Source of the DNA: Phycisphaerae bacterium
Lineage (GTDB): Bacteria > Planctomycetota > Phycisphaerae > Sedimentisphaerales > Anaerobacaceae
DNA: 64,000 nt
Direction of reading: 5' to 3'
NCBI GenBank assembly: GCA_012744475.1
Contig: JAAYBV010000006.1
Coordinates: forward strand, 1-64,000
Part shown: one piece after another, positions 1 to 64,000 of the stretch
Layout of the letters: every line of letters begins with the position of its first letter
How positions within the stretch are numbered: the stretch's first letter is position 1
The notes under the pieces: generated by a model
What the model saw: the letters and a program-made list of their open reading frames with translations, nothing else
Told to the model about the DNA's origin: nothing
The model's database searches: none
Position numbers and translations under genes: made by a program

Positions 1-925
1 CGAGCACACCCGCCGGATCGTAACTGGACGCTGCCTGGCCCTGACTGACCAGCACGCCCATCGGGTTGGCCCGGCTGGCATCGTTGACGTCGTCGAACGC
101 GGTGCCGAAATACACGTCGTGCGTCGCCGCGAACTCGCCCGGCTCCCAGGCCAGAGACGTATCTCGCGGTACGTCCGTCGCCTCATTGGCCGGACTGGGG
201 TCGTCGGCCAGCTCCGCATTGGGGCCCTTGCCGAGCATGACGTCAGCCAACTCCTCCGCCGTCAGGACCCGACTGTAGATACGCACATCGTCCATGACAC
301 CATCGACGAACCGGCTCATAGGCTGCTCGTTCCCTATGGTCAGCGGGTCTGTCGATGCCTGAGGAGTACCGGATTCGCTATCGTCAAAAACCAGGTCGCC
401 ATTCTTGTAGAGCCGTCGCCCGTCTGTGGAATCATAGAGATAGGCATAGTGGGCCCACTCGCCGGCGACGATCACGCCCGTGACGCTGTTGACGTATGTC
501 CGCGCGCCACCGGTCATCGTGATGGGAAAATGAAAGCTGCCATCGGCGAATCCCAGCACCTCATAGTTCTCCGCGGCATCCAGGCCCTTGATGACAAAAC
601 CGTTGTAGTCCTTGTTCTGGGCCGCATTGAGCCAAAAAGCAATCGTCCACATGGTAAGATCCAGACTTGGATCATTGCCGCAGTCGAGGAAATCGTCGGA
701 CCCGTCAAACTCCAGGGCCTTGCCGAAGCGACCGGCCACCCACTGGGGGTCACCACCGAAAGTGCCGTCGTTGCCACAGCCGCTGATGTCCCGGGCCGTT
801 GTTCCCGTGCCCTCATCGAATTTCCACCAACCTACGAGCGTTGGGTCGCCGGCACGCACGACAGGGTTTCCCACCACGCTCACTGCGAAAACGCACAGTG
901 TCAATGCCACTAACTTCTTGCACAT
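1..925 (-). CDS. LamG-domain exported protein, 3' end outside the window
   Basis: The reading frame is open from an ATG at 925, with GGAGG just upstream, to the window edge, so the C-terminus is missing. Residues about 1-25 form a signal peptide (MCKKLVALTLCVFAVSV...). A LamG/concanavalin-like domain follows, starting near LVGWWKFDEGTG and ending near DGVMDDVRIYSRVLTAEEL. Then comes the start of an Ig/Fn3-like module ([19 protein letters not shown]). The same module occurs in the protein encoded at 1968-4856 and the DNA is visibly similar there. LamG domains usually bind glycans or proteins, so a surface or secreted sugar-binding role is inferred. A pseudopilin gene and a second LamG gene lie upstream on the same strand and may form an operon with it. 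Confidence 0.85.
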   Translation of the reverse strand, partial: MCKKLVALTLCVFAVSVVGNPVVRAGDPTLVGWWKFDEGTGTTARDISGCGNDGTFGGDPQWVAGRFGKALEFDGSDDFLDCGNDPSLDLTMWTIAFWLNAAQNKDYNGFVIKGLDAAENYEVLGFADGSFHFPITMTGGARTYVNSVTGVIVAGEWAHYAYLYDSTDGRRLYKNGDLVFDDSESGTPQASTDPLTIGNEQPMSRFVDGVMDDVRIYSRVLTAEELADVMLGKGPNAELADDPSPANEATDVPRDTSLAWEPGEFAATHDVYFGTAFDDVNDASRANPMGVLVSQGQAASSYDPAGVL

Positions 926-1153
926 GGTCGTCCTCCTTCACTGAACCTTGTCCGCTCGAACCTTGCTCCGAAGACATATTACAACCTGTGCTGCTGTACC
1001 AACGACAAGACTCATTCATTCCCAAGCTTGCCTGGCCGAAGGCAGGGGCCGCCTCTCGCCCCTCCGGAGTCATTGAAACCGTCGCTCTGGCCTAACCACC
1101 TCCCTTCCTGCCCTGGGTCGATGCTGCTCCCCTCGTCTTCTTCTTTTCGCACC

Positions 1154-1939
1154 TCACCGTGTTCCGATCGCCGTCTCGTACCCGAACTTGCCCCAGATCC
1201 CGTACTGCACCCATTGCACATCCTCACGGCCTTCTTCGGTCGCCGGGCCCCAGATCCCCGGATGCGACCGAACGCTGTCGCGTCCTCTCTTGATTGTTTC
1301 AAGGCCTTGCCACTTGTGATATGTCGCATGGCCGTCCGCATAGGTGAAGTTCGTCCCGTCCCCATGGCGAGTCGTCGGCTGGTCCCACCAGGCGGCCTGA
1401 TTGTAGCGAGTGGAATACGCATCAGGACTGGCGAGGCCCTCGTCAATGAACACGAGTCTCTGCCCCGGTCGCGGGACCTGTAGTCTTCTCTTGAACTGGG
1501 GGCTGCCGTCAACCGATCGGCCGTTGATGGAGATCATCATGGCGTACGTCAGCAGTTCCCCGCGGTATCCCGTGGGGCACCGATACAGATCCTCTGCCCT
1601 GACATACGGCCACAGAGCACCGCTCCGAATCCCGTCGAGTTGGTCTTTCTCGGGCAACTGGCCTCCTTGCGCCCAATCAGAGGCCCACGTCACACCGACC
1701 CACGGCTCGCCGTAGAGGTTCTTCCATGTGCCGCCGGCCTCGCTGCTGACCAGCTTGTCGTCGTTGTCATCGGCGTACAGGATCCACGACAGTTGCAGTT
1801 GCTTGAGATTGCTCAGACAGGCCGCACGTTGCCCCTGCTCTCGAGCCCTCTTGAGAGTGGGCATCAAGATGGCCATCAAGACGGCGATGACCGCAATCAC
1901 CACCAGCAATTCAATAAGAGTAAATGCACTCCGCCTCAT
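1154..1939 (-). CDS. Type II secretion-like pseudopilin, H-X9-DG type
   Basis: This 261-residue protein starts with a short basic leader and the prepilin N-methylation motif [18 protein letters not shown], the hydrophobic helix that prepilin peptidase processes and that anchors the subunit in the membrane. Near residues 191-203 it has [12 protein letters not shown], the H-X9-DG signature typical of planctomycete and verrucomicrobial pseudopilins. The residue before F is Ala rather than the Gly of classical prepilins, which is common in this group. GGGAG lies about 10 bases before the ATG. The gene sits 28 bases after a LamG gene and before another, so the three are probably co-transcribed. 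No secretion ATPase, secretin or prepilin peptidase is in the window. The cargo or role is unknown. Confidence 0.88.
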
Positions 1940-1967
1940 AAGGAAGGGACTCCCGCTGAAGCCGACC

Positions 1968-4856
1968 TCAGAACGGCTTGTGCCTTGGCGCAGTTTGATC
2001 CGCTAGCCAGAGGATCTCGCTTGGCGATAGGGCCCGGCCGTAGAGACGCACCTCATCAATCGGGCCGTGCCAGACGCGCTCCGTCAAGGTGTCGATGGAG
2101 CCAATCAGAACCCGGTATGAGGTCGCCCCTATTGGTCCGGATACTGCCTGCTCAACGTCCAGCACCCCATCGATATAGAGCATCTGACGTTGGCTGTCAT
2201 ACGTGCCCGCCACGTGGTGCCATTCGCCATCGTCCACCGTGCTGCTGCTGAACAGATACGGGCTGGGCGGACACGTCCACTCAAGACCTGCTTGAATGCC
2301 GTTCCGTTGCAGACGCCAGCCCAGACCTCTGGTGAAAATGGCCTGCCACCCAAGCGTAAACCCATCGTCTCTCACCCAGCAGGCGACCGTCATCGCCTCG
2401 GTGAGGTTCATTGCCTCATCGTTACCCAGATCGACGTACCCGTTGGTACCGCTAAACAGGATGGCCTGACCGTGTCGGCCTGTGGTCCATTCCGGGGTAC
2501 CGTCCGTGAACGTCCCATCGAGCCCGTTGGCGGAACCGTCGTGGGTATTGCCTTCAAAAGCATAGTAGGCCACCAGACCCTTGTCGCCCGGATCGGCCGC
2601 GGTGATGTATTGGGGTGTCCAGGGATACAGGCGGATGTCATCGATAAACACCACACCCGTCGCGCCGGTACCCTCAAGTCCGATGGTCAAGGTAGTGACG
2701 TCGCTCAGATCGGAGGCTGCCGCAGACAAATCGATGTTCCACGCCTGCCACGCCGGCCGCGCAATGTCGGCAGGATCGCCATCATAGACGACTCTGGTGT
2801 TATTGATCTCAACATACAACCGGGCCTCGCCATTCTCCGGATCGCCGTGGAAGTACAGCGACAGGCTTTGGATGCCATTGGTCGTCCAATTCTGTGCCAG
2901 CGCGTACTCCGTTTCCGAGACGGAAACGTTTGTATTGTCATAGGACAGCGGCATGGATTGCCGGCCGCCGTGGACGATCGTCCGCTCGGCAAAGGGAGCG
3001 TTCAAGTAGCCGACGGTCGAGCCTGTGTTGTTGATCCAACCGTCGATCCACGTGTCGAAGATGGTTGTGCCGGCGTCGACGTCGTCGTTGTAGCTCTCGA
3101 AATCCTCGACGACGAGGAACTCCTGGGCCGTGAAACTCCAGACCTCGCCTTCCCACACCGGGATCGCATCGGCCTCGTTGACCTCGTTCACTCTCCAGTA
3201 ATAGGTCGTCGCCAAGGTCAGCGCCTCCGGGGTATAGCCGGCTGCACCCGTCGTACCCACCAGACTCAGCGCGTTTGGATCGGTGCCATAGTAAACTTCA
3301 TGTGAGACGGCTTCGCGACCCGCACGCCAACTCAGCGACGAATCCACCGCCACGCCGGTAGCTCCGTCGGTTGGCTGTGGCTCGCGGGCTTGGGCGGGGA
3401 TGAACAGGAAGCGGACCTCACTGAGTCCATACTGTCCCATCATCCCGTAGCCGCTGTTGACATTCAGACGGACGAACCGGGCCGGAGTCCCGCCGAACTC
3501 GACGGCGGTGTTTGCCTCGTATGTCGCCTTGGCGGTGGCCCGGGCGAGATCGACGTCGCCCAGACTCGTCCAGTCGATCCCGTTCTCGGAGCACTCGACC
3601 GTCACGTTCTTGATTCCGAAGCCCAGGAGCAGTTCGAACTGGACGTTGTAGTTCCAGACGAGCATCTGGTGCAGCTTGTAGACGCGATCGAACTGATACT
3701 GTATCCACAGGGGGTCGGCTCCTGGTGTGGCCAGCCACATGTCGTCGCTGGCGGTCGAATGCTGATCGCCGGCGTCAAGCCCTGAACCGTTGACTGTGTT
3801 CTCGGGTCCCACGCCCGGCTCCGAGATCCCGTTGCTCGTGGCAACGATTGCTCCGACCGGATAGGCCACCGGCTCAGTCGTGAAGCTCCAGACCTCACCT
3901 TTGTAGATCGTATTGTCGGGCGCAGCGTTGACTTCATCTATGCGCCAGTAGTAGGTCGTCTCAAAACCGAGCACGCCGATCGGATCGTAGGTGGCCGCCG
4001 TCTGCCCCTGGCTAACGAGCACATTCATCGGATTGGCCCGGCTCCCATCGTTGACGTCATCGAACACGGTGCCGAAATACACGTCGTGTGTGGCTGCGAA
4101 TTCGCCCGCCGACCAGCGCAGGACCACGTCACGAGGGAGGTCTGCGGTGCCGTCCTCCGGGTACGGGTCGGAGCTCATGGCGGCGTCACCACGCATGACC
4201 TTGCGAATCTGGTCCGCCGCCAGGGCCTCATCGTAGATTTGCAGGTCGTCCACCAAGCCCTGGAACCAGCCCATGCTGTGACCGGAGTTGGACCCGACGA
4301 AGATCCGGGTGCCCGTGGCCCAGAGCGTGCCGGCGGTGCTGATGGAAGTCCCTTCTTCAATGCCGTTGACGAAGATGCGCATCGGCCCGTCATTCTCGGC
4401 CATGATGGTCACGTGATACCACGTATCCGGGACGATCACTGTCGTGCCGGACACGTGGCGCTCCGCACCCACCCACAGGTAGTGATGAAACTGGCCGGCC
4501 GCGTTGATTCGCAGTTGGTGCGACCAGCTTGTGGTCGGTCCCGACGCGTCCGTCCGCGTGATGACCGCCGCCGCGTCCGTTCTGGCCGGCCTGATCCACG
4601 CGGCAATCGTATAAACGGATGGGTTTGTGGGCGATGGAATGTCCACGTAGTCGTCCACCCCGTCGAAGGAGATCGCTTGACGGACCCGTCCCTTTTCGTA
4701 ACTTGCCTGCCCTCCGCTGAACGTCCCGTTGGCCGTGCCGGCCACGTCGTTCAGGTTTCCATCGAAAGGCCAATGGCCCACGAACTCGGCCGAGGCGCCG
4801 CTGTCGAACGTCAGCAGCACGGCCAGGCCCATCAACACGATCCACCTCTCGCACAT
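1968..4856 (-). CDS. Multi-domain exported LamG / discoidin-like protein
   Basis: The 962-residue protein begins with a signal peptide (about 1-23, ending GASA). Modules in order: LamG about 25-225; Fn3/Ig-like about 230-330 ([20 protein letters not shown]); a discoidin (F5/8 type C)-like segment about 335-485 ([25 protein letters not shown]); a second Fn3-like module about 490-580; a jelly-roll-like module from [11 protein letters not shown] about 580-745; and a second LamG about 755-955. There is no catalytic motif, so a carbohydrate-binding or adhesion role at the cell surface is inferred. GGAGG lies 6 bases before the ATG. A near-consensus promoter 370 bases upstream (5257-5229) would give an unusually long leader. 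A pseudopilin gene follows after 28 bases. Confidence 0.88.
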
Positions 4857-5381
4857 GACAATCCTCCTTCAGCAAAGACTCAAAACGCCAACGTTTGGGC
4901 CCCACGTGGAGGCATGCGTTCGGGGTAGTGAGTCGATACCCTTGTTCTTTCGACGCTCGTATGTGGCTGCCTGAGCCGTCTGAGTCTTTCCGTGCTCCGA
5001 TGAGGGTACGGAGAGGGTCTGCCGGCAACCTCCTTTCTACGTAGAAATACGTATAGCGCGATGAATGACGAAATGATCTTGGGAATGCCGCGTGAGCCGG
5101 GCATCCGGTCCCCCATCAGCCATGTGTCTGCGATCACGCAGTGCATCAGGGCCTCCGATCCCCGGGCCGCGGTGCTGTCTCAAGAGCAGTGAAACCGCCT
5201 TCCGTCCTAACGCACGCGACCCTTCTCCTTTATAGCAGACGGTCCGTTCGCATTCAACAGGATTTCCTGCCGTGCCGACACCGTTCTGCGGATGTGTGGG
5301 ATGAACCGCCCCGAGTTTCCCATGAGTGCTGCAAGAAACCCGCGCGCTCCTAAGGCCTGATCGGCGAAAGGGAATGTGACG
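4857..5381 (-). other. 525-bp gene-free leader/intergenic region
   Basis: No convincing gene is present. On the minus strand the region holds a sigma70-type promoter (5257-5229), then a stretch reading GTAGAAAGGAGGTTG near 5028-5042 that matches the complement of the 16S rRNA 3' tail but has no start codon at a proper distance, and finally the ribosome-binding site of the LamG gene. If the promoter is real, about 365 bases of this region form the 5' untranslated leader of that gene. Confidence 0.5.
5229..5257 (-). promoter_or_regulatory. Sigma70-like promoter for the LamG operon
   Basis: On the minus strand, TTGAAT at 5257-5252 and TATAAA at 5234-5229 are separated by exactly 17 bases. The predicted transcript would start near 5222 and read into the LamG gene at 4856. 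Confidence 0.55.
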
Positions 5382-5975
5382 CTACGGCTTGGCGGCAGCG
5401 AGCTTGGCTTTCACCTCGTCGGTGAGGTCGGGGCAGCCGCCGGAATAGACTACCTTCTGCATCGCGATCACGCCGGCGAACGTCTCCGACAGCGGCAGCC
5501 CATTCGGGTCGACCGCCAGCACCAGGCCGAACCCTCTGGCGCTCGCCAGCTCGCTGGTGATGCGGGCGATCCTGTCGTAGGTCTGCTGCGTCCAGAGCTG
5601 CTGCTTGAGTGACATCTGGCGGTCGAGGAATTCCTTGCGGCTCTCATAACGGCCTTGCATCTCCATGATGCGGTCGAGCTGCTTGAGGTAGTCGTTGCTG
5701 CCGATCGTGAACGTCTTGAGGGCCTGCTCCTGCTCGTTGATCTGGCGGGCAAGCTGCTCCAGCTCGTTGTTGGCCCCGGTGCGTTCGGCCAGGATCGCTC
5801 TGCGGCGTTCGGCGCCGGCGCCCAGATCGCGGAGGATCTCTAGGACACGGACGACCGCGATCGTCTGCGGCCCCGGCGACGGGCGATTCGCGGCGCTGCT
5901 GAGGACCGACAGGTCCGGCAGGGAACAGACGACGATGCCTGCGAGGCAAATCAGCAGTGCGATTCTCATCTTCAT
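5382..5975 (-). CDS. OmpH/Skp-like periplasmic coiled-coil protein
   Basis: The chosen ATG at 5975 gives about 197 residues starting MKMRIALLICLAGIVV, a signal peptide, with a purine-rich GGAAAGGG upstream. The open frame extends 22 codons further, but that part looks non-coding. The mature protein starts with an ILRDLGAGAERR region and continues with a long charged helix (about residues 55-145: ELEQLARQINEQEQALKTF through KEFLDRQMSLKQQ), which suggests a coiled coil. It ends in a small domain with GFGLVLAVDPNGLP...VVYSGGCPDLTDEV. This layout matches the OmpH/Skp family, periplasmic chaperones of outer-membrane proteins. Family membership is from pattern, not from a search. It stands apart from the other genes here. 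Confidence 0.7.
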   Translation of the reverse strand: MKMRIALLICLAGIVVCSLPDLSVLSSAANRPSPGPQTIAVVRVLEILRDLGAGAERRRAILAERTGANNELEQLARQINEQEQALKTFTIGSNDYLKQLDRIMEMQGRYESRKEFLDRQMSLKQQLWTQQTYDRIARITSELASARGFGLVLAVDPNGLPLSETFAGVIAMQKVVYSGGCPDLTDEVKAKLAAAKP

Positions 5976-6062
5976 GGATGGCCCTTTCCGTATTCGCTTT
6001 TCCCAAACGGCTTGGTTTGTCGTCTTCCACACGCGCGACACACGACCGGTTCGTTGCCGGCC

Positions 6063-6536
6063 TTACCCCGCGTCGCGACCCAGTTCGTGGGCCAGCAGGT
6101 GCAGACTGTCTCTAAGCCGCCCGAGGTAGTCGGGTTCGCTGATCTCCATCACCTGCATGGCTTGGCGCAGTTTCGAGCGGACAAACCCGCAGGCCCGCTC
6201 GACATCCTCGACCATCGCCTTGAGCTGTTCTGCGTCACACGCGAGGATGTCGATGATCAGGCCGCAGTAATCTCCCTGCGGATCGGGCACCGCCAAGTCC
6301 AGCCGCCGGTCCGTTTCCACGACCTCGAACCGCAGGTCGGGCAGCTCATAGACGATGGCCGCCGCCTCGCCCACGCGCCAGTAGACGCCGGCGATCGACA
6401 GCACGACCTCGTCGGCCGTCGGAAAGACCTCGGACAAAGCGATGGAGCGTTTCTTGAAACCGATCTCCGAGACCCCATGAAGCCCCTTGTATCCTACCGT
6501 CATCCTGTAGCGGTCGAGGTCAGGCATGCCCGCCAT
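6063..6536 (-). CDS. Conserved hypothetical protein
   Basis: I do not recognise this family. The best start is the ATG at 6536 (MAGMPDLDRYRMTVGYKG), with GGGAGG 9 bases upstream, giving about 157 residues. A longer open frame upstream is low-complexity and unlikely to be translated. The protein is soluble and mixed alpha/beta: an N-terminal beta-rich part (VVLSIAGVYWRVGEAAAIVYELPDLRFEVVE), an acidic GDYCGLIIDILACDAEQ segment, and a helical C-terminus. No signal peptide, membrane segment or metal motif is visible. It is transcribed divergently from the phospholipase-D-like gene and lies 87 bases after the OmpH-like start. Confidence 0.6.
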   Translation of the reverse strand: MAGMPDLDRYRMTVGYKGLHGVSEIGFKKRSIALSEVFPTADEVVLSIAGVYWRVGEAAAIVYELPDLRFEVVETDRRLDLAVPDPQGDYCGLIIDILACDAEQLKAMVEDVERACGFVRSKLRQAMQVMEISEPDYLGRLRDSLHLLAHELGRDAG

Positions 6537-6642
6537 TCTACGCCGCCTCCCGAGTGACAATCCACCCCATACCCCCCACCGGCTCCTGCCGCCCGGGGCC
6601 TGTAGTTTCTGGACGGGCTTCACCGCCTGTCGTACGATTTCT

Positions 6643-6671
6643 TTGCCTGCGCGCAGAGACCGCGTTACAAT
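6643..6671 (+). promoter_or_regulatory. Possible promoter of the phospholipase-D-like gene
   Basis: TTGCCT at 6643-6648 and TACAAT at 6666-6671 have a 17-base spacer. The start codon lies about 170 bases downstream. The -35 box is only a partial match. Confidence 0.35.
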
Positions 6672-6847
6672 CACCGCGCAACCTTGAGACTATGCTGCTT
6701 GGCGCAACGAGAAGAGGCTCACGATGACGGCTCTGTTGGGCGCCCGAACCCCCATGGGTGGCCAGGGGGCCGATGCGCACGGGCGCCGGCACATGCAGGA
6801 AGAACAGAACTCTTTGCCGAGAAGCGAAGGCGGAAAGGAGCGCGATC

Positions 6848-8506
6848 ATGCGCGTTTCGAACACGACGAACGGTCTGAAGGTGTACGCGGTTGGAGGAAC
6901 CTACGTCGTCCTGCTGGGATTCGATCTGCCCCAGGCGGACTGCGACGGGCTTCTGGGTTTCTCGATTCATCGCACCGACCACACCGAGAACGAGGCCTAT
7001 TACCTGTCGGGGATGAAGGCATTCGCGGAAACCGATCCCGGCTTTCCCGCCGGCTCGCTGTACTTGACGCGCGATCACCCGATCCAGAGCTTTCAGTGGG
7101 CGGACTATTCCGCCAAACCGGGGCATCACTACAAGTACACCATCGCCGCGTTGAAGGGCAGTCCGGCGAACTTGGTCGCCCACGCGACGACCGCGATCGA
7201 GATCACCACCGAAAGTCCCGAGACGGGCAACCACGATGTCTACTTCAATCGCGGAGTCACGTCGTCCCAGGAGTACATCCGCCGGTTCGGCGACCGCGAC
7301 CCCGAGGAGGTGCCCAATCGAAAGGCCTTCGAGTGGCTGTCGCGCGGTCTGAACGAGGCCCTGGAGGGCTTCCTGCGTTCGTGCGTGCCGAGCCGGCACG
7401 CGCTGCGCATCGCGGCCTACGAGTTCAACTACGCCCGGTTCCTCGACGTCGTCCGAGAGACGTTGGACCGAGGTGTCGACATCCAGATCGTATACGACGC
7501 ACGGGGCGACTACCCCAGGGACGCAAACCGTCAGGCCGTGGCCACTGCGGGACTGGCGCGCGCCTGCTCGGAGCGGACGCGTCCGGCCTCCTATATCTCC
7601 CACAACAAGTTCATCGTGAAACTCGAGAATGGCCAGCCCCTTTCCGTCTGGACCGGCGGCACGAACTTCTCGGAGGGCGGCATCTACGGCCATTCCAACG
7701 CCGCTCACGTGGTCGAAGAGCCCGCCATCGCCGCCAAGTTTCTGGACTACTGGAGCGAGCTTTCGCACGACCCGCTTAGCGCGCCGCTCAAGAATCGTGT
7801 GGAGGCGATCTCCCCGCTGCCGGCCGGGCCGCCACCGGCGGGGACGAGCGTGCTGTTCAGCCCGCGCAACAGCCTTGATGCACTCGATTGGTACGCGGAC
7901 CTCGCCCTGAACGCCACCGACGGGCTGTTCATGACGTTCGCCTTCGGCATGAACGACGTTTTCAAGAACGTCTACCGAAACGGGCGTGCGCGGTTCCGCC
8001 TGGCGTTGCTGGACAAGAAGACGCGCTCGATGGCGCCCGGGGTGCAGCGCGACGCCGAGGAAGCCGAGATTCAGGCGCTGCGCAACATGCCGGAAAACGT
8101 GTTTGCCATCGGCGACTTCATCCGCACGAACCAGATCGACGGCTGGGTGAAGGAACGACTTAACAAGCTGAATTCACACGTGCGGTACGTGCACAACAAG
8201 TTCATGCTCGTCGATCCGCTCACGGACGATCCGATCGTGGTCGCTGGCTCGGCCAACTTCAGCGACGCTTCGACGCGGCGCAACGACGAGAACATGGTGA
8301 TCACGCGCGGCAACAAACGCGTCGCCGACGTCTACCTGGGCGAGTTCATGCGGCTGTACAGCCACCATGCGTTCCGCGAATCGCTGCAATGGCGAAAGGC
8401 CGACGACCCGCCGAAGCCGTTGAGGACCGACGATTGGTGGCGCGATTACTTCGCGCAGACGCCTCGCGCCACGCGCAGACGCTTCTTCGCCCGCTCGCAG
8501 GCGTAG
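6848..8506 (+). CDS. Phospholipase D-like (HKD) family protein
   Basis: The ATG at 6848 follows AAAGGAG and gives about 552 residues (MRVSNTTNGLKVYAV); an earlier in-frame ATG at 6758 has no such support. The protein carries two PLD-type half-sites. The second is canonical, near residue 448: HNKFMLVD followed by GSANFSDAS. The first, near residue 252, is HNKFIVKLEN followed by WTGGTNFSEGG, with Leu where the family Asp is expected. The two halves of PLD enzymes jointly form a phosphodiesterase or phosphatidyl-transferase active site through a phosphohistidine. No signal peptide or membrane helix is visible, so it is probably cytoplasmic. The N-terminal 170 residues look beta-rich and may recognise the substrate. 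The substrate is unknown; lipid and nucleic acid are both possible. Confidence 0.8.
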   Translation: MRVSNTTNGLKVYAVGGTYVVLLGFDLPQADCDGLLGFSIHRTDHTENEAYYLSGMKAFAETDPGFPAGSLYLTRDHPIQSFQWADYSAKPGHHYKYTIAALKGSPANLVAHATTAIEITTESPETGNHDVYFNRGVTSSQEYIRRFGDRDPEEVPNRKAFEWLSRGLNEALEGFLRSCVPSRHALRIAAYEFNYARFLDVVRETLDRGVDIQIVYDARGDYPRDANRQAVATAGLARACSERTRPASYISHNKFIVKLENGQPLSVWTGGTNFSEGGIYGHSNAAHVVEEPAIAAKFLDYWSELSHDPLSAPLKNRVEAISPLPAGPPPAGTSVLFSPRNSLDALDWYADLALNATDGLFMTFAFGMNDVFKNVYRNGRARFRLALLDKKTRSMAPGVQRDAEEAEIQALRNMPENVFAIGDFIRTNQIDGWVKERLNKLNSHVRYVHNKFMLVDPLTDDPIVVAGSANFSDASTRRNDENMVITRGNKRVADVYLGEFMRLYSHHAFRESLQWRKADDPPKPLRTDDWWRDYFAQTPRATRRRFFARSQA

Positions 8507-8580
8507 CAGCACGGGATGGTGTCGAGGATCATGGCATGCACCGGACGGCACGTCTGTTGCCTCGCGAACCGGGGGCTGCC

Positions 8581-8630
8581 GCCTATGCCTCCCGATGCTG
8601 CATAGGGCATAGGCATCACCTCCTTTCTAC
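8581..8630. other. Hairpin plus 16S-tail-like sequence between converging genes
   Basis: GCCTATGC (8581-8588) pairs with GCATAGGC (8607-8614). Immediately beyond, the plus strand reads ATCACCTCCTTTCTA, equal to the 3' end of bacterial 16S rRNA; its complement is an extended Shine-Dalgarno sequence on the minus strand. No U-tract follows, so it is not a standard terminator. Confidence 0.45.
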
Positions 8631-8660
8631 TGCGTCTCGTTGTTATGCTCGCATTTCCCG

Positions 8661-9587
8661 CTACGGAGTCGCTTCGGTCCCATAGCCCGGCCGGCCCCAG
8701 GTGACGCGTTGGAGCCGCTGCAAGTCGTAGAGCCCGTCCTCGGTCTGCACTTTGTAGCCGTAGTCCCGCCTGTCGTGCGGCAATGCCACCTCGCTGAGGA
8801 TGTCATAGTCAATGACTTCAGTGAAAAGGTCGCCCACAGGACTAAGTATGCGAGGGATGGCGACGGTCTCGCGGCCCTTCCACCTCCAGTGTTCGCCGTG
8901 ACCGTCGGCGAAGGAAAGCGTGGTCCCGGACGCATGGCGAAGGGGAGGCGGGTCGCCAGACCACCACATCGGATGAAGGTAGAATACACGGAAATCATCC
9001 CGAACGTGCTGGCCGAGGTCGATGAAGACCGCCCGCTTGCCAGGACCGGGACGCGCGATCTGGTCCAGACGCGTCAAATACAGGACGGTTCCGCCCACTC
9101 GCTTGCCTATGTGACTCAACGTCTCTGGGTCCTCACTGTCCATGCAAGTTCCGTCCACCGGCGCGCCGTTGGCGCCCGAAACGATGCCGTAGGTTGAGAG
9201 GTGGCCGGGCGCGCCGTTGGGGCAGCGATAGAAATCCACATCATTGATGTAGGGCCAGAGGCTCCCCTTGTCGGGATGCTCCATGATTGCCAAACGGTCC
9301 GTCTGCTCGAAGGCCCTGCCCAGCCAGCCGAATGCTCTTGGGGCACGTGGATCACTTGGGAACCCTGCCACGGATGGACCAGTGACTCTGCCCATGACAA
9401 GACAACCGTTGTGTTCCTGTGCGTACATCAGCCAGGCGAGTGTGAGCTGGCGGAGGTTGCTCAGGCAGACGGCGCGCCGGGCCTGCTCGCGGGCGGCGTG
9501 GAGGGCCGGAACCAGCAACGCCAGCAGCAGCACAATCACCGCGATGACCACCAGCAGCTCGATCAGTGTAAACGCCCGTTTCTTCAT
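8661..9587 (-). CDS. Type II secretion-like pseudopilin, H-X9-DG type
   Basis: This 308-residue protein has leader MKKR, then [22 protein letters not shown], the prepilin helix cleaved at the A/F junction. Near residues 252-263 it has [12 protein letters not shown], the H-X9-DG motif, followed by [12 protein letters not shown]. The CPNGAP and [12 protein letters not shown] segments are typical of the family. A G-rich ribosome-binding sequence lies about 8 bases before the ATG at 9587. It is first-described here of two pseudopilin subtypes: its closest match in the window is the one at 1154, while its two upstream neighbours end in DW instead of DG. It lies 33 bases downstream of the next pseudopilin stop, so the three genes at 8661-11679 probably form one minus-strand unit. 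Confidence 0.87.
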
Positions 9588-9620
9588 TGCCTCAGCCCCC
9601 GCGGCGCCTGAGCAGGGTCC

Positions 9621-10646
9621 TCAGTGGTCCTTGAGCTTCCGCATCCACTGCGGCCAGTCCTCGGGTTTGACGCCTCCGGCCCTGGTCCAGGGCCCGGCGG
9701 TGTCGAAATCGTCGTACCACTTGAGCGTCCAAAGTTCCTTGAGTCCCACGGGACGGACGGACCAGTCGAGAAACAGGGCGTTGGTGGTTCCGTTGTGTCG
9801 ATTGATGACGAGGTTTCCCGACGTGGCGTTCGGCTCGACGGGCGGCGGCGGCGGTATCTTGCCATCGCCGATGCTGCCTGTGGGCTTGCCCGCGTCGAGC
9901 AGGAACGGGATGGCATGGCGCCCACGGAGCGAGGTGATATCCCGGCCCCAGCGTATCTCCGTGGGGCGCATAATAGGCGGACCGGTGACCATGTGGAAAT
10001 TCAAGCCGTAGCTGCCTCGAAAAGAAGGGGTCGGCAGGATGATCTCCCATGCGGCGAACGTCCCGCCGCCATTGACCTCCAGGGTGTTCGTGCCGCTCGA
10101 TATGGCGGTATAAGCCCGATCCCCGGTGGTCCTGGTGGCGGCCGGGCAGCAGGCGATTCGTTCGGTCTCTACGCCGTGGTAGCGCCCGTGGGTGTTGGGG
10201 TCCTTCTGATAGTCGATCCGCAGTCCTCTCAGCAGCGACAAGCCTGGGAGAATCCCCGTGTCGACGGGCAGCCAGCCGTCATGATCCTCCAGATACAGTG
10301 CCATCGTCGTTCCCCATTGCCTCAGATGGGTGCGGCACACCACCGCCCGAGCCTGTTTCCTTGCCCGTGACAACGCCGGAAACAGCAACGCCATCAGCAG
10401 CACGATGATGGAGATGACCACCAGCAGTTCGATCAGTGTGAATGCGTGGCTACGCCCCCGTTTGTCATCCCGAGCGCGGCGCCTCTGTTTCTTGTGACCT
10501 TGAGCGAAGCGCAGCGAAGTCGAAAGGTCTGGCCATAGCTGAGACGCGCGCTCCGTTCGCAGCCAGATCCCTCGACTGCGCTCGGGATGACAATGTCGTG
10601 ATCGAGCGCGATTCATAGTCGAAGTGTTGATCGGACCACCAACCAT
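9621..10646 (-). CDS. Pseudopilin with long pre-sequence, H-X9-DW type
   Basis: The frame starts at an ATG at 10646 with AGGAG 8 bases upstream and runs 341 residues. The prepilin helix ([21 protein letters not shown]) begins only near residue 68, far later than the usual 5-20. Residues about 19-62 are encoded by a 130-bp inverted-repeat element (10463-10592) and read CHPERSRGI...LRFAQG, a peptide that appears where this kind of element is translated. Near the C-terminus there is H-NGTTNALFL-DW, then SVR, LKELWTLKW, AGGVKPEDWPQWM. This tail is shared with the proteins at 10693 and 27536. PPPPP near residue 265 marks a flexible loop. It may be a substrate-binding minor pseudopilin; its function is unknown. 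Confidence 0.82.
   Translation of the reverse strand: MVGGPINTSTMNRARSRHCHPERSRGIWLRTERASQLWPDLSTSLRFAQGHKKQRRRARDDKRGRSHAFTLIELLVVISIIVLLMALLFPALSRARKQARAVVCRTHLRQWGTTMALYLEDHDGWLPVDTGILPGLSLLRGLRIDYQKDPNTHGRYHGVETERIACCPAATRTTGDRAYTAISSGTNTLEVNGGGTFAAWEIILPTPSFRGSYGLNFHMVTGPPIMRPTEIRWGRDITSLRGRHAIPFLLDAGKPTGSIGDGKIPPPPPVEPNATSGNLVINRHNGTTNALFLDWSVRPVGLKELWTLKWYDDFDTAGPWTRAGGVKPEDWPQWMRKLKDH
10463..10592. repeat. 130-bp dispersed-type inverted-repeat element inside a pseudopilin pre-sequence
   Basis: Perfect 15-bp inverted ends: 10463-10477 (TGTCATCCCGAGCGC) and 10578-10592 (GCGCTCGGGATGACA). The interior carries the sub-sequences TGAGCGAAGCGCAGCG and TCGAAAGG. Elements whose translation contains HPERS...RFAQ are a familiar contaminant of predicted proteins in many bacteria, so this is probably one copy of a widespread mobile-type repeat. 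Here it keeps the reading frame open. Confidence 0.8.
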
Positions 10647-10692
10647 TCTGTCTGCTCCTGCGAGACACGAGCGAGGAGGGACGAGCGACGCT

Positions 10693-11679
10693 CTAATAGT
10701 CCTTGCAGCTTCTCATCCACTTCGGCCAGTCGTCAGGCTGGACGCCGCCGGCTCTGGTATAGGGGCCCGCGCGGTCGAAATCGTACGCCCAATTCAGGAC
10801 CCAAAGCTCCTTGAGCTCAACCTTGCGAACGGACCAGTCGAGGAACATCCCGTTGACGGCCAGGCCATGCCGGTCTATGCAGTATCTGTTCAGGCCGGCG
10901 CCGCCGTGACGTCCGTCGCCCATGGGGGGAGACATGGAAATGAAGGGGTCGGACATGGGCGTGGTCGAATCCAGCATGACGGGGATACTCGCGAGGCCTC
11001 GCATCGACAGGACGTTGAAAAAGACCTTCCCCAACCGCATTCGGGGCTGCTCCATGGCGGTGAACCCGTGGAAGAGACTGCCGTTGTACCCGTAGCTGCC
11101 CGCGAACGGCGGGCCCGGGACAAGGACCTGCCAGGCGTCGGTCGACGATCCGGCTTCGCCTTCTATTCGCCAGGTTCCCTCGGTCCCACTTTGCGAGATC
11201 CGGAACGTGCCGTTGCGAAACGGCTTGGTGGCCGCCGGGCACAACGCGATTCTCCTCGTGGTGAAGCCGTGAAACGCCGTGTGGTCGGCATTGGGGTCTT
11301 CGTCGCCGATGAATGTGCCGCGTAGCATCCAGATGCCATTGTTGCGATTTCCGCTCGAAGGGAAGTGCCCGTTGTGTTCTTCGGTGTAGGCGGACAGCGT
11401 CATCGCCCACTGGCGCAGGTTGGACTGGCAGACCACGGTGCGCGCCTGCCGGCGCGCCCGTTGCAACGCCGGGATCAGGATCGCCATCAGCAGTGCGATC
11501 ACCGCAATGACCACCAGCAGCTCGATCAGGGTGAAAGCATGGGAATTGATTATGGATGATTGATTATTGACGATTGGGCGAGGCGGATCGGTGGGGACGC
11601 ACAATATGGGCGCACGAAGAGTGCCCGTCCGGTTCGCCGGCGTTCGTTTGGGCTGGCATCTTTCGCTTTCGGTCTCCAT
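10693..11679 (-). CDS. Pseudopilin with long pre-sequence, H-X9-DW type
   Basis: The ATG at 11679 has GGGAGG 7 bases upstream and gives 328 residues. The prepilin helix ([22 protein letters not shown]) starts near residue 49 after a Pro/Arg-rich and then Asn/Ser-rich pre-sequence (PIVNNQSSIINSH). The C-terminal part has [27 protein letters not shown] and GGVQPDDWPKWM, as in the genes at 9621 and 27536. The processed protein would be inserted in the inner membrane and assembled into a pseudopilus. It is the first gene of a three-pseudopilin minus-strand run. The region upstream holds repeats, and I see no clear minus-strand promoter. Confidence 0.84.
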   Translation of the reverse strand: METESERCQPKRTPANRTGTLRAPILCVPTDPPRPIVNNQSSIINSHAFTLIELLVVIAVIALLMAILIPALQRARRQARTVVCQSNLRQWAMTLSAYTEEHNGHFPSSGNRNNGIWMLRGTFIGDEDPNADHTAFHGFTTRRIALCPAATKPFRNGTFRISQSGTEGTWRIEGEAGSSTDAWQVLVPGPPFAGSYGYNGSLFHGFTAMEQPRMRLGKVFFNVLSMRGLASIPVMLDSTTPMSDPFISMSPPMGDGRHGGAGLNRYCIDRHGLAVNGMFLDWSVRKVELKELWVLNWAYDFDRAGPYTRAGGVQPDDWPKWMRSCKDY

Positions 11680-11823
11680 GCCATGCCTCCCGCTGAGGGC
11701 ATTCTACCATAGAAGTCCAGCGAGTGCGACCGATGTTACGGCAGTTTCTGCGGAAAAAGGTGAAAGCGAAGTCGTTCGTCTACCTATGCCCTTGCGGGCA
11801 CACTGCCGAAGCACGAATATCTC

Positions 11824-11850
11824 GTAGGGGCGAATGATTATTCGCCCGTA
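11824..11850. repeat. Palindromic repeat, copy A
   Basis: GTAGGGGCGAAT, spacer GATT, ATTCGCCCGTA. The arms pair as a hairpin of about 9 bp. Intergenic copy. Confidence 0.8.
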
Positions 11851-11950
11851 TTGGTCAGAATCTCGAAACAAGCCCGAATGACCCAAAACCCAAGCTCGAA
11901 AGACGGATGACATCGCGTGCAACTCGGCCCTGCCTGTGCCAACCGGGACG

Positions 11951-12008
11951 GATTTGGAGCATTTGGACTTCGTGCTTCGGACTTGTTTCGAGTTTCGTGC
12001 TTCGGATT
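11951..12008. repeat. Degenerate short tandem repeat
   Basis: Repeated units resembling TTCGTGCTTCGGA and TTTCGAGTTTCG follow one another. No coding logic is visible. Confidence 0.5.
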
Positions 12009-12110
12009 TCGGGTTTGCCTCCGGCGGCCATGAATCGATGCCCGCCAGAGAGGGGCTGATCGAGTCTGATCGCAAGAACGGTCACGCGCCCAATCGGCGG
12101 CGGCAACGCC

Positions 12111-12139
12111 TTGTCACGGTTGGTTTTAGTCGCTATGAT
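12111..12139 (+). promoter_or_regulatory. Strong sigma70-like promoter of the flippase-like gene
   Basis: TTGTCA (12111-12116), 17-base spacer, TATGAT (12134-12139). The predicted start near 12146 leaves a 24-base leader with GGGAGG before a TTG codon at 12170. This decides the start of the downstream gene. Confidence 0.65.
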
Positions 12140-12169
12140 TTGGTGGAACGCGCTTTTGGGAGGCAGAAA

Positions 12170-13216
12170 TTGCCAGAGGCACAGGACGCCAGGAAAACCC
12201 GACATCTGTCGCTGGTCGCACGCATCGTGGTTGCGACGGTCGCGATCGTATGGGTTTTTCGCGGCCAGGACTGGGAGAAACTGCGAGAGGTCTTCAGCCG
12301 GTTGAGCTGGGGATACTTCGCGCTGAGCCTGGCCGCCTACATTATCGGACAGATCGTGGTGGCGTTCCGCTGGTGGCTGCTGCTGCGGGCGCAGTCGATC
12401 CATATTGGGCCGGTTGCAGCGGTCCGACTGTACTTTGTCGGGCTTTTCTACAACAACGTGATGCCCAGCTCGGTGGGGGGCGACCTGCTGAAGGCGTACT
12501 ACGTGACCAAGCATACGCATCGGAGGCTCGAAGGGGTTCTGAGCGTATTCATCGACCGGCTGGTGGGCTTGGCCGGCATGATGCTGATGGCGGTGGCGGC
12601 CTACCTGCTGTTCCTGCGAGGCCGGCCCCTGGAGGCGGAAGCAGGGCCGGCCGAAGCGGTCGAGCAGGGCGTCGCATCGTCGCACGGGGCGATTCCGTGG
12701 ATCCTGGCGATTGGAGCGGTTCTGCTGGCGGCGCTGCTGATCCATCCGGGCAGCCGGAGGCGGCTCCAGCGGGCCGGCGGGCGGCTCTGGGGCCGCAGCG
12801 CCGAGATGCTCGGCAGGGTCTGGGCCGCCCTGGTGGTCTACTGCCGCAAGCCCTGGACGATGGCCGCGGCGATGCTGCTGACGCTGCTGGGCCAGAGCAT
12901 CGTGATCGCGGCGTTCTGGCCGCTGGGCCGTAACCTCGGTCTCGAAGCCGGACCCAAGTACTACTTCGTAATCTTCCCTGTCACCTGGGTGATTGGGGCC
13001 ATTCCCGTCAGCATCGCCGGGCTGGGCGTGCTGGAGGCGGGCATCGTGACCCTGTTTACGTCGCTGACCGCCGCGACGCGGGAAAGCGCCCTGGCGCTGG
13101 CGTTCTGTCAGAGGTCCGTCTGGGTGCTGGCGTCGCTGCCCGGCGGGATGGTCCATTTGCTCGGCGGCCACCTGCCCAGCCAGTTTTTAGTTGACGGCCA
13201 AAATGGCGCAAATTAG
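12170..13216 (+). CDS. Lysylphosphatidylglycerol synthetase-type/flippase-like membrane protein (UPF0104)
   Basis: I place the start at a TTG at 12170, 6 bases after GGGAGG and 24 bases after a predicted transcription start. The open frame reaches back to 11936, but that part is encoded by repeat DNA. The resulting 348-residue protein has seven to eight hydrophobic segments (for example VARIVVATVAIVWVF, YFALSLAAYIIGQIVVAF, AIPWILAIGAVLLAALLI). It also has the family-typical region FRWWLLLRAQ...RLYFVGLFYNNVMPSSVGGDLLKAYYV and a C-terminal GAIPVSIAGLGVLEAG. It belongs to the integral-membrane family related to the MprF flippase domain and AglD. Lipid-linked substrate translocation is the likely role; the substrate is unknown. 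Confidence 0.82.
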   Translation: MPEAQDARKTRHLSLVARIVVATVAIVWVFRGQDWEKLREVFSRLSWGYFALSLAAYIIGQIVVAFRWWLLLRAQSIHIGPVAAVRLYFVGLFYNNVMPSSVGGDLLKAYYVTKHTHRRLEGVLSVFIDRLVGLAGMMLMAVAAYLLFLRGRPLEAEAGPAEAVEQGVASSHGAIPWILAIGAVLLAALLIHPGSRRRLQRAGGRLWGRSAEMLGRVWAALVVYCRKPWTMAAAMLLTLLGQSIVIAAFWPLGRNLGLEAGPKYYFVIFPVTWVIGAIPVSIAGLGVLEAGIVTLFTSLTAATRESALALAFCQRSVWVLASLPGGMVHLLGGHLPSQFLVDGQNGAN

Positions 13217-13305
13217 GCTATACGCGTTGGATAGATGCGGCTTTCCGGTCGCCCGACGTCTGGGATGGGGCCTTCCTGACGGCGGCGAAGGGCTGTTGTA
13301 ACGGA

Positions 13306-14028
13306 ATGGGCATAACCAAACGATTCAAGAGCTACTTCCTCCGCGGGTTGGCGGTCCTGTTGCCGACGCTGCTGACGATTTGGATCCTCGTATGGGGTTA
13401 CGGCATCATCAAGGACAATGTCAGCATCCACATCAATCGTGGTCTGGTCTGGCTGATCCTTCAGTTTCAGGGCGAACACGGGCTCACCCGCGAGGACCTG
13501 ACGAGGATCTTCGTCGACGGGATGGCCGGCTCGGCGGTCGGCTTCATCATCGCGCTGCTGGTGGTCTTCGTCGTCGGGGCGCTGCTGGCCAGCGTGGTGG
13601 GCCGGGCGCTGTGGCGGCTCGTCGAGGTGTTCATCATGAACACGCCCGTCCTGCGTCGGGTGTACCCCTATGTCAAGCAGGTGACCGATTTTGTATTGAC
13701 GCAGGAAGAAAAGCAGAAGATGTTCTCTCGCGTGGTGGCGGTGGAATACCCGCGCAAGGGCCTCTGGTCGATCGGGTTTGTGACGGGTTCGGGCCTGGCG
13801 CGGATCACGCAGAGCGTGCAGAAGGAGTTTCTGACGGTGCTGGTCCCGAATTCGCCGACCCCGGTGACCGGCTACGTGATTGTGGTGCCGAAGGAGCAGA
13901 CGATCGCGCTGGACATGACGATCGAGGAGGCGTTCCGGTTCTGTATCAGCGCCGGCGTTATCGCCCCGGACCGTCAGGAGGCGGTGGCGTTGCCGCGCGC
14001 GTACACGGAGCGGCCGCAGGAACCGTAA
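13306..14028 (+). CDS. DUF502 family membrane protein
   Basis: This 240-residue protein starts KRFKSYFLRGLAVLLPTLLTIWILVWGYG and has a second hydrophobic pair near residues 77-105 (SAVGFIIALLVVFVVGALLASVVG). These are followed by the conserved segment MNTPVLRRVYPYVKQVTDF and the cytosolic domain VAVEYPRKGLWSIGFVTGSG...VLVPNSPTPVTGYVIVVPKEQ. This pattern identifies the DUF502 family, small inner-membrane proteins of unknown function. The ribosome-binding site is weak (AACGGA). The gene follows the flippase-like gene after 90 bases and precedes hpf by 34 bases, so it probably belongs to the same transcription unit. Confidence 0.88.
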   Translation: MGITKRFKSYFLRGLAVLLPTLLTIWILVWGYGIIKDNVSIHINRGLVWLILQFQGEHGLTREDLTRIFVDGMAGSAVGFIIALLVVFVVGALLASVVGRALWRLVEVFIMNTPVLRRVYPYVKQVTDFVLTQEEKQKMFSRVVAVEYPRKGLWSIGFVTGSGLARITQSVQKEFLTVLVPNSPTPVTGYVIVVPKEQTIALDMTIEEAFRFCISAGVIAPDRQEAVALPRAYTERPQEP

Positions 14029-14062
14029 GAATGGGGATCATGGCTGATTAAGGAGACGAGCA

Positions 14063-14389
14063 TTGGTTTTCAAAATCACGGGCAAGCACATTACGATCAC
14101 TGACGCCATCCGGGCGTACGCGGAGGAGAAGACGAGCCGCCTGCCGAGATTCTACAACACGATCAGTCAGGCGGAGGTTCTCGTCGACGGCGACGCGACC
14201 GCGGGCAAGGTCAGCGTCGAAATCATTGCCAGGGGCGAGCACAGCAACGTGTTCGTCGCCACGGAGGTGGCCGAGGACGCCCTGAAGGGCATCGACGCGG
14301 CGGTTCGCAAGCTGGAGGAGCAGTTGCGACGCAAGAAGACCAAGGAACGGAACAACAAGCACACGGGAGGCGGGTTCGAGCCGGCGTAG
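14063..14389 (+). CDS. hpf: Ribosome hibernation promoting factor, short form
   Basis: The start is a TTG at 14063, 7 bases after AAGGAG; no ATG fits. The 108-residue product begins VFKITGKHITITDAIRAYAEEKTSRLPRF and has the beta-alpha-beta-beta-beta-alpha pattern of the HPF/RaiA fold. It lacks the long C-terminal dimerisation domain, so it is the short form. Such proteins bind the decoding centre of the 30S subunit and inactivate ribosomes in stationary phase. The C-terminal tail is basic (LRRKKTKERNNKHTGG). It sits directly before ptsN-like, HPr and EI genes, an arrangement like the rpoN-hpf-ptsN region of proteobacteria, although rpoN is absent here. Confidence 0.93.
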   Translation: MVFKITGKHITITDAIRAYAEEKTSRLPRFYNTISQAEVLVDGDATAGKVSVEIIARGEHSNVFVATEVAEDALKGIDAAVRKLEEQLRRKKTKERNNKHTGGGFEPA

Positions 14390-14471
14390 ACGGCGGCCCG
14401 GAACGGGACCTGTCGGGCCCCCGAAGGGCGACAGACAGTTGACGGCTGGACAATAGGACTGGACGCGAAGA

Positions 14472-14945
14472 ATGAAGTTTCAAGATTTTGTGTGTTTCGA
14501 GGCCACGATACCGGTGTTGGTGGCCCACGACCGCAACGGGGCCATCACCGAACTGGTTTCGTCACTGGTCAAGGCGGGCAAGCTGCCGGTGGAATCGGCC
14601 GCCGAGGTGGCCAAGGCGGTGATCAAGAGAGAAAACGAGGCGAGCACCGGGATGGGCAAGGGCGTGGCGATTCCGCACGTCAAGCACCCGGCGGTTCGCG
14701 ACGTTGTCGCGGTGATCGGACAGACGGACACGGGGATCGACTTCTCGTCGCTGGACGAGCAGCCGGTCTATTCGGTGATTCTGCTGATCAGCCCGCCGGA
14801 CAATGCCGACCGACACCTCCAGGCGATGGAGAATATCTTCCGGCATCTGCAAAAGGAGAAGTTCCGCAAGTTCCTGCGCCAGAGCCGTACGCCGGAGGCC
14901 TTTGAAGATCTCTTGAGAGAGGCCGACGAGAACCCATCGTGGTGA
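14472..14945 (+). CDS. ptsN: PTS EIIA, fructose/nitrogen-regulatory (PtsN) type
   Basis: The protein has 157 residues, the usual length for a single EIIA-Fru/Ntr domain. The phosphorylated histidine is His69 in GVAIPHVKHPAV. The conserved flanks ENEASTGMGKG and PVYSVILLISPPDNADRHLQAM are present. It accepts phosphate from HPr. Because no EIIB or EIIC gene is in the window, a regulatory rather than transport role is inferred, as for PtsN of the nitrogen PTS. It lies between hpf and the HPr gene in the same direction. Confidence 0.9.
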   Translation: MKFQDFVCFEATIPVLVAHDRNGAITELVSSLVKAGKLPVESAAEVAKAVIKRENEASTGMGKGVAIPHVKHPAVRDVVAVIGQTDTGIDFSSLDEQPVYSVILLISPPDNADRHLQAMENIFRHLQKEKFRKFLRQSRTPEAFEDLLREADENPSW

Positions 14946-14987
14946 CCCGACTCGGAAGGCGGGCGGGATAGGGCCAGGAGGATCGCC

Positions 14988-15308
14988 ATGTGGGCAGGAG
15001 AAGCAACGTTGGACAATCCAGTTTGTCAGATCACCGTACAGATCAAGAGCAAGAACGGTCTTCACATGCGCCCGGCCATGCAGTTTGTCGATCTGGCCAA
15101 TCAATACAACTGCGAGATCGCCATCGGCAACGGATCAGAGCTCGGCGACGCCAAGAGCATCATGCACGTGATCGGCCTGGCCGCCGGGCCTGGCACGACG
15201 CTGGAGATTCACGCGCAGGGACCCGGAGCCGAAGAGGCCGTCGGCGCCCTGCGTACCTTCATCGAACGCGAGACGTTCGACCCGGAACCGCCCAAGGACG
15301 CCAAGTAA
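14988..15308 (+). CDS. ptsH: Phosphocarrier protein HPr
   Basis: The 106-residue product has the HPr active-site motif KNGLHMRPA, with the phosphorylated His26 numbering from this ATG, and the regulatory-serine region DAKSIMHVIGLAA. Both key residues are intact. The ATG at 14988 follows AGGAGG; a TTG at 15009 would give a length closer to the classical 85-90 residues. A short acidic tail (PEPPKDAK) extends the domain. It passes phosphate from EI (next gene) to EIIA (previous gene). No HPr kinase is in the window. Confidence 0.93.
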   Translation: MWAGEATLDNPVCQITVQIKSKNGLHMRPAMQFVDLANQYNCEIAIGNGSELGDAKSIMHVIGLAAGPGTTLEIHAQGPGAEEAVGALRTFIERETFDPEPPKDAK

Positions 15309-15328
15309 TCCGCCGCACAGACTCTGGC

Positions 15329-17068
15329 ATGGAGATAAAGAAGGGAATTGCTGTTTCGCCGGGGGTATCGATCGGCAAGTGCCTGATCATCGATTCGGAG
15401 GACTACCGAATCCCCCGGCGGCAAATCGAGCCGTCCCAGCGGATGGTGGAGATCCAGCGCGCGCGGAATGCGTTCGGCGACGCGATCGACGAATTGAGCG
15501 GGTTGGAGCAGGCCCAGACGCAGACCGGCGGCGGGCGGATCAAGGACATCTTTGCGGTGCACCTGCGTCTGCTGCGCGACCGGAGCCTGCGGCGCCAGGT
15601 CACAGACCTGATCCACGGCGAATCGGTCACGGCTGAGTACGCGGTCGCCTCGGTGCTGCGCCGGTTCGCCGCGCGGTTCGCCGAAGCCAAGGACACCTAC
15701 ATCAGCGAGCGGGCCGCGGACATCTACGACATCGAGCGTCGCCTGCTGCGTCACCTGCTCGGCGACAAGCGGGAGGACCTTGGCCGGCTGCGCGAAGAGG
15801 TGATCGTCGTGGCGCGGGAGCTGAGCCCGACCCAGACGGCCGGGTTCAACAAGGCGTTCGTCAAGGGCATCGCGTCGGATGCCGGCGGGCGCACCAGCCA
15901 CGCGGCCATCGTGGCGCGTTCGCTGGGCATCCCGGCGGTCGTGGCCCTGGAGGACCTGACGGAGATCGTCCGCGGCGGCGACGCCGTCATCGTCGACGGC
16001 AACCGCGGACTGGTCATCGTCGATCCCGACGCGGAAACGGTCGAGCAGTACGAGGCGTATTCGCGGGAGTTCATTGCCCTCGAACACAAGCTCGACGCGA
16101 TCCGCGAGAAGCCCGCCGAGACCCGCGACGGCGCGCGCATCACCCTGCTGGGCAACATCGAATTTCCTGACGAGGCCGAGATCGTGCTCGCCAAGGGCGG
16201 CGAGGGCATCGGCCTGTACCGCACCGAGTTCCTCTATCTGAACCGGCCCACCGAGCCGTCGGAGGAGGAACACTACAGCGCCTACGCCCAGACCGTGCAC
16301 ATTTGCCACGACCGCCCCGTGGTGATTCGCACGGTGGACCTCGGCGCCGACAAGTACACGCAGCGAAAGCGGTTCGCGCCGGAGCCCAATCCGTTTCTGG
16401 GACTGCGTTCCATCCGGTTCTGCCTCCAGAATCTGGCGATGTTCAAGACGCAGCTCCGCGCGATCCTCCGTGCCTCGGTCCTGGGGCCCGTCAAGGTCAT
16501 GTTCCCGCTGATCTCGGGCATCCAGGAGCTGATGCAGGCCAAGATGATCCTGCACGACGTGATGGAAGACCTGGACGAGGAGGGCATCGCGTACAACCGG
16601 GACATGGAGGTGGGGATCATGGTCGAGACGCCGTCGGCGGCGTTGACGGCCTCGACGCTGGCGCGGGACTGCGATTTCTTCAGCATCGGGACCAACGACC
16701 TGACGCAGTACACGCTGGCGGTGGACCGGGGCAATGAACTGGTCTCGACGCTGTACTCGCCGGCGGACCCGGCGGTCCTGCGGCTGGTGCGCACCGTGAT
16801 CCAGGACGCGTACAAGGCGCAGATCGACCTGTGTGTCTGTGGAGAAATGGCCTCGGAGCCCGAGTACATCATGGTCCTGCTGGGCCTCGGCGTGCGCACG
16901 CTGTCGCTGTCGGCGCCGCTGATCCCGGAGGTCAAGCAGATCATCCGGTGCGTGACATTGGAGGACTGCAACCTCCTGACGCGGAAGGTGCTGGGCATGA
17001 ACTCCGAGCGGCAGATCTCGAACTACCTGCGCAACGCGGCGCGCAAGGTGCTGCCGGAGGCGTTCTGA
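15329..17068 (+). CDS. ptsI: PTS enzyme I, PEP-protein phosphotransferase
   Basis: The chosen ATG at 15329 (MEIKKGIAVSPGVSIGK) gives 579 residues, the usual length for enzyme I. Order: N-terminal HPr-binding and phosphohistidine domain with His191 in GGRTSHAAIVARS, then the C-terminal PEP-binding barrel with GEGIGLYRTEFLYLNR, RTVDLGADK, GIMVETPSAAL and FFSIGTNDLTQY, and the cysteine motif CVCGEMASEPEY. All catalytic landmarks are present. It uses PEP to phosphorylate HPr. It follows the HPr gene by 20 bases, with no strong ribosome-binding site of its own, so translational coupling is likely. Confidence 0.95.
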   Translation: MEIKKGIAVSPGVSIGKCLIIDSEDYRIPRRQIEPSQRMVEIQRARNAFGDAIDELSGLEQAQTQTGGGRIKDIFAVHLRLLRDRSLRRQVTDLIHGESVTAEYAVASVLRRFAARFAEAKDTYISERAADIYDIERRLLRHLLGDKREDLGRLREEVIVVARELSPTQTAGFNKAFVKGIASDAGGRTSHAAIVARSLGIPAVVALEDLTEIVRGGDAVIVDGNRGLVIVDPDAETVEQYEAYSREFIALEHKLDAIREKPAETRDGARITLLGNIEFPDEAEIVLAKGGEGIGLYRTEFLYLNRPTEPSEEEHYSAYAQTVHICHDRPVVIRTVDLGADKYTQRKRFAPEPNPFLGLRSIRFCLQNLAMFKTQLRAILRASVLGPVKVMFPLISGIQELMQAKMILHDVMEDLDEEGIAYNRDMEVGIMVETPSAALTASTLARDCDFFSIGTNDLTQYTLAVDRGNELVSTLYSPADPAVLRLVRTVIQDAYKAQIDLCVCGEMASEPEYIMVLLGLGVRTLSLSAPLIPEVKQIIRCVTLEDCNLLTRKVLGMNSERQISNYLRNAARKVLPEAF

Positions 17069-17132
17069 CGCGGCGACGGATCGCTCGGCACACGGACAAG
17101 ACAAAGAACGAAACACATCCATTCGAGCAGAG

Positions 17133-17888
17133 ATGGGCATAGAGGCGACAAAGGACAACTCACGCGGCCGTCCGGACCAGGCGTGTGCCGGCCGAGCGAC
17201 CGACGCCACGGCGGCGGTTCGTTTCGGGATCGATGGTTTGCTGAGGTTCCTTTCGCATGCCGAGACGCTACGCGTGTTCGAGCGAGCCTGCGTGCGTGCC
17301 GGCGTGCCCGTCAAGTATTCCCAGGGATTCAATCCGCATCCGAAGCTGTCCCTGCCGTTGCCGCGACCGGTGGGGGTCGCCTCGGACGACGAGCTGCTGG
17401 TCCTGCGGCTGTTCGACGCGCGGGGCATCCCGGCCGAAGACGGCCAGGGGCGCGTGCGGCAGGCGTGGGAGGACCGGATGAAGGCGGCGCTGAGCGAGGC
17501 GCTTCCGGAGGGTCTGGTCGTCCACTCGGTTGCCTTGATGAAATCGAACGTGTCGTTCCGGCCGGAGTCGGCCCGGTATGTCTTCGACCTCGACCGTGCG
17601 GACGGTCGGGCGGACATTGAGGCCTTGCGAGAACGAATCGGTGACATCCTGGCCCGCGAGAGCGTGGTGGTAGAGCGGGTCGTGCCGGAGCGGCGGGCCG
17701 GACGCCGCGTGGACATCCGGCCGTTTTTGAAAGCGATCGAGTTGCGCCAGACGCGGGCGATCGTCGAATGCGGCGTCAGCGACGCCGGGTCCGTTCGCGT
17801 TGATGAACTGATGCCTCTGTTGAAGCTGGCGCCCCAGGACCTGAGCGGTCCGGTGCGCCGCACCGACATCGCATGGACTATCACTTGA
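17133..17888 (+). CDS. DUF2344 / radical-SAM-associated protein
   Basis: The 251-residue protein has the DUF2344 (TIGR03936) signature AVRFGIDGLLRFLSHAETLRVFERACVRAGVPVKYSQGFNPHPKLSLPLPRPVGV. In most genomes this domain is fused to, or encoded next to, a B12-binding radical SAM protein. No such partner is visible in this window. It does keep its other common neighbour, the RNase E/G gene, 59 bases downstream. Its biochemical role is not established; association with RNA or ribosome maintenance is inferred from context. Confidence 0.85.
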   Translation: MGIEATKDNSRGRPDQACAGRATDATAAVRFGIDGLLRFLSHAETLRVFERACVRAGVPVKYSQGFNPHPKLSLPLPRPVGVASDDELLVLRLFDARGIPAEDGQGRVRQAWEDRMKAALSEALPEGLVVHSVALMKSNVSFRPESARYVFDLDRADGRADIEALRERIGDILARESVVVERVVPERRAGRRVDIRPFLKAIELRQTRAIVECGVSDAGSVRVDELMPLLKLAPQDLSGPVRRTDIAWTIT

Positions 17889-17947
17889 CTTTCGAATCCG
17901 CCGGTCGCTCGGCCGGCGAATTGCGATAAATGACGAGGACGTAAAGT

Positions 17948-19474
17948 ATGTCACGAGACATGTTGATCAACGTTGCCGAGCGAGAGGAGTGCCGCGTCGC
18001 CGTCGTGGAAAACGGCGCGCTCGAGGAACTCTACGTGGAACGCGCCAGCGTCGGCGCCCACGTCGGCAACATCTACAAGGGGCGCGTCGTCAACATCGAG
18101 TCGGGGATTCAGGCCGCCTTCATCGACATCGGGATCGACCGAAACGGCTTCTTGCACATCTCCGACGTGCACCCGCGGTACTTTCCCGGCCAGAAGGGCA
18201 ACGTGCTCGAGAACATCGGGCGGCGCCAGGCCCTGAAGGACCGCCCGCCGATGCAGAACTGCCTGCGCCGGGGCCAGGAGCTGGTCGTCCAGGTGACGAA
18301 GGAAGGGCTCAAGACGAAAGGCCCGACGCTGAGCACGTACCTGGCGCTGCCCGGCAAGCACCTGGTGATGATGCCCTGGATGAAGGGCTACGGCATCTCG
18401 CACAAGATCGAGGATGAGGAGGAACGTAAGCGGCTGGCGGAGGTGTTCGACGAGAGCACGCCGCCCAAGGGGATGGGCTACATCATTCGGACCGCCGGAC
18501 AGGGGGCTTCGAAACGCGACGTGCAGAACGACCTGAGGTACCTCAAGCGGCTCTGGCACGCCGTGCTGAATCGCATCGACAGCGAGAAGGCGCCGGGGGA
18601 CATCTACCAGGAATCGGACCTGGTCATTCGGGCCCTGCGCGACGTGCTCAACAGCAAGGTCGACAAGATCATCTGCGACTCGGACAGCACCGTCCGGAAG
18701 ATCAAGGACTTCCTGTCGATCGCCATGCCGCGGCTGAAGCCCAAACTGACGCATTACGACGGCAAAATCCCGCTGTTTCACAAGCACCAGATCGAGGGGG
18801 AGATCGCCAAAGTTCAGTCGCGCTCGGTCGATCTGAAGTGCGGCGGCTCGATCGTGATCGAGCAGACCGAGGCGCTGGTCTCGATCGACGTCAACAGCGG
18901 ACGCCACCGCAAACAGGAGGGCGCCGAGCAGACCGCGTTCGAGAGCAACATGGAAGCGGCCATCGAGATCGCCCGGCAACTGCGACTGCGCGATTTGGGC
19001 GGGTTGATCGTCTGCGACTTCATCGACATGCGTAACCAGAAGCATCGCAAAGAGGTCGAGCGGGCGTTCCGCGAGGCCGTGCGGACCGACCGGGCCCGTT
19101 CCAAGATCCTGCGGATCAGCCGGTTCGGCGTCATCGAAATGACGCGCCAGCGGATGCGTCCGTCGCTGCACCTGAGCACGTACCTGGCCTGCCCCCACTG
19201 CGCCGGGACCGGGTTCGTCAAGAGCCATGAATCGCTGGCGCTGGAGATCATCCGCCTGCTGAACCTGGCGGTCTCGGAAGAGCATATCAAGCGGATCGAG
19301 CTGTCAGTCTCGCCGGAGGTCGCCGACTATCTCCAGAACGAGAAACGCGCCGCCATCGCCCAGATCGAGCAGCTTGCCGAAAAGCGGGTCGTCATCCATT
19401 CCTCTCCCGACTGCGTCGGGGAGGAGCGCCAGCTCGTCTGCTTCAACGAGCGCGGCAGCGAGGTCAAGCTGTAG
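17948..19474 (+). CDS. rng: Ribonuclease E/G family endoribonuclease
   Basis: The protein has 508 residues, typical of RNase G rather than the long RNase E. It contains an S1-like RNA-binding region (VGAHVGNIYKGRVVNIESGIQAAFIDIG, about 36-125). The catalytic DNase-I-like core carries the Mg-binding aspartates in LVSIDVNSGR and GLIVCDFIDM. The zinc link is CPHCAGTG near residue 416. RPSLHLSTYLACP is also typical. It cleaves single-stranded RNA at AU-rich sites and processes rRNA and mRNA. The start ATG has GAGGA 9 bases upstream. A nested-hairpin repeat begins 8 bases after its stop codon. Confidence 0.93.
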   Translation: MSRDMLINVAEREECRVAVVENGALEELYVERASVGAHVGNIYKGRVVNIESGIQAAFIDIGIDRNGFLHISDVHPRYFPGQKGNVLENIGRRQALKDRPPMQNCLRRGQELVVQVTKEGLKTKGPTLSTYLALPGKHLVMMPWMKGYGISHKIEDEEERKRLAEVFDESTPPKGMGYIIRTAGQGASKRDVQNDLRYLKRLWHAVLNRIDSEKAPGDIYQESDLVIRALRDVLNSKVDKIICDSDSTVRKIKDFLSIAMPRLKPKLTHYDGKIPLFHKHQIEGEIAKVQSRSVDLKCGGSIVIEQTEALVSIDVNSGRHRKQEGAEQTAFESNMEAAIEIARQLRLRDLGGLIVCDFIDMRNQKHRKEVERAFREAVRTDRARSKILRISRFGVIEMTRQRMRPSLHLSTYLACPHCAGTGFVKSHESLALEIIRLLNLAVSEEHIKRIELSVSPEVADYLQNEKRAAIAQIEQLAEKRVVIHSSPDCVGEERQLVCFNERGSEVKL

Positions 19475-19481
19475 GTCCTGC

Positions 19482-19605
19482 GTGTGTAACAGCCTCAAGC
19501 TCGAAGAGCTTGGGGATGGTAGACTTGCCTGTCGCACCGATGGCACGGAACTGCCACGACGGTGAACCATCCCCAAAGGCTGCGCGTTTGAGGCTGCCAC
19601 ACGCG
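19482..19605. repeat. Nested-hairpin (cloverleaf-like) repeat, copy 1
   Basis: Outer arms: TGTAACAGCCTCAA (19485-19498) and TTGAGGCTGCCACA (19588-19601), imperfect. Inner arms: TTGGGGATGGT (19510-19520) and ACCATCCCCAA (19566-19576), perfect 11 bp. Between outer and inner left arms is a 10-bp stem, 19493-19502 with 19506-19515, around a GAA loop. It shares its architecture with 61101-61192. It begins 8 bases after the rng stop. Confidence 0.7.
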
Positions 19606-19616
19606 GGCGATTGGTC

Positions 19617-19645
19617 TTGACCGGACCTGCTTCCTGGCGTATAAG
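19617..19645 (+). promoter_or_regulatory. Sigma70-like promoter of the kdsD-kdsC-lptC unit
   Basis: TTGACC (19617-19622), 17-base spacer, TATAAG (19640-19645). The predicted start is near 19652, 48 bases before the kdsD ATG. The Kds/Lpt genes therefore probably have their own promoter, separate from the PTS genes. Confidence 0.6.
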
Positions 19646-19699
19646 GGGGCCGCTCGGGGGGCGGTAGGCAACCGATAGACTCCAACGATTTGGCGGAGC

Positions 19700-20704
19700 A
19701 TGAAAACAGAAGAGGTTCACAGTACGGTGGAGTTCGATCTCGATTACGCGCGAAGCGTGATTCGCGCCGAGGCTGACGCGATCGCGGCCATGACGCCGAT
19801 CGTGGACGAGTCGTTCGTCCGCGCTGTGGAGATGATCTACTATTGCAGCGGCTCGTGCATCGTCAGCGGGATCGGCAAGGCCGGGATCATCGGGCGCAAA
19901 ATCAGCGCGACGCTGGCTTCGACGGGCACGCCCAGCCACTTTTTGCACCCGGCCGAAGCGGTGCACGGCGACTTGGGCCGGCTGCGGCAGAACGACGTCG
20001 TGATGGTGCTCAGTTACGGCGGGGAGACCGACGAGATCATTCGCCTGATCAACCTGGTCAAACAGCTTCAGATTCGCCTGATTGCGATCACCAGCGACTG
20101 GGATTCGACGCTGGGCCGCTACAGCGATGTGGTCCTGTGCATGGGCAAGGTCAACGAGGCCTGTCCGCTGGGCGTGGCGCCCAGCGTCTCGACGACCTGC
20201 ATGCTGACGATCGGCGATGCGCTGGCATTCACAGTGATGAAGGCCCGGAAGTTCCGCGTCGAAGACTACGTGCGGTTCCATCCGGGCGGCTCCCTCGGGC
20301 GCCAGTTGATGACGGTCGAGCAGTCCATGATGTTCCAGCCGGGCGAGAAGCTCCCCATCGTGAACGCCGACCAGACCGTCCAGGCGATGCTGACCGCCAC
20401 GCGCGACTTGAAACGCCACGGCGCCGTGATGGTGGTCGATGGCGGCGGACATCTGGCGGGCATCGTCACCGACGGCGATCTGCGCCGGCTCCTGACCCGA
20501 CACGGGACCGCCGCCTTCGAGCGCCGCGTCGGCGACGTGATGACGGCGCCCTGCAAGCGCATCCGTGCCGATGCGCTCGCCTCAGAGGCCACGGCGATTT
20601 TCCACAAGTACCGCATCGACGAGCTGCCCGTGGTGGATGCCGACGACCGGCCGGTCGGACTGATCGACGTGCAGGATATCGTGACGATCAAGGTGGTGGG
20701 ATGA
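19700..20704 (+). CDS. kdsD: D-arabinose 5-phosphate isomerase
   Basis: The 334-residue protein has a SIS domain (about 45-180) with SCIVSGIGKAGIIGRKISATLASTGTPSHFLHPAEAVHGDLG and a VLSYGGETDEI loop, followed by two CBS domains (about 210-334: VQAMLTATRDLKRHGAVMVVDGGGHLAGIVTDGDLRR and VVDADDRPVGLIDVQDI). This is the KdsD/KpsF layout and length. It converts ribulose 5-phosphate to arabinose 5-phosphate, the first step of Kdo synthesis for lipopolysaccharide. GGCGGAG precedes the ATG. kdsC follows after 48 bases. Confidence 0.95.
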   Translation: MKTEEVHSTVEFDLDYARSVIRAEADAIAAMTPIVDESFVRAVEMIYYCSGSCIVSGIGKAGIIGRKISATLASTGTPSHFLHPAEAVHGDLGRLRQNDVVMVLSYGGETDEIIRLINLVKQLQIRLIAITSDWDSTLGRYSDVVLCMGKVNEACPLGVAPSVSTTCMLTIGDALAFTVMKARKFRVEDYVRFHPGGSLGRQLMTVEQSMMFQPGEKLPIVNADQTVQAMLTATRDLKRHGAVMVVDGGGHLAGIVTDGDLRRLLTRHGTAAFERRVGDVMTAPCKRIRADALASEATAIFHKYRIDELPVVDADDRPVGLIDVQDIVTIKVVG

Positions 20705-20752
20705 ACCGATCGCGCGCTCGCGCGACGCACAAGGGATGATGCGATACGAAAC

Positions 20753-21280
20753 ATGGTGAACAAGCTGAGCACAAACCTGGAGACGATCGAACTGCTCGTG
20801 CTGGACGTGGACGGCGTGCTGACCGACGGGCAGTTGGTCCTGCACGGCGACGGCCGCGAGAGCAAGTGTTTTCACACGCACGACGGGCACGGGATTCGGA
20901 TGTGGCAGCGGGCCGGCGGCAAGACGGCACTGCTCAGCGGCCGCTATTCGGAGCCGACACAGCGCCGCGCCGAGCAGCTGGAAATCGCTCACGTGATCCA
21001 GAACTGTCACTTCAAGCTGCCGGCGCTGGAGGCGCTGCTCGAAGAGCTGCATCTGAAGCGGGAGCACGTCGCGTATGTCGGAGACGATCTGCCGGACCTG
21101 CCGGCGATCCGCTTCGCCGGCTTGGGCGTCGCCACTGCCAACGCGGTGGACGAGGTCAAGCGGGAAGCCGACTATGTCACGATGCGACCGGGCGGGCAGG
21201 GGGCGGTGCGCGAAACGATCGAATACATCCTCAAGAACTCCGGCCGATGGCAGGCCCTGATGGAACGATACCTCGCGTGA
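20753..21280 (+). CDS. kdsC: 3-deoxy-D-manno-octulosonate 8-phosphate phosphatase
   Basis: The 175-residue HAD-family protein begins with motif I LLVLDVDGVLTDG (residues about 17-29), then the family-typical FHTHDGHGIRMWQRAGGKTALLSGR and the motif IV region VAYVGDDLPDLPAIRFAGLGVATANAV. It lacks a cap domain, as do KdsC tetramers. It removes phosphate from Kdo 8-phosphate, following KdsD and the Kdo8P synthase in the pathway; the synthase gene is not in this window. Sixteen bases separate it from the LptC-like gene. Confidence 0.94.
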   Translation: MVNKLSTNLETIELLVLDVDGVLTDGQLVLHGDGRESKCFHTHDGHGIRMWQRAGGKTALLSGRYSEPTQRRAEQLEIAHVIQNCHFKLPALEALLEELHLKREHVAYVGDDLPDLPAIRFAGLGVATANAVDEVKREADYVTMRPGGQGAVRETIEYILKNSGRWQALMERYLA

Positions 21281-21295
21281 CCGCGAGGCCGTTGG

Positions 21296-23488
21296 ATGGG
21301 TACCGTGAATCTACGTAAATTCGCTATCGGTTTCGTCGTGTTGGGCGCCGTGATCCTGGCGTACCTGGCCTTCATGCAGGCCGGCGGCGGACCGGTCATG
21401 GACGCGGACCTGCGAGACCAACTCGCGCGGGAGGTTTCTGATGGCAATGCTGCATCTTCCGGCCGCAACCTCGGACGCATCGGGGATGTTGGTGTCGGCG
21501 GCATCCGGCATACGCACTTGTTCCACACAGACCAGACGGGACGCATCGACCGCGAGTTCGGTTTCGAGCAACTGCTGTACAGCGAAGGCGATCAGTGGCG
21601 GATCACGCATCCGTGGATGAGCCTGCTTCTGGGCCCGGTCAACTGCCGCATCACCGCCGATCGAGGCGAATTGCAGCTCGACACAGCGTTCGATCAGCCC
21701 ACGCCGCACGACGCGACGTTCACGGGAAACGTCGTGATCCGCGTGACTCCGACCGACCCCAACAACCCGCTGGAACTGTTTGTCTACCTCGATGATCTGG
21801 CCTTCATCGCCGACAGCTCGCTGTTCTCCACGACCGGCGCGGTCCGGTTCGTCTCTCGGTATGCGCAGCTCACCGGACGGGGCATGGACCTGCTGTACGA
21901 CGAGGCCCAGCGCCGGCTGGAGCTGTTCCGCGTCAAGGAACTGGAGAATCTGCGGCTGCGCAGCGACCTGTTTGCTTCGCTTCCCGAGTCGGCCGCTTCG
22001 AACGCGGCGTCAGACGAGCCTGAAGCGGAGGCCGCCGAGGTCGCGGTGGCGGGCGCCGACGCGCGCACAGTAGACGCCAACGAGGGCGGGGCGCCGGACT
22101 ACTATGAGTGCGTCCTGCATCGTAACGTGATCATCACGACGCCCGAGCAGAAGGTCACGGTGCGGGACCGTCTTGTCATCGACAACATACTCTGGGCGGG
22201 GCCCGCATCGCCCGAGGCCGAAACCGCCGGGCCCTCCGCGGTCGCGACGGCGGCGAAGACCGAACCCAATGCCGCTGAGCCAAATGAACCGCCGTCTCCC
22301 GTGCGGAAAGCGATGGATACCAGCCCTTCACCGGCGCCGGCGCTCGACGCGATTCCCCCGTCGTTTTTCGACATCGTCGTCACCTGTCACGGCGGCCTGG
22401 TGATTGCGCCGAAGGGTTCGCCCAGTCTGGAGCCCGATCTGGGGGCGCTGGGCCTCGACACTGCCGCCTCTCCGGCCGACGCCAGCGAGCCGACGGCGGT
22501 CGATCCGAACCGTCAGAGTCTCGTTGCCCATCGCATCGACTTCGATGCTTCAACGACGGACACGATGCTGACCGGGCCGGTGCGAATGACCTATGCGCTC
22601 GACCCGAACGACCTGACCGGGCGCGACAGCGGCGGCCAGCGAATGCCCGTGACGGTCAGCGCCGAGGACTCGGTGCGGTTCATCGCGGCCTCGACCCGCG
22701 TCGAGCTGGACGGCAACTGCATCGTGACGCTGCACCAGACCGAGCCGAACTATGCCTACGAGTACATGCTCACGGCGCCGAGGCTGGCGGTCGATCTGTT
22801 CGAAGATCCCAATGCCAAGACGGGCAAGAAGTCCATCGGTCTGAAACGGTTCGAGGCCTCCGGCGGTCCCGTCGCGGTGCGCGCCCTGCGCCACATGGGC
22901 GATGAGTTGATCGGCTGGGTCGAGCTGCATTCGCGCCGTCTCGACTACGAGGGCCGGGAGAAAACGTTTGCGGTCACCGGCCCGGGCGAGATCCGCCTGC
23001 ACAACGGCCAGGCCCCCGAGATCCCGGTCGAGCCGAACGAGTTCAGCCTGCGTCAGCCGTGCTTCGCTTTCATGAGGGACTTCGATTCGCTGGCGTATTC
23101 GGCGCAGACCAACACGATTGTCGCCGATGCCGTCGGCCGTCAGATCCTGCTCGACTATATCCCGCAGATCGACGGCAGCTACAAGAAGCGGCACGTCGAG
23201 GCCGACGCCGGACGCATCGAGATCGCCCTGACCCAGACCGAACGCGGACGTATGGAACTGCTCTCGCTCACTGCTTCCGAAGGCATCCGGTACGAGGATC
23301 CGCTCAATCGCTTCGATGGCGCGATCCTGTTCTACGATCACCCGCAGACGCTCGTCACCGTAAACGGCGACGGCCGCCAGTCGTGCTCGTTCAACGGCGC
23401 TTATGTCGACCGCATCCGCATGAACCTCACCACCGGTGCGACCAAGGCCGAAGTGCTCGGGCCCAGCACGATCCAGATCCGTCCCTGA
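21296..23488 (+). CDS. Large LptC/OstA-like envelope protein
   Basis: The 730-residue protein has one N-terminal transmembrane helix (residues about 7-27, FAIGFVVLGAVILAYLAFMQA) and a long periplasmic beta-rich part with no catalytic motif. Position right after kdsD-kdsC and the single anchor point to LptC, which guides LPS between membranes. LptC is only about 190 residues, so this is nearly four times longer. Segments such as CRITADRGELQLD, ATFTGNVVIRVT and VHLKG-free TLHQTEPNYAYEYMLTAPRLAVDLFED recall the LptA/OstA repeats that describe lipid bridges. Low-complexity Ala/Glu/Pro linkers (about 220-250 and 300-350) separate the modules. The Lpt assignment is inferred from context and shape. 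Confidence 0.65.
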   Translation: MGTVNLRKFAIGFVVLGAVILAYLAFMQAGGGPVMDADLRDQLAREVSDGNAASSGRNLGRIGDVGVGGIRHTHLFHTDQTGRIDREFGFEQLLYSEGDQWRITHPWMSLLLGPVNCRITADRGELQLDTAFDQPTPHDATFTGNVVIRVTPTDPNNPLELFVYLDDLAFIADSSLFSTTGAVRFVSRYAQLTGRGMDLLYDEAQRRLELFRVKELENLRLRSDLFASLPESAASNAASDEPEAEAAEVAVAGADARTVDANEGGAPDYYECVLHRNVIITTPEQKVTVRDRLVIDNILWAGPASPEAETAGPSAVATAAKTEPNAAEPNEPPSPVRKAMDTSPSPAPALDAIPPSFFDIVVTCHGGLVIAPKGSPSLEPDLGALGLDTAASPADASEPTAVDPNRQSLVAHRIDFDASTTDTMLTGPVRMTYALDPNDLTGRDSGGQRMPVTVSAEDSVRFIAASTRVELDGNCIVTLHQTEPNYAYEYMLTAPRLAVDLFEDPNAKTGKKSIGLKRFEASGGPVAVRALRHMGDELIGWVELHSRRLDYEGREKTFAVTGPGEIRLHNGQAPEIPVEPNEFSLRQPCFAFMRDFDSLAYSAQTNTIVADAVGRQILLDYIPQIDGSYKKRHVEADAGRIEIALTQTERGRMELLSLTASEGIRYEDPLNRFDGAILFYDHPQTLVTVNGDGRQSCSFNGAYVDRIRMNLTTGATKAEVLGPSTIQIRP

Positions 23489-23547
23489 GCGTTGCCGTCT
23501 GGAGTGGCCGGCGCCCGCCAGGGGAGTCGGGAAACCGACCTTCGGGG

Positions 23548-23577
23548 TTGACGAAACCGGTGGGAAATCGTTACAGT
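23548..23577 (+). promoter_or_regulatory. Promoter of tRNA-Arg
   Basis: TTGACG (23548-23553), 18-base spacer, TACAGT (23572-23577). The predicted start near 23584 leaves a short leader before the mature tRNA at 23598. Confidence 0.55.
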
Positions 23578-23597
23578 GCAGTTACTCGACGCCTCGA

Positions 23598-23671
<74 letters not shown>

Positions 23672-23687
23672 GTCAGTTCATACGAAT

Positions 23688-25022
23688 TCAACCCACCGTC
23701 GTTAGATCGAGGAAAACGATGACGGACGGGTTGCCGACGGGTGCGTAGTGGCCGGTGAAGGCCAGGCGGCCCGTTTGACGGTTCACGCGGAAGACGGCGA
23801 CGTTGTCGCTGCGCTGATTGCAGCAGTAGAGGAACCGGCCGAAGGGGTCGAAATTGAAGCTGCGCGGATAGTTGCCTTGCGTCCATTCCTCGCCGACGTA
23901 GGTCAGGGCGCCGGTGTCCCCGATGGAGAAGATCGCGATGCTGTCGTGCAGGCGGTTACCCGCGTAGAGGAAGCGGCCGTCGGCAGAGACTATGATCGCG
24001 GAGCAGAAGTTGCTGCCGGCGAAGGCGGTCGGCAGGGTGGAAACAGTGTGCCGGGCGGCCAGCCGGCCCTTCTCGGAATCATAGTCGAACAGGACGATGT
24101 TCGAGCCTTCCTCCTGAATGGAATAGAACCAGTGTCTGTTCGGATGGAAGCAGAAGTGGCGGGGCCCATCTCCCGGCGGCAGTGAAACGGCGTGCGGATC
24201 ATTCGCCGCGAGCACGCCGTGGCGATCGTCGAACCTCCAGAGGAAGATCTGGTCCAGGCCGAGATCGACGTGCAGAACGAAGCGTCCCGAAGGATCGGCC
24301 TGGATCATGTGTGCGTGCGTCCGGTCGTGTCCGCTGAACGCGAAGCTGCCCGGCGGGGCGTTCGTTGCCCTCGTCGGTCCGAGCGTCCCCGCGTCCACCT
24401 TGACGTCCGTGGCGGCGCCCAGGCCGCCGTCGGGCAGGATCGGCAGCACCGCCACGGAACCGCCGAAGTAGTTGGCCACCAGCAGGAACCTGCCCGAAGG
24501 ATGCACGCTCACGTAGGTGGGCCCGGCGCCGCCGGAGCGCACGGTGTTGAGCAGTCTCAACTGCCCATCAGCGGGGCCGATCGCGAAGGCGCTGACGGTT
24601 CCTTCTCTGTCGTCGCCCACGCGGTCCGTTTCGTTGGCGGAGTACAGGCGCGTTCCGGCGGCATTCAACGCCAGACAGCTTGGGCTCGTCCCTGACTCGT
24701 AGACGCCGCAAGGGGTCATGTCGCCGGTGGTGCGATCCACCCGGAACAGATGAATGCCGCGTCCGTTTCCGGGAGGCAGATCGATCTGTGTCGGCAGCAC
24801 GTCACGAAGTGGCGAACTGAATGTGCCCACATAGGCCATGAGCGGTTCTTCCGTCGCGGCGGATTGAGCAGTGAGCGTCTGTGCCGTCAGGGATGCGCCG
24901 CCTGCGACCACGACGGCAAACCCCAGGAACCAGCGTCTCGAAATCACCGACGGGATCGGGTTGGAGGCACATTGGGCCCCTTGACGGGAAGCAGCTGACA
25001 GGAGTCTTGGTTTATCGGCCAT
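23688..25022 (-). CDS. Tat-exported lactonase-fold (6-phosphogluconolactonase-like) beta-propeller protein
   Basis: The 444-residue protein has a twin-arginine signal (SRRWFLGFAVVVAGGASLTA, residues about 29-48) and then a seven-bladed propeller of the YbhE/lactonase family. Typical blade segments are MAYVGTFSS, GIHLFRVDRTTGDMTPCGV, PSCLALNAAGTRLYSANE, GPTYVSVHPSGRFLLVANYFGGSV, GPRHFCFHPNRHWFYSIQEEGSNIV and YPRSFNFDPFGRFLYCCNQRSDNVAVFRVN. Family members hydrolyse 6-phosphogluconolactone or other sugar lactones. Export suggests a periplasmic lactone from sugar oxidation, which fits the neighbouring exported oxidoreductases. A TATAAT box ends only 8 bases before the start codon and no ribosome-binding site is visible, so the mRNA may be leaderless. 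Confidence 0.85.
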   Translation of the reverse strand: MADKPRLLSAASRQGAQCASNPIPSVISRRWFLGFAVVVAGGASLTAQTLTAQSAATEEPLMAYVGTFSSPLRDVLPTQIDLPPGNGRGIHLFRVDRTTGDMTPCGVYESGTSPSCLALNAAGTRLYSANETDRVGDDREGTVSAFAIGPADGQLRLLNTVRSGGAGPTYVSVHPSGRFLLVANYFGGSVAVLPILPDGGLGAATDVKVDAGTLGPTRATNAPPGSFAFSGHDRTHAHMIQADPSGRFVLHVDLGLDQIFLWRFDDRHGVLAANDPHAVSLPPGDGPRHFCFHPNRHWFYSIQEEGSNIVLFDYDSEKGRLAARHTVSTLPTAFAGSNFCSAIIVSADGRFLYAGNRLHDSIAIFSIGDTGALTYVGEEWTQGNYPRSFNFDPFGRFLYCCNQRSDNVAVFRVNRQTGRLAFTGHYAPVGNPSVIVFLDLTTVG

Positions 25023-25029
25023 GCGAGTG

Positions 25030-25035
25030 ATTATA
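25030..25035 (-). promoter_or_regulatory. -10 box directly before the lactonase start codon
   Basis: A perfect TATAAT on the minus strand (25035-25030). Transcription would begin at about 25023, next to the ATG at 25022. No good -35 box lies at the right spacing. Confidence 0.4.
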
Positions 25036-25103
25036 CCCCGCAGGCTGCTGGCTCTGCATTGAAATGTGCGCAGATCGCAGGGCAGCCGGGCCGGTTATAT
25101 TGC

Positions 25104-25132
25104 TTGATAGCCGCTGGTGGATCGCGTACGAT
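25104..25132 (+). promoter_or_regulatory. Promoter of the Gfo/Idh-HEAT unit
   Basis: TTGATA (25104-25109), 17-base spacer, TACGAT (25127-25132). The start codon chosen for the oxidoreductase is about 123 bases past the predicted transcription start. Confidence 0.5.
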
Positions 25133-25261
25133 TGTGGCCGACGCCGCAAGACCGGGGCATCGTGACCGTGCCGATGGCCGGTCTGTGGCCGGGTACGGGA
25201 GGTATGGAATCGATATGACCCGAAGCAATCATTCCCATTGACCCCAGGAAAGGACCGACAC

Positions 25262-26506
25262 GTGGCAGAGCAGAGGAGCAAACCAGCAGAAGACCGGGGC
25301 ATGTCTGCCGGTCGAAGAGCATTTCTGAAGGCAACGGCGGCATCGGTGGCGTTTCCCTACCTGATCCCGGCGTCGGCGATGGGCAATGCCGGGGCCGTGG
25401 CGCCGAGCAACCGCATCGTGATGGCCGGCATCGGGCTCGGCAACATGGGTAGCGGCGATCTGGGTTCCTTCCTGGGCCGTGACGACGTCCAGTATGTTGC
25501 CGTCTGCGACGCCAAGAGGAACGTTCGCGAGGCCTTCACGAACCGCGTGAACCAGAAGTACAACAACAAGGACTGCAAGGCATACCGTGACTTCCGCGAG
25601 GTCATGGCACGCGGCGACATCGACGCGGTGCATTGCGCCACGCCGGACCACTGGCACACGATCATCGTGATCGAAGCCTGCCGCAACGGGAAGGACATCT
25701 ACTGCCAGAAGCCCGAAACCAAGACGCTCCGGGAAGGCAAGCTGATGATCGACGCCGCCCGGCGCTACAACCGGGTCGTCTCCGGGGGCAGCCAGCGCGT
25801 GCTCGAAGATTACCGCAAGATTGTTGACGCCTGCTGGAGCGGCGAGAAAGGCAACGTCAAGTCGATCAACGTCAACGTCGGTCCGTTCCCGACTGACTGC
25901 AACAAGCCGGGCGAGCCCATCCCCGACGGCTTCGACTGGGACATGTGGCTGGGCCCGGCCCCCTGGGCGCCGTACCATCCCCACCGGTGTAGCGGCAGCT
26001 ACAACATCGACGGCACAAGCTGGCGATCCTTCAAAGATTACTCCGGCGGCGGCATGACCGACTGGGGCGCCCATCATTTCGGCGGCGCGACGTTCGCCAT
26101 CGACGTGCGGGAGATGGAGCCGGAAGAGGTTATCTTCCACAATGAGAACGGCAGGAAGTTCGCGACCTGCCGCTTCCCGAACGGCAAACTTCTCCACCAC
26201 AATCATCCCGGGCGGGGCAATCTGGATGTAGAGTTCGCGGGCGATGCGGCTCCCTCGAAACCAGTCCCCGGCTACGCCGGAACCGGCGGCATTTACGGCG
26301 ACTTCATCGACTGCGTCAAGACGCGCCGAAGGCCCTTCCGTGACGTCGAGCTTGCGGTCCACACCGCAAACGTCTGTCACCTGTTCCTGGCGGCCTACGA
26401 GCTGGAACGATCCCTGAAATGGGACGCGGCCAAGCAGCAGTTTGTCAACGACGACGAAGCCAATCGCCTTGTCGACGTAGCCAGACGAGAGCCGTGGGTG
26501 ATCTAA
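25262..26506 (+). CDS. Tat-exported Gfo/Idh/MocA family oxidoreductase
   Basis: I choose a GTG at 25262, 7 bases after AGGAAAGGA, giving about 414 residues; a TTG at 25238 is possible. A Tat signal (GRRAFLKATAASVAFPYLIPASA) is followed by a Rossmann NAD(P) fold with GIGLGNMGSG. The helix with the catalytic lysine reads CQKPETKT, Gln replacing the usual Glu of EKP but Lys kept. The region ATPDHWHTIIVIEACRNGKDIYC is typical. The C-terminal domain has WDMWLGPAPWAPYHPHRCSG and DWGAHHFGGA. Such enzymes oxidise or epimerise sugars; exported forms are frequent in planctomycetes and may act with a bound cofactor. A HEAT protein follows after 32 bases. Confidence 0.9.
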   Translation: MAEQRSKPAEDRGMSAGRRAFLKATAASVAFPYLIPASAMGNAGAVAPSNRIVMAGIGLGNMGSGDLGSFLGRDDVQYVAVCDAKRNVREAFTNRVNQKYNNKDCKAYRDFREVMARGDIDAVHCATPDHWHTIIVIEACRNGKDIYCQKPETKTLREGKLMIDAARRYNRVVSGGSQRVLEDYRKIVDACWSGEKGNVKSINVNVGPFPTDCNKPGEPIPDGFDWDMWLGPAPWAPYHPHRCSGSYNIDGTSWRSFKDYSGGGMTDWGAHHFGGATFAIDVREMEPEEVIFHNENGRKFATCRFPNGKLLHHNHPGRGNLDVEFAGDAAPSKPVPGYAGTGGIYGDFIDCVKTRRRPFRDVELAVHTANVCHLFLAAYELERSLKWDAAKQQFVNDDEANRLVDVARREPWVI

Positions 26507-26538
26507 GAACGCGACCATTGCGACATGGAGAAACGACG

Positions 26539-27333
26539 ATGACGAACGAACAGACTGCGAAAATGACCCTGACGGCGGGAGCGGCCACCCTGATCGCGAC
26601 CGGCGCCGTGGCCCAGGCCAATTCGGCCGAAGTGGATAAAGCATTCGAAACGCTCAAAACCTATGACTGGGGCGCCGACCGTGCGATGTTGAATCCGATC
26701 GACCAGGCGATCATCGCGACGCACGGCGATGCGGCGGCACGCCAGGCTCTGGAGAAGAGACTGGTGGACGCACTGGCCGGCGGCCTTTCTCGATCCGCGC
26801 AAGACTATGTGTGCCGCAAGCTGAGGGTGGTGGGTACGAGCCAGTCGGTGGAAGCGCTGGCCGCTCTTCTGGCCGAGGAGAAGACCTCGCACATCGCGCG
26901 TTACGCTCTGGAGCGGATGCCGGGCGCCAAGGCGACCGAGGCGATGCGGGACGCGCTGCCGAAGGTCGGCGGCAAACTCCGACCGGGCCTGATCGGCTCG
27001 CTGGGCGTGCGTCGTGACGCGACGAGCGCTGCGGCCATCGCGGCGTCTCTCGGCGACTCCGACAAAGACGTGGCCCGGGCGGCGGCCCATGCGCTGGCCC
27101 TGATCGGCACGCCGGCTGCGGCCGATGCGCTGAGCGAGTTCGCCAAGACCGCGCCGGCCGACATGAAGGTGCCTGTCGCCGATGCCCGCTTGCTTTGTGC
27201 CGAGCAGTTGCTGGCCGACGGGGCCAGGTCCGAAGCGTTGGCTCTGTACAAGGCGCTCAATGGCAGCGACCAGCCCACCCAGGTCAGGGTCGCCGCGATC
27301 AAGGGGATGCTGGCCGCTTCGACGAAGAAGTAG
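26539..27333 (+). CDS. Exported HEAT-repeat protein
   Basis: The ATG at 26539 with GGAG upstream gives 264 residues; the frame is open further 5' only because it overlaps the previous gene. Residues about 9-27 (MTLTAGAATLIATGAVAQA) form a signal peptide. The rest is almost all-helical, with repeated Ala-rich pairs such as SQSVEALAALLAEEKTSHIARYALERM, GSLGVRRDATSAAAIAASLGD and DKDVARAAAHALALIGTPAAADALSEFAK. These are HEAT/PBS-lyase-like repeats, protein-binding scaffolds without catalytic residues. It follows the oxidoreductase gene by 32 bases and is probably co-transcribed; proteins of this kind commonly accompany Gfo/Idh genes in planctomycetes. Confidence 0.8.
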   Translation: MTNEQTAKMTLTAGAATLIATGAVAQANSAEVDKAFETLKTYDWGADRAMLNPIDQAIIATHGDAAARQALEKRLVDALAGGLSRSAQDYVCRKLRVVGTSQSVEALAALLAEEKTSHIARYALERMPGAKATEAMRDALPKVGGKLRPGLIGSLGVRRDATSAAAIAASLGDSDKDVARAAAHALALIGTPAAADALSEFAKTAPADMKVPVADARLLCAEQLLADGARSEALALYKALNGSDQPTQVRVAAIKGMLAASTKK

Positions 27334-27410
27334 GACTGGGATACAGACCGGCGAATTCATGAGGGCCAACGCACCTTCAGAAGGAGCTTCCTATAAGAGG
27401 GGGGAATGGG

Positions 27411-27416
27411 TATAAT
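27411..27416 (+). promoter_or_regulatory. Possible -10 box for the pseudopilin at 27536
   Basis: A perfect TATAAT. The -35 region at 17-base spacing reads TTCCTA and is weak. It would give a leader of about 113 bases. Confidence 0.35.
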
Positions 27417-27535
27417 AGGACAGAGGGTCGTGGGACGGCCTGAAGGTGCAGCGTGATACGAGGCAGGGCGGACCGCCCATCGGGCGACCGGCTGCTCATA
27501 CGATAGAACGATAGTTCTTCTTGGGAGTGCGTATC

Positions 27536-28345
27536 ATGGCTAAGCGTAGAGCATTCACCCTGATTGAGCTGCTCGTCGTGATCGCAATCATTGCCCTGCT
27601 GATGGCGATCCTGATGCCGGCGCTGGCTCGCGTCAAGGACCAGGCCAGGACCATCGGCTGCCGGGCCAACCTGAGGCAATGGTGCCTGTTCTTCCAGATG
27701 TACACCGAGCAGCACGACGGCAAGTTCCAGGCGGGCACGGGCAGCGGGCACACCTATCACTGGATGAACGCGTTGCGCCCGCTCTACAAGAACGACCACA
27801 AGATTCGCTGCTGCCCGACGGCCTTGAAGCCCATCTTCGATGAGAACGGTCTGAGCGCGCCGGTGTGGAATGTGTACTCCGCCTGGGGCCGATACTGGGG
27901 CGAAGGATATGCGCCGGAAGGGGACTGGGGCAGCTACGGGATCAACGGCTGGGTGGAGAGCCCGCCGGCGGACGTGGCGACGGTATACGAGGGTTTCGAG
28001 ACCAAGAACAACTGGCGGACTCCGGGCGTCAAGGGGGCTGCCTACGTGCCTATGTTCATGGATGCCCTGCGGTTCAACGTCTTCCCGTTGCCACAGGACA
28101 GTCCGCCCGTCCTTGCGGACGCGGCGTGGGAGGGGACCCAGCACATGCGGCGTGCCTGCATCGACCGCCATGACGGGGGCACCAACATGGCGTTTCTCGA
28201 CTGGTCCGTGCGAAAGGTGAGTCTGAAGGAGTTGTGGGTTCTGAAGTGGCATAAGACCTACGACACGCGAGGCCCGTGGACCATGGCCGGGGGTGTTACC
28301 CCTGACGAGTGGCCCACGTGGATGAAGCGATACACGGATTTCTGA
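27536..28345 (+). CDS. Type II secretion-like pseudopilin, H-X9-DW type
   Basis: The ATG at 27536 follows GGGAG and gives 269 residues with the short leader MAKRR and the helix [22 protein letters not shown]. The C-terminal signature is [12 protein letters not shown], then [15 protein letters not shown] and [12 protein letters not shown], shared with the minus-strand pseudopilins at 9621 and 10693. Those two have pre-sequences of about 48-67 residues, while this one has a standard leader, which shows that the long pre-sequences are not needed by the family. It converges with a hydrolase-like gene; a TCCGCC-GTA-GGCGGA hairpin (28370-28384) lies between them. Confidence 0.87.
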
Positions 28346-28369
28346 GGCCGCATCGCGCGGGTCGGGTGG

Positions 28370-28384
28370 TCCGCCGTAGGCGGA
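28370..28384. other. Hairpin between converging genes
   Basis: TCCGCC, loop GTA, GGCGGA. A similar hairpin with loop TGC lies at 33345-33361. Neither has a U-tract, so a terminator function is uncertain. Confidence 0.4.
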
Positions 28385-28415
28385 TCGCGATCGTGCGTGT
28401 CGTCGCCCGACGGCT

Positions 28416-30281
28416 CTATCGTTGTGCCTGGAAGACGCGGTAGGAATGCGGCGGCAGGGTGACCTCGAACATGCTGCCCGAGACGCGTTGCCAGGGACTT
28501 TGTGGCAGCGGACGGGCAGGGACAGCCTGGCCGCTGATTATGTCCGTCAAGGCGGCCGTCTGATTCTTCGTCCACACCTGTACGTCCACCGGTTCGTCGC
28601 GGAAGGACTCCACGATGAACGTGTCGTTGTCGTAGGCGAACAGACAGACCTCGGCCGGTCCGTGCAGGCGCACGAACAGATCCCGACACAACGTGTCTCT
28701 GACGCGGTCCAGGACCGCCGCCGGCAGGTGGTACAAGTCCGTGAAGCTCTCGGGAATGGTCAGCACGTACAGGGTCCCTCCACCGTAAGAGGCCGAGTGC
28801 AGCATGGGCCAGCCGTTGGTTTCGTCCAGTGCGGAGACCTCTTCCCATGAGTCGTTGGTCAGGTACTGGATCTGCGGGATGGCCATCTCGGCTCCCGCCG
28901 CGACCGTGGGGCCCCAGCCGGCCCGGAAGTCCTTCACGATGGCCTTGCGGCCGGTGACCTGCATCTCCACGATCGACTCGATGCCCTTGCCCTGCAAGGC
29001 GCCGAGCAGGCCGGACGTGATCATCACCTGCTTGCCCTGCACCAGATGCGCCTTGATCTTGCCCACCAGATCGGGGTCGAACTTCGCGGTTTCCGCCAGG
29101 AAGACCGTGTTCGCGTCCGTCGGAAAGTCCGGCGCCAGGTCCATGGGTACGCCGCACATGCCCAGGTAGTTGTGCAGGAAGTCCTCGCCGGTGGAGTGAC
29201 AGGGCTTGTAGCTCCTGACCCCCGCCGGCTCGCCGAGTTTGCCCAGGAAACGGTCCACCCGTTCGAACGTCACGCCCGCCGCCCGGGCGAACATATTTGC
29301 CTGATACGTGGCGCCGTCGGCCAGTTGGATGGGTGCCTTCATGGCGTCGAAGTCGAAGCTGGTCTGTCCGTCGCCCTGCCAGGCGGCCCGCAGGTTCGAT
29401 GGGACCGGACGCGTGATCTGGCGGATGTCGAAGAGGGTGATTTCCGGGGCCTTGGCGAACAGCGTGAGCCAGAGCTGTTCGGCGTAGCGATCCATTGTCG
29501 GCAGGCCGCCGGTGTCGACCCAGCCGCCGCCGTTGCCGTCGGGCTTGAGGTTCTCGAAGTAGCGGAAGATCAGATAGCCCAGATACGGCTGGAGGTGCTG
29601 ATTACCGGACGGATCGCGAGTTTCGGTGCCGGTGTAGAGGCCGTCGAACAGGGCCGGCTCTTTCTCCAGGTTGAAACCCAGGCCCTGGAAATGTTCGTAC
29701 CAGTTGGGGTATTTGATGACGACTTTGACCTTGGGGTTGACCGCCTTGGCGGGCGCGAGGATCAGGCTCCGGGCCGCCTCCTCCATGAGGTCCAGGCGAT
29801 ATTTGGTCCAGGATTTGTCGCCTTTGGCGGCGATGCAGAGCCGGCACTTGCAGCTCGTGAAGAAGAAGTCGTCCAGGATCAACTCGTCGAAGTGGCGCGC
29901 CGTGTGCTCGACGATCTCCTTGACCTTCTGCCGGTGTTCCGGATTGGTGTAGCAGAAGGTTTCGAATCGGTTGCGCTCGTTGACCGTCAGGGTGATGCCG
30001 CCGGCGGTGCGAACCCCACGCTCGCGGAAATACGCCTTGGCCTGGTTCAGCGTCTCGTCGTCGACGATCAGCAGATCGCGGTGGGTCTCCAGGTACACCT
30101 TGTCCACGTGGACCTGTTTGGTGATATCCTGCCAGCGGGAATCCAACCAGTTCCGATCCGCCATCTCTTTGGTCTCGTACGCCCGGCAGTATACCGCGAC
30201 GGCGAAGTTCTCATAGGCGTCCGCCCGGGGACACCACGTCGATGCGAGCAGGATCATCCAGGCCGCGTTACGTGTTCTCAT
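28416..30281 (-). CDS. Secreted glycosidase-like protein of unknown family
   Basis: The 621-residue protein has a signal peptide (about 1-22, ending RADA) and a probable TIM-barrel catalytic part (about 25-380). Landmarks are YFRERGVRTAGGITLTV, RHFDELILDDFFFTSCKCRLC, PKVKVVIKYPNWYEHFQGLGFN and LFDGLYTGTETRD. The acidic pair in ELILDD sits where many barrel glycosidases hold a catalytic residue. A second alpha/beta domain (about 385-520, PTDANTVFLAETAKF...KQVMITSGLLGAL) and a beta-sandwich end (RPLPQSPWQRVSGSMFEVTLPPHSYRVFQ) follow. I cannot name the GH family. It is the third gene of an operon with the ThuA and Gfo/Idh genes, 21 bases after the latter, so it may release the sugar they process. 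Confidence 0.7.
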   Translation of the reverse strand: MRTRNAAWMILLASTWCPRADAYENFAVAVYCRAYETKEMADRNWLDSRWQDITKQVHVDKVYLETHRDLLIVDDETLNQAKAYFRERGVRTAGGITLTVNERNRFETFCYTNPEHRQKVKEIVEHTARHFDELILDDFFFTSCKCRLCIAAKGDKSWTKYRLDLMEEAARSLILAPAKAVNPKVKVVIKYPNWYEHFQGLGFNLEKEPALFDGLYTGTETRDPSGNQHLQPYLGYLIFRYFENLKPDGNGGGWVDTGGLPTMDRYAEQLWLTLFAKAPEITLFDIRQITRPVPSNLRAAWQGDGQTSFDFDAMKAPIQLADGATYQANMFARAAGVTFERVDRFLGKLGEPAGVRSYKPCHSTGEDFLHNYLGMCGVPMDLAPDFPTDANTVFLAETAKFDPDLVGKIKAHLVQGKQVMITSGLLGALQGKGIESIVEMQVTGRKAIVKDFRAGWGPTVAAGAEMAIPQIQYLTNDSWEEVSALDETNGWPMLHSASYGGGTLYVLTIPESFTDLYHLPAAVLDRVRDTLCRDLFVRLHGPAEVCLFAYDNDTFIVESFRDEPVDVQVWTKNQTAALTDIISGQAVPARPLPQSPWQRVSGSMFEVTLPPHSYRVFQAQR

Positions 30282-30302
30282 CTTGTCGTCTCCGCTATGC
30301 CG

Positions 30303-31700
30303 TCACAATCTCCACGGGCTGCGCGTGGCGCGGGCCAGCAGGCGCGTGGCCTCCGGGTCGCCGACGAACTCTTCCTTTGCGGGGTCCCATTTCAGCGAGC
30401 GTCCGAGCTTGTACGCCAGAATGGTCAGATGTCCCAACGAGGCGCCGCGATGGCCGATCTCCGGGGGGCAGTTCGGCTGGCGCCGCGTGCGGATGCAGTC
30501 GAACCAGTTGGCGTGATGGTCGTTGTCGCCGATGTTCACCTCGCGCGTCGTCAGCTTCATCCGCCCGAAGAGGTCGTCGGGGCCGCCTTCGATTGGTCCG
30601 CCGGTGCTCATCGACGTGACCCAGCCTTGCTCGCCGACGAACACGCCGCCGAAATTGCCTTCCAGCCTGGCGTTCGAGGGCACGGCCTTGTACACGTCCT
30701 TCACCATGCCCCAGTGGTCTACCAGGTGCAGGAGCGTGCCGTTGGCGTAGCGGTAGGTGAGCGTCGGGTATTGGCCCGTGCTCGGGTGGATGAACTCGAC
30801 CGGCCCGCTGTCTTCGGCGCCCAGCGCATACTGAATCACGTCCGCAGCGTGCGAGTGGTACCACGTGACCGCGCCGGCGCCGAAATCATCGTGGAATGCC
30901 CAGGGCACTACGCCGGGAATGGGGTTTCGGTGGAAGGCGCGGTTGTACGGCTGCCACGGGGCGGGCCCCACCCACAGGTCCCAGTCCAGCCCCTCGGGCG
31001 TCGGCTCGGCCGCCAACGCCGGGCTTACTGGCGCATACGATCGACCGAAGTCCTCGCCCAGGGGCTGCCAGAGTGTGAAGACCGACTTAACCTGGCCCAG
31101 CCCGCCGCTTCGCACGAACGCGCAGACCTGGCGAATCGTCGAGATGGAGCGGTATTGTGTTCCGGTCTGGAAGATCCGGCTGTAACGTTGCGCCGTCTGG
31201 ACCAATCGGCGGCCCTCGCGGACGGTCAGCGAGATCGGCTTTTCGCAGTAGACGTCCTTGCCGGCCTCCATCGCGTGGATCGATTGCATCGCATGCCAGT
31301 GGTCCGGTGTGACGATGACGACGGCGTCGATGTCCGAGCGGGCCAGCAGTTCGCGGTAGTCGTTGTAGGCGTCACAGCCGCGATACGTGCCGGCGGGGCG
31401 GCGGGCGGCGTAGGTCGCCTCGACGCGCTGCTTGCCCTCGTCCCGGCGCACCGCGTCCACGTCGCAGACAGCCAGCACCTGAATCTCCGAGTCGCCGGCC
31501 AGGCGGTGCAGATGGCCCTGGCCCATGCACCCGTGCCCGATCAGACCGACGGTGATCCGTCCGCTCGGCGCGGTATTGCCTTGGGCGCCACAGACCGAGG
31601 ACGGCACGATCCACGGAACTGCGAGCGCGCCGGAAACGGTTGCTGTTCGTTGGATGAACTGACGCCTTGAAAATCGTTCGACATGTCTGTCTTGTGTCAT
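30303..31700 (-). CDS. Tat-exported Gfo/Idh/MocA family oxidoreductase
   Basis: The 465-residue protein has a twin-arginine signal (SRRQFIQRTATVSGALAVPWIVPSSVCG) and the NAD-binding motif GLIGHGCMGQGH. The canonical catalytic EKP is present in CEKPISLTVREG, and VTPDHWHAMQSIHAMEAGKDVYC is typical. The C-terminal domain has WDLWVGPAPWQPYNRAFHRNPIPG and WYHSHAADVIQYALG. It belongs to the same family as the enzyme at 25262, which instead has QKP. GAGGTG overlaps the stop codon of the upstream ThuA gene, 11 bases away, so translation is probably coupled. A sugar substrate is likely; the exact one cannot be told. Confidence 0.92.
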   Translation of the reverse strand: MTQDRHVERFSRRQFIQRTATVSGALAVPWIVPSSVCGAQGNTAPSGRITVGLIGHGCMGQGHLHRLAGDSEIQVLAVCDVDAVRRDEGKQRVEATYAARRPAGTYRGCDAYNDYRELLARSDIDAVVIVTPDHWHAMQSIHAMEAGKDVYCEKPISLTVREGRRLVQTAQRYSRIFQTGTQYRSISTIRQVCAFVRSGGLGQVKSVFTLWQPLGEDFGRSYAPVSPALAAEPTPEGLDWDLWVGPAPWQPYNRAFHRNPIPGVVPWAFHDDFGAGAVTWYHSHAADVIQYALGAEDSGPVEFIHPSTGQYPTLTYRYANGTLLHLVDHWGMVKDVYKAVPSNARLEGNFGGVFVGEQGWVTSMSTGGPIEGGPDDLFGRMKLTTREVNIGDNDHHANWFDCIRTRRQPNCPPEIGHRGASLGHLTILAYKLGRSLKWDPAKEEFVGDPEATRLLARATRSPWRL

Positions 31701-31711
31701 ATGGCTACACC

Positions 31712-33202
31712 TCAGGTCGGCTTGGCTACAGCCTTGTTAAAAGTCTCGATCGTCTGCTCCAATTCGTCGTCGTCGGACTCGACGCAGAAGACCACGGGAC
31801 CTTGCTCTTGCCGACGCGTCTCGTCGAGAAGCGAATCGATGCCTCTGACGCGCGTGGGCTTGTCCAAGACGACGATCTGGGGGAGTCTGCCTTCCGGTGC
31901 AATCCTTGTCCCTGGTGCGACGACGGCCTCGATGCCCATCTTTTGGGCAAATTCGACGATTTTCAGTTGGCCCGCGCTGTCGGACGGCATCGCGTCCAGG
32001 TGATAGGTGAGCAGGCGGACGCTTGCAGCATCCAGCTTGAGTCGAATCTGCTCCGTCTCCTCAGCGGTCAGTCGGTCGTGGAGCGTCTTGGGGATATCTC
32101 GACTGATCTTCTGTCGACTGCTGCCGCCGACATACAGCAGACCGTGTTCTGCCGCTCTATCGATCAGTTCGAAGAGATGTAGGGGCGAATCATCATTCGC
32201 CCGTTCTCTGGATGCCGGCGGCACCAGGGCCAAACGCCAGCCGAGTCGCTCCTGCGCGCGGATGGCAGGGGTGAGCTTGGCGCTGGGCGTCGTCGGGGCC
32301 GGCAGATCACCGAGGGCGAACTGCGTGGCCGCCAGGTAGAACCGCAGCATCTTCGGGTCCCAGAAGACCGAAGGGTGGTGCGCGAAGCCGCAGTAGAAGA
32401 CGCGTCCGCGTCCGTACTGGCGCACCCACGCCAGCGCATAATCGTTGTCGGCCCGCACGACGGCTCCATAGGACGGCTGCTGCTGCATGTCGGTCCGGGC
32501 CGTGTCGATGCTCAGGAGCACGCGAACGCGGTGGCGCGAGTACGGCTCGTGGACGCGGAAGAACTCGTCGCGGTAGTCGAAGTCCTGCCCGCCGAAGACC
32601 TGGTTGACCGGGTGGGTCGGATCGTCCAGCTTGATGAACACGTGCTCGTTGTTGGCCTTGTGATTGGCGCCGCGCGCGCCGAGCATGATGCCGAACTCGG
32701 GCCAGTCCTCGATCGCGCCGGGCCACTTCGTGAAGGCGACGGACGTGCCGTGGACGCCCATCAACCCGCCGCCGCTGTAGACGAACTCGACCAGGCTCTG
32801 CCTCAGGGCGGGGTCCTCAAAGCAATTGCCCACCGTGTTGTTGAAGAACACCGCGTCGAATTGTCGCAGACTGGCCGGCTCGAATATGGCCGGGTCCCTG
32901 CTGACCACCGTTTCGAATGCGCCGGTCCTCTTGCCCATGAGTGCAAACGCGGTATTTGCGGTGGGGATGGAGGCGTGGCCGCCGTAGTTGACGTTGAGGT
33001 CGAAGATCAGCAGCTTGCGCGGTCGGCGCGGCACGGCAGGCGCCTCGGTGGGGATGGCCTGCTCGATGCGTTGGAGCTGCTGTGAATCCTCTGATGCCTG
33101 CGCACGGGCCATTGGGCCTGTGGCGGACCCGAGCAGGAGCGCGGCGACGATGCCGCCTGTGCGCCGCAGGAATGCCCGTCGCGTCACGATAGATCTGAAC
33201 AT
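31712..33202 (-). CDS. Tat-exported ThuA-like protein with C-terminal isomerase-like domain
   Basis: The ATG at 33202 with GGAAGGG upstream gives 496 residues; the open frame extends into repeat DNA. A Tat signal (TRRAFLRRTGGIVAALLLG) is followed by a ThuA domain (about 60-310) with FDLNVNYGGHASIPTAN, FDAVFFNNTVGNCFEDPALR, FVYSGGGLMGVHGTSVAF, DDPTHPVNQVFGGQDF and GRGRVFYCGFAHHPSVFWDPKM. The last 170 residues resemble the start of a sugar-phosphate isomerase barrel (LTYHLDAMPSDSAGQLKIVEFAQKMGIEAVV). Residues about 333-342 (RANDDSPL) are encoded by a palindromic repeat. ThuA takes part in 3-keto-sugar metabolism with Gfo/Idh-type ThuB; the next gene is such an oxidoreductase. Confidence 0.85.
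   Translation of the reverse strand: MFRSIVTRRAFLRRTGGIVAALLLGSATGPMARAQASEDSQQLQRIEQAIPTEAPAVPRRPRKLLIFDLNVNYGGHASIPTANTAFALMGKRTGAFETVVSRDPAIFEPASLRQFDAVFFNNTVGNCFEDPALRQSLVEFVYSGGGLMGVHGTSVAFTKWPGAIEDWPEFGIMLGARGANHKANNEHVFIKLDDPTHPVNQVFGGQDFDYRDEFFRVHEPYSRHRVRVLLSIDTARTDMQQQPSYGAVVRADNDYALAWVRQYGRGRVFYCGFAHHPSVFWDPKMLRFYLAATQFALGDLPAPTTPSAKLTPAIRAQERLGWRLALVPPASRERANDDSPLHLFELIDRAAEHGLLYVGGSSRQKISRDIPKTLHDRLTAEETEQIRLKLDAASVRLLTYHLDAMPSDSAGQLKIVEFAQKMGIEAVVAPGTRIAPEGRLPQIVVLDKPTRVRGIDSLLDETRRQEQGPVVFCVESDDDELEQTIETFNKAVAKPT
32179..32205. repeat. Palindromic repeat, copy B (inside the ThuA-like gene)
   Basis: GTAGGGGCGAAT, CATC, ATTCGCCCGTT. It lies in frame in the minus-strand gene and encodes ANDDSP. 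It falls in the linker between the ThuA domain and the isomerase-like end. Confidence 0.8.
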
Positions 33203-33240
33203 GGTCCCTTCCTTCATCTCGTGTCTCCCATCTGCCGGCC

Positions 33241-33300
33241 GCTCGTAGTGTGCCCGTAAGGGCATACGGGAAGGGCGAAGCATGCTTCGCCCCTACGAGC
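33241..33300. repeat. Nested palindromic repeat, copy C
   Basis: Outer arms GCTCGTAG (33241-33248) and CTACGAGC (33293-33300). Inside are TGCCC-GTAA-GGGCA (33251-33264) and a perfect 20-bp palindrome with arms GGGCGAAGCA and TGCTTCGCCC (33273-33292). The TGCCC hairpin next to the GTAGGGGCGAA palindrome recurs at 11787-11850. Confidence 0.75.
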
Positions 33301-33426
33301 GACAGTGTAGCGGCCGGCGACGAGATGGGCAATGGGGTATGTCGGTCCGCCTGCGGCGGACTGCCATCTACGAGAATCGTGTTTCAGTCGGCGGCTCGGA
33401 TCTCGTATAATCCTGACCGTCGCTGG

Positions 33427-33488
33427 ACAGTTCGCAGTTCTCAGGTGGCAGTGGGCTGGGAACTGACAACTGGCAACTGGGAACTGCG
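33427..33488. repeat. Short degenerate tandem (AACTG units)
   Basis: CAGTTCGCAGTTCTCAGG is followed by AACTGA, CAACTGG, CAACTGGG and AACTG. It ends just before the ribosome-binding site of the gene at 33503. Confidence 0.55.
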
Positions 33489-33502
33489 ATTGAGGATTGG
33501 CT

Positions 33503-36500
33503 ATGCGAGCGAGAACCTTGGTTTGTTGTGTGGGCGTTCTGGCCTTTGGGTGGCAGCCGGCCGCCGGGAGCGGGACGGCTGAAATCGAATACCTTGGCGA
33601 TGTGCCCGAGCGCATTGCGACCCACAGTCAGTCCTGGGGCAAGCTGGGGCTGAACACGGCCGCCTACGACCCTGGTGTCCGTCCGGACAAGGCCGGCGAT
33701 CCTCTGCGGATCGGCGATCGACAGTTCGCCAGGGGTCTGGGACATCATGCCAGTGGCACGCTGGTCGTGCTGCTCGACGGCGAGTTCTCCTGGTTTGACG
33801 CCGAGGTTGGCTTGCAGCCCTGCGGCGCCGGCGGCGGGAGTGTCGTTTTCCGCGTGTCCGTTGACGGCGAGATGCGTTTTGACAGCGGGATTCTCCGGCC
33901 GGCAGACGGCGCCAAGACCGTGCACGTGAACGTCGAGGGGGCACAGGAGCTTCGCCTAGAGGCGGGCGACGGCGGCGATGGAATCACCTGCGACATGGCA
34001 AACTGGGCCGATGCCCGGCTCACGCGTTCCGATGTCGCGACGATCGCGCGCCCGCCTGCCGTGGACATGGCCCGTTTCGCGCGGGTGGTGACCTGGGACC
34101 CGGACCGCAAAGACGGCTGCCGCGCCAATCGGCTCCAGGAGTTCGCCGCAGAAGACCTGTTTCTCGAAACCGACCTGGTCCGCGAGGCCGACGGCTGCTA
34201 TGCGATACCGACGAGGGCGGGTGGCTACCGCTGCATCGGGCTCCAATGGTTGAACCGCCGCGCGCTGCGGGAGCTGCGGTTGCGTCTGTCGGGGCCTGCC
34301 GCTCCCTCTGCCGTCAACAGCATTGGTGTGGAGGGCTGGTTTGGCGAGTCTGCCTGGCAGGGGCAATGGAAGCCGCTCAGCGGCGACATCGTCGCCGAGG
34401 GCAACGAAGTGGTCTGCCGATTGTCCATGCGATCGCCCGAGGGCGACCGTCTTATGACGCGGAAGATCCGTTGGATTCTGCCGCCTGTGGCGGCCTCGTG
34501 GCGCGTGCGTGACTTGGCCTCGTTCACGCGGACCCGCTGGGACACGGCGCGCCTGCTGGTGCAAGCCGAGTCTGCGTTGGCTCAGGCTCCTGTGGGGATT
34601 GCCATCTACAACGGAGAATTCCTCGGGCCGGTCGGGCCGGAAGTGACCTTGCCCAGTCCTCTGCATCTGGAGGTTCGATTTGCCAGACCCTCCTCTGTGA
34701 ATGCGGATCGGACGGTGATTCAGTTTCGGTTGCCCGCGGGGGCGTTCGGCGTGGCCGTCGAAGACGTGCTCGCAAACGAGTGCGTCTATCTGCCCGACCA
34801 CGGTCTGTTCGTCGCGCGGGACCCGGCGCCGATCAGTCTGGCTGACTACCGCCGGAAGGTAGATGCCCGTCGCACGGTCCTCGAAGAAGTGCGGGTGCGG
34901 CCGGACCAGACGCTGGCCCAGGCGATGACGCGGACGCACAATCCGCTCCAGAGCGAAGGCCCGGTGATGCTGTCGCTGGCCTGCGACAACACGAAGTACG
35001 TGCTGGAACGGGACGGCACGCTGCGTTTCCAGGCGGCCGACGGCGAGGGCGGCGACTGGTTTGCCTCCGGCGGGAGGATGCAACTGCGATGGGGATTGGG
35101 CCAAGCCGACAAGCGGACTCGACAGCTCGAAGGGGGCTGGCTTCCCATCCCGGTCATCACCACGGAACATGAGGGGATTGTCTGCGCGCAGCGCGTATTC
35201 GTTGCGCCCGTCGACGATCCCGGCAGCGATCCGGCTCGCCTGAACCGCCGGGCCGTCTGTGTGGCCGAGTTCACCTGGAAGAATCTCCGAGAGGATGCCA
35301 ATCCCGTGTCGGCCGGCCTGGATATCGTGCTCGACAGTCGAGGCGAGCGGCCGGCGGGGCTTGCGCCAATCGAGGGCGGCTTTCGGCTCGAAGCCGAGGG
35401 CGACGTGCTGGGATCGGTCGTTGTCACCCCATCGAGCGATCTGAAGCTGCACGTATCGGATGGTCGGCTCCAATTACGTGGCACACTGCCGCCCGGCGGA
35501 CGCGCGGGCTTCGTCGCAATCCTTCAGCCTCCTGCCGGCGATCTTCCGACCGTTGGGGCCGTCTCCGAGCTGCGCCGCGACGCGGAGTCCTACTGGCAGG
35601 CGGTTCTCGCGCCCGCCATGCAGATCGACACGCCCGATCCGTTCATCAACGATCTCGTTCGTTCCTCGCAGGTGCGCTGTTTGACCGCCGCACGTAACGA
35701 AGCCGACGGCGCACACGTTGCGCCGTGGATCGCTGCGATGTCGTACGGTCCGTACGAGAGCGAAGCCCACTCCGTGATTCGCGGGATGGACTTCCTCGGC
35801 CACGGCGAATTCGCTCGACGCGGCCTGGAGTTCTTCGTCCACCGCTACAACGCCGACGGCTTCCTGACCACCGGCTACACCACCTTCGGCACGGCGTGGC
35901 ACCTCTGGACGCTGGCGCAGCACTGCGAGCTTACGGGCGACGCCGCCTGGTTGCGGGCCCATGCATCGCAGATCGCGCGCGTGGGGGACTGGATTCTTCG
36001 GCAACTGGCCAAGACCAGGGCGCTCGATGCCCACGGGCAGAGCAGGCCGGAATACGGCCTGATGCCTCCCGGCGTGCTGGCCGACTGGAATGCGTTTGCC
36101 TACCACTTCTGCATGAACGCCTATTACCACGCGGCGCTTCGTGACCTCGGGGCCGTACTGGGGGACATCGGCCACCCGAAGGCGGCGGTCTTTCAGGAAC
36201 AGGCGGACGAGCTGCGTAATTGCCTGCTCTCCGCCTATCGCTGGACCCAGGCGCAGTCGCCGGTTCTGCCGCTGCGCGACGGCACGTGGATTCCCCATTA
36301 CCCCTCGCAGGTGCACAGCCCCGGACTGCTGGCCGACTTCTTCCCCGGCCAGGACATGGGCCGCACGTGGGCGTACGACGTCGAGCTGGGGGCGCATCAG
36401 TTGGTCCCGGCCGGTGTGTTCGACCCGAACGATCCCGAGGTCACACGCATGATGGACCACATGGAGGATGTCCACTTCCTGGGGAACGGGTGGTTCGACT

Positions 36501-37096
36501 ATCCCGCAGAACGCAACCGGCAGGACTGGTTCCACTTGGGCGGGTTCTCCAAGGTGCAGCCGTACTACGCCCGCAACGCGGAGGTCTATGCGCTGCGAGA
36601 TGACGTAAAGCCCTTCCTCCGAACGTACTTCAACTCCATCGCGTCCCTGGTGAACCCCGAGGTGATGACCTTCTGGGAGCATTTTCGGCACAGTGGCGCC
36701 TGGGACAAGACGCACGAGACGGGCTACTTTCTGTACCAGACGCGTCAGATGCTGGTCATGGAGCGCGGCCGGACGCTATGGCTGGCCCCGTTGATCCCGA
36801 CGGAGTGGCTGGAAGACGGCAAGCAGTTGGCCGCGAGCAATTGCCCGACGCGCTTCGGGCCGGTCAGCTACCGGATTTCGTCGCAGGTGGATGCGGGGCG
36901 CATCGAGATTGCCATAACGGCGCCCCGGCGTGACAGGCCGGAGGCGATCGTGATTCGACTGCGGGACCCGGAGAGCCGTCGGCTCGACCGCGTGGAGGTC
37001 AACGGGCGTCCGCACGATCGGTTCGACGCGGATCAGGGAATCATTACGCTGCCGTCGGACCTCGATGCCTTGACGGTCGTTGCGCATTACCGATGA
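33503..37096 (+). CDS. Secreted NPCBM + six-hairpin glycosidase-like protein
   Basis: The ATG at 33503 (GAGG 7 bases upstream) gives 1197 residues. A signal peptide (about 1-23) is followed by an NPCBM carbohydrate-binding module (about 25-175: DPLRIGDRQFARGLGHHASGTLVVLL, LRLEAGDGGDGITCDMANWADARL). A beta-rich middle follows (about 200-690). The (alpha/alpha)6 catalytic-type domain (about 700-1110) contains APWIAAMSYGPYESEAHSVIRGMDFLGHGEFARRGLEFF, GTAWHLWTLAQHCELTGDAAWL and EVMTFWEHFRHSGAWDKTHETGYFLYQTRQMLVMERG. A beta sandwich ends the protein. It resembles rhamnosidase-type six-hairpin enzymes, but I cannot assign a GH family. The stop codon overlaps a possible ATG of the next gene. Confidence 0.78.
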   Translation: MRARTLVCCVGVLAFGWQPAAGSGTAEIEYLGDVPERIATHSQSWGKLGLNTAAYDPGVRPDKAGDPLRIGDRQFARGLGHHASGTLVVLLDGEFSWFDAEVGLQPCGAGGGSVVFRVSVDGEMRFDSGILRPADGAKTVHVNVEGAQELRLEAGDGGDGITCDMANWADARLTRSDVATIARPPAVDMARFARVVTWDPDRKDGCRANRLQEFAAEDLFLETDLVREADGCYAIPTRAGGYRCIGLQWLNRRALRELRLRLSGPAAPSAVNSIGVEGWFGESAWQGQWKPLSGDIVAEGNEVVCRLSMRSPEGDRLMTRKIRWILPPVAASWRVRDLASFTRTRWDTARLLVQAESALAQAPVGIAIYNGEFLGPVGPEVTLPSPLHLEVRFARPSSVNADRTVIQFRLPAGAFGVAVEDVLANECVYLPDHGLFVARDPAPISLADYRRKVDARRTVLEEVRVRPDQTLAQAMTRTHNPLQSEGPVMLSLACDNTKYVLERDGTLRFQAADGEGGDWFASGGRMQLRWGLGQADKRTRQLEGGWLPIPVITTEHEGIVCAQRVFVAPVDDPGSDPARLNRRAVCVAEFTWKNLREDANPVSAGLDIVLDSRGERPAGLAPIEGGFRLEAEGDVLGSVVVTPSSDLKLHVSDGRLQLRGTLPPGGRAGFVAILQPPAGDLPTVGAVSELRRDAESYWQAVLAPAMQIDTPDPFINDLVRSSQVRCLTAARNEADGAHVAPWIAAMSYGPYESEAHSVIRGMDFLGHGEFARRGLEFFVHRYNADGFLTTGYTTFGTAWHLWTLAQHCELTGDAAWLRAHASQIARVGDWILRQLAKTRALDAHGQSRPEYGLMPPGVLADWNAFAYHFCMNAYYHAALRDLGAVLGDIGHPKAAVFQEQADELRNCLLSAYRWTQAQSPVLPLRDGTWIPHYPSQVHSPGLLADFFPGQDMGRTWAYDVELGAHQLVPAGVFDPNDPEVTRMMDHMEDVHFLGNGWFDYPAERNRQDWFHLGGFSKVQPYYARNAEVYALRDDVKPFLRTYFNSIASLVNPEVMTFWEHFRHSGAWDKTHETGYFLYQTRQMLVMERGRTLWLAPLIPTEWLEDGKQLAASNCPTRFGPVSYRISSQVDAGRIEIAITAPRRDRPEAIVIRLRDPESRRLDRVEVNGRPHDRFDADQGIITLPSDLDALTVVAHYR

Positions 37097-37149
37097 GCAA
37101 CCATCGGCGATCAGGTTGCGGCGGAACAGTACGTTGTAGGAGTCTTCAC

Positions 37150-40100
37150 ATGACGTCCCATACGATCAACGGCAGATCCTGGCCTGCTCGCGGTGCCTTG
37201 GTCGCGCTGATGGCGCTTGCCGGCACGCTGCACGCGGAATCAAGTTCCACGACGGCTCGCATGGCCAAGCCCATGCCGGCGGATGAAGCACCGGGGGCTC
37301 GTCCCTATGAGATCGTCCGGGCCGGCCGCCAACCGCCGCACGCACCGCTGGTCGATTTCGACTCGCTCGAAGGCTGGCAGGTCGAGTGCAGCAACGGCGC
37401 GGTCGCCGATCTGATCGGCTCGCAGAGGCAGCGGGTGTGGGAATCGCCGGTCGCCCGGCTGGTCTATCGCGGCACATCGAACGCCAGCACAGTCGCTCTG
37501 CGCCCGCCGGCGCCGGTGGCGATCCCGGATGATGTCTCGGCGACCACGATCTGGGTCTATGGCAACAACTGGTCGTGGGCGCCCGAGCCGGGGACACCCC
37601 GAACGACTGTGACGCTGGTGGTTCTCGACCGGGACAACGCGGAACTGTCGCTCGATCTCGCCCAGGTGGCCTGGAAGGAATGGTGGCTGATCCACAGGGT
37701 GCTGCCGGCCGGTTGGCTCGATCGGAGGCCACTGCGTTTCGCCGGGCTGCGGCTCACAGGCGGCTCCAACACGGACGACCGCGAGCTTTTCTTCGAGGAC
37801 CTGGTATTCTTCAAGGAAAGTCCGGCTCCACTTTCCTTCGAACCACGTCCGAAGCGCGGCATCGACCCGTTCCCCGGCCAGTCCCAAGGCGCCAACACCG
37901 GTCCGGGCCGGCTGCCTTTCCCAACGCGCGAGCAGACCATCCTGCCCGACAATCTGACGACGGACTTCATGGTGAACCTGGAGCAGGCGGGCGAGGGCTG
38001 GCGGTTCACCTACCAGGATGCCGAGACGAAATTGGCGTATGAGGTCAAACCAGGAGCCGGATTCTGGGAGCCGGTCGTCGTCAGGCTCAACGGAACTGTC
38101 GTGGCCAAAGCCATGACAGAGGCGGGACTGAAGTTCGTCGCCGAGCCGCAGAACGTCCGGCTGATCCAGGCGCAAGCGACCGGCAACGAAGTCAAGGCTT
38201 CCTGGCGGGCGACCATCAACGGGACCGACGTGACGATCCAGTCCACGCTGCGTCTGTGGCAGAAGAGCCTCGTTGTGGATTGCATCTGCACCGGCGGATT
38301 GGCGACCGAGCTTTCTTATGGCCGGATCGAAGGCGTCGAAAAGCCGGAACTGCTGATGCTGCCTTTCATGAACTATGGAGGCCACCATCTGAACGTCCTG
38401 ATGTCCAAGGGCGCGGTCCCGTATTTCGCCTCGGTCTGGATGGACTGGTACCGTTCAAACGCCTCGGCGCCGTTCGCGGTCGACAAGATCGACGGCGATA
38501 AGGTCCAGCTCAACGGCGGCGTGCGATACATCCCCAAGACGGATGGACGACGCAACGACCTTTACGAGAGGTTCTTCGTGACCTTCTCGCCGGTGTTCGA
38601 GGAGACGCTGGCGACGATTGACAACCCTCCCGCCAAACGCGGTCGCGAGGCCGCTACGCGGCTCTGGCAGGAAAGCTGGGGTCCACAGGACTACCAGAGC
38701 GAGCACGAACGGTCGAAGAGGCTGCGCGCCTACGGCATCGAGATGCTGACGCAGTGCAACCACGAGATCACCTGGCGCGACAGCGGCGAGAGCTTCACGT
38801 TCCGCGAGATGGCCGCGCCGGGCAAAGGCGGCGACGAGGCGCTGCAGAAGTACGTGGCCGCTCAGCGTTCGCTGGGCTGGCGCTCGGGCCTCTACACAAA
38901 CTACACCGACTTTGCGCCGGTGAACGCCCACTGGGACACGGACCGCGTGATGCGCGGCCCCGACGGCAACCTGGTCCGTGCCTGGGCGCGATGCTACTCG
39001 CCCAAATCGCTCTTCGCCGTGGAGATGGACCGCCGGCTCGCTCCGTTGATTCAGGCCAAGTTCAACACGAACGCCGCCTACACCGATGTCCACACGTCGG
39101 TGAGCCCGTGGGATCGGACGGACTTCGATGCCCGCGTGCCCGGCGCCGGGACGTTCGCGGCGACTTTCTACGCCTATGGCGAGCTGCTGCTGCACGATCA
39201 GGACGTCTACGACGGCCACTGCTGGTCGGAGGGCCACCACCAGTGGCTCTATGCCGGCCTGTGTGTGGGCAACTATGGCCTGACATACAGCGGGCTGCGG
39301 CTGTGGGAGTATCCCTATCTGCCTCACTTCGACCTGCTGAAGATGCACCCGCTGTCGGTCGATATCGGTGTGCCCTGGACGGGCCAGTTCTTCAGCGGCA
39401 AGGAAGGCTGGAACCGGCCGGAGAATATCGTCGCAAGCATCGACCAGTTCCTGGCGGCGACCATCGCGTACGGCCACATCGGCTGGCTGGTGGAGGAGGC
39501 CCACGGCATTCGTCAGACCTGCCGGTCGTACTACATGCTCGGGCCGCTTCAATCGCGGTACGCCATGCTCAAGCCGCAGGAGATTCGCTATGGCACGGAT
39601 CGCGGCTTGGTCAGTTCCTCCGAGGCCTTCCAGAGCGGTGATTGGCGAAAGTCGAAGACCTTCATTCATTATCCGAACGGCCTGCGCGTCTGGGTCAACG
39701 GCAACGCGTCCGAGTCGTGGCAGCTTGCGGATGTGGGATACGATTTGCCGCCGTTCGGCTGGCTGGCTCTGGGAACGGACAGCTTCATCGAGTGCTCGGC
39801 CTTGCTCGATGGGCAACGCTACGACCGCGCCAGTTCGCCGGATTGTATCTTCCTTGACGGCCGGGGCGCTTGGCGCCGCTTCGACGGACTCGCGACTTCC
39901 GGCAGCGTTGCCGTCCGTCGTGCGAAGGAGGGCGTGGGCATTTCCGCCACTCTCATCGAAGGCGTCGGGCGTCTCGTGATCGCCAGGCCGTCCGTAGGGG
40001 CGAATGATGATTCGCCTGTACTTGGCCCGGACGATGTGCGGACAGCGATTGCCACCCTCGTGGACAGGCCGGCGATTACGGTGGCTGCATATGACCAGGA

Positions 40101-40203
40101 CGGCCAAAGAACAGGCGACGCCGAAATCCGAAGAACGGAGTCCGAATGGGAAATCGTGCCGCCGGCTTCTGCCGTCCGGCTGGATATCACCGCAGGCCTG
40201 TAG
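37150..40203 (+). CDS. Large secreted hydrolase-like protein, TIM-barrel type
   Basis: I choose the ATG at 37150, 7 bases after TAGGAG, giving 1017 residues with a signal peptide (RSWPARGALVALMALAGTLHA). An ATG at 37093 overlapping the previous stop is the alternative. A beta-sandwich N-terminal half (about 60-480) precedes a probable barrel (about 500-830) with WQESWGPQDY, EMLTQCNHEITWRDSGESF, GWRSGLYTNYTDFAPVNAHWD, TNAAYTDVHTSVSPWDRTDFD, DGHCWSEGHHQWLYAGLCVGNYG and YGHIGWLVEEAH. This recalls GH101-like or DUF5696-like enzymes, not certainly. Residues about 949-957 (VGANDDSPV) come from a palindromic repeat, and the stop codon TAG lies in another copy. Confidence 0.72.
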   Translation: MTSHTINGRSWPARGALVALMALAGTLHAESSSTTARMAKPMPADEAPGARPYEIVRAGRQPPHAPLVDFDSLEGWQVECSNGAVADLIGSQRQRVWESPVARLVYRGTSNASTVALRPPAPVAIPDDVSATTIWVYGNNWSWAPEPGTPRTTVTLVVLDRDNAELSLDLAQVAWKEWWLIHRVLPAGWLDRRPLRFAGLRLTGGSNTDDRELFFEDLVFFKESPAPLSFEPRPKRGIDPFPGQSQGANTGPGRLPFPTREQTILPDNLTTDFMVNLEQAGEGWRFTYQDAETKLAYEVKPGAGFWEPVVVRLNGTVVAKAMTEAGLKFVAEPQNVRLIQAQATGNEVKASWRATINGTDVTIQSTLRLWQKSLVVDCICTGGLATELSYGRIEGVEKPELLMLPFMNYGGHHLNVLMSKGAVPYFASVWMDWYRSNASAPFAVDKIDGDKVQLNGGVRYIPKTDGRRNDLYERFFVTFSPVFEETLATIDNPPAKRGREAATRLWQESWGPQDYQSEHERSKRLRAYGIEMLTQCNHEITWRDSGESFTFREMAAPGKGGDEALQKYVAAQRSLGWRSGLYTNYTDFAPVNAHWDTDRVMRGPDGNLVRAWARCYSPKSLFAVEMDRRLAPLIQAKFNTNAAYTDVHTSVSPWDRTDFDARVPGAGTFAATFYAYGELLLHDQDVYDGHCWSEGHHQWLYAGLCVGNYGLTYSGLRLWEYPYLPHFDLLKMHPLSVDIGVPWTGQFFSGKEGWNRPENIVASIDQFLAATIAYGHIGWLVEEAHGIRQTCRSYYMLGPLQSRYAMLKPQEIRYGTDRGLVSSSEAFQSGDWRKSKTFIHYPNGLRVWVNGNASESWQLADVGYDLPPFGWLALGTDSFIECSALLDGQRYDRASSPDCIFLDGRGAWRRFDGLATSGSVAVRRAKEGVGISATLIEGVGRLVIARPSVGANDDSPVLGPDDVRTAIATLVDRPAITVAAYDQDGQRTGDAEIRRTESEWEIVPPASAVRLDITAGL
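39994..40020. repeat. Palindromic repeat, copy D (inside a coding region)
   Basis: GTAGGGGCGAAT, GATG, ATTCGCCTGTA. It lies in frame in the hydrolase-like gene and encodes VGANDDSPV, the same ANDDSP peptide as copy B. Confidence 0.8.
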
Positions 40204-40226
40204 GGGCGAATAATCATTCGCCCGCA
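40200..40226. repeat. Palindromic repeat, copy E (overlaps a stop codon)
   Basis: GTAGGGGCGAAT, AATC, ATTCGCCCGCA. Its second to fourth bases (40201-40203) are the TAG stop of the upstream gene. Confidence 0.85.
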
Positions 40227-40240
40227 CCTGGTGGATGTAT

Positions 40241-43200
40241 ATGCTGACGTCACGCACCCTTATCTGCATTGCGTATCTGACAATGGCGTGCTTTGCTGCC
40301 GCCAATACAACATCTGAAGACGCCGCACTGCCGCCGGGCGTTCAGCCGACGTGGGACATCTCCGCGGCGTATCGAGAAGCTACCGCGACTCGCGAGCGCG
40401 TCTGCATCAATGGTCTCTTGCGTTGGCAACCGGCACAGACGGATTCCGAATCCGCCGCAGGCGTGCCACACGCCGATTGGGGCTACTTCAAGGTCCCAGG
40501 GTGCTGGCCCGGGATCACCGACTACATGCAAAAGGACAGCCAGACGGTGTACGCGCACCCGAGCTGGCGCAATCTCGCACTGCGCGACGTGGCCGCTGCC
40601 TGGTACGAGCGGGAGATCACGATCCCGTCGTCCTGGGCCGGCCGGCGCATCTCGCTCTGTCTGGAGTATCTGAATTCGTATGCGGCGATCTACGTGGACG
40701 GTGACCAGGCGGGCGAGGCTCGATTCCCAGGGGCCGAAGTCGATCTGACGGCCTTCTGTCAGCCGGGCCGGACGCACCGGCTCAGTCTCCTCGTCGTCGC
40801 CATGCCGCTCAAAGGCGTGATGCTCTCCTACACCGACACTGCCTCGGCGCGCGAGGTCAAGGGAACCGTGGCTCGACGAGGGTTATGTGGCGATGTCTAT
40901 CTGATCGGCATGCCGGCCGGACCGCGCATCGCCGATGCGCGAGTGGCCACGTCGATCCGCCGGCAAGAGATTTCCATCGATCTGGCTCTGGAAGGACTTG
41001 AAGCCCAGAGCGAATACGCCGTCGGCGTTCGGATCCTCGACAAGGACCGCCCCGTGAAGGAATTCACAGGTCGCCCGTTCCGGGCAGGTGACGTCCGCGA
41101 GGGCCGCATCACGTGCGCAGACAAGTGGATGCCGGACAAGCTCTGGGACCTTCACACGCCGCAGAACACGTATGACGCCGAGGTTTCCCTTCTCGACGTG
41201 CAAGGCCACGCGCTCGACACGCACTGGCCCATCCGCTTCGGATTCCGAGAGATGTGGATCGAGGGCCGCGATTTCTACCTCAACGGCACGCGCATCTTCC
41301 TGTCGGCGGTGCCGCTGGACAACGCCCAGGTCGGCGCCGCGTCGGCCACCTACGAGGCGACCCGCGAGAGTCTGGAGCGGCTCAAGAGCTTCGGCATCAA
41401 CTTCGTCTACACGCACAATTACGGTTGCCAGCCCGGTTCGCATCTGAGCTTCGCCGAGATTCTCCATGCCGCCGACGACACCGGGATGCTCGTGTCGTTC
41501 TCGCAGCCGCATTTCAGCCACTATGACTGGCAGGCGCCGGACGCCGATCGCAACAACGGCTACGCCCGGCACGCCGAGTTCTACGTTCGAGTCGCCCAGA
41601 ATCACCCGTCCGTCGTGATGTACTCCATGAGTCACAACGCGACGGGTTACAGCGAGGACATGAATCCCGACATGATCGACGGCCTTCAGGACGCCCGCGA
41701 CAACTGGGCGCTGCGGAACGTCAAACTCGCTACGCGGGCCGAGGCCATTGTCCGGACGCTGGACCCGTCTCGCATCGTCTATCACCACGCCTCGGGCAAC
41801 CTGGGCTCGATGCACGCGATCAACTTCTATCCGAACTTCGTTCCCGTGCAGGAGATGTCGGACTGGTTCGAGCACTGGGCGACGCAGGGCGTCAAGCCGG
41901 TCTTCCTGTGCGAGTACGGCGCGCCGTTCACCTGGGACTGGGCGATGTATCGCGGCTGGTACGAGGGCAAGAGGGAATTCGGCAGTGCGGCGGTGCCGTG
42001 GGAGTTCTGCCTGGCCGAATGGAACGCCCAGTTCTTCGGCGACCGCGCCTTTGCGATCAGCGAAATGGAGAAGCGGAACTTGCGCTGGGAGGCCCAACAG
42101 TTCCGCGCCGGCAGGCTCTGGCATCGCTGGGACTATCCTCACCAGTTGGGCTCGACCGACTTTCCTGAGCGCGAACCGGTGTTCGATCTCTACCTCACGG
42201 ACAACTGGCGGGCTTTCCGCACCTGGGGCGTCTCGGCCATCTCGCCCTGGGAGCATCACATCCTGTTCAAGCTTCGCCCCGGCGTGGAAAGAAACCGGCG
42301 CGAAGAGTTCGAGGTGGATTGGCGCAGCCTGCAACGGCCCGGATTCAGTCCCGACTATCGCGAGCAGCGTTACGAACGGATGGACCTGGCGTACGAACGT
42401 GCAGACTGGGTTCCCACCGGCGCCGGCAATGCCATCCTGCGCAACAACCAGCCCTTGCTGGCGTGCATCGCCGGCAAAGCGGGTTCCTTCACCAGCAAGG
42501 ATCACAATTTTACTGCCGGCCAGACGGTGGAGAAGCAGTTGATCGTGGTCAACAACTCGCGCGAGCCGGTCCGTTGCACGTGCTCGTGGCGTGTCGGGTT
42601 GCCTGAGCCGGTCCTCGGCAACGAAGAGGTCGCCGTCGAAACAGGTCAGCAGGCGAACGTACCGATACGCTTTGTCATCCCGACCAGCGCGAAACCCGGC
42701 TCATACGAAATGATTGCCAAGGCCGCATTCAGCAATGGTCAGTCACAAGAAGACACATTCACGATCCACGTTGTTCCGCGTCTGGCGCTGGTGCGCGACA
42801 AGGCCAAGGTTGCTCTCTTTGATCCTGCCGGCGAGACGGCGCAGTTGCTGGAAGAGATGGGGCTGTCCTGCGAGCATGTGGACGCGAGCGTTGACCTCCG
42901 TTCGTATGAGATACTCATCCTGGGCAAGGCGGCCTTGACAATGGACCCCGGCGCGCCGGGGCCGGATATCGGGCAGGTCCGGGATGGGCTCAAAGTGGTC
43001 GTGTTCGAGCAGACGCCGGAGGTGCTGGAGAAGCGGTTCGGTTTCCGCGTGGTCAAGTACGGCCTGCGGAACGTCTTTCCGCGTGTGCCCGATCATCCCG
43101 TCCTGGCCGGACTTGAAGTCGAGAACCTGCGCGACTGGCGAGGCAAAGCGACTATTATCCCGCCTCGATTGAAGTACGAACGCTCCGCCAAGTTCAACGG

Positions 43201-44164
43201 CGCGCCGGCTGTGACGTGGTGCGGCCTGACGGTGACGCGCGCGTGGCGATGCGGCAATCGGGGAAACGTGGCGTCGGTCCTCATCGAGAAACCCGCGTGC
43301 GGCGATTTCCTGCCCATCGTGGACGGCGGATTCAGCCTCCAGTACAGCCCGCTGTTGGAGTACCGCGAGGGCAAGGGGATGGTGTTGTTCTGCCAGATGG
43401 ACGTGACCGGGCGCACCGAGACGGAACCGGCGGCGCGGATTCTCGTCGCCAACCTCCTGCGGTACGTCGGCGATTGGAAGCCTGCGGCGACGCGCAAGGC
43501 ATTCTATGCCGGTGCGCCTGCCGGCCGCGAACACCTCGAAGCGGCAGGGTTCTCCCTCCATACCTACGAAGGCGGTGAGATCCCCACAGACTCCGTTCTG
43601 ATCCTCGGGCCTGACAGCCCCGGCGCGCCGGGGTCCGCTCACAAGGACGCGATCGGTGCGTTCCTGGCGTCGGGCGGCCGCGTTCTGGCCGTCGGTCTGT
43701 CGCAGGAGGACGCTGACGCCGTGTTGCCTGTCCGTGTCACCATGGGGCAGGCCGAACACATCAATGCCTTCTTCGATCCTGCGACGATGGACTCGCCACT
43801 GGCGGGGATTGGGCCGGCGGACGTGCACAGCCGCGACCCGCGGACGCTCGCGCTCGTCTCGGAAGACGCCGAGCCTGTTGGCGATGGCGTGCTGGCGGCC
43901 ATTCCGGGAGGGAGCGTCGTCCTTTGTCAACTCGCCCCGTGGCAATTCGAGTATCGCAGCAACTTCGGGCTCAAGCGGACCTTCCGGCGGACCAGTTTCC
44001 TTGTCACGCGGCTTCTGGCCAACCTGGGCGTGCAGGCTCCGACCCCCTTGCTCGGGCGATTCTCTCGCCCGGTCGACGGCGCCGAGCCGGGCCGATGGCT
44101 TCAGGGCCTTTATCTGGACGAACCGCAGGAATGGGATGATCCCTACCGATTCTTCCGCTGGTGA
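40241..44164 (+). CDS. GH2-like secreted protein with substituted acid/base residue
   Basis: The ATG at 40241 (GGTGG 6 bases upstream) gives 1307 residues; an ATG at 40235 is possible. A signal peptide (LICIAYLTMACFAAA) is followed by a GH2 sugar-binding jelly roll (about 95-190: WYEREITIPSSWAGRRISLCLEYLNSYAAIYVDG), an immunoglobulin-like domain and a TIM barrel (about 335-690: GFREMWIEGRDFYLNGTRIFLSAVPL). In GH2 enzymes the acid/base Glu follows a SLGN-like turn; here the segment is VVMYSMSHNATGY, with Asn466 in place. The nucleophile region VFLCEYG keeps Glu558. C-terminal parts include a glutamine-amidotransferase-like segment (DKAKVALFDPAGETAQLLEEMG). It may be a binding protein or use altered chemistry. 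Confidence 0.78.
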   Translation: MLTSRTLICIAYLTMACFAAANTTSEDAALPPGVQPTWDISAAYREATATRERVCINGLLRWQPAQTDSESAAGVPHADWGYFKVPGCWPGITDYMQKDSQTVYAHPSWRNLALRDVAAAWYEREITIPSSWAGRRISLCLEYLNSYAAIYVDGDQAGEARFPGAEVDLTAFCQPGRTHRLSLLVVAMPLKGVMLSYTDTASAREVKGTVARRGLCGDVYLIGMPAGPRIADARVATSIRRQEISIDLALEGLEAQSEYAVGVRILDKDRPVKEFTGRPFRAGDVREGRITCADKWMPDKLWDLHTPQNTYDAEVSLLDVQGHALDTHWPIRFGFREMWIEGRDFYLNGTRIFLSAVPLDNAQVGAASATYEATRESLERLKSFGINFVYTHNYGCQPGSHLSFAEILHAADDTGMLVSFSQPHFSHYDWQAPDADRNNGYARHAEFYVRVAQNHPSVVMYSMSHNATGYSEDMNPDMIDGLQDARDNWALRNVKLATRAEAIVRTLDPSRIVYHHASGNLGSMHAINFYPNFVPVQEMSDWFEHWATQGVKPVFLCEYGAPFTWDWAMYRGWYEGKREFGSAAVPWEFCLAEWNAQFFGDRAFAISEMEKRNLRWEAQQFRAGRLWHRWDYPHQLGSTDFPEREPVFDLYLTDNWRAFRTWGVSAISPWEHHILFKLRPGVERNRREEFEVDWRSLQRPGFSPDYREQRYERMDLAYERADWVPTGAGNAILRNNQPLLACIAGKAGSFTSKDHNFTAGQTVEKQLIVVNNSREPVRCTCSWRVGLPEPVLGNEEVAVETGQQANVPIRFVIPTSAKPGSYEMIAKAAFSNGQSQEDTFTIHVVPRLALVRDKAKVALFDPAGETAQLLEEMGLSCEHVDASVDLRSYEILILGKAALTMDPGAPGPDIGQVRDGLKVVVFEQTPEVLEKRFGFRVVKYGLRNVFPRVPDHPVLAGLEVENLRDWRGKATIIPPRLKYERSAKFNGAPAVTWCGLTVTRAWRCGNRGNVASVLIEKPACGDFLPIVDGGFSLQYSPLLEYREGKGMVLFCQMDVTGRTETEPAARILVANLLRYVGDWKPAATRKAFYAGAPAGREHLEAAGFSLHTYEGGEIPTDSVLILGPDSPGAPGSAHKDAIGAFLASGGRVLAVGLSQEDADAVLPVRVTMGQAEHINAFFDPATMDSPLAGIGPADVHSRDPRTLALVSEDAEPVGDGVLAAIPGGSVVLCQLAPWQFEYRSNFGLKRTFRRTSFLVTRLLANLGVQAPTPLLGRFSRPVDGAEPGRWLQGLYLDEPQEWDDPYRFFRW

Positions 44165-44168
44165 CCAG

Positions 44169-44196
44169 GTACGGGCGAGTGATTACCCGCCCCTAC
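44169..44196. repeat. Palindromic repeat, copy F
   Basis: GTACGGGCGAGT, GATT, ACCCGCCCCTAC. It starts 5 bases after the stop codon of the GH2-like gene. The T-to-C style changes in both arms (AAT to AGT and ATT to ACC) partly keep pairing. Confidence 0.75.
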
Positions 44197-44232
44197 AGGT
44201 TTCAGATCGGCGAGCGGCGAGCATGCGTCATG

Positions 44233-44241
44233 TGGTATAAT
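44233..44241 (+). promoter_or_regulatory. Extended -10 promoter between two palindromic repeats
   Basis: TGGTATAAT, an extended -10 of the TGn type, lies between repeat copies F and G and about 73 bases before the lamin-tail/CotH gene. No -35 box is evident. Confidence 0.45.
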
Positions 44242-44245
44242 ACCG

Positions 44246-44273
44246 GTACAGGCGAATAATCATTCGCCCCTAC
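44246..44273. repeat. Palindromic repeat, copy G
   Basis: GTACAGGCGAAT, AATC, ATTCGCCCCTACG. It lies in the predicted leader of the gene at 44314. Confidence 0.8.
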
Positions 44274-44313
44274 GTGGCGAAGGCGTGCACGGCACCCCCT
44301 ACGGAGGCGGTTG

Positions 44314-47300
44314 ATGGCTGAATACCACGAAAAGCCCGGTTTGCGAGGGGTTGGGGCCCTGTTCCTGGGGCTGGCGCTTCAACTGTGCGCGCCGTGTGCG
44401 CTGTTGGCCGACAGCGTGATCGTCATCAACGAGATCATGTTCCATCCGCGTGCCGGGGAGCCGGAATGGATCGAGCTTTACAACCAGATGGGAACGCTGG
44501 TGGACCTGTCGGGCTGGTCTCTGGCGGGTGCGGTCGAGTACACCTTTCCGCCGGGAACGGTTCTTGCACCCGACTCCTACGTGGTCGTGGCGTCCTCGCT
44601 GGAGATGACAACCTCGCCGGTCCTGGGACCGTTTGACGGGAAGCTCTCCAACGCGGGCGAGGAGATTCGGCTGCTCAACAACAGCGGCCGCCTGATGAAT
44701 CGGGTGCGATACGGCGACGGGGGGGACTGGCCCGTAGCCGCAGACGGCTCCGGCTGCACCCTGGCCAAGATCGATCCCACGCGCGAAAGCGATACCGCGT
44801 CGAATTGGACCTGGAGCGACCGGCTTGGCGGCACGCCGAACGCGCCCAACTTCAGTCCGCCTGTGGCGGCCGAGCCGTTACCGTTCGCCACAGGTGGACT
44901 GCGCCTCAACGAGGTCTGTCCGGCCGGCCAGTCGGACTTCTTCGTGGAGATTGTCAACGTAGGAGCTGAGCCGGCCAGCATGGCAGACGCCTGGCTCGAA
45001 GTGCAGGGTTCCCGGGATTTCAGGTACGGATTCGAGGATGAAGCCCTCGACCCGGGCCAGTACGTCACGATCACGCCGAGCGATCTGGGATTCGTTCCGC
45101 AACCCGGCGACAGGCTATTTCTTGGCTGGCGCGACGATCAGGTTTGCGACGCCACGCGGGTCGGTGACACCGTGACAGGCCGGCATCCCGCCGGCACGGG
45201 ACCGTGGCTGTTTGCTGCGTTTGCCACACCCGGACAGCCCAACGAGGTCGAGCTGTGCACGGATGTCGTGATCAACGAGATCATGTATCACCCCATGGCT
45301 TTGCCTGCGGTGGACAACGCGCAGGGCCTGCTGCTGTTCGACGAGAACGCGGCTGTGAAGGTCCTCGTCCCGCAGGACGATCACCTCGGGCGACGATGGA
45401 CCGGCGGCTTCGAGCCGTTCGATGACGGCGCCTGGGTCCAGGGCATGGGAACGGGCGTCGGTTACGAGGCCAGTTCGGGATACGAACCCTACATCGACGT
45501 GGATGTCCGAGCCGAGATGTACGGCCGCCGCAACACGGTCTACATCCGCATCCCCTTCGAGATCGCCGATCCGGGCACCCTCGCAACGCTGACGCTCAAC
45601 ATGCGATACGACGATGGTTTCCTGGCCTTTCTCAACGGCACGCTCGTCGCCGGCGCCAATATGTCCGGGTCCGAGGCGTGGAACGACCGTGCCGTCGCCT
45701 CGAACGACGACATGGCGGCGGTCAGCTACCAGGGCTTCGACGTATCGGCTCACCTCGGTGCACTGAAGGCGGGCGTCAACATCCTGGCCATCGAGGGCCA
45801 TAACATCGAGGCGAGCAGCTCGGATCTGCTGTTTCAAGCTACGTTGGAGGCGACCGTGGCCGATTCCTCCGACGACGAAGAGCAGGACGGCGAATCGAAG
45901 ACGTGGGTCGAGCTCTACAACCGAGGGAGTACAACGGTCGATCTGTCCGGCTGGAGCTTCGACAAAGGGATCGCGTACACATTTCCCGAAGGAACGTCTC
46001 TGGCGGCCGGCCAGTACCTGGTGGTGGCGCGCGATCGAGCGCACTTGGCCGCGCGATTGCCGGATGTTCCTGTCGTGGGAGATTTTCAAGGGCGTCTGGC
46101 CAACGGGGGCGAGGAGTTGAGACTCCTGGACGCCCGAGGCAATCCCGTCGATCGGCTGCGCTACTATGACGGAGGGACTTGGCCCGAGGCCCCCGACGGC
46201 GGCGGCCGCAGCCTGGAGCTGCGCGATCCGTGGGCGGACAACGATTGCGGCGCCGCGTGGGCCGCCAGCGATGAATCGTCTCGGTCGAGCTGGCAGACAA
46301 TTTCGTATCGCGGTGTCGTGCAGGCCAGCGCGGTGGGCAATGACAGCCTCTATCACGAGTTCGTCATGGGACTGCTGGACGCCGGCGAGGTCCTGATCGA
46401 CGACATTCACGTGATCGAAGACCCGGACGGCGCCGCGCAGGAACGGCTTCAGAACGGCGACTTCTCTCGCGGGCTCGATCGCTGGAGGATCGTGGGCAAC
46501 CATCGCCACAGCGCCATCGAAACCGATCCGGGCGATGGAACGAATCCGGTCCTGCGTCTGGTGGCCACCGGGCCTACCGAGCACATGCACAACCATGCGG
46601 AGACGACATTCGCCAACGGCGCGCGAATCAACAACGGGCGCGAGGTGGAGATTCGATTCCGGGCCAAATGGATCAGCGGTTCACCGCTGCTGCACACGCG
46701 TCTGTTTTTCAATCGGCTGGCCCGGACCACGCTTCTGGCGGTGCCCTCGCTTTCAGGCACGCCGGGACGTGCGAATTCGTGCCGGCAGCCGAACATCGGT
46801 CCGACCATGACGGCGCTTCGCCACAGCCCGTCGGTTCCTCTGCCCGATCAGACGGTGGAAGTCGCTGTCAGAGCCACCGATCCGGACGGCGTCGAGAAGG
46901 TCACGTTGTGGTATCGGCCGGACAATGGCATATGGCAGGCCGTGGAGATGAGCGGGCAGGAGGATCGCTTCGCCGCCGTCATCCCGCCGCACGCGAGCCA
47001 CACCCTTGTGCAGTTCTACGTCGAAGCGCAGGACGGACGCGGGCTCGTCGCATTCTGCCCGGCCGCAGGCCCGGAGTCTTTTGCCCAGTATCGGGTCTTG
47101 CAGGTCGATCTGGCGGCAGGGCGGCCGTCCCAACCCCCACAGGCGAGCGGTCCATTTGCCCCCAGGACCACCGGCGTGTTCAACTATCGCATCGTCATGC
47201 GCGATGCGGAGCGCGACCTGTTGTACGAGCCCACCAACCGCATGAGCAACGAGCATCTTGGGGCCACGCTGATCGTCAACGAGCAGGATGTGTACTACGA

Positions 47301-48543
47301 AGTGGGCGTGCACCTGAAGGGCAGCGAGCACGGCCGGCCCAAGGAGCCTCGCATCGGCTTTCATCTGCGATTCAATCCCGAGAAGCTGTTTCGAGGCGTG
47401 CATCGCACCATCGGTTTCGACCGCTCCGACGGCCAGCAGGTCGGGCAGCGCGAGATGCTACAGCATGTCGCGATGAATCGTTTCGGCGGATTCTCCAAAT
47501 ACCATGATCTGGGCTACCTCATCGCCCCCCGACAGCAGCAGTGCAGCGGCGTCGAGGTGCAATTGGCGCGCTACGGCCCGGTCTATTGTGAAGAGGCGTA
47601 CGGCGAAGAAGGCGGCGCCGGCACCGTGTACGAGTATGAGTTGGTCTACACGCTGGCCGAAACGGTGGGCAACGATCCGGAGGGACTGAAGATCCCGCAG
47701 GAGGGCGGCGGCGTCTACGGACGCGGTGTCACGGACTACCTCGGCGCCGACAAGGAGAAATATCGCTGGCACTTTCTGATCAAGAACAATCGGGATCTGG
47801 ATGACTATGAGCCGGTGATCCGGCTGACGCAGGCCTTGGGCCTCAGCCAGACGGCGTTCGAATCGTCCATCTCTGAGACGATCGACGTCGAGCAATGGCT
47901 CCAGGCGTTCGCGGTCGGCTCGACGTTCGGTATCTCGGACAACTGGATCAGCAATTCCAGTCACAATGCGATGTTCTACTTTCGTCCCACCGATGGTCGG
48001 TTTACGTACTTTCCCCATGACCTGGACTACTACAACGCGAACCAGGCCCTCGAGAGCAACAGCGTGTTGAGCAAGCTGCTGCGAAAGCCCGCGTGGGCGC
48101 ATGCCTTCTACGGAAACGTCTACGACTTCCTCCAGGTCAGCTTCAACAAGGTGTACCTGTCTGCTTGGGCCGATCACTTCGCGCAATTGCTGCCGGAACA
48201 GGCGTGGTCGAGCTGGCTGGGCTACGTCGGCCAGCGGTACGAGCGGGTGATGAACCAGGTCCTGGCCAGAGCGGGAAATCCCATCCCCTTTGAGATCACC
48301 GCGCCGTCGGCGAAGGAGGTTGCGGCGCCTTCCGTGGCGATACGCGGTCGCGGGTGGATCCACGTACAGCGGATCGACGTGGTGGAGACGGGCCAGACGC
48401 TGGCTCTGGAGTGGCTGGATCTGACCGTGTGGGAGGCCCACCTGCCCGACGACTTGGCGCCCGGCACGTATACCCTGGGCGCCTACAACAGCTTGGGCTT
48501 GCTCCTGGCGACCGACACGATCACGCTGATGCCGCGGCAGTGA
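44314..48543 (+). CDS. Secreted lamin-tail domain + CotH kinase protein
   Basis: The ATG at 44314 (GGAGG upstream) gives 1409 residues with a signal peptide (VGALFLGLALQLCAPCALLA). At least two lamin-tail domains are clear: about 35-165 (VIVINEIMFHPRAGEPEWIELYNQMGTLVDLSGW...) and about 315-640, where an insertion splits VVINEIMYHPMA from KTWVELYNRGSTTVDLSGWSF. A beta domain follows, then a CotH-type kinase domain about 970-1330 (VYYEVGVHLKGSEHGRPKEPRIGF, SDNWISNSSHNAMFYF, FTYFPHDLDYYNA), whose YFPHDLDY matches the metal-binding aspartate motif. CotH kinases phosphorylate secreted proteins, including spore-coat proteins. The presumed target here is another exported protein. The C-terminus is a beta sandwich. 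Confidence 0.85.
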   Translation: MAEYHEKPGLRGVGALFLGLALQLCAPCALLADSVIVINEIMFHPRAGEPEWIELYNQMGTLVDLSGWSLAGAVEYTFPPGTVLAPDSYVVVASSLEMTTSPVLGPFDGKLSNAGEEIRLLNNSGRLMNRVRYGDGGDWPVAADGSGCTLAKIDPTRESDTASNWTWSDRLGGTPNAPNFSPPVAAEPLPFATGGLRLNEVCPAGQSDFFVEIVNVGAEPASMADAWLEVQGSRDFRYGFEDEALDPGQYVTITPSDLGFVPQPGDRLFLGWRDDQVCDATRVGDTVTGRHPAGTGPWLFAAFATPGQPNEVELCTDVVINEIMYHPMALPAVDNAQGLLLFDENAAVKVLVPQDDHLGRRWTGGFEPFDDGAWVQGMGTGVGYEASSGYEPYIDVDVRAEMYGRRNTVYIRIPFEIADPGTLATLTLNMRYDDGFLAFLNGTLVAGANMSGSEAWNDRAVASNDDMAAVSYQGFDVSAHLGALKAGVNILAIEGHNIEASSSDLLFQATLEATVADSSDDEEQDGESKTWVELYNRGSTTVDLSGWSFDKGIAYTFPEGTSLAAGQYLVVARDRAHLAARLPDVPVVGDFQGRLANGGEELRLLDARGNPVDRLRYYDGGTWPEAPDGGGRSLELRDPWADNDCGAAWAASDESSRSSWQTISYRGVVQASAVGNDSLYHEFVMGLLDAGEVLIDDIHVIEDPDGAAQERLQNGDFSRGLDRWRIVGNHRHSAIETDPGDGTNPVLRLVATGPTEHMHNHAETTFANGARINNGREVEIRFRAKWISGSPLLHTRLFFNRLARTTLLAVPSLSGTPGRANSCRQPNIGPTMTALRHSPSVPLPDQTVEVAVRATDPDGVEKVTLWYRPDNGIWQAVEMSGQEDRFAAVIPPHASHTLVQFYVEAQDGRGLVAFCPAAGPESFAQYRVLQVDLAAGRPSQPPQASGPFAPRTTGVFNYRIVMRDAERDLLYEPTNRMSNEHLGATLIVNEQDVYYEVGVHLKGSEHGRPKEPRIGFHLRFNPEKLFRGVHRTIGFDRSDGQQVGQREMLQHVAMNRFGGFSKYHDLGYLIAPRQQQCSGVEVQLARYGPVYCEEAYGEEGGAGTVYEYELVYTLAETVGNDPEGLKIPQEGGGVYGRGVTDYLGADKEKYRWHFLIKNNRDLDDYEPVIRLTQALGLSQTAFESSISETIDVEQWLQAFAVGSTFGISDNWISNSSHNAMFYFRPTDGRFTYFPHDLDYYNANQALESNSVLSKLLRKPAWAHAFYGNVYDFLQVSFNKVYLSAWADHFAQLLPEQAWSSWLGYVGQRYERVMNQVLARAGNPIPFEITAPSAKEVAAPSVAIRGRGWIHVQRIDVVETGQTLALEWLDLTVWEAHLPDDLAPGTYTLGAYNSLGLLLATDTITLMPRQ

Positions 48544-49060
48544 CGCGACGCTTCTGCCGGTGGTTCGCGACAGATCGGGACTTGACTTCTGGGACGAATC
48601 GGTCAGAATATGCATTAGGAGTGTTTCACGGTGGCCGGGGCCTCGGGCGTCCTCGAAACCTGGTCACGTGGGAGGAGGTTGTCTGCAAGTGTAGTATCTG
48701 GAGGCACTTGCGAGAGAAAGACGCGGCCCTCCCTTTCGCCACAGGCCGGTTGGAGTACGGCTGGAGGCGGTCTCATGGAAGCGACGATGGCGTGCCTCGA
48801 TTCCGAGGCAGTTTCGCCATACGATCCGCCGGTGGTGGTCCATAAGCCATTTTAGGAAAAGCCTTTATACGAGTATCGGGAGACCGGTCCGGCTCGCCAG
48901 CGCGCGTAAAAAAGTCTGCGAAGGCCGGAAAAACCGGAAAAACCGTTACGAAATCGGTCGATATCGGCACAAGTGCGTTAGTAGACGATCCGTCCAACAT
49001 CTGGGACCGGACCGAGATCGGTGGTTTGGGCATGGGTATAGATAGAGAGAGGAGTTCGAA
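48544..49060. other. 517-bp intergenic region
   Basis: No gene is supported. A TTGACT box (48582-48587) lacks a convincing -10. A GTG-initiated frame at 48631 (74 codons) has AGGAG upstream but low-complexity, unrecognisable sequence. Two direct copies of CCGGAAAAA occur near 48924-48940. GAGAGGAG at 49045-49053 is the ribosome-binding site of the next gene. Confidence 0.5.
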
Positions 49061-52000
49061 ATGAACGGTCTGAGTCAATCGCGTGTGAGAGGCCTGGTGG
49101 GCCTGGTGGCCCTGTGCCTCGTGGCTTCGGTGGCCTACGGCGCTCCGACCAGCCTGAGCAATGGCGTTCCGGTCACCGGCATTTCCGGGGCGACCGGCAG
49201 CGAGCAGTTCTACATGATCGTCGTCCCGAGCGGGCAGGACGAACTGGAAATCCAAATCTCCGGCGGGACCGGCGACTGCGATCTGTATGTGCGTAAGGAC
49301 ACCGAGCCGACCACCACGACGTATGATTACCGGCCCTACAAGGTCGGCAACAACGAGACGGTGCTCGTGGAGAGCCCCGCGGCCGGCACGTGGTACATCA
49401 TGCTGCGAGGCTACAACGCGTTCTCCGGATTGACCTTGCAGGCCAGCTACTCGGCCAGCCTCAGCGTGGTGATGTTGAGCAACGGCGTAGCCGTGACCGA
49501 TCTGAGCGATGCCCCCGGCGGTGAGAAGTACTTCCAGATCGACGTGCCGAGCGGACAGACCAAGCTCCAGATCAGCATCTCCGGCGGGACCGGCGACTGC
49601 GATCTTTACGTCAAACGCGGCGCGCTGCCCACCACCACCGATTACGACTATCGACCGTTCCTCTCCGGCAACAACGAATCCGTTACTGTCGACAACCCGA
49701 CCGCAGGGACGTGGTACATCATGCTCAGAGCCTATAGTGCCTACACCGGCATGACGTTGCTGGCCAGCTACACCGGCGGCGGCGCGGGCACGCTGCTGAG
49801 CAACGGCGTTCCCGTCACCGGCCTGGCTGGCGCGCAGGACAGCGCGCGGATCTTCGCCATCGAGGTTCCGTCCGGCGAAACCAGCCTGCAAATCAAGATC
49901 TCCGGCGGGACCGGCGACTGCGATCTCTACGTCAAGTTCGGTGCGGTCCCGACCAATTCCGACTATGACTACCGACCGTTCCTCTCCGGCAACGACGAAA
50001 CCGTTGCCGTCAACAATCCGACCGGCGGCACGTGGTACATCATGCTGCGAGGCAACAACGCCTACTCCGGCGTGACGCTGGTCGCCACCTACGGGAAAGA
50101 GACGGTTATCGAAGACAATGTGCCTGTCTCCGGCATCTCGGGGGCCAGCGGCAGCGAACAGGTCTACAAGATCGATGTCCCCTCGGGGCAGTCCGTGCTG
50201 GAGATCAGGATCTTCGGTGGCGCCGGCAACTGCGATCTCTACGTCCGTTGGGACGCCATCCCCACCACGTCGAGCTGGGACTACCGGCCCTACCTGTCGG
50301 GCAATGAAGAGACGGTCACCATCGAGAATCCCCAAGGTGGAACGTGGTACATCATGCTGCGCGGCCGCACGGCTTACAGTGGTGTGACTCTCAACGCCGA
50401 CTACTGGTTCACCGGAACGGTCACCCTTCTCGACAATGGCGTGCCTGTGACCAACATCTCCGGGATCGAAGGCAGCGAGAAGTTCTATCGCATCATCGTG
50501 CCCACCGGCCAGACGAAGTTCGAGATCAAGATGTCCGGCGGCACCGGCGACGCCGATCTGTACGTCAAGAGGGATGCCCCTCCGACGACGTCGGATTATG
50601 ACTATCGTCCATATCTGATCGGCAATAACGAGACCGTCACGATCGACAATCCGCAGGGCGGCAACTGGCTTATCATGATCCGCGGCTACCACGCCTACGC
50701 AGGCGTGAGCCTCGTGGCCACCTACGGCAGCGGCAGCTCGGGGGACACCGTCACGACGCTGACCAACGGCGTTCCCGTGACGGGTCTGTCCGGCGCCAGT
50801 AGCAGCGAAACGCACTACAAGATCGACGTGCCCGCCGGCCAGGCCAGCCTGGTGATTCAGATTTCCGGCGGCACCGGCGACGTGGATCTCTACGTCCGCA
50901 AGGACAGCAAGCCCACGACCGCGCAGTGGGACTACCGACCGTACCTGATCGGCAACAACGAGACGGTCACGATCAACAATCCGTCGGCCGGCACCTACTA
51001 CATCATGCTGCGAGGCTATCAGGCCTACACGGGCCTGACCCTGGTGGCGACATACGTGCCCTTGGCGGACCCGGTGGTTCCTCTGGCCAACGCCGTTCCG
51101 CTGTCGGGTCTGTCGGGCACGGGGGGCGGTGAGACGTTCTATCTGATCGTGGTTCCCGCCGGGCAGGATTTCCTGAACATTTCTATCTCCGGCGGCACCG
51201 GCGACTGCGACCTCTACGTCAAGAGGGGCTCGCAGCCCACCACCGCAAGCTATGACTACCGCCCGTACCTGGTCGGCAACGAGGAAAGCGTGCAGATCGC
51301 CAATCCTGCCGCCGCCACGTGGTACATTATGTTGAAGGCCCACCAGGTCTACTCGGGCGTGACGCTGTTGGCCTCCTATGGAGCGATCGGCACCGGCAAC
51401 AACTTCGCCGGCGATCCCCACTGCGCTGCGCTGTGGCGCTTCGAGAGTGGGCAGTTGGGCACCGATTCGGTCGGCACGAACATGCTCATCAACTATGGCG
51501 TGCAGGCCAACACCACCGACTACCAGGAAGGGGCCAGCGCTGGGGAGTTCCTGGCGAGCCAGGGCGACTGGATGAGCATTGACGACGACGATCTGTCGGC
51601 CGCGTTCCCGACGCGCAGCGACGATTCGGACGTCGAGATGTCGATCTGCTTCTGGATGAAGCCCAGGACCTTCGCCTATGAGAACACAGTGATCAGCAAG
51701 TACCTGATCTCGACCGATGATCGCTCCTGGAGAATCTACGTGGGCAACTTCGGCGTCTCGACGGGTGTGCTGTACATCGGTTTGGGGACGGGTGTCGGCG
51801 CGACGTTCAACACGTACACCTTCGATGCGCCGGATCAGCGTCTGTCCGTGAACCACTGGTATCACGTAGCGTTCACCTACCGCGATGCAGACCTCAGCTA
51901 CCATGTGAGGATATGGGATGCCACAGCGGGTGTTCTGGCGTATGACGTCGTGGGCACCGCCAAGGGGCGACTTGCCGTCAACAGCGGCCCGGTGGTCCTG

Positions 52001-52123
52001 GGCAACCTGCCGCTGGAAGAGAGGTACTTCGACGGCTGGCTGGATGAGGTGGTCCTGTTCAACGATATCCTGACGACGGCGGAAATCGACCTGATTCGTC
52101 AGGGAGCGTACGGAAAGCTCTAA
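49061..52123 (+). CDS. Secreted protein with seven PPC repeats and a C-terminal LamG domain
   Basis: The 1020-residue protein has a signal peptide (VGLVALCLVASVAYG) and seven tandem bacterial pre-peptidase C-terminal (PPC) domains of about 105-115 residues. Each starts like LSNGVPVTGISGA and contains ISGGTGDCDLYVR, YDYRPY, GNNETV and GTWYIMLRGY. Some copies have GTGDAD or GTGDVD instead of GTGDCD. A LamG-like domain (about 780-1015: CAALWRFESGQLG through WLDEVVLFNDIL) closes it. No peptidase domain is present, although PPC domains normally follow one, so the protein is a pure binding or surface protein. GAGAGGAG lies 7 bases before the ATG and a strong terminator follows the stop. Confidence 0.9.
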   Translation: MNGLSQSRVRGLVGLVALCLVASVAYGAPTSLSNGVPVTGISGATGSEQFYMIVVPSGQDELEIQISGGTGDCDLYVRKDTEPTTTTYDYRPYKVGNNETVLVESPAAGTWYIMLRGYNAFSGLTLQASYSASLSVVMLSNGVAVTDLSDAPGGEKYFQIDVPSGQTKLQISISGGTGDCDLYVKRGALPTTTDYDYRPFLSGNNESVTVDNPTAGTWYIMLRAYSAYTGMTLLASYTGGGAGTLLSNGVPVTGLAGAQDSARIFAIEVPSGETSLQIKISGGTGDCDLYVKFGAVPTNSDYDYRPFLSGNDETVAVNNPTGGTWYIMLRGNNAYSGVTLVATYGKETVIEDNVPVSGISGASGSEQVYKIDVPSGQSVLEIRIFGGAGNCDLYVRWDAIPTTSSWDYRPYLSGNEETVTIENPQGGTWYIMLRGRTAYSGVTLNADYWFTGTVTLLDNGVPVTNISGIEGSEKFYRIIVPTGQTKFEIKMSGGTGDADLYVKRDAPPTTSDYDYRPYLIGNNETVTIDNPQGGNWLIMIRGYHAYAGVSLVATYGSGSSGDTVTTLTNGVPVTGLSGASSSETHYKIDVPAGQASLVIQISGGTGDVDLYVRKDSKPTTAQWDYRPYLIGNNETVTINNPSAGTYYIMLRGYQAYTGLTLVATYVPLADPVVPLANAVPLSGLSGTGGGETFYLIVVPAGQDFLNISISGGTGDCDLYVKRGSQPTTASYDYRPYLVGNEESVQIANPAAATWYIMLKAHQVYSGVTLLASYGAIGTGNNFAGDPHCAALWRFESGQLGTDSVGTNMLINYGVQANTTDYQEGASAGEFLASQGDWMSIDDDDLSAAFPTRSDDSDVEMSICFWMKPRTFAYENTVISKYLISTDDRSWRIYVGNFGVSTGVLYIGLGTGVGATFNTYTFDAPDQRLSVNHWYHVAFTYRDADLSYHVRIWDATAGVLAYDVVGTAKGRLAVNSGPVVLGNLPLEERYFDGWLDEVVLFNDILTTAEIDLIRQGAYGKL

Positions 52124-52603
52124 AACGACCTGCGGCAAGGGTCTGACCCATGGCCGGAGGGTGTCGCTGGGGGGCGCCCTCCGGTTTTCTTTTTGCCTGC
52201 GCCGCAGACAAGCCGGTTCCTGGCCTTGCCACGGATCCGAGCGGGTCCAATCGCAATGCCGATTGTGCCGCAACGTGGTCCGCCCTGGCGCGATCATGGC
52301 CCGGACCAGAGGTGTCTTGGCATGCCCCCTGTTCGTTCCACGTCTCAAGCGTCCTACCTGAGGGCGAACCAAACCGCCCCATCGTACGTAGCTTCCTGCA
52401 TGTGGCAGCCCGATCCGGATGGACATCCTGCTGTGGATGTGTATGATCGGATGCTCGGGGGCGCTTTCGGGGTCGGGTAGGCGAATTGCCTATGACATAT
52501 CGAGGGTTTTCCTCATGCAGAAGTCCCCGGGAGTGCATTAACATACAAGCGGTTTTCAGGTATGCCGGCCGACAGGAGGGCGACCGGGTCAGGGGGTATG
52601 GAC
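52124..52603. other. 480-bp intergenic region
   Basis: The first 70 bases hold the terminator of the PPC gene. I find no gene, repeat or clear promoter in the remainder. Confidence 0.5.
52154..52194 (+). terminator. Rho-independent terminator of the PPC/LamG gene
   Basis: CCGGAGGG (52154-52161) pairs perfectly with CCCTCCGG (52177-52184) and is followed by TTTTCTTTTT. It lies 31 bases after the stop codon. Confidence 0.85.
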
Positions 52604-52801
52604 ATGAGCACGACGTATTTGAATCCTGCCAGCTTTCGCCGTACGTCCGTCCATCGCCTGCCGCTGTGTCCGAAGTGCGGGCGCACACTGCGCGAAGTGG
52701 ACCGCATCGCCAAGAGAGGGTCTGTGTGCCTGTGGTATGAATGCGACGGTCCGGAGTGCGAGGACCGTTGGTTCGAGAAAGTGCCGGCCAGAATGGGGTA
52801 G
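52604..52801 (+). CDS. Small zinc-ribbon-like protein
   Basis: The frame starting at ATG 52604 gives 65 residues (MSTTYLNPASFRRTSVHRLP), with AGGGGG about 8 bases upstream; in-frame ATGs at 52562 and 52598 are alternatives. The four cysteines lie in CPKCGRTL and CDGPEC, spaced as a zinc ribbon (CxxC...CxxxxC). No other domain is visible. Its role is unknown. It stands alone between terminated or oppositely oriented genes. Confidence 0.5.
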   Translation: MSTTYLNPASFRRTSVHRLPLCPKCGRTLREVDRIAKRGSVCLWYECDGPECEDRWFEKVPARMG

Positions 52802-53163
52802 GGGGCCGGACGGTAGAAGGCCGCATCCGGGATTGTGCGCGCGGATGAAACAGTCGTATGGCGCGGTCTTGCCGAGACAGACCGCTGTGCCACGGAGGAG
52901 GGACCTGTGTGTCGGTTTGTGTCGGCCGCTCGTGTCGGATGTCGCCGAGGCGACACGCACGCAGGTCGAAAACGCCACGGATGGCACTGAGGGGATAAGC
53001 ACGCTGGAAGGCAGGTGATTCCAGGCGGCGGCCCTCTCGCGATGAGGGAGCATCGTGAGAGGATAACGCCGTTTCCGTGGCAGTATCTGCCTGCCCCACG
53101 AGACACGGCACAGCCGTTCGCATTCCCTGTCTTGCGCTCCCGTCGTACTGTGAGGTCCGGCGG
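52802..53163. other. 362-bp gene-free region
   Basis: No gene is supported. It contains a perfect 7-bp hairpin (GCGGTCT 52863-52869 with AGACCGC 52878-52884) and a GTCGCC-GA-GGCGAC palindrome near 52940-52955, neither followed by a U-tract. Confidence 0.45.
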
Positions 53164-55479
53164 TCAGCGCCCGGTTTCTCGGGTCAGTCGGATCGAGCGG
53201 CCCGGCGCTAGTGTGAAAATCAGGTCAGTTCCTGTTCTGCGGATGTCGTCTTCGTCCGGCCCTTCCACCCGGTAAAGCGCATCGCCAAACGGGTTCTCCA
53301 GTCGGCACGTGCCGCCGGCTTCCGCATGGATCTCGACGAACGTGACGCGATCGGCCCGGCGTTCGGCCGAAACCACAAAAGCCCCTTCCGCACGCAGCTT
53401 CTCGAATGAAGCGTCGTGCCATGCCTCGGGGATGGCGGGGAAGACGCGAATCGTTCCGCTGTAGCTTTGCAGGAGCATCTCCTGCAGGCCGGCGGCGGCC
53501 GCGAAGTTGCCTTCGAGCGTGAAGGGACGGTAGCGGAGGCTGCTGTGGCCTTTGTCCGTCTGGTCGCCGTTGCAGTGGAAGCTGTTCCGCAGGCAGAACG
53601 CGGTCGAGAAGATCTCCAGGGCGCGTTCGGCCGCTACGCCGTCGCGGGCGCGGGCCGCCAGGTTCGCCAGCCAACTGAAGCTGTACCCGGTCCACCAGGT
53701 TGAGCCTTTCTCCTCCAGCTCCGCCAGCGACGCCTCGATGATCGCGCGGTCGCGGGCGCCGTTCTCCCAGCGGACTAGGCCGAGCGGATGGATCGCCATC
53801 AGGTGCGAGAAGTGCCGGTGCGAGCCGGGCAGGGGATAGTCTCTGGCCACCAGCAGTTTGTAGTTGTTCGGGTCCAGCGCCAGCTCCGGCAGCTCGGTCA
53901 GGACGGCGCGCCACCGACTTGCTTCCTGCCGGCGGCCTAGCTCGTCGGCCAGTTCCGCCGTCTTCTCGAAGTTCCAGCGAACCAGCGCCAGGTCGTAGTT
54001 CGTGATCGTCCCGAACCAGGCGTCGATGCGGTTGTCGTTGATCTCAGGCGATGAGCTCAGGGGTAGCGTTCGCTTGCCGTCCGGGCCTTTCTCTGTGATC
54101 GTTTCGAGGAAGACGGATACGTCGCGCAGCCACGGGTAAGCGCGGTCGCGCAGGAAGTTGCGGTCCATGCTGTACCGCCAGTGGAGGTAGAAGTGGTGGC
54201 CCAGCCAGGCGCCGGTGGTCGCCGAGTGCGTGTACTGGTGCCAGCCTCCGATCTGCTCCTGGTTCAGGTCGGCAGTCATCGGGACGTTCAGGCCGGGCAA
54301 GTCGAAGAAGCGTTTCGTCCAGGCCTCGGCGGTCGGCCTCGTGTCCCATAGCCACCTGACGAATCCTTCGGCGCCGTCGAGCCGGTTGCCGCTGTAGGCG
54401 GGCCAGTATGACAGCTCCGTGTTCAGGTCGTGGTGATAGTCGCCTTTCCACGGCGGAATCTTGCGATCGTCGGCGGTCCACGGACCCTGGAGGGTGATGG
54501 GGGGCGTGTCTGACCGGGCGGCGGCGCCGAACTTGTAGGTTTCCAGATACCACTGGCGTTCGATAATCGGATTCGGCACGCTCACCGAAGCGCCGTCCCA
54601 GTAGGTCTGCCACCAGCGGGCGTGCTGTGTGAGGGTTTTCTCGAAGCCTTGCCGGAGGGCCTTCTCGCAGGTCACGTGGGCCTGAGCCAGTGGGTCGCTC
54701 GATTCGCCTGACGTGGCGACCGACCAGACCCCCAGCCAGCCTTCGTCAGTCTGCCGCCAGGCGAGCCCGACGGCAAAGCGGAATCCACCCCAGCCTTTCT
54801 GAGCGTACCCGGTCCATCCTTCGGCTTCGTGGGTATGGGGCGGCTCGTATCGCAGGGTGGCCAGATCGCCGGCGCTGATCTTGCCTGCTCCGGCCTCTTC
54901 GGTGATCTCGCTCGAGAACGGCGGTGGCAACAGCGTCACCTTCTGCGGCGCCGCGCCGCTGAGACGAACCATGCCAAACGGTTCGGTGGCGTGGACGAAG
55001 ACCTCGGCGGTGTTTCCATCGGCAAGACGCACGACCGTGACAGCTTTGGCCAGGTCCAGTGATGCGCTCTGGAAGCTCGCTTCTCCGCCAAACGTCAATT
55101 CGATCCGTCCGGCGGGGATCTTTGTCGGGCCGGCGTTGCCGTAGGGATCGTCGTACAGCCGGTGCAGGTCCTCGATCCGACCCTCGCGCACCCACTGGCG
55201 CATCTTCGCGTACGAGTAGTCCTCGCTGTGGAACTCGGGAACGGGGCGCAGGTCCCACAGGTCGGTTCGGTCCAGCGAAATCCGCAGCGGAGCACCGTCG
55301 CCCCAGACCAGCGCGCCGAGCAGGCCGTTGCCCAAGGGCATCGCCTCGTCCCAGGTCGTCGCTGAACGGTCGTAGTGCAGCCCATGCTCACGCTTGGGAG
55401 CCGCCGGAGCGTTGGCTATCCCCAATGCCAGACAGAGGAATAATCCCGCAATCGCAGCCGTCGAACCTGTCCTGTTCAT
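53164..55479 (-). CDS. GH95-like alpha-L-fucosidase
   Basis: The 771-residue protein has a signal peptide (about 1-27, IAGLFLCLALGIANAPA). The GH95 N-terminal motif LHYDRSATTWDEAMPLGNGLLGALVWGDGAPLRISLDRTDLWD is followed by a six-hairpin core with DDRKIPPWKGDYHHDLNTELSYWPAY and LSSSPEINDNRIDAWFGTITNYDLALVRW. Further on are SHRHFSHLMAIHPLGL and the C-terminal LEGNFAAAAGLQEMLLQSYSGTIRVFPAIPEAW. GH95 enzymes remove alpha-1,2-linked fucose or galactose by inversion. The usual QIDGNFG reads TLEGNFA here, so substrate preference may differ. The gene is monocistronic and divergent from the Dabb lipoprotein gene. Confidence 0.87.
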   Translation of the reverse strand: MNRTGSTAAIAGLFLCLALGIANAPAAPKREHGLHYDRSATTWDEAMPLGNGLLGALVWGDGAPLRISLDRTDLWDLRPVPEFHSEDYSYAKMRQWVREGRIEDLHRLYDDPYGNAGPTKIPAGRIELTFGGEASFQSASLDLAKAVTVVRLADGNTAEVFVHATEPFGMVRLSGAAPQKVTLLPPPFSSEITEEAGAGKISAGDLATLRYEPPHTHEAEGWTGYAQKGWGGFRFAVGLAWRQTDEGWLGVWSVATSGESSDPLAQAHVTCEKALRQGFEKTLTQHARWWQTYWDGASVSVPNPIIERQWYLETYKFGAAARSDTPPITLQGPWTADDRKIPPWKGDYHHDLNTELSYWPAYSGNRLDGAEGFVRWLWDTRPTAEAWTKRFFDLPGLNVPMTADLNQEQIGGWHQYTHSATTGAWLGHHFYLHWRYSMDRNFLRDRAYPWLRDVSVFLETITEKGPDGKRTLPLSSSPEINDNRIDAWFGTITNYDLALVRWNFEKTAELADELGRRQEASRWRAVLTELPELALDPNNYKLLVARDYPLPGSHRHFSHLMAIHPLGLVRWENGARDRAIIEASLAELEEKGSTWWTGYSFSWLANLAARARDGVAAERALEIFSTAFCLRNSFHCNGDQTDKGHSSLRYRPFTLEGNFAAAAGLQEMLLQSYSGTIRVFPAIPEAWHDASFEKLRAEGAFVVSAERRADRVTFVEIHAEAGGTCRLENPFGDALYRVEGPDEDDIRRTGTDLIFTLAPGRSIRLTRETGR

Positions 55480-55680
55480 GCCTTCGTCCTCATTTGTCTA
55501 CCGCGTGTCGGTCACCGGATTTGCCCCATGTTGGGACGATTGGGTCATGATTGTAACACCGCGTCCCGCCGGCCGAAAGGGGCGGCCGAGGTTTGCGATA
55601 GACGGAGGTTTCGTCGGTTGATAGAATCGTCCCGTTCGTGTGGAATCGACATGAGTGCAACCCTTGGGAGGTGACTCGGT

Positions 55681-56118
55681 ATGGCTCGAAATCTCGTGGT
55701 TCTGGTAGCCGTTTCGCTGCTGCTCGGCGGGTGTATTTACGTCGAGGAGTGCGAGCGCATCTGTGATGAGGAGCGGGAAATGACGTACGCGCCGGCGACG
55801 GCCCAGGCGCCGACGCGGCTGCTGCGACATGTCGTGCTGCTCAGGTTCAAAGAGGATGCCAGCGCCGCCGACATTCGCCGGATCGAGAACGCCTTCAGTG
55901 CGTTGCCCAGCCGGATCGACGCGATCTACGATCTCGAATGGGGCACCGACGTCAGCGTCGAGAACCGCCAGAAGGGATTCACGCATTGTTTCATCGTGAG
56001 TTTCCGCAGTGAGGCCGACCGGGCTGAGTACCTGCCCCATCCGGCCCACGAGGAGTTCGGCGGACTGCTCGGGCCGTATCTGGACGATGTGCTGGTGGTG
56101 GACTACTGGGCGAAATAG
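55681..56118 (+). CDS. Dabb-family lipoprotein
   Basis: The 145-residue protein has a lipoprotein signal with the lipobox LLGGC (Cys18) and then a dimeric alpha/beta-barrel (Dabb, stress-responsive A/B barrel) domain: LRHVVLLRFKEDASAADIRRIENAFSALPSRI, DVSVENRQKGFTHCFIVSFRSEADRAEYLPHPAHEEF and VLVVDYWAK. GGGAGGTGA precedes the ATG. Dabb domains occur in small enzymes and stress proteins; a membrane-anchored version in the periplasm is unusual. Its function is unknown. Its TAG stop codon is the start of a palindromic repeat copy. Confidence 0.88.
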   Translation: MARNLVVLVAVSLLLGGCIYVEECERICDEEREMTYAPATAQAPTRLLRHVVLLRFKEDASAADIRRIENAFSALPSRIDAIYDLEWGTDVSVENRQKGFTHCFIVSFRSEADRAEYLPHPAHEEFGGLLGPYLDDVLVVDYWAK

Positions 56119-56142
56119 GGGCAAATGATCATTCGCCCCTAC
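56116..56142. repeat. Palindromic repeat, copy H (overlaps a stop codon)
   Basis: TAGGGGCAAAT, GATC, ATTCGCCCCTAC. The first three bases are the TAG stop of the Dabb gene. The left arm has CAAAT where other copies have CGAAT. Confidence 0.85.
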
Positions 56143-56188
56143 GGGAGCCGCCGGCTGTCACGACGTGACCGGAGGCGGCCGGATCGGT

Positions 56189-56773
56189 ATGAGAATCATT
56201 GCAGGCGCCAAACGCGGAATGCACCTTCTGTGTCCGAAGACGCAGGACACGCGCCCGATCACCGACCGGGTCAAGGAGTCGCTGTTCAACATCCTGAACA
56301 ACTACGGCCTGCTGATCGATCAGCGGGTCGCGGACCTGTTCAGCGGCGTTGGTTCGCTCGGCCTGGAGGCCCTGAGCCGGGACGCGGCCTTCGTGACGTT
56401 CGTCGAACAGGACCCGAAGATCGCGGCTTATCTCGAGAAGAACATCGCCAAGGCCGGCTTCGTGGCCCGGACTCGCGTGGTTCGGGCCAACGCCTTCCGC
56501 TGCGGGGCGCCGCCGGAGGCGGCCGGGCCCGGGTATGATCTCGTCTTCGTCGATCCGCCCTATGCGCGGACGCGCGAGGTCGGCGCCGGCTCGCTGTTGG
56601 CGCAGTTGTTCGAGGTGCTCGCCGGCCAGGTGGTTGAGAAGGGAGTCGTGGTCGTGCGGACGGAGGCGGGCGTGACGCTGCCCGAGAGCTACGGTCCGTT
56701 CACGGCGATCGACGCGCGGAACTGGGGCAGCATGTCCATCGTCCTGTACCAGGTACGAGGCCATGACGAATAG
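56189..56773 (+). CDS. rsmD: 16S rRNA (guanine966-N2)-methyltransferase
   Basis: The ATG at 56189 (MRIIAGAKRGMHLLCPK) fits the family start, giving 194 residues. Conserved motifs: TRPITDRVKESLFNIL, the SAM-binding DLFSGVGSLGLEALSR (about 49-64), VEQD (72-75), and the catalytic DPPY (122-125). RsmD methylates G966 of 16S rRNA during 30S assembly. The 3' end overlaps the CCA-adding enzyme gene by 11 bases, so the two are translationally coupled; both act on structured RNA. Confidence 0.94.
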   Translation: MRIIAGAKRGMHLLCPKTQDTRPITDRVKESLFNILNNYGLLIDQRVADLFSGVGSLGLEALSRDAAFVTFVEQDPKIAAYLEKNIAKAGFVARTRVVRANAFRCGAPPEAAGPGYDLVFVDPPYARTREVGAGSLLAQLFEVLAGQVVEKGVVVVRTEAGVTLPESYGPFTAIDARNWGSMSIVLYQVRGHDE

Positions 56774-57986
56774 ACGGGCGGCCATCACCATCGTTCAACG
56801 GCTGCGGGCAGAGGGTTTCTGCGCGTTGTTAGCGGGCGGGTGCGTGCGGGACATGCTGTTGGGCCGCCGGCCCAAGGATTACGACGTGGCGACGGACGCG
56901 CGCCCGGAGCAGGTGATGGCGCTGTTCCCGCGCACGCTGAAGGTGGGCGCCCAGTTCGGCGTGGTCATCGTTCTGGCGCGGTGCGCGCAGGTGGAGGTGG
57001 CGACGTTTCGCTCCGAGACCGGCTATGAGGACGGGCGTCATCCCGACCGCGTCGCGTTCACCGACGCGGCCAGCGATGCGGCCCGCCGGGACTTCACGAT
57101 CAACGGCATGTTCTACGATCCGCTCGAAGAGAAGGTCATCGACTACGTCGACGGCCAGGCCGACCTGAAGCGGCGGATCGTGCGAACCATCGGCGATCCC
57201 GACGAGCGGTTCGGCGAGGACTACCTGCGGATGCTTCGCGCGATTCGCTTCTCGACGCAGCTCGACTTCGCGATCGAGCCCCAGACATTCGCGGCGATCG
57301 GCCGCAACGCGCAACACATCAACAGAATCAGCGGCGAGCGGATCGCCATGGAGCTGGAGGCGATGCTGGTACACCCCAATCGCGGCGCCGGCGCCTCAAT
57401 GCTGCGAGCAAGCGGATTGACCGAGCGGATCTTCCCCGCGCTGCCCGACGAACAGGCCCAGCAGGCGCCCGCGGTTCTGGAACTGCTTCGCAGACGTGTG
57501 GATTTCGCGCTGGCGCTGGCGGCGTTCTTCTCGGGCTGTCCGGCCGAGACAGCGCTTCGGCTGTGCCATGTGCTCAAACTCAGCCGCCAACGGACCGGAC
57601 ACCTCCGCTTCCTCCTGACCCATCGAGGCCGGCTCCTGGATCACGAGATGGCTCTGGCGTCGCTCAAGAAGCTGCTGGCCGAGCCTTGCTTCTGGGATCT
57701 TTACGAGCTGGAGCGGGCCACGCAGAAGGCCGCCGGAAATGCTCGGGCACTAGCGGCGCTGGCGAAGCTGCACCGCCGCGTTCAGGCCCTTCGCGGCGTC
57801 GACGTCAAGCCCAGGCCTTTGCTGAACGGGCACGACCTGATCCGCCTGGGCGCCCGGCCCGGCCCGCAGGTGGGCCAACTGGCTGAAGAACTCTACATCG
57901 CTCAGCTCGAAGACCGCCTCGACAGCAGGCAACAGGCCGAGCAGTGGGCCGCCGACTGGCTTCAACGGCATCACCTGCCCGAGTGA
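56763..57986 (+). CDS. cca: CCA tRNA nucleotidyltransferase
   Basis: The 407-residue protein has the class II nucleotidyltransferase signature LLAGGCVRDMLLGRRPKDYDVAT, with catalytic Asp39 and Asp41 in DYD. It continues with RRDFTINGMFYDP, FGEDYLRMLRAIRFSTQLDF and the helical domain ERIAMELEAML. It adds CCA to tRNA 3' ends or acts as a poly(A) polymerase; the tRNA-Arg gene here lacks encoded CCA. No HD phosphohydrolase motif is visible in the C-terminus. It begins inside the end of rsmD. Confidence 0.93.
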   Translation: MTNRRAAITIVQRLRAEGFCALLAGGCVRDMLLGRRPKDYDVATDARPEQVMALFPRTLKVGAQFGVVIVLARCAQVEVATFRSETGYEDGRHPDRVAFTDAASDAARRDFTINGMFYDPLEEKVIDYVDGQADLKRRIVRTIGDPDERFGEDYLRMLRAIRFSTQLDFAIEPQTFAAIGRNAQHINRISGERIAMELEAMLVHPNRGAGASMLRASGLTERIFPALPDEQAQQAPAVLELLRRRVDFALALAAFFSGCPAETALRLCHVLKLSRQRTGHLRFLLTHRGRLLDHEMALASLKKLLAEPCFWDLYELERATQKAAGNARALAALAKLHRRVQALRGVDVKPRPLLNGHDLIRLGARPGPQVGQLAEELYIAQLEDRLDSRQQAEQWAADWLQRHHLPE

Positions 57987-58037
57987 CGAACCCCTCGTCC
58001 GCGCGAAGTCTGTCTATCACGCCGTCGCCGTCAGGCA

Positions 58038-58066
58038 TTGAATAGACGCGGCTTTCTGGATATAAT
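58038..58066 (+). promoter_or_regulatory. Near-consensus promoter of the exported phosphotransferase gene
   Basis: TTGAAT (58038-58043), 17-base spacer, TATAAT (58061-58066). This is the best promoter match in the window. Confidence 0.7.
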
Positions 58067-58070
58067 GGCG

Positions 58071-58091
58071 GTGTGATCAAAGTGTGATCAC
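58071..58091 (+). promoter_or_regulatory. Direct repeat at the transcription start, possible operator
   Basis: GTGTGATCA occurs at 58071-58079 and again at 58082-58090, 11 bases apart (one helical turn). The second copy extends to the palindrome GTGATCAC. The position at +1 would suit a repressor. Confidence 0.4.
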
Positions 58092-58129
58092 GGAGGGCGA
58101 GTCGAGATTCAAGCGAGTCTGTAGGGGTA

Positions 58130-61087
58130 GTGCCGGTGTATCGGTGTTTGCCTGTGCTGTTGTGCGTGCTGGTGGTTTCGGCGGCAGTCCTCGCGGGCGC
58201 GGGCGATCCGGAAGCCGCCTGGAAGAACCAGATCCAATTTCCGGACGAGCCGTTCCAGAGCTGGACCTCTCCCGCCTACGTCAAGTTCACCATCGTCATC
58301 GCCAAAGGTTTCGATCCGAACGTCGTCTACTACCAGGATTCGGGGCAGTATGAGTACCACTACGATTTCGCGGTGGACTGCCTCGATCCGTTCGCGCGCA
58401 TGACGATCGACGAGTTCGACGCCGCAACGCTGCGCGCCAGCGGTCAGCAGGTGATCCTCGGCGCCGTAATCCTCCCTCCCTGGGCAAGCCCGGCTATCGC
58501 CGAGTACGGAGTTCAGCTCGTGCGCCAGGATGCGTACTCGCGCGAGGAGGTCGTGAGGCTGTTCGGCGTGGTGCGCGCTTCGGTGATCGCCGAGCCGAAC
58601 GTCACGGCGTACTACTTCCCGACCTACGAACAGCATCCGACCGCCGAGCAGAACCGTCAGTGGCTCCAGGAGCAGGGTGTTCCCGTCGGCTCGACGGCGC
58701 GATGGACCCAGGGCAACACGAGCTACTCCGAAGGCTGGTCGCTGGGGATGTTGAAGTCTGTCGTTGGGTCGGACATCCAGGCGGCGTACACGCGCGGAGA
58801 CCTGACGTGCGGCGACGTCCTGCTGACCGATGGGGTGCCGGCCGAGGTGCCTTCAGTAGCCGGCATCGTCACGCTGGTGCCCGCAACGCCCAACTCGCAC
58901 GTCGCCATCCTGGCCCGCTCGCAAGCTGTGCCGTTTGTGCATCTGGCGCTCGCAGACGATGTCGCCCTGGCGAAGGGTCTGGTGGGCCGTACGGTCTACC
59001 TGAGCGTGGCCGAGGATCGGTTCGGCTCGGGCAGCGGGATCGAGCTGCTCGACGCAGGTTCGCTTGACCCGGAGGATCAGGCATCGCTACTGGCTCTGAA
59101 GCAGTCGCCTCCGCTGACGATCCGCCCGATGGTCCATCAGGGACGCTTCTGGGCGGATACGAACGACCTGCGGCCGGAGAATATCGACGGCTTCGGGGGC
59201 AAGGCCGCCAATTTCGGCGTACTGCGCGACGCAATCCCGGACGATTCGCCTCGTGCGATGGCCTTTTCCTTCGACCTGTGGAACGCGTTTCTCGACCGGC
59301 CCGCGCTCGACGCGACGCTTCGCGAGCAGATCGCCCAGCGCCTGTCGAAGTACGTGACGTATCCTCCATCGGACATGCAGGCCCTGTCGGTCGATCTGGC
59401 GACGATTCGCGACTGGTTCACCGATTCGCACGTTGCCTCCTTCGGCGACGAGCTGGAGGCGGTCGTTCTCGATGCTCTCGGCGGGTTCGGATTCGACCCG
59501 AACCAGAAGATTCGCTTCCGCAGCTCCACGAACGTCGAGGACAGCGACCGGTTCACCGGCGCGGGATTGTACGACAGCTTCAGCGGATGCCTGGCCGATG
59601 ATCTGGATGGTGACTCGGCCGGCCCGTGTGCGTGCGACGCAACCGAAGGCAAGGAACGCGGCGTCTTTCGAGCGATTCGCAAGGTCTTCGCCAGCTTCTA
59701 CAACGACAACGCGTTTCTGGAGCGGCTCAAGCATCAGATCGACGAGCCGCAGGTGGGCATGGCGCTGCTCGTGCATGGCTCGTTTCCCGATGAGATCGAG
59801 TTGGCCAATGGCGTCGTGACCATGGAGCGCAGCGGCGCGGGCTGGGAGATCGAGATCGTCTCTCAGAAAGGGGCGGTTTCCGTGACGAACCCGCCGGCGG
59901 ACGTCGTGCCGGAGACGGTGCAGGTCAGTATGTCGTACATGGGACCGATGCCCTGGGTAGTGCAGCGGTCGAGTCTGGTCTCGCTTCGCGAGGATACCGT
60001 GCTCGAATGGGAGAGCGACTACCTCCGCTTGTATGAGCTGGTAGTCGCGGCGGCCCAGAAGTACTGCCGGATCAAGCCCGCCGACAGCCCTGTTCTCGAC
60101 CTGGAGTTCAAGAAGGTCTCTCCCGGCGGCCGACTCATCGTCAAACAGATTCGCGAGATTCCGCAAGCCGGCGAGGACGAGTACACCACGCCTTTCCTGC
60201 TGGGCCAGGCCAGGCAGTACTGCACCTTGCAGGGCAGGGGCAGCAACGTCTTCACCAACCACCGGCTCAAGTCGCGCTGGACGCTGACATCGGGGAGCAC
60301 CTGGCTCGACGACGACACTCTGCGCAGGTGCCTCTACGATCAGGCGCAGATCGAGTACATCGCGGACGGACGCGTGCAGGAGATCGCCGGGCCGATGTCG
60401 CTGCTGCCCGATGCGCGGCACGAGTGCGAAGCGCCTCAGTGGGATTCCGACCGGTACGACCTCGTCGACTCCTGGCGGCTGGACGGTTCGTGCAACCCGC
60501 GAACGTTTCGCCTTCGTACGACGCCGGCGTTTGCCGATACCGTGTCCGACCCGATCGTCACGATGGACGACGTGCGGCTGGCGGTCGAGGTCGACTATGA
60601 CCAGCCTGTGCCGATGGGAGAGAACGCACTGGCGACCACGGAGGAGGCGACGCTGTACCGCCCCTGGGAGCCGGGGGAGCAGGATTGGCTCGACGTGTGC
60701 GAACTGGACGACCCCAACACGGGCGTCTGCGTCCACGTGGAGTTCTACATGCGATGGAGCTGGGACCCATCGTCTCCGACCTCGATTCAGATCAACCGAA
60801 CGCGGATCGATGGGCTGACGAGCGAGCCTATCGAGCTGAGGGGTTTCTTCTCGCAAAGCGTCGGCGGCGGATCGCATCTGTGCCCGAAGAACTTCCTCTT
60901 CGAGCCCGCCCTGGAGCCCGGCATCTCTCCGCAGATTCTCGATGAACTGAAGGCCAGGGACATCCGCCTGATTTACTTCACCACCGGCGCCCGCGAGTGC
61001 CGGCCGACGGAATGGGAGGACACACCTCCGGCGATCCGCTTCTACGGCTTCGGCGACCCCATCGAAGGGCCTGCCTGCACCCACTGA
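58130..61087 (+). CDS. Exported PEP-synthase-like protein (phosphohistidine + ATP-binding domains)
   Basis: The 985-residue product starts at a GTG with G-rich sequence upstream. A signal peptide (LPVLLCVLVVSAAVLAGAG) is followed by an unassigned N-terminal domain (about 25-200) and a mobile phosphohistidine domain (about 205-300) with TPNSHVAILARS (His257). The pyruvate phosphate dikinase-type ATP-binding domain (about 345-690) contains FGGKAANFGVL, IRFRSSTNVEDSDRFTGAGLYDSFSG and LDLEFKKVSPGGRLIVKQIREI. The C-terminal 300 residues are beta-rich and unassigned. PEP synthase has the ATP domain first, then phosphohistidine, then a PEP barrel; here the order is reversed and the barrel is absent. 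With export the usual cytoplasmic role is unlikely. Confidence 0.83.
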   Translation: MPVYRCLPVLLCVLVVSAAVLAGAGDPEAAWKNQIQFPDEPFQSWTSPAYVKFTIVIAKGFDPNVVYYQDSGQYEYHYDFAVDCLDPFARMTIDEFDAATLRASGQQVILGAVILPPWASPAIAEYGVQLVRQDAYSREEVVRLFGVVRASVIAEPNVTAYYFPTYEQHPTAEQNRQWLQEQGVPVGSTARWTQGNTSYSEGWSLGMLKSVVGSDIQAAYTRGDLTCGDVLLTDGVPAEVPSVAGIVTLVPATPNSHVAILARSQAVPFVHLALADDVALAKGLVGRTVYLSVAEDRFGSGSGIELLDAGSLDPEDQASLLALKQSPPLTIRPMVHQGRFWADTNDLRPENIDGFGGKAANFGVLRDAIPDDSPRAMAFSFDLWNAFLDRPALDATLREQIAQRLSKYVTYPPSDMQALSVDLATIRDWFTDSHVASFGDELEAVVLDALGGFGFDPNQKIRFRSSTNVEDSDRFTGAGLYDSFSGCLADDLDGDSAGPCACDATEGKERGVFRAIRKVFASFYNDNAFLERLKHQIDEPQVGMALLVHGSFPDEIELANGVVTMERSGAGWEIEIVSQKGAVSVTNPPADVVPETVQVSMSYMGPMPWVVQRSSLVSLREDTVLEWESDYLRLYELVVAAAQKYCRIKPADSPVLDLEFKKVSPGGRLIVKQIREIPQAGEDEYTTPFLLGQARQYCTLQGRGSNVFTNHRLKSRWTLTSGSTWLDDDTLRRCLYDQAQIEYIADGRVQEIAGPMSLLPDARHECEAPQWDSDRYDLVDSWRLDGSCNPRTFRLRTTPAFADTVSDPIVTMDDVRLAVEVDYDQPVPMGENALATTEEATLYRPWEPGEQDWLDVCELDDPNTGVCVHVEFYMRWSWDPSSPTSIQINRTRIDGLTSEPIELRGFFSQSVGGGSHLCPKNFLFEPALEPGISPQILDELKARDIRLIYFTTGARECRPTEWEDTPPAIRFYGFGDPIEGPACTH

Positions 61088-61100
61088 TCGAACACGTATG

Positions 61101-61192
61101 TGTGGCAGCGGCAAGCGCCGCTTGCCGATGGTGCTACGCGCGCGATCCATGCCATCGGCAAGCTGCGTGCTGCTACGTTTGCCGCTGCCACA
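61101..61192. repeat. Nested-hairpin (cloverleaf-like) repeat, copy 2
   Basis: Outer arms TGTGGCAGCGGCAA (61101-61114) and TTGCCGCTGCCACA (61179-61192), perfect 14 bp. Inner arms CTTGCCGATGG (61121-61131) and CCATCGGCAAG (61152-61162), perfect 11 bp. An 8-bp stem, CGGCAAGC (61109-61116) with GCTTGCCG (61120-61127), has a GCC loop. It begins 14 bases after the upstream stop codon. Confidence 0.75.
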
Positions 61193-61324
61193 CGGCAGGG
61201 AAAAGGCGTGGCGGCCCATTGCCTCTGCTGGTATCATGATCTCGCAGATTTGCACACATCTTGCCCGGCGGGAAGGTCCGTGCCGGGCGAATGGGGTGTA
61301 TGGCGGAGGGGATGGTAGAAGGAG

Positions 61325-62740
61325 ATGCCGATGGATGGACGACATCGCTTGCCGGGGCGATTCGTTGGCGTGATGGGTGTGCTGCTGATTGCAGTGGCCG
61401 CCTCGGCGCAGCAAGGGGCTCTGGCGCCCGTCATCGAGCCTTGGCGATTTCACGTGGGGGCCTGCACGCATTTCAGCCAGGACAAGGGCATCCTCGAATT
61501 GAATCTCGACAGTCTCAAAAGCGCCGGCATCAGTACGATCCGCGACGAGGTTGGCTGGGGTGCCGTCGAGGCCCAGAAGGACCGGCTCCAGATGCCCGAG
61601 CGGTACGACACGTATGTTCGCCGGGCGGCGGCGCGGGGCCTGAACGTTCTGCTCATCCTCGACTACGGCAATCGCTTCTACGACGACGCCGACCGGCCCC
61701 AATCGCCCGAGGCGATCGAGGGTTTCTGCCGGTACAGCGAATTCGTCGTGCGGCACTTCGGCAAGGACGTGCGGCTGTACGAGATCTGGAACGAGTGGGA
61801 CATCCCCATCGGATTGCCCGAGCGCCATCGCAAGGAAGGCTCGCCCGAAAGCTACGTCAGGTTGCTCAAGGCTGTCTATCCGAGGATCAAGGCGGCCGAT
61901 CCCGATGTCACGGTCCTCGCGGGCGCGTCGACCAGCGGCGCGGTCAAGAAGGGGTGGCTCGAAGAGATCGTCAAGCTCGGCGCTTTGGACAACTGCGATG
62001 CGATCTCGATCCACAGCTACAACTACAGCGAGCCGTTCCCGCAGCGGGGGCCCGAGGCCTGCTCGACCTGGATGACGAGCGTCCGAGAGATGCTGCGGGG
62101 CTACCACGACGGCAAGGACGTCCCGTTCTATGTCACGGAGATGGGCTGGCCCACACACGTGACCAAAGGGGGCACCGATCCGGAGTTGTCCGCGTCGTAT
62201 CTGGCGAGGCTCTATCTGCTGGCGTGCACGTCCGACTCCTACAAGGGCTTATGGTGGTACGATTTTCAGGACGACGGCTGGAACCCGAAATACAACGAGG
62301 ACAACTTCGGCCTGGTGCGGCCCGACCTGACGCCCAAGCCGGCCTACTATGTCATGGCGGATATCTCGCAGCTCGTCGGCAAGGGGCAGTACGTCGGCCA
62401 CATCGAGACGCCCGACCAGCACGTGCAGGGATTGCGCTTCACGCGCGAGGACCGCGACTACTGGACACTGTGGTCGGACGACGATCGGGATCGCCAGATC
62501 GTCCTGCAAACCGAGCACCCCGAGACGCCCGTGCTGGTCCGGCGGCTGGGTCACGACGCCGGCCTTGTGCGGTGGGGCTTTCGCGACTGGGCGGACCAGC
62601 GTGGTGCGGAGGCGGCCCCGAACCGAATGTCGATCGTCGTCGGACACCGGCCCTCTATGCTCAGCGGCGATCTGGCGGGCCTGTCCGTCGTCGAGGTGAT
62701 TCCGCGCTTTCGCCAGGTCGATCCGCCCGAACAGAAGTAG
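61325..62740 (+). CDS. Secreted clan GH-A (GH39/GH5-like) glycosidase
   Basis: The 471-residue protein has a signal peptide (FVGVMGVLLIAVAASAQ). A TIM barrel (about 35-350) holds the acid/base Glu157 in YEIWNEWD and the nucleophile Glu272 in FYVTEMGWPTH; both lie at the ends of the strands expected for clan GH-A. Other landmarks are STIRDEVGWGAVEAQKDRLQ, CDAISIHSYNYS and GLWWYDFQDDG. The C-terminal 120 residues form a beta sandwich. The sugar specificity cannot be read; xylosidase, glucosidase and galactanase-like activities all occur in this clan. It precedes the heparinase-like gene by 24 bases and is probably co-transcribed. Confidence 0.85.
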   Translation: MPMDGRHRLPGRFVGVMGVLLIAVAASAQQGALAPVIEPWRFHVGACTHFSQDKGILELNLDSLKSAGISTIRDEVGWGAVEAQKDRLQMPERYDTYVRRAAARGLNVLLILDYGNRFYDDADRPQSPEAIEGFCRYSEFVVRHFGKDVRLYEIWNEWDIPIGLPERHRKEGSPESYVRLLKAVYPRIKAADPDVTVLAGASTSGAVKKGWLEEIVKLGALDNCDAISIHSYNYSEPFPQRGPEACSTWMTSVREMLRGYHDGKDVPFYVTEMGWPTHVTKGGTDPELSASYLARLYLLACTSDSYKGLWWYDFQDDGWNPKYNEDNFGLVRPDLTPKPAYYVMADISQLVGKGQYVGHIETPDQHVQGLRFTREDRDYWTLWSDDDRDRQIVLQTEHPETPVLVRRLGHDAGLVRWGFRDWADQRGAEAAPNRMSIVVGHRPSMLSGDLAGLSVVEVIPRFRQVDPPEQK

Positions 62741-62764
62741 GTGACACAGGATCAGGAGGCATAC

Positions 62765-64000
62765 ATGGACACAAGACGCACCGCTATGGCCTTATCCGAC
62801 GCCGCAGTGGGCACGCTGCTGTTGGTGATGCTCACGGGACCGACACTTGCCGGAGAGGGGCGTTTCAAACTTCGCGAGCTGTATCCGCAGGAAAGGATCG
62901 AGCAGGTGCTGGTCTCTCGCGACCGATGGCGTCCGTGGCCCAAGTGCAGCGAGCGCCGGGCGTGGGAGAGCCTGCCGGAGGAGGTTCGCAAGGACCTGAT
63001 CGCAGGCGGTCAGGAGTATCTCGGCTACCAGTGGCCTTCGCTTCCGGCGACGCTGTTTCTCGAATTCGCCCGCAACGGCAACCGCAGCCGCTACGAGCGA
63101 GAGCATTTCGCCCGGCGCAGCGCGCTGACCGCGCTGGTGATCGCCGAGTGCGTCGAAGACCAGGGCCGATTTCTCGATGACATCGCCAACGGCGTCTGGG
63201 CCCTCTGTGAGGAGTCCTTCTGGGGTGTGCCCGCGCACATTGGCGCGCAGAAGGCCGGCTCGGGCCTGCCCGACTGCGAAGAGCCGATCGTCGATCTGTT
63301 CGCGGCCGAGAGCTCCGAGAGTCTGGCTTGGACCAGCTACCTGGTGGGCGAGCAGCTCGACAAGGTCTCGCCCCTGATTCGCCGGCGAATCGCGTCGGAG
63401 ATCGACCGGCGCATTCTGACGCCGTGCCTGGAGCGCGACGACTTCGGCTGGATGGGCTTTCGCGGCGGACGCGTCAACAACTGGAATCCGTGGTGCAACT
63501 CGAACTGGCTGGTCTCGGCGCTGCTGATCGAACCCAACGAGCCTCGGCGTGTGGCGGCGGTGGCGAAGATCGTCCGCAGCCTCGACTGTTTCCTCGACGC
63601 CTACGAGGACGACGGCGGCTGTGACGAAGGGCCGGGCTACTGGAGCCGGGCCGGAGCGTCGCTGTATGATTGCCTCGATCTGCTGCACAGCGCCAGCGGC
63701 GGCGCGATCGACGTCTACGAAAAGCCGCTGATCCAGCAGATCGGCCGGTATATCTATCGCGTGCACATCGCCGACCGTTACTTTGTGAACTTCGCCGATG
63801 CCTCGGCCCGGGGCGGCATTCCCGAGTCGCTCGTCTACCGCTATGGCAAGAGCATCGGCGACGACAAGATGATGGGTTTCGCCGCCCACTTTTTCGGCGA
63901 ATCGGGTGGCATGGCCCAGGCGTTCAAGGACAAGCCAGGCTATGGGATCGGGCGATATCTGGCGGCGATCTTCGGCGCTGCGGAACTGGACGGGGCCGAG
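62765..64000 (+). CDS. Heparinase II/III-like protein, 3' end outside the window
   Basis: The frame from the ATG at 62765 (AGGAGG 6 bases upstream) stays open for 412 codons to the window edge, so the C-terminus is missing. A signal peptide (VGTLLLVMLTGPTLAGEG) is followed by an (alpha/alpha) toroid. Its landmarks are ALCEESFWGVPAHIGAQKAGSG, VDLFAAESSESLAWTSYLVGEQL, WMGFRGGRVNNWNPWCNSNWLVSALL and the heparinase-type DDGGCDEGPGYWSRAGASLYDCLDLL. This is the N-terminal half of the heparinase II/III or alginate-lyase-like superfamily. It would cleave uronic-acid-containing polysaccharides by beta-elimination. It follows the GH-A gene after 24 bases. Confidence 0.85.
   Translation, partial: MDTRRTAMALSDAAVGTLLLVMLTGPTLAGEGRFKLRELYPQERIEQVLVSRDRWRPWPKCSERRAWESLPEEVRKDLIAGGQEYLGYQWPSLPATLFLEFARNGNRSRYEREHFARRSALTALVIAECVEDQGRFLDDIANGVWALCEESFWGVPAHIGAQKAGSGLPDCEEPIVDLFAAESSESLAWTSYLVGEQLDKVSPLIRRRIASEIDRRILTPCLERDDFGWMGFRGGRVNNWNPWCNSNWLVSALLIEPNEPRRVAAVAKIVRSLDCFLDAYEDDGGCDEGPGYWSRAGASLYDCLDLLHSASGGAIDVYEKPLIQQIGRYIYRVHIADRYFVNFADASARGGIPESLVYRYGKSIGDDKMMGFAAHFFGESGGMAQAFKDKPGYGIGRYLAAIFGAAELDGAE

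Follow-up and report, generated by a model that had tools for sequence, protein, structure and literature searches.

The jellyroll bridge of the lipopolysaccharide transport (Lpt) system is already well known, as are its components LptC and LptA. E. coli LptC is a protein of about 190 aa with a single jellyroll. LetB forms a tunnel of MCE domains for phospholipids, and its fold is unrelated to that of the protein described here. The Lpt system is presented, in the part of one article available to us, as a set of small interacting proteins, contrasted with single-polypeptide bridges such as that of LetAB (PMC8727689), and how many LptA units the bridge contains is given as unknown in the accessible part of a review (PMC10094684). 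Excerpts of two further papers concern Planctomycetes: work of 2012 reported LptD from every planctomycete genome that it examined (PMC3422733); in a later survey, the Lpt system of this phylum was described as 'largely reduced' (PMC8871954).

We describe here, in a genome of the order Sedimentisphaerales, a 730-aa protein that is probably a natural LptC-LptA-type fusion and would hold most of the lipopolysaccharide bridge in one chain. In this organism, lipopolysaccharide apparently crosses the gap between the two membranes on one long protein, whereas well-studied bacteria string several small, separate proteins together for this task. It would resemble LetB in that a single polypeptide bridges the inner and outer membranes (PMC8727689, seen in part). 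The single-chain fusion appears to be the new part, since the open-licence papers searched, some of them available as excerpts, yielded no description of LptC and LptA being fused in nature, subscription journals lying mostly outside the search.

The gene is located on contig JAAYBV010000006.1, in a stretch of 64,000 nucleotides (the window). It occupies the third position of a kdsD-kdsC-X unit:

19700-20704, + strand: kdsD, arabinose-5-phosphate isomerase, 334 aa (NCBIfam TIGR00393; SIS and CBS domains)
20753-21280, + strand: kdsC, Kdo-8-phosphate phosphatase, 175 aa (NCBIfam TIGR01670)
21296-23488, + strand: probable fused LptC-LptA-type protein, 730 aa, ATG start, third in the unit (open reading frame, conservation, model, Pfam matches of relatives)
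23598-23671, + strand: tRNA-Arg(tct), 3' of the kdsD-kdsC-fusion unit (ARAGORN)
23688-25022, opposite strand: gene after the tRNA-Arg (open reading frame list)

In the NCBIfam scan, kdsD passed the cut-off of TIGR00393 kpsF (280.3 bits, cut-off 203.7) and stayed below that of the KdsD equivalog model PRK10892 (278.9 bits, cut-off 505). Likewise, kdsC passed TIGR01670 (142 bits, cut-off 106.95) and stayed below the KdsC equivalog PRK09484 (149.6 bits, cut-off 208). Only 15 bases separate the kdsC stop, which ends at 21280, from the fusion ATG. A preliminary description of this DNA had placed the protein third in a Kds unit and had remarked that lptA was missing next door. Both statements hold: no lptA adjoins the fusion gene, whose 3' neighbours are the tRNA-Arg and then a gene on the opposite strand. 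No tRNA was found in 15 related loci, and the tRNA-Arg is therefore not a conserved neighbour. Scans for promoters (one promoter-like site, against a mean of 0.6 and sd of 1.0 in shuffles) and for terminators (no terminator-like site, against a mean of 2.5) gave results within chance.

Protein searches found relatives of the fusion protein in 146 of the 161 genomes of the order, and in 63 of the 66 good-quality ones. This distribution shows that the open reading frame is not a chance one. When 392 genomes of the phylum were searched with a profile, 20 matched: the window's own, ten of the same order and nine of the same class. None of these 20 lay outside the class, and at least 20 genomes of the same class gave no match. 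The protein from Phycisphaerales bacterium Planc_01 is 72% identical, and further relatives occur in several Phycisphaerae and Sedimentisphaerales assemblies. The fusion gene is present at 19 of 21 loci (cut by a contig end at one of them), with kdsC directly upstream in all 19 and kdsD seen in 15; the other two loci, L077 and L078, encode a different, mosaic protein. kdsC was also seen at five of ten additional loci from the order (L089-L098), the remaining five lacking upstream sequence. Among ten more distant loci (L099-L108), kdsC lies directly upstream in six and L104 has kdsD only, while no kdsC match was obtained for L102, L105 and L108 despite about 0.8-1.1 kb of upstream sequence. The length of the fusion differs between lineages, from about 700 to over 1100 aa: extracted relatives measure 698 to 1149 aa, a contig-end fragment left out, and open frames extend up to 1217 aa. 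Two genomes of the same family, G036 (L044, L088) and G054 (L087, contig C20), carry two fusion-type proteins each: a copy of 712 or 699 aa that follows kdsC, and another at a separate site that is longer (1068 aa; 1052 aa as an open frame).

An AlphaFold model of the window protein was obtained from 19 sequences (mean pLDDT 71.1, pTM 0.64). Together with hydropathy and structural alignment, it delimits the following parts:

21311-21379, + strand: N-terminal transmembrane helix, residues 6-28 (model helix, hydropathy)
21503-21982, + strand: predicted LptC-like beta-jellyroll (beta-taco), residues 70-229 (VIA-align; PF06835 in relatives)
21968-22090, + strand: Ala-rich low-confidence linker, residues 225-265 (pLDDT below 50; Ala+Pro share 0.37)
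22097-22195, + strand: beta strands modelled with confidence and flanked by linkers, residues 268-300 (pLDDT of the block 87-91 when the whole protein is modelled)
22199-22327, + strand: Ala/Pro-rich low-confidence linker, residues 302-344 (pLDDT below 50; Ala+Pro share 0.44)
22439-22498, + strand: Ala/Pro-rich low-confidence linker, residues 382-401 (pLDDT below 50; Ala+Pro share 0.40)
22640-23446, + strand: predicted LptA/LptD-N-terminal-type beta-jellyroll, residues 449-717 (VIA-align)

The 19-residue hydropathy maximum (2.55, from residue 9) coincides with the model helix, the next best value elsewhere being 1.45. As in LptC, a single N-terminal transmembrane helix is thus followed by a domain predicted to be periplasmic. 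Outside this helix, the model is made of coil and beta strands (residues 74-221, 268-300, 360-372, 407-570 and 589-719), plus short helices at 37-48, 347-351 and 437-441, in agreement with the one helix and beta-rich remainder described previously. The longest low-confidence stretches cover residues 28-62, 225-265, 302-344 and 382-401. The Ala/Pro-rich linkers that had been announced were recovered in part: the Ala+Pro share of the four stretches pooled is 0.33, against 0.14 in the remainder, and three of them reach 0.37-0.44, but the first (28-70) has only 0.14. The claim that the protein is four times the usual size is accurate with respect to E. coli LptC, and the solved LptC chains among our structural matches have 125-175 residues. 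With 730 aa and a second jellyroll region, the protein departs from the usual single-jellyroll layout. Five cysteines are conserved among 28 aligned family sequences (C364 in 28/28, C117 in 26/28, C272 and C697 in 24/28, C589 in 23/28), which is unusual for a protein of LptC/LptA type; they may staple the units together.

Seven structures were matched by Foldseek at E ≤0.001, six LptD chains (one of them 4q35, which we take to be LptD) and one teneurin, and chains of LptA and LptC begin at E 1.3e-3, with a probability of 1.00. In VIA-align comparisons, which covered mainly residues 427-719 and leave room for other folds, unrelated folds appear from Z 8.1. Above this background stand, for the N-terminal part, the LptC chains 6mit_C (Z 11.9, rmsd 3.1, 142 residues, model 70-229) and 3my2 of E. 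coli (Z 10.9, rmsd 3.2, 122 residues, model 85-223) and, for the C-terminal part, LptD 7omm_A, its best match (Z 13.3, rmsd 2.3, 155 residues, model 489-713), and E. coli LptA 2r1a_C (Z 10.7, rmsd 2.9, 126 residues, model 540-701). LptC 6mjp_C gave Z 12.0, but with an rmsd of 21.6 across helix and domain. A further match to the LptA/LptD_N fold, 4uu4, gave Z 9.9, and model residues 449-603 aligned with LptA 7qs6 at Z 8.2, no better than unrelated rows. The model hence predicts an LptC fold at residues 70-229 and an LptA/LptD-N fold at 486-717, and the jellyrolls for which an AlphaFold check had been proposed are found at both ends of the chain. The middle region (225-520), folded without the flanking domains, gave a poor model (pLDDT 51.9), in which the strands at 268-300 fell to a pLDDT of about 49-61; a continuous groove running from the LptC part to the LptA part is therefore hypothetical.

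At the sequence level, the window protein has no match in Pfam or among PDB sequences, and its NCBIfam LptC match is sub-threshold (12.2 bits, cut-off 38, residues 95-209). Both families are recognized within a single open reading frame of the same order, L045 (995 aa), which at the two ends shares 28% and 27% identity with the window protein: PF06835 (LptC) matches at 101-211 (29.7 bits, cut-off 21) and PF03968 (LptA/LptD_N) at 614-707 (40.4 bits, cut-off 20.4, E 4e-10). Another relative, L083 (1040 aa), encoded directly after kdsD-kdsC, has PF03968 at 282-404 (33.4 bits) and no PF06835 match. We scanned 28 family members, the window protein included, hand-chosen from fetched sets of 37 (counting the window protein), 4 and 19 sequences with several contigs in common; at E ≤0.05, hmmscan detected PF06835 in 14/28 and PF03968 in 5/28. 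Over the order, PF06835 matches 40 of 159 genomes, 34 of them above cut-off. Placed by hand against the fusion-ORF positions, 32 of these matches belong to the fusion ORF, 31 of them overlapping it and one sharing its frame; five are in long frames of 788-1044 aa that have no fusion position listed, and three are on a separate small gene. Since the window protein escapes Pfam's models of LptC and LptA, and LptC is detected in only these 40 genomes, the fusion could partly explain the 'largely reduced' verdict, as worded in the excerpt available (PMC8871954).

No repeat common to the LptC part and the rest of the protein was detected at the sequence level. Two weak internal repeats (403-507 with 538-651, E 1.8e-4, probability 48%; 458-557 with 597-686, E 4.5e-4, probability 33%) are suggestive, and self-BLAST of five long relatives returned no internal repeat at E ≤1e-3. 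In the relative L039, window residues 404-569 match at 615-774 and residues 415-729 at 839-1148, a double match that would fit added units. A profile of the family gave nothing usable against LptD (probability 0.1%) or LptF (0.2%) of the same genome, or against an alignment of small LptC-like proteins (2.5%).

Compared with LptC (PF06835; 3my2 of E. coli, and 6mit and 6mjp from LptBFGC complexes), the protein has a similar N-terminal helix and jellyroll, and its gene likewise follows kdsD-kdsC, whereas it adds in the same chain Ala/Pro linkers and an LptA-type jellyroll region. It resembles LptA (PF03968, TIGR03002; 2r1a) in its C-terminal fold, and its relatives L045 and L083 match PF03968. 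Unlike a separate soluble LptA with its own signal peptide, the LptA-type jellyroll sits inside the 730-aa ORF; according to the model it would be neither free nor separately secreted, the LptC part holding it at the inner membrane. The N-terminal jellyroll of LptD (7omm, 4q35) is the closest structure to the C-terminal part, but the fusion has no outer-membrane barrel and a separate protein of the genome is probably LptD.

The other components of the machine are scattered in the window's genome. LptB is encoded on contig C87 (320.8 bits, cut-off 240), LptF and LptG on C115 (both over cut-off) and a Kdo transferase family protein on C99 (PF04413, 214.4 bits). A 978-aa protein on C44 is probably LptD: its PF03968 match reached 22.8 bits (cut-off 20.4) when the genome was searched, but a scan of the protein sequence stayed just below the cut-offs for PF03968 (19.3 bits) and PF04453 (16.2 bits). 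Used as a query, this protein matched in 145 of the 159 genomes of the order, the 14 without a match including those that hold L045 (G128) and L083 (G135).

Several points were counted against the fusion-bridge reading: the lack of a Pfam or PDB sequence match of its own beside a sub-threshold NCBIfam one, the absence of a repeat common to the LptC part and the rest, a separate small LptC-like gene in the genome, the weakness of LptA searches in this clade, the modest LptD assignment, the poor model of the middle region and the 14 genomes without an LptD match. The 730-aa protein could instead be an LptC with a lengthened arm, the bridge to LptD being completed by a separate, divergent LptA. 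We consider this unlikely, though worth keeping in mind. Such an LptA might escape detection: PF03968 sees an LptD-type protein in 4/159 genomes against 145/159 for the genome's own LptD, which makes the absence of a lone LptA weak evidence, and TIGR03002 exceeded its cut-off in just one of 14 control genomes. Nevertheless, in the window's genome PF03968 matched nothing besides the probable LptD and TIGR03002 (LptA) nothing at E ≤1, and the six genomes of the order (159 searched) in which PF03968 matched yielded four LptD-type proteins and two fusion ORFs. At 15 loci on named contigs, the ORF listed first downstream lies on the opposite strand in 11 cases and on the same strand in L058, L059, L061 and L070; these four same-strand ORFs and two further ones contain no LptA family in Pfam. 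PF06835 had no match in the window's genome either. The search for an ordinary lptA-lptC pair, proposed in the preliminary description, thus found none with the three models; it did leave, besides the weakness of the LptA models here, a small LptC-like gene on contig C89 (L123:6186-7025 of genome G000, 279 aa).

That small protein might be the true LptC, and the 730-aa protein a different lipid carrier of the same fold. Two relatives of the C89 protein reach the PF06835 cut-off (24.5 bits in G023:C63, 21 bits in G031), but no Pfam family matches the C89 protein, and the small family (about 260-290 aa; L079, L080, L081, L123, L124) is patchy, occurring in 32/159 genomes, against a near-universal fusion beside kdsD-kdsC. 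Nor is LptA encoded next to it in the cases scanned: of three neighbour proteins, two look secreted, with PASTA domains (L079) or a sub-threshold dockerin match (L124), and one belongs to no Pfam family; no Pfam match was obtained for the gene beside that of the C89 protein. This arrangement seems to us improbable. We give still less credence to a bridge in which Lpt-type folds serve another lipid in place of lipopolysaccharide. In its favour, the grooves of jellyrolls are general carriers of amphiphiles. An Lpt-like system also occurs in Borrelia, an organism without lipopolysaccharide, according to the part of PMC10353723 available. The co-location of the fusion gene with kdsD and kdsC, which serve Kdo synthesis, and the presence of a Kdo transferase family protein favour lipopolysaccharide as the cargo.

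Under the fusion-bridge reading, the N-terminal helix would anchor the protein in the inner membrane, and the LptC-like jellyroll, docked on LptB2FG, would take lipopolysaccharide from LptF. The lipid would then cross the periplasm on the covalently attached jellyroll region, with flexible Ala/Pro linkers as spacers, and the C-terminal part would hand it over to the LptD jellyroll. The earlier suggestion that LptC and the LptA bridge are combined in one polypeptide is upheld as to the fusion itself, by the jellyrolls of the model and the Pfam pair of L045; that the fusion entirely replaces free LptA goes further and is inferred. A natural fusion fixes both the LptC-to-bridge ratio and the chain length, so that bridge length could be deduced from the gene and set against periplasm width. 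We put forward tentatively, as a rather doubtful extension, that the entire bridge from LptF to LptD is one covalent chain, that the number of jellyrolls, variable between lineages, acts as a ruler for periplasm width and that free LptA is gone.

LptC-like domains are found in other contexts as well. A 2220-aa ORF of the window's genome (L035:3944-10606, G000:C117) combines an M56 (BlaR1-type) peptidase, secretin/GspD-type stretches and an LptC-like domain 45% identical to window residues 63-205. Mosaic relatives in other genomes (L077:5873-10279 and L078:54-7253) have kept this domain. In the probable LptD (L036:2383-5319, G000:C44), the LptA/LptD_N match covers residues 283-382 and the barrel match starts at 513; the N-terminal part seems longer than that of E. 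coli LptD. An apparent 942-aa frame suggestive of an LptF-LptG fusion was rejected, a TGA at codon 532 separating ORFs of 531 and 369 aa. In the 531-aa LptF (L037:4807-6402, G000:C115), the PF03739 match is split, profile positions 1-213 lying at residues 7-219 and positions 249-353 starting from residue 422, with about 165 extra residues in between.

Follow-up and report, generated by a model that had tools for sequence, protein, structure and literature searches.

The gene at positions 58130-61087 (+ strand) of the window, the 64,000-nucleotide stretch of Phycisphaerae bacterium DNA analysed here (source assembly 5.75 Mb), encodes a 985-residue protein, P0001, for which we give even chances to the following description: an exported, catalytically equipped dikinase-type phosphotransferase having the domain order of alpha-glucan water dikinase (GWD), the starch-phosphorylating enzyme of plants, and acting, via its N-domain, on a putative glycan acceptor. 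P0001 is one of a conserved family of Planctomycetota proteins, nearly all of which appear to be exported, and is not a single oddity. The family is real and conserved, and within the phosphohistidine dikinase superfamily it forms an exported branch that, as far as we could find, has not been studied; our literature search brought up no paper dealing with exported proteins of that superfamily. To our knowledge, enzymes that combine a phosphohistidine swivel with an ATP-grasp domain have been studied only in the cytoplasm or in plastids. The novelty is the export of an intact dikinase; the order of the domains was already known.

The limits and strand of the open reading frame agreed with those of the preliminary description. 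The start is the GTG at 58130; the frame opens at 58088, and ATG is absent upstream of the signal sequence. A consensus scan found a promoter-like TTGAAT-17-TATAAT (58038-58066, + strand; 10/12) about 64 bases 5' of the start codon, a weak site given that one was found versus 0.7 expected. Comparison with the two nearest orthologues gave dN/dS values of 0.16-0.18 overall and 0.12-0.25 for the individual mature domains, including the N-domain and the C-domain. As dN/dS is low throughout, the gene has been maintained with both of its flanking domains, and the possibility of a pseudogene was ruled out. The existence of orthologues, a paralogue of 48% identity and the low dN/dS of every mature domain also argue that P0001 is not a chance open reading frame. 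An antisense frame at 59087-62158 (- strand, 1023 residues) overlaps two conserved + strand genes and was treated as a shadow frame of high-GC DNA. Elsewhere in the window a second antisense frame (48773-52426, - strand, 1217 residues) lies opposite a conserved gene and was judged to be of the same kind.

P0001 begins with a predicted Sec-type signal peptide (residues 1 to ~24; 58130-58201), which is followed by the N-domain (residues 31-180; 58220-58669), a candidate acceptor-binding domain conserved in 37/37 aligned members, a phosphohistidine (swivel) domain (residues ~185-345; 58682-59164), an ATP-grasp domain of the PPDK_N type (residues ~346-690; 59165-60199) and a C-terminal domain (residues 691-985; 60200-61084) to which a region in clade II is related, all on the + strand. 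The PPDK-type ATP-binding motifs that had been read from the sequence were borne out by Pfam, in which PPDK_N (PF01326) matched residues 355-557 with E 1e-12 and 48.5 bits (cut-off 27); all 37 family members matched this model at E up to 1. The His domain gave a sub-threshold match to PEP-utilizers (PF00391; residues 239-270, 16.1 versus a cut-off of 23.1). No PEP/pyruvate TIM barrel model of Pfam or NCBIfam matched P0001 at E 1, in keeping with the preliminary description, which had noted that the PEP barrel was missing and that two flanking domains could not be assigned. For those flanks, about 31-180 and 691-985, no match was obtained among the Pfam and NCBIfam models or the PDB sequences. 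A phmmer search with P0001 alone found no PDB chains. With a family profile the catalytic part matched only ATP-grasp domains of PEP synthase (PEPS) and rifampin phosphotransferase (RPH) (E 2e-24 to 5e-14, 8a8e giving 2e-24), and the dockerin and EF-hand structures also found came via members that bear such modules. Structure models built from three near-identical sequences had pLDDT values of 30.3 (core) and 39.0 (C-domain), too low to place residues; the low-confidence C-domain model was mostly strands.

Four further genomes of the genus encode orthologues of P0001 (69-80% identity), as do genomes of four other genera (60-68% identity); the nearest named relatives are proteins of a Planctomycetota and a Phycisphaerales MAG record (79-80% identity). 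Family matches were found in 16 of 61 genomes (the genome of the window and its relatives), the orthologues of 60-80% identity spanning five genera, and P0001 was matched in 22 of 392 genomes across Planctomycetota. The scan of viral contigs found no relatives. The window's own genome encodes a full-length paralogue (P0003, 48% identity to P0001) and a third paralogue of 652 residues (P0002), which has just the N-domain, His domain and ATP-grasp domain; these therefore define the family core. A FastTree phylogeny placed 48 planctomycete members in one clade (support 1.0) apart from the ATP-grasp domains of PEPS, RPH and HpeI-like proteins. Architecture and tree together gave three groups: clade I contains the P0001-like proteins, clade II longer proteins that in some cases have FG-GAP repeats and end in a dockerin, and clade III proteins composed of the core only, sometimes behind a P-domain. 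Some clade I proteins carry a lamin-tail (LTD) stretch of ~150 residues, inserted in the ATP-grasp domain at a point corresponding to residue ~395 (L036:4336-7776, +; L038:4555-8433, -; L041:6907-10311, +), an insertion point common to several genera. Among the records searched, the N-domain was found outside Planctomycetota only in two Streptomyces plasmid proteins annotated as 'PEP/pyruvate-binding domain-containing protein' (WP_331760287 and WP_142270066; 25% identity, 90% coverage). These have the N-domain, His domain and ATP-grasp domain in the order of P0001, together with His77 and all of the catalytic residues, but lack the signal peptide, the Cys loop discussed below and the C-domain.

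Export of P0001, proposed from its N-terminus in the preliminary description, is strongly supported by several predicted features that point the same way. For the N-terminal sequence VPVYRCLPVLLCVLVVSAAVLAGAG the highest hydropathy over 15 residues was 2.91, and nearly all full-length planctomycete members gave values of 1.6-2.95, whereas by the same measure cytosolic PEPS-type controls gave 0.8-1.6 and the two Streptomyces homologues 0.3-0.7. The two closest orthologues have a similar signal with clear cleavage sites (VFA|GQ and CAA|QT), and in two members a lipobox-like sequence (LVGC or LAAC) closes the hydrophobic stretch. The FG-GAP, dockerin, P-domain and lamin-tail modules present in some family members are typical of exported proteins. 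The last of the converging signs is a pair of cysteines, C487 and C502, that bounds an acidic loop inside the ATP-grasp domain (59588-59635, + strand; consensus CxADDLDxDxxGPSxC). Both cysteines are kept in 26/26 members of clades I and II, and the loop is absent from clade III and from the Streptomyces homologues. The loop is probably disulphide-closed and may bind Ca.

The catalytic equipment was assessed with an alignment of 37 members, the most distant of which is 18% identical to P0001. The preliminary description had pointed to an intact phosphohistidine motif containing His257, and this residue (codon 58898-58900, + strand), the presumed phosphate carrier, proved invariant in all 37. 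Equally invariant were His77 of the N-domain (codon 58358-58360, + strand), the Streptomyces proteins included, and G356, K358, R464-S465-S466, E470-D471, S483, E659, Q673 and R675. Alignment of the family profile to RPH equated K358 with Lys22, R464 with Arg117, S483 with Thr136 (Ser for Thr) and E659 with Glu297. In RPH the Lys22Ala substitution abolishes activity and mutants of Arg117 or Thr136 no longer phosphorylate rifampin, whereas Glu297Ala remains active (PMC4844700); hence K358, R464 and S483 are the telling residues and E659 is less so. The alignment shows His257 and the predicted ATP-site residues of P0001 to be intact.

The preliminary description had regarded P0001 as PEP-synthase-like with reordered domains. 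The His domain does precede the ATP-grasp domain, but this is the layout of GWD, and the idea that PEP synthase had been rearranged in a new way was not supported. In plant GWD, the C-terminal part is reported to be a homologue of the nucleotide-binding domain of PPDK (PMC5575247). The same order occurs within the phylum of P0001, since planctomycete P0013 has GWD1_pHisD at 515-622 (66 bits, cut-off 27) followed by PPDK_N at 660-961. Like GWD and phosphoglucan water dikinase (PWD), P0001 has the His domain directly before the ATP-grasp domain, no PEP barrel, an SH-type His motif devoid of the GG loop and an extra N-terminal region that could hold a substrate. Unlike GWD/PWD, P0001 is predicted to be exported, has an additional C-domain and has an N-domain that, as far as Pfam shows, is unrelated to CBM45 or CBM20; no CBM45, CBM20 or other carbohydrate-binding module of Pfam matched P0001 at E 1. 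In a coarse hhalign comparison (three GWD and five PEPS sequences) the family His domain matched the GWD type with a probability of 96.3% (E 1.6e-9) versus 69.4% (E 4e-5) for the PEPS type. GWD1_pHisD (PF22973) itself gave no match in P0001 and, at E up to 1, weak ones in 8 of 37 members, the best being 4.9e-5. In a midpoint-rooted tree of ATP-grasp domains (310 columns) the GWD-like proteins fell nearer to PEPS/RPH (0.90), apart from the P0001 family. As judged from these comparisons, P0001 resembles GWD in domain order and His motif only and we do not class it as a GWD. Other planctomycete proteins of GWD-type phosphohistidine plus ATP-grasp make-up (L074:1-2886 and L073:1-2919) had no CBM in the part searched.

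P0001 shares with PEPS and PPDK (pyruvate phosphate dikinase) the homologous ATP-grasp domain and a catalytic His; it differs from them by the lack of a PEP barrel, the domain order, the His loop and its predicted export. The TxxGGxxxH loop, a usual feature of PEPS, PPDK and RPH (PMC12167813), is absent: P0001 has TLVPATPNSH, none of the 37 members has the GG, and the family motif takes the forms TPNSH, TPLSH and LSHLxxR. The NCBIfam PEPS and RPH models gave P0001 only 9-30 bits versus cut-offs of several hundred, among them the full-length PEP synthase equivalog TIGR01418 (30.2 versus 739.75) and the rifampin phosphotransferase model NF041857 (17.1 versus 999). Given scores so far under the cut-offs, and differences in loop, order or barrel in each case, membership of P0001 in PEPS, PPDK or RPH was rejected, and a link to PEP metabolism was ruled out by the absence of the barrel. 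With RPH and the two-component dikinases HpeHI, P0001 has in common an ATP-grasp domain with the equivalents of K22, R117 and T136, a swivel His, the lack of a PEP barrel and an acceptor that would be other than pyruvate. However, the RPH order is ATP-grasp, acceptor (RIF) domain, His, whereas in P0001 His precedes ATP-grasp; moreover, RPH and HpeHI are cytosolic, have the TxxGGxxxH loop missing from P0001 and have acceptor domains unrelated in sequence to the candidate one of P0001. The CotH/Fam20C-type kinases, which act outside the cytoplasm, have an unrelated fold and no phosphohistidine intermediate; P0001 would resemble them only as a phosphotransferase working outside the cytoplasm.

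The gene lies downstream of rsmD- and cca-like genes and is followed by genes for an exported GH5-like (Cellulase) protein (61325-62740, + strand; PF00150, E 1.4e-9; syntenic in two genera) and a heparinase II/III-like protein (62741-64000, continuing on the contig to 64750, + strand; PF07940; also syntenic). Beyond these, on the same strand, come genes for an anaerobic sulfatase maturase (TIGR03942; 415 bits versus a cut-off of 349) and for an epimerase-like protein of TIM-barrel type (PF01261). Congeneric genomes have this set beside the dikinase gene, and so does G036, a genome of another genus in which the upstream genes differ. The heparinase gene is <5 kb from the dikinase gene in G000, G003, G004, G005 and G036. 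In four fragmented assemblies (G001, G029, G012 and G032) the two genes are on separate contigs, and G002 has the heparinase gene and no close dikinase orthologue. An all-against-all comparison of neighbours found no operon conserved across the family, only close syntenic groups; of these, the GH5-like/heparinase/maturase/epimerase set is the one that spans genera with changed upstream genes. A clade II member adjoins a rhamnogalacturonan lyase gene. As the paralogues are located in unrelated neighbourhoods, the link to glycans derives from one syntenic group. The downstream set favours a role of P0001 in the use of sulfated or uronic polysaccharides. The window also contains a GH95-type glycoside hydrolase gene (53164-55479, - strand), which adds to the glycan-degradation setting, and, at 49061-52123, a gene for an exported-looking 1020-residue protein that combines a laminin-G-like domain with seven repeats of the bacterial pre-peptidase C-terminal (PPC) type.

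If P0001 is the enzyme we propose, the Sec pathway would carry it across the inner membrane to act in the periplasm or at the cell surface. The ATP-grasp domain (346-690) would bind Mg-ATP and pass the beta-phosphate to His257, upon which the phosphorylated His domain would swivel to the N-domain (31-180) and there give up the phosphate to an acceptor that is probably a sugar or a polysaccharide. The invariant His77 is a candidate residue of the acceptor site. The C-domain, and in relatives the FG-GAP, dockerin, P-domain and lamin-tail modules, may target the enzyme to a surface or polymer. We infer this two-step mechanism, up to the phospho-His, by homology. A glycan as the acceptor is a guess that the conserved downstream gene cluster supports, and extracytoplasmic ATP as the donor is likewise a guess. 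The broader proposal, that Planctomycetota possess true extracytoplasmic dikinases in which ATP outside the inner membrane phosphorylates extracellular or periplasmic glycans via a swivelling phosphohistidine during polysaccharide breakdown, a chemistry akin to starch phosphorylation but transferred out of the cytoplasm, is one that we advance very tentatively and think unlikely as a whole.

The acceptor could instead be a small metabolite, as for RPH, HpeHI and the dikinase part of prodigiosin ligases, with the exported forms modifying a periplasmic compound rather than a polymer. PPDK-type relatives are known to phosphorylate rifampin (PMC4844700) and phenols (PMC12167813), and on two plasmids the cytosolic Streptomyces homologues are flanked by a gene for an MFS exporter and one for a BacD-like amino-acid ligase, which matches the alanine-anticapsin ligase model with E 7e-53, under cut-off. 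That context points to small-molecule acceptors, at least in Streptomyces. The exported members, however, lack such a ligase/exporter operon, P0001 is encoded beside glycan-degradation genes and relatives bear modules of polymer or surface type. We consider a small-metabolite acceptor on the whole unlikely for P0001. The operon-like ligase/dikinase/MFS sets of the Streptomyces linear plasmids (L110:4520-9200 and L111:4514-9341) are candidate small-molecule biosynthesis clusters in their own right.

A second alternative is that P0001 is an exported scaffold or sensor in which the phosphohistidine/ATP-binding fold serves for binding only. ATP is scarce outside the cell, and one relative (G053; L040:4788-6899, - strand) is devoid of catalytic parts: it retains a signal sequence, a degraded His-type domain in which Asp substitutes for His and the same C-domain plus ~230 further residues, but lacks the N-domain and the ATP-grasp domain. 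Retention of the C-domain in this protein argues that the domain has a use of its own. The same protein also speaks against the scaffold, since the joint loss of the His and the ATP-grasp domain suggests that elsewhere both are kept for catalysis; indeed, that the N-domain disappeared with them suggests, in this single case, that the three form one functional unit. Conservation of the catalytic residues in 37/37 members, some only 18% identical, is likewise difficult to reconcile with binding alone, and we regard this alternative as doubtful. Charging of the His domain by PEP, acetyl-P, polyphosphate or an exported phosphoprotein, with the ATP-grasp domain acting in docking or as the acceptor domain, would remove the problem of ATP supply but is highly improbable, given that P0001 has no PEP barrel and that full conservation of the ATP-site residues would be difficult to account for if no nucleotide were involved.

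If a family that has kept every catalytic residue is indeed exported, then Planctomycetota would either be able to use ATP as a phosphate donor outside the inner membrane or drive the machine with another donor. The polysaccharide genes downstream of P0001 make phosphorylation of glycans during their degradation a concrete hypothesis.
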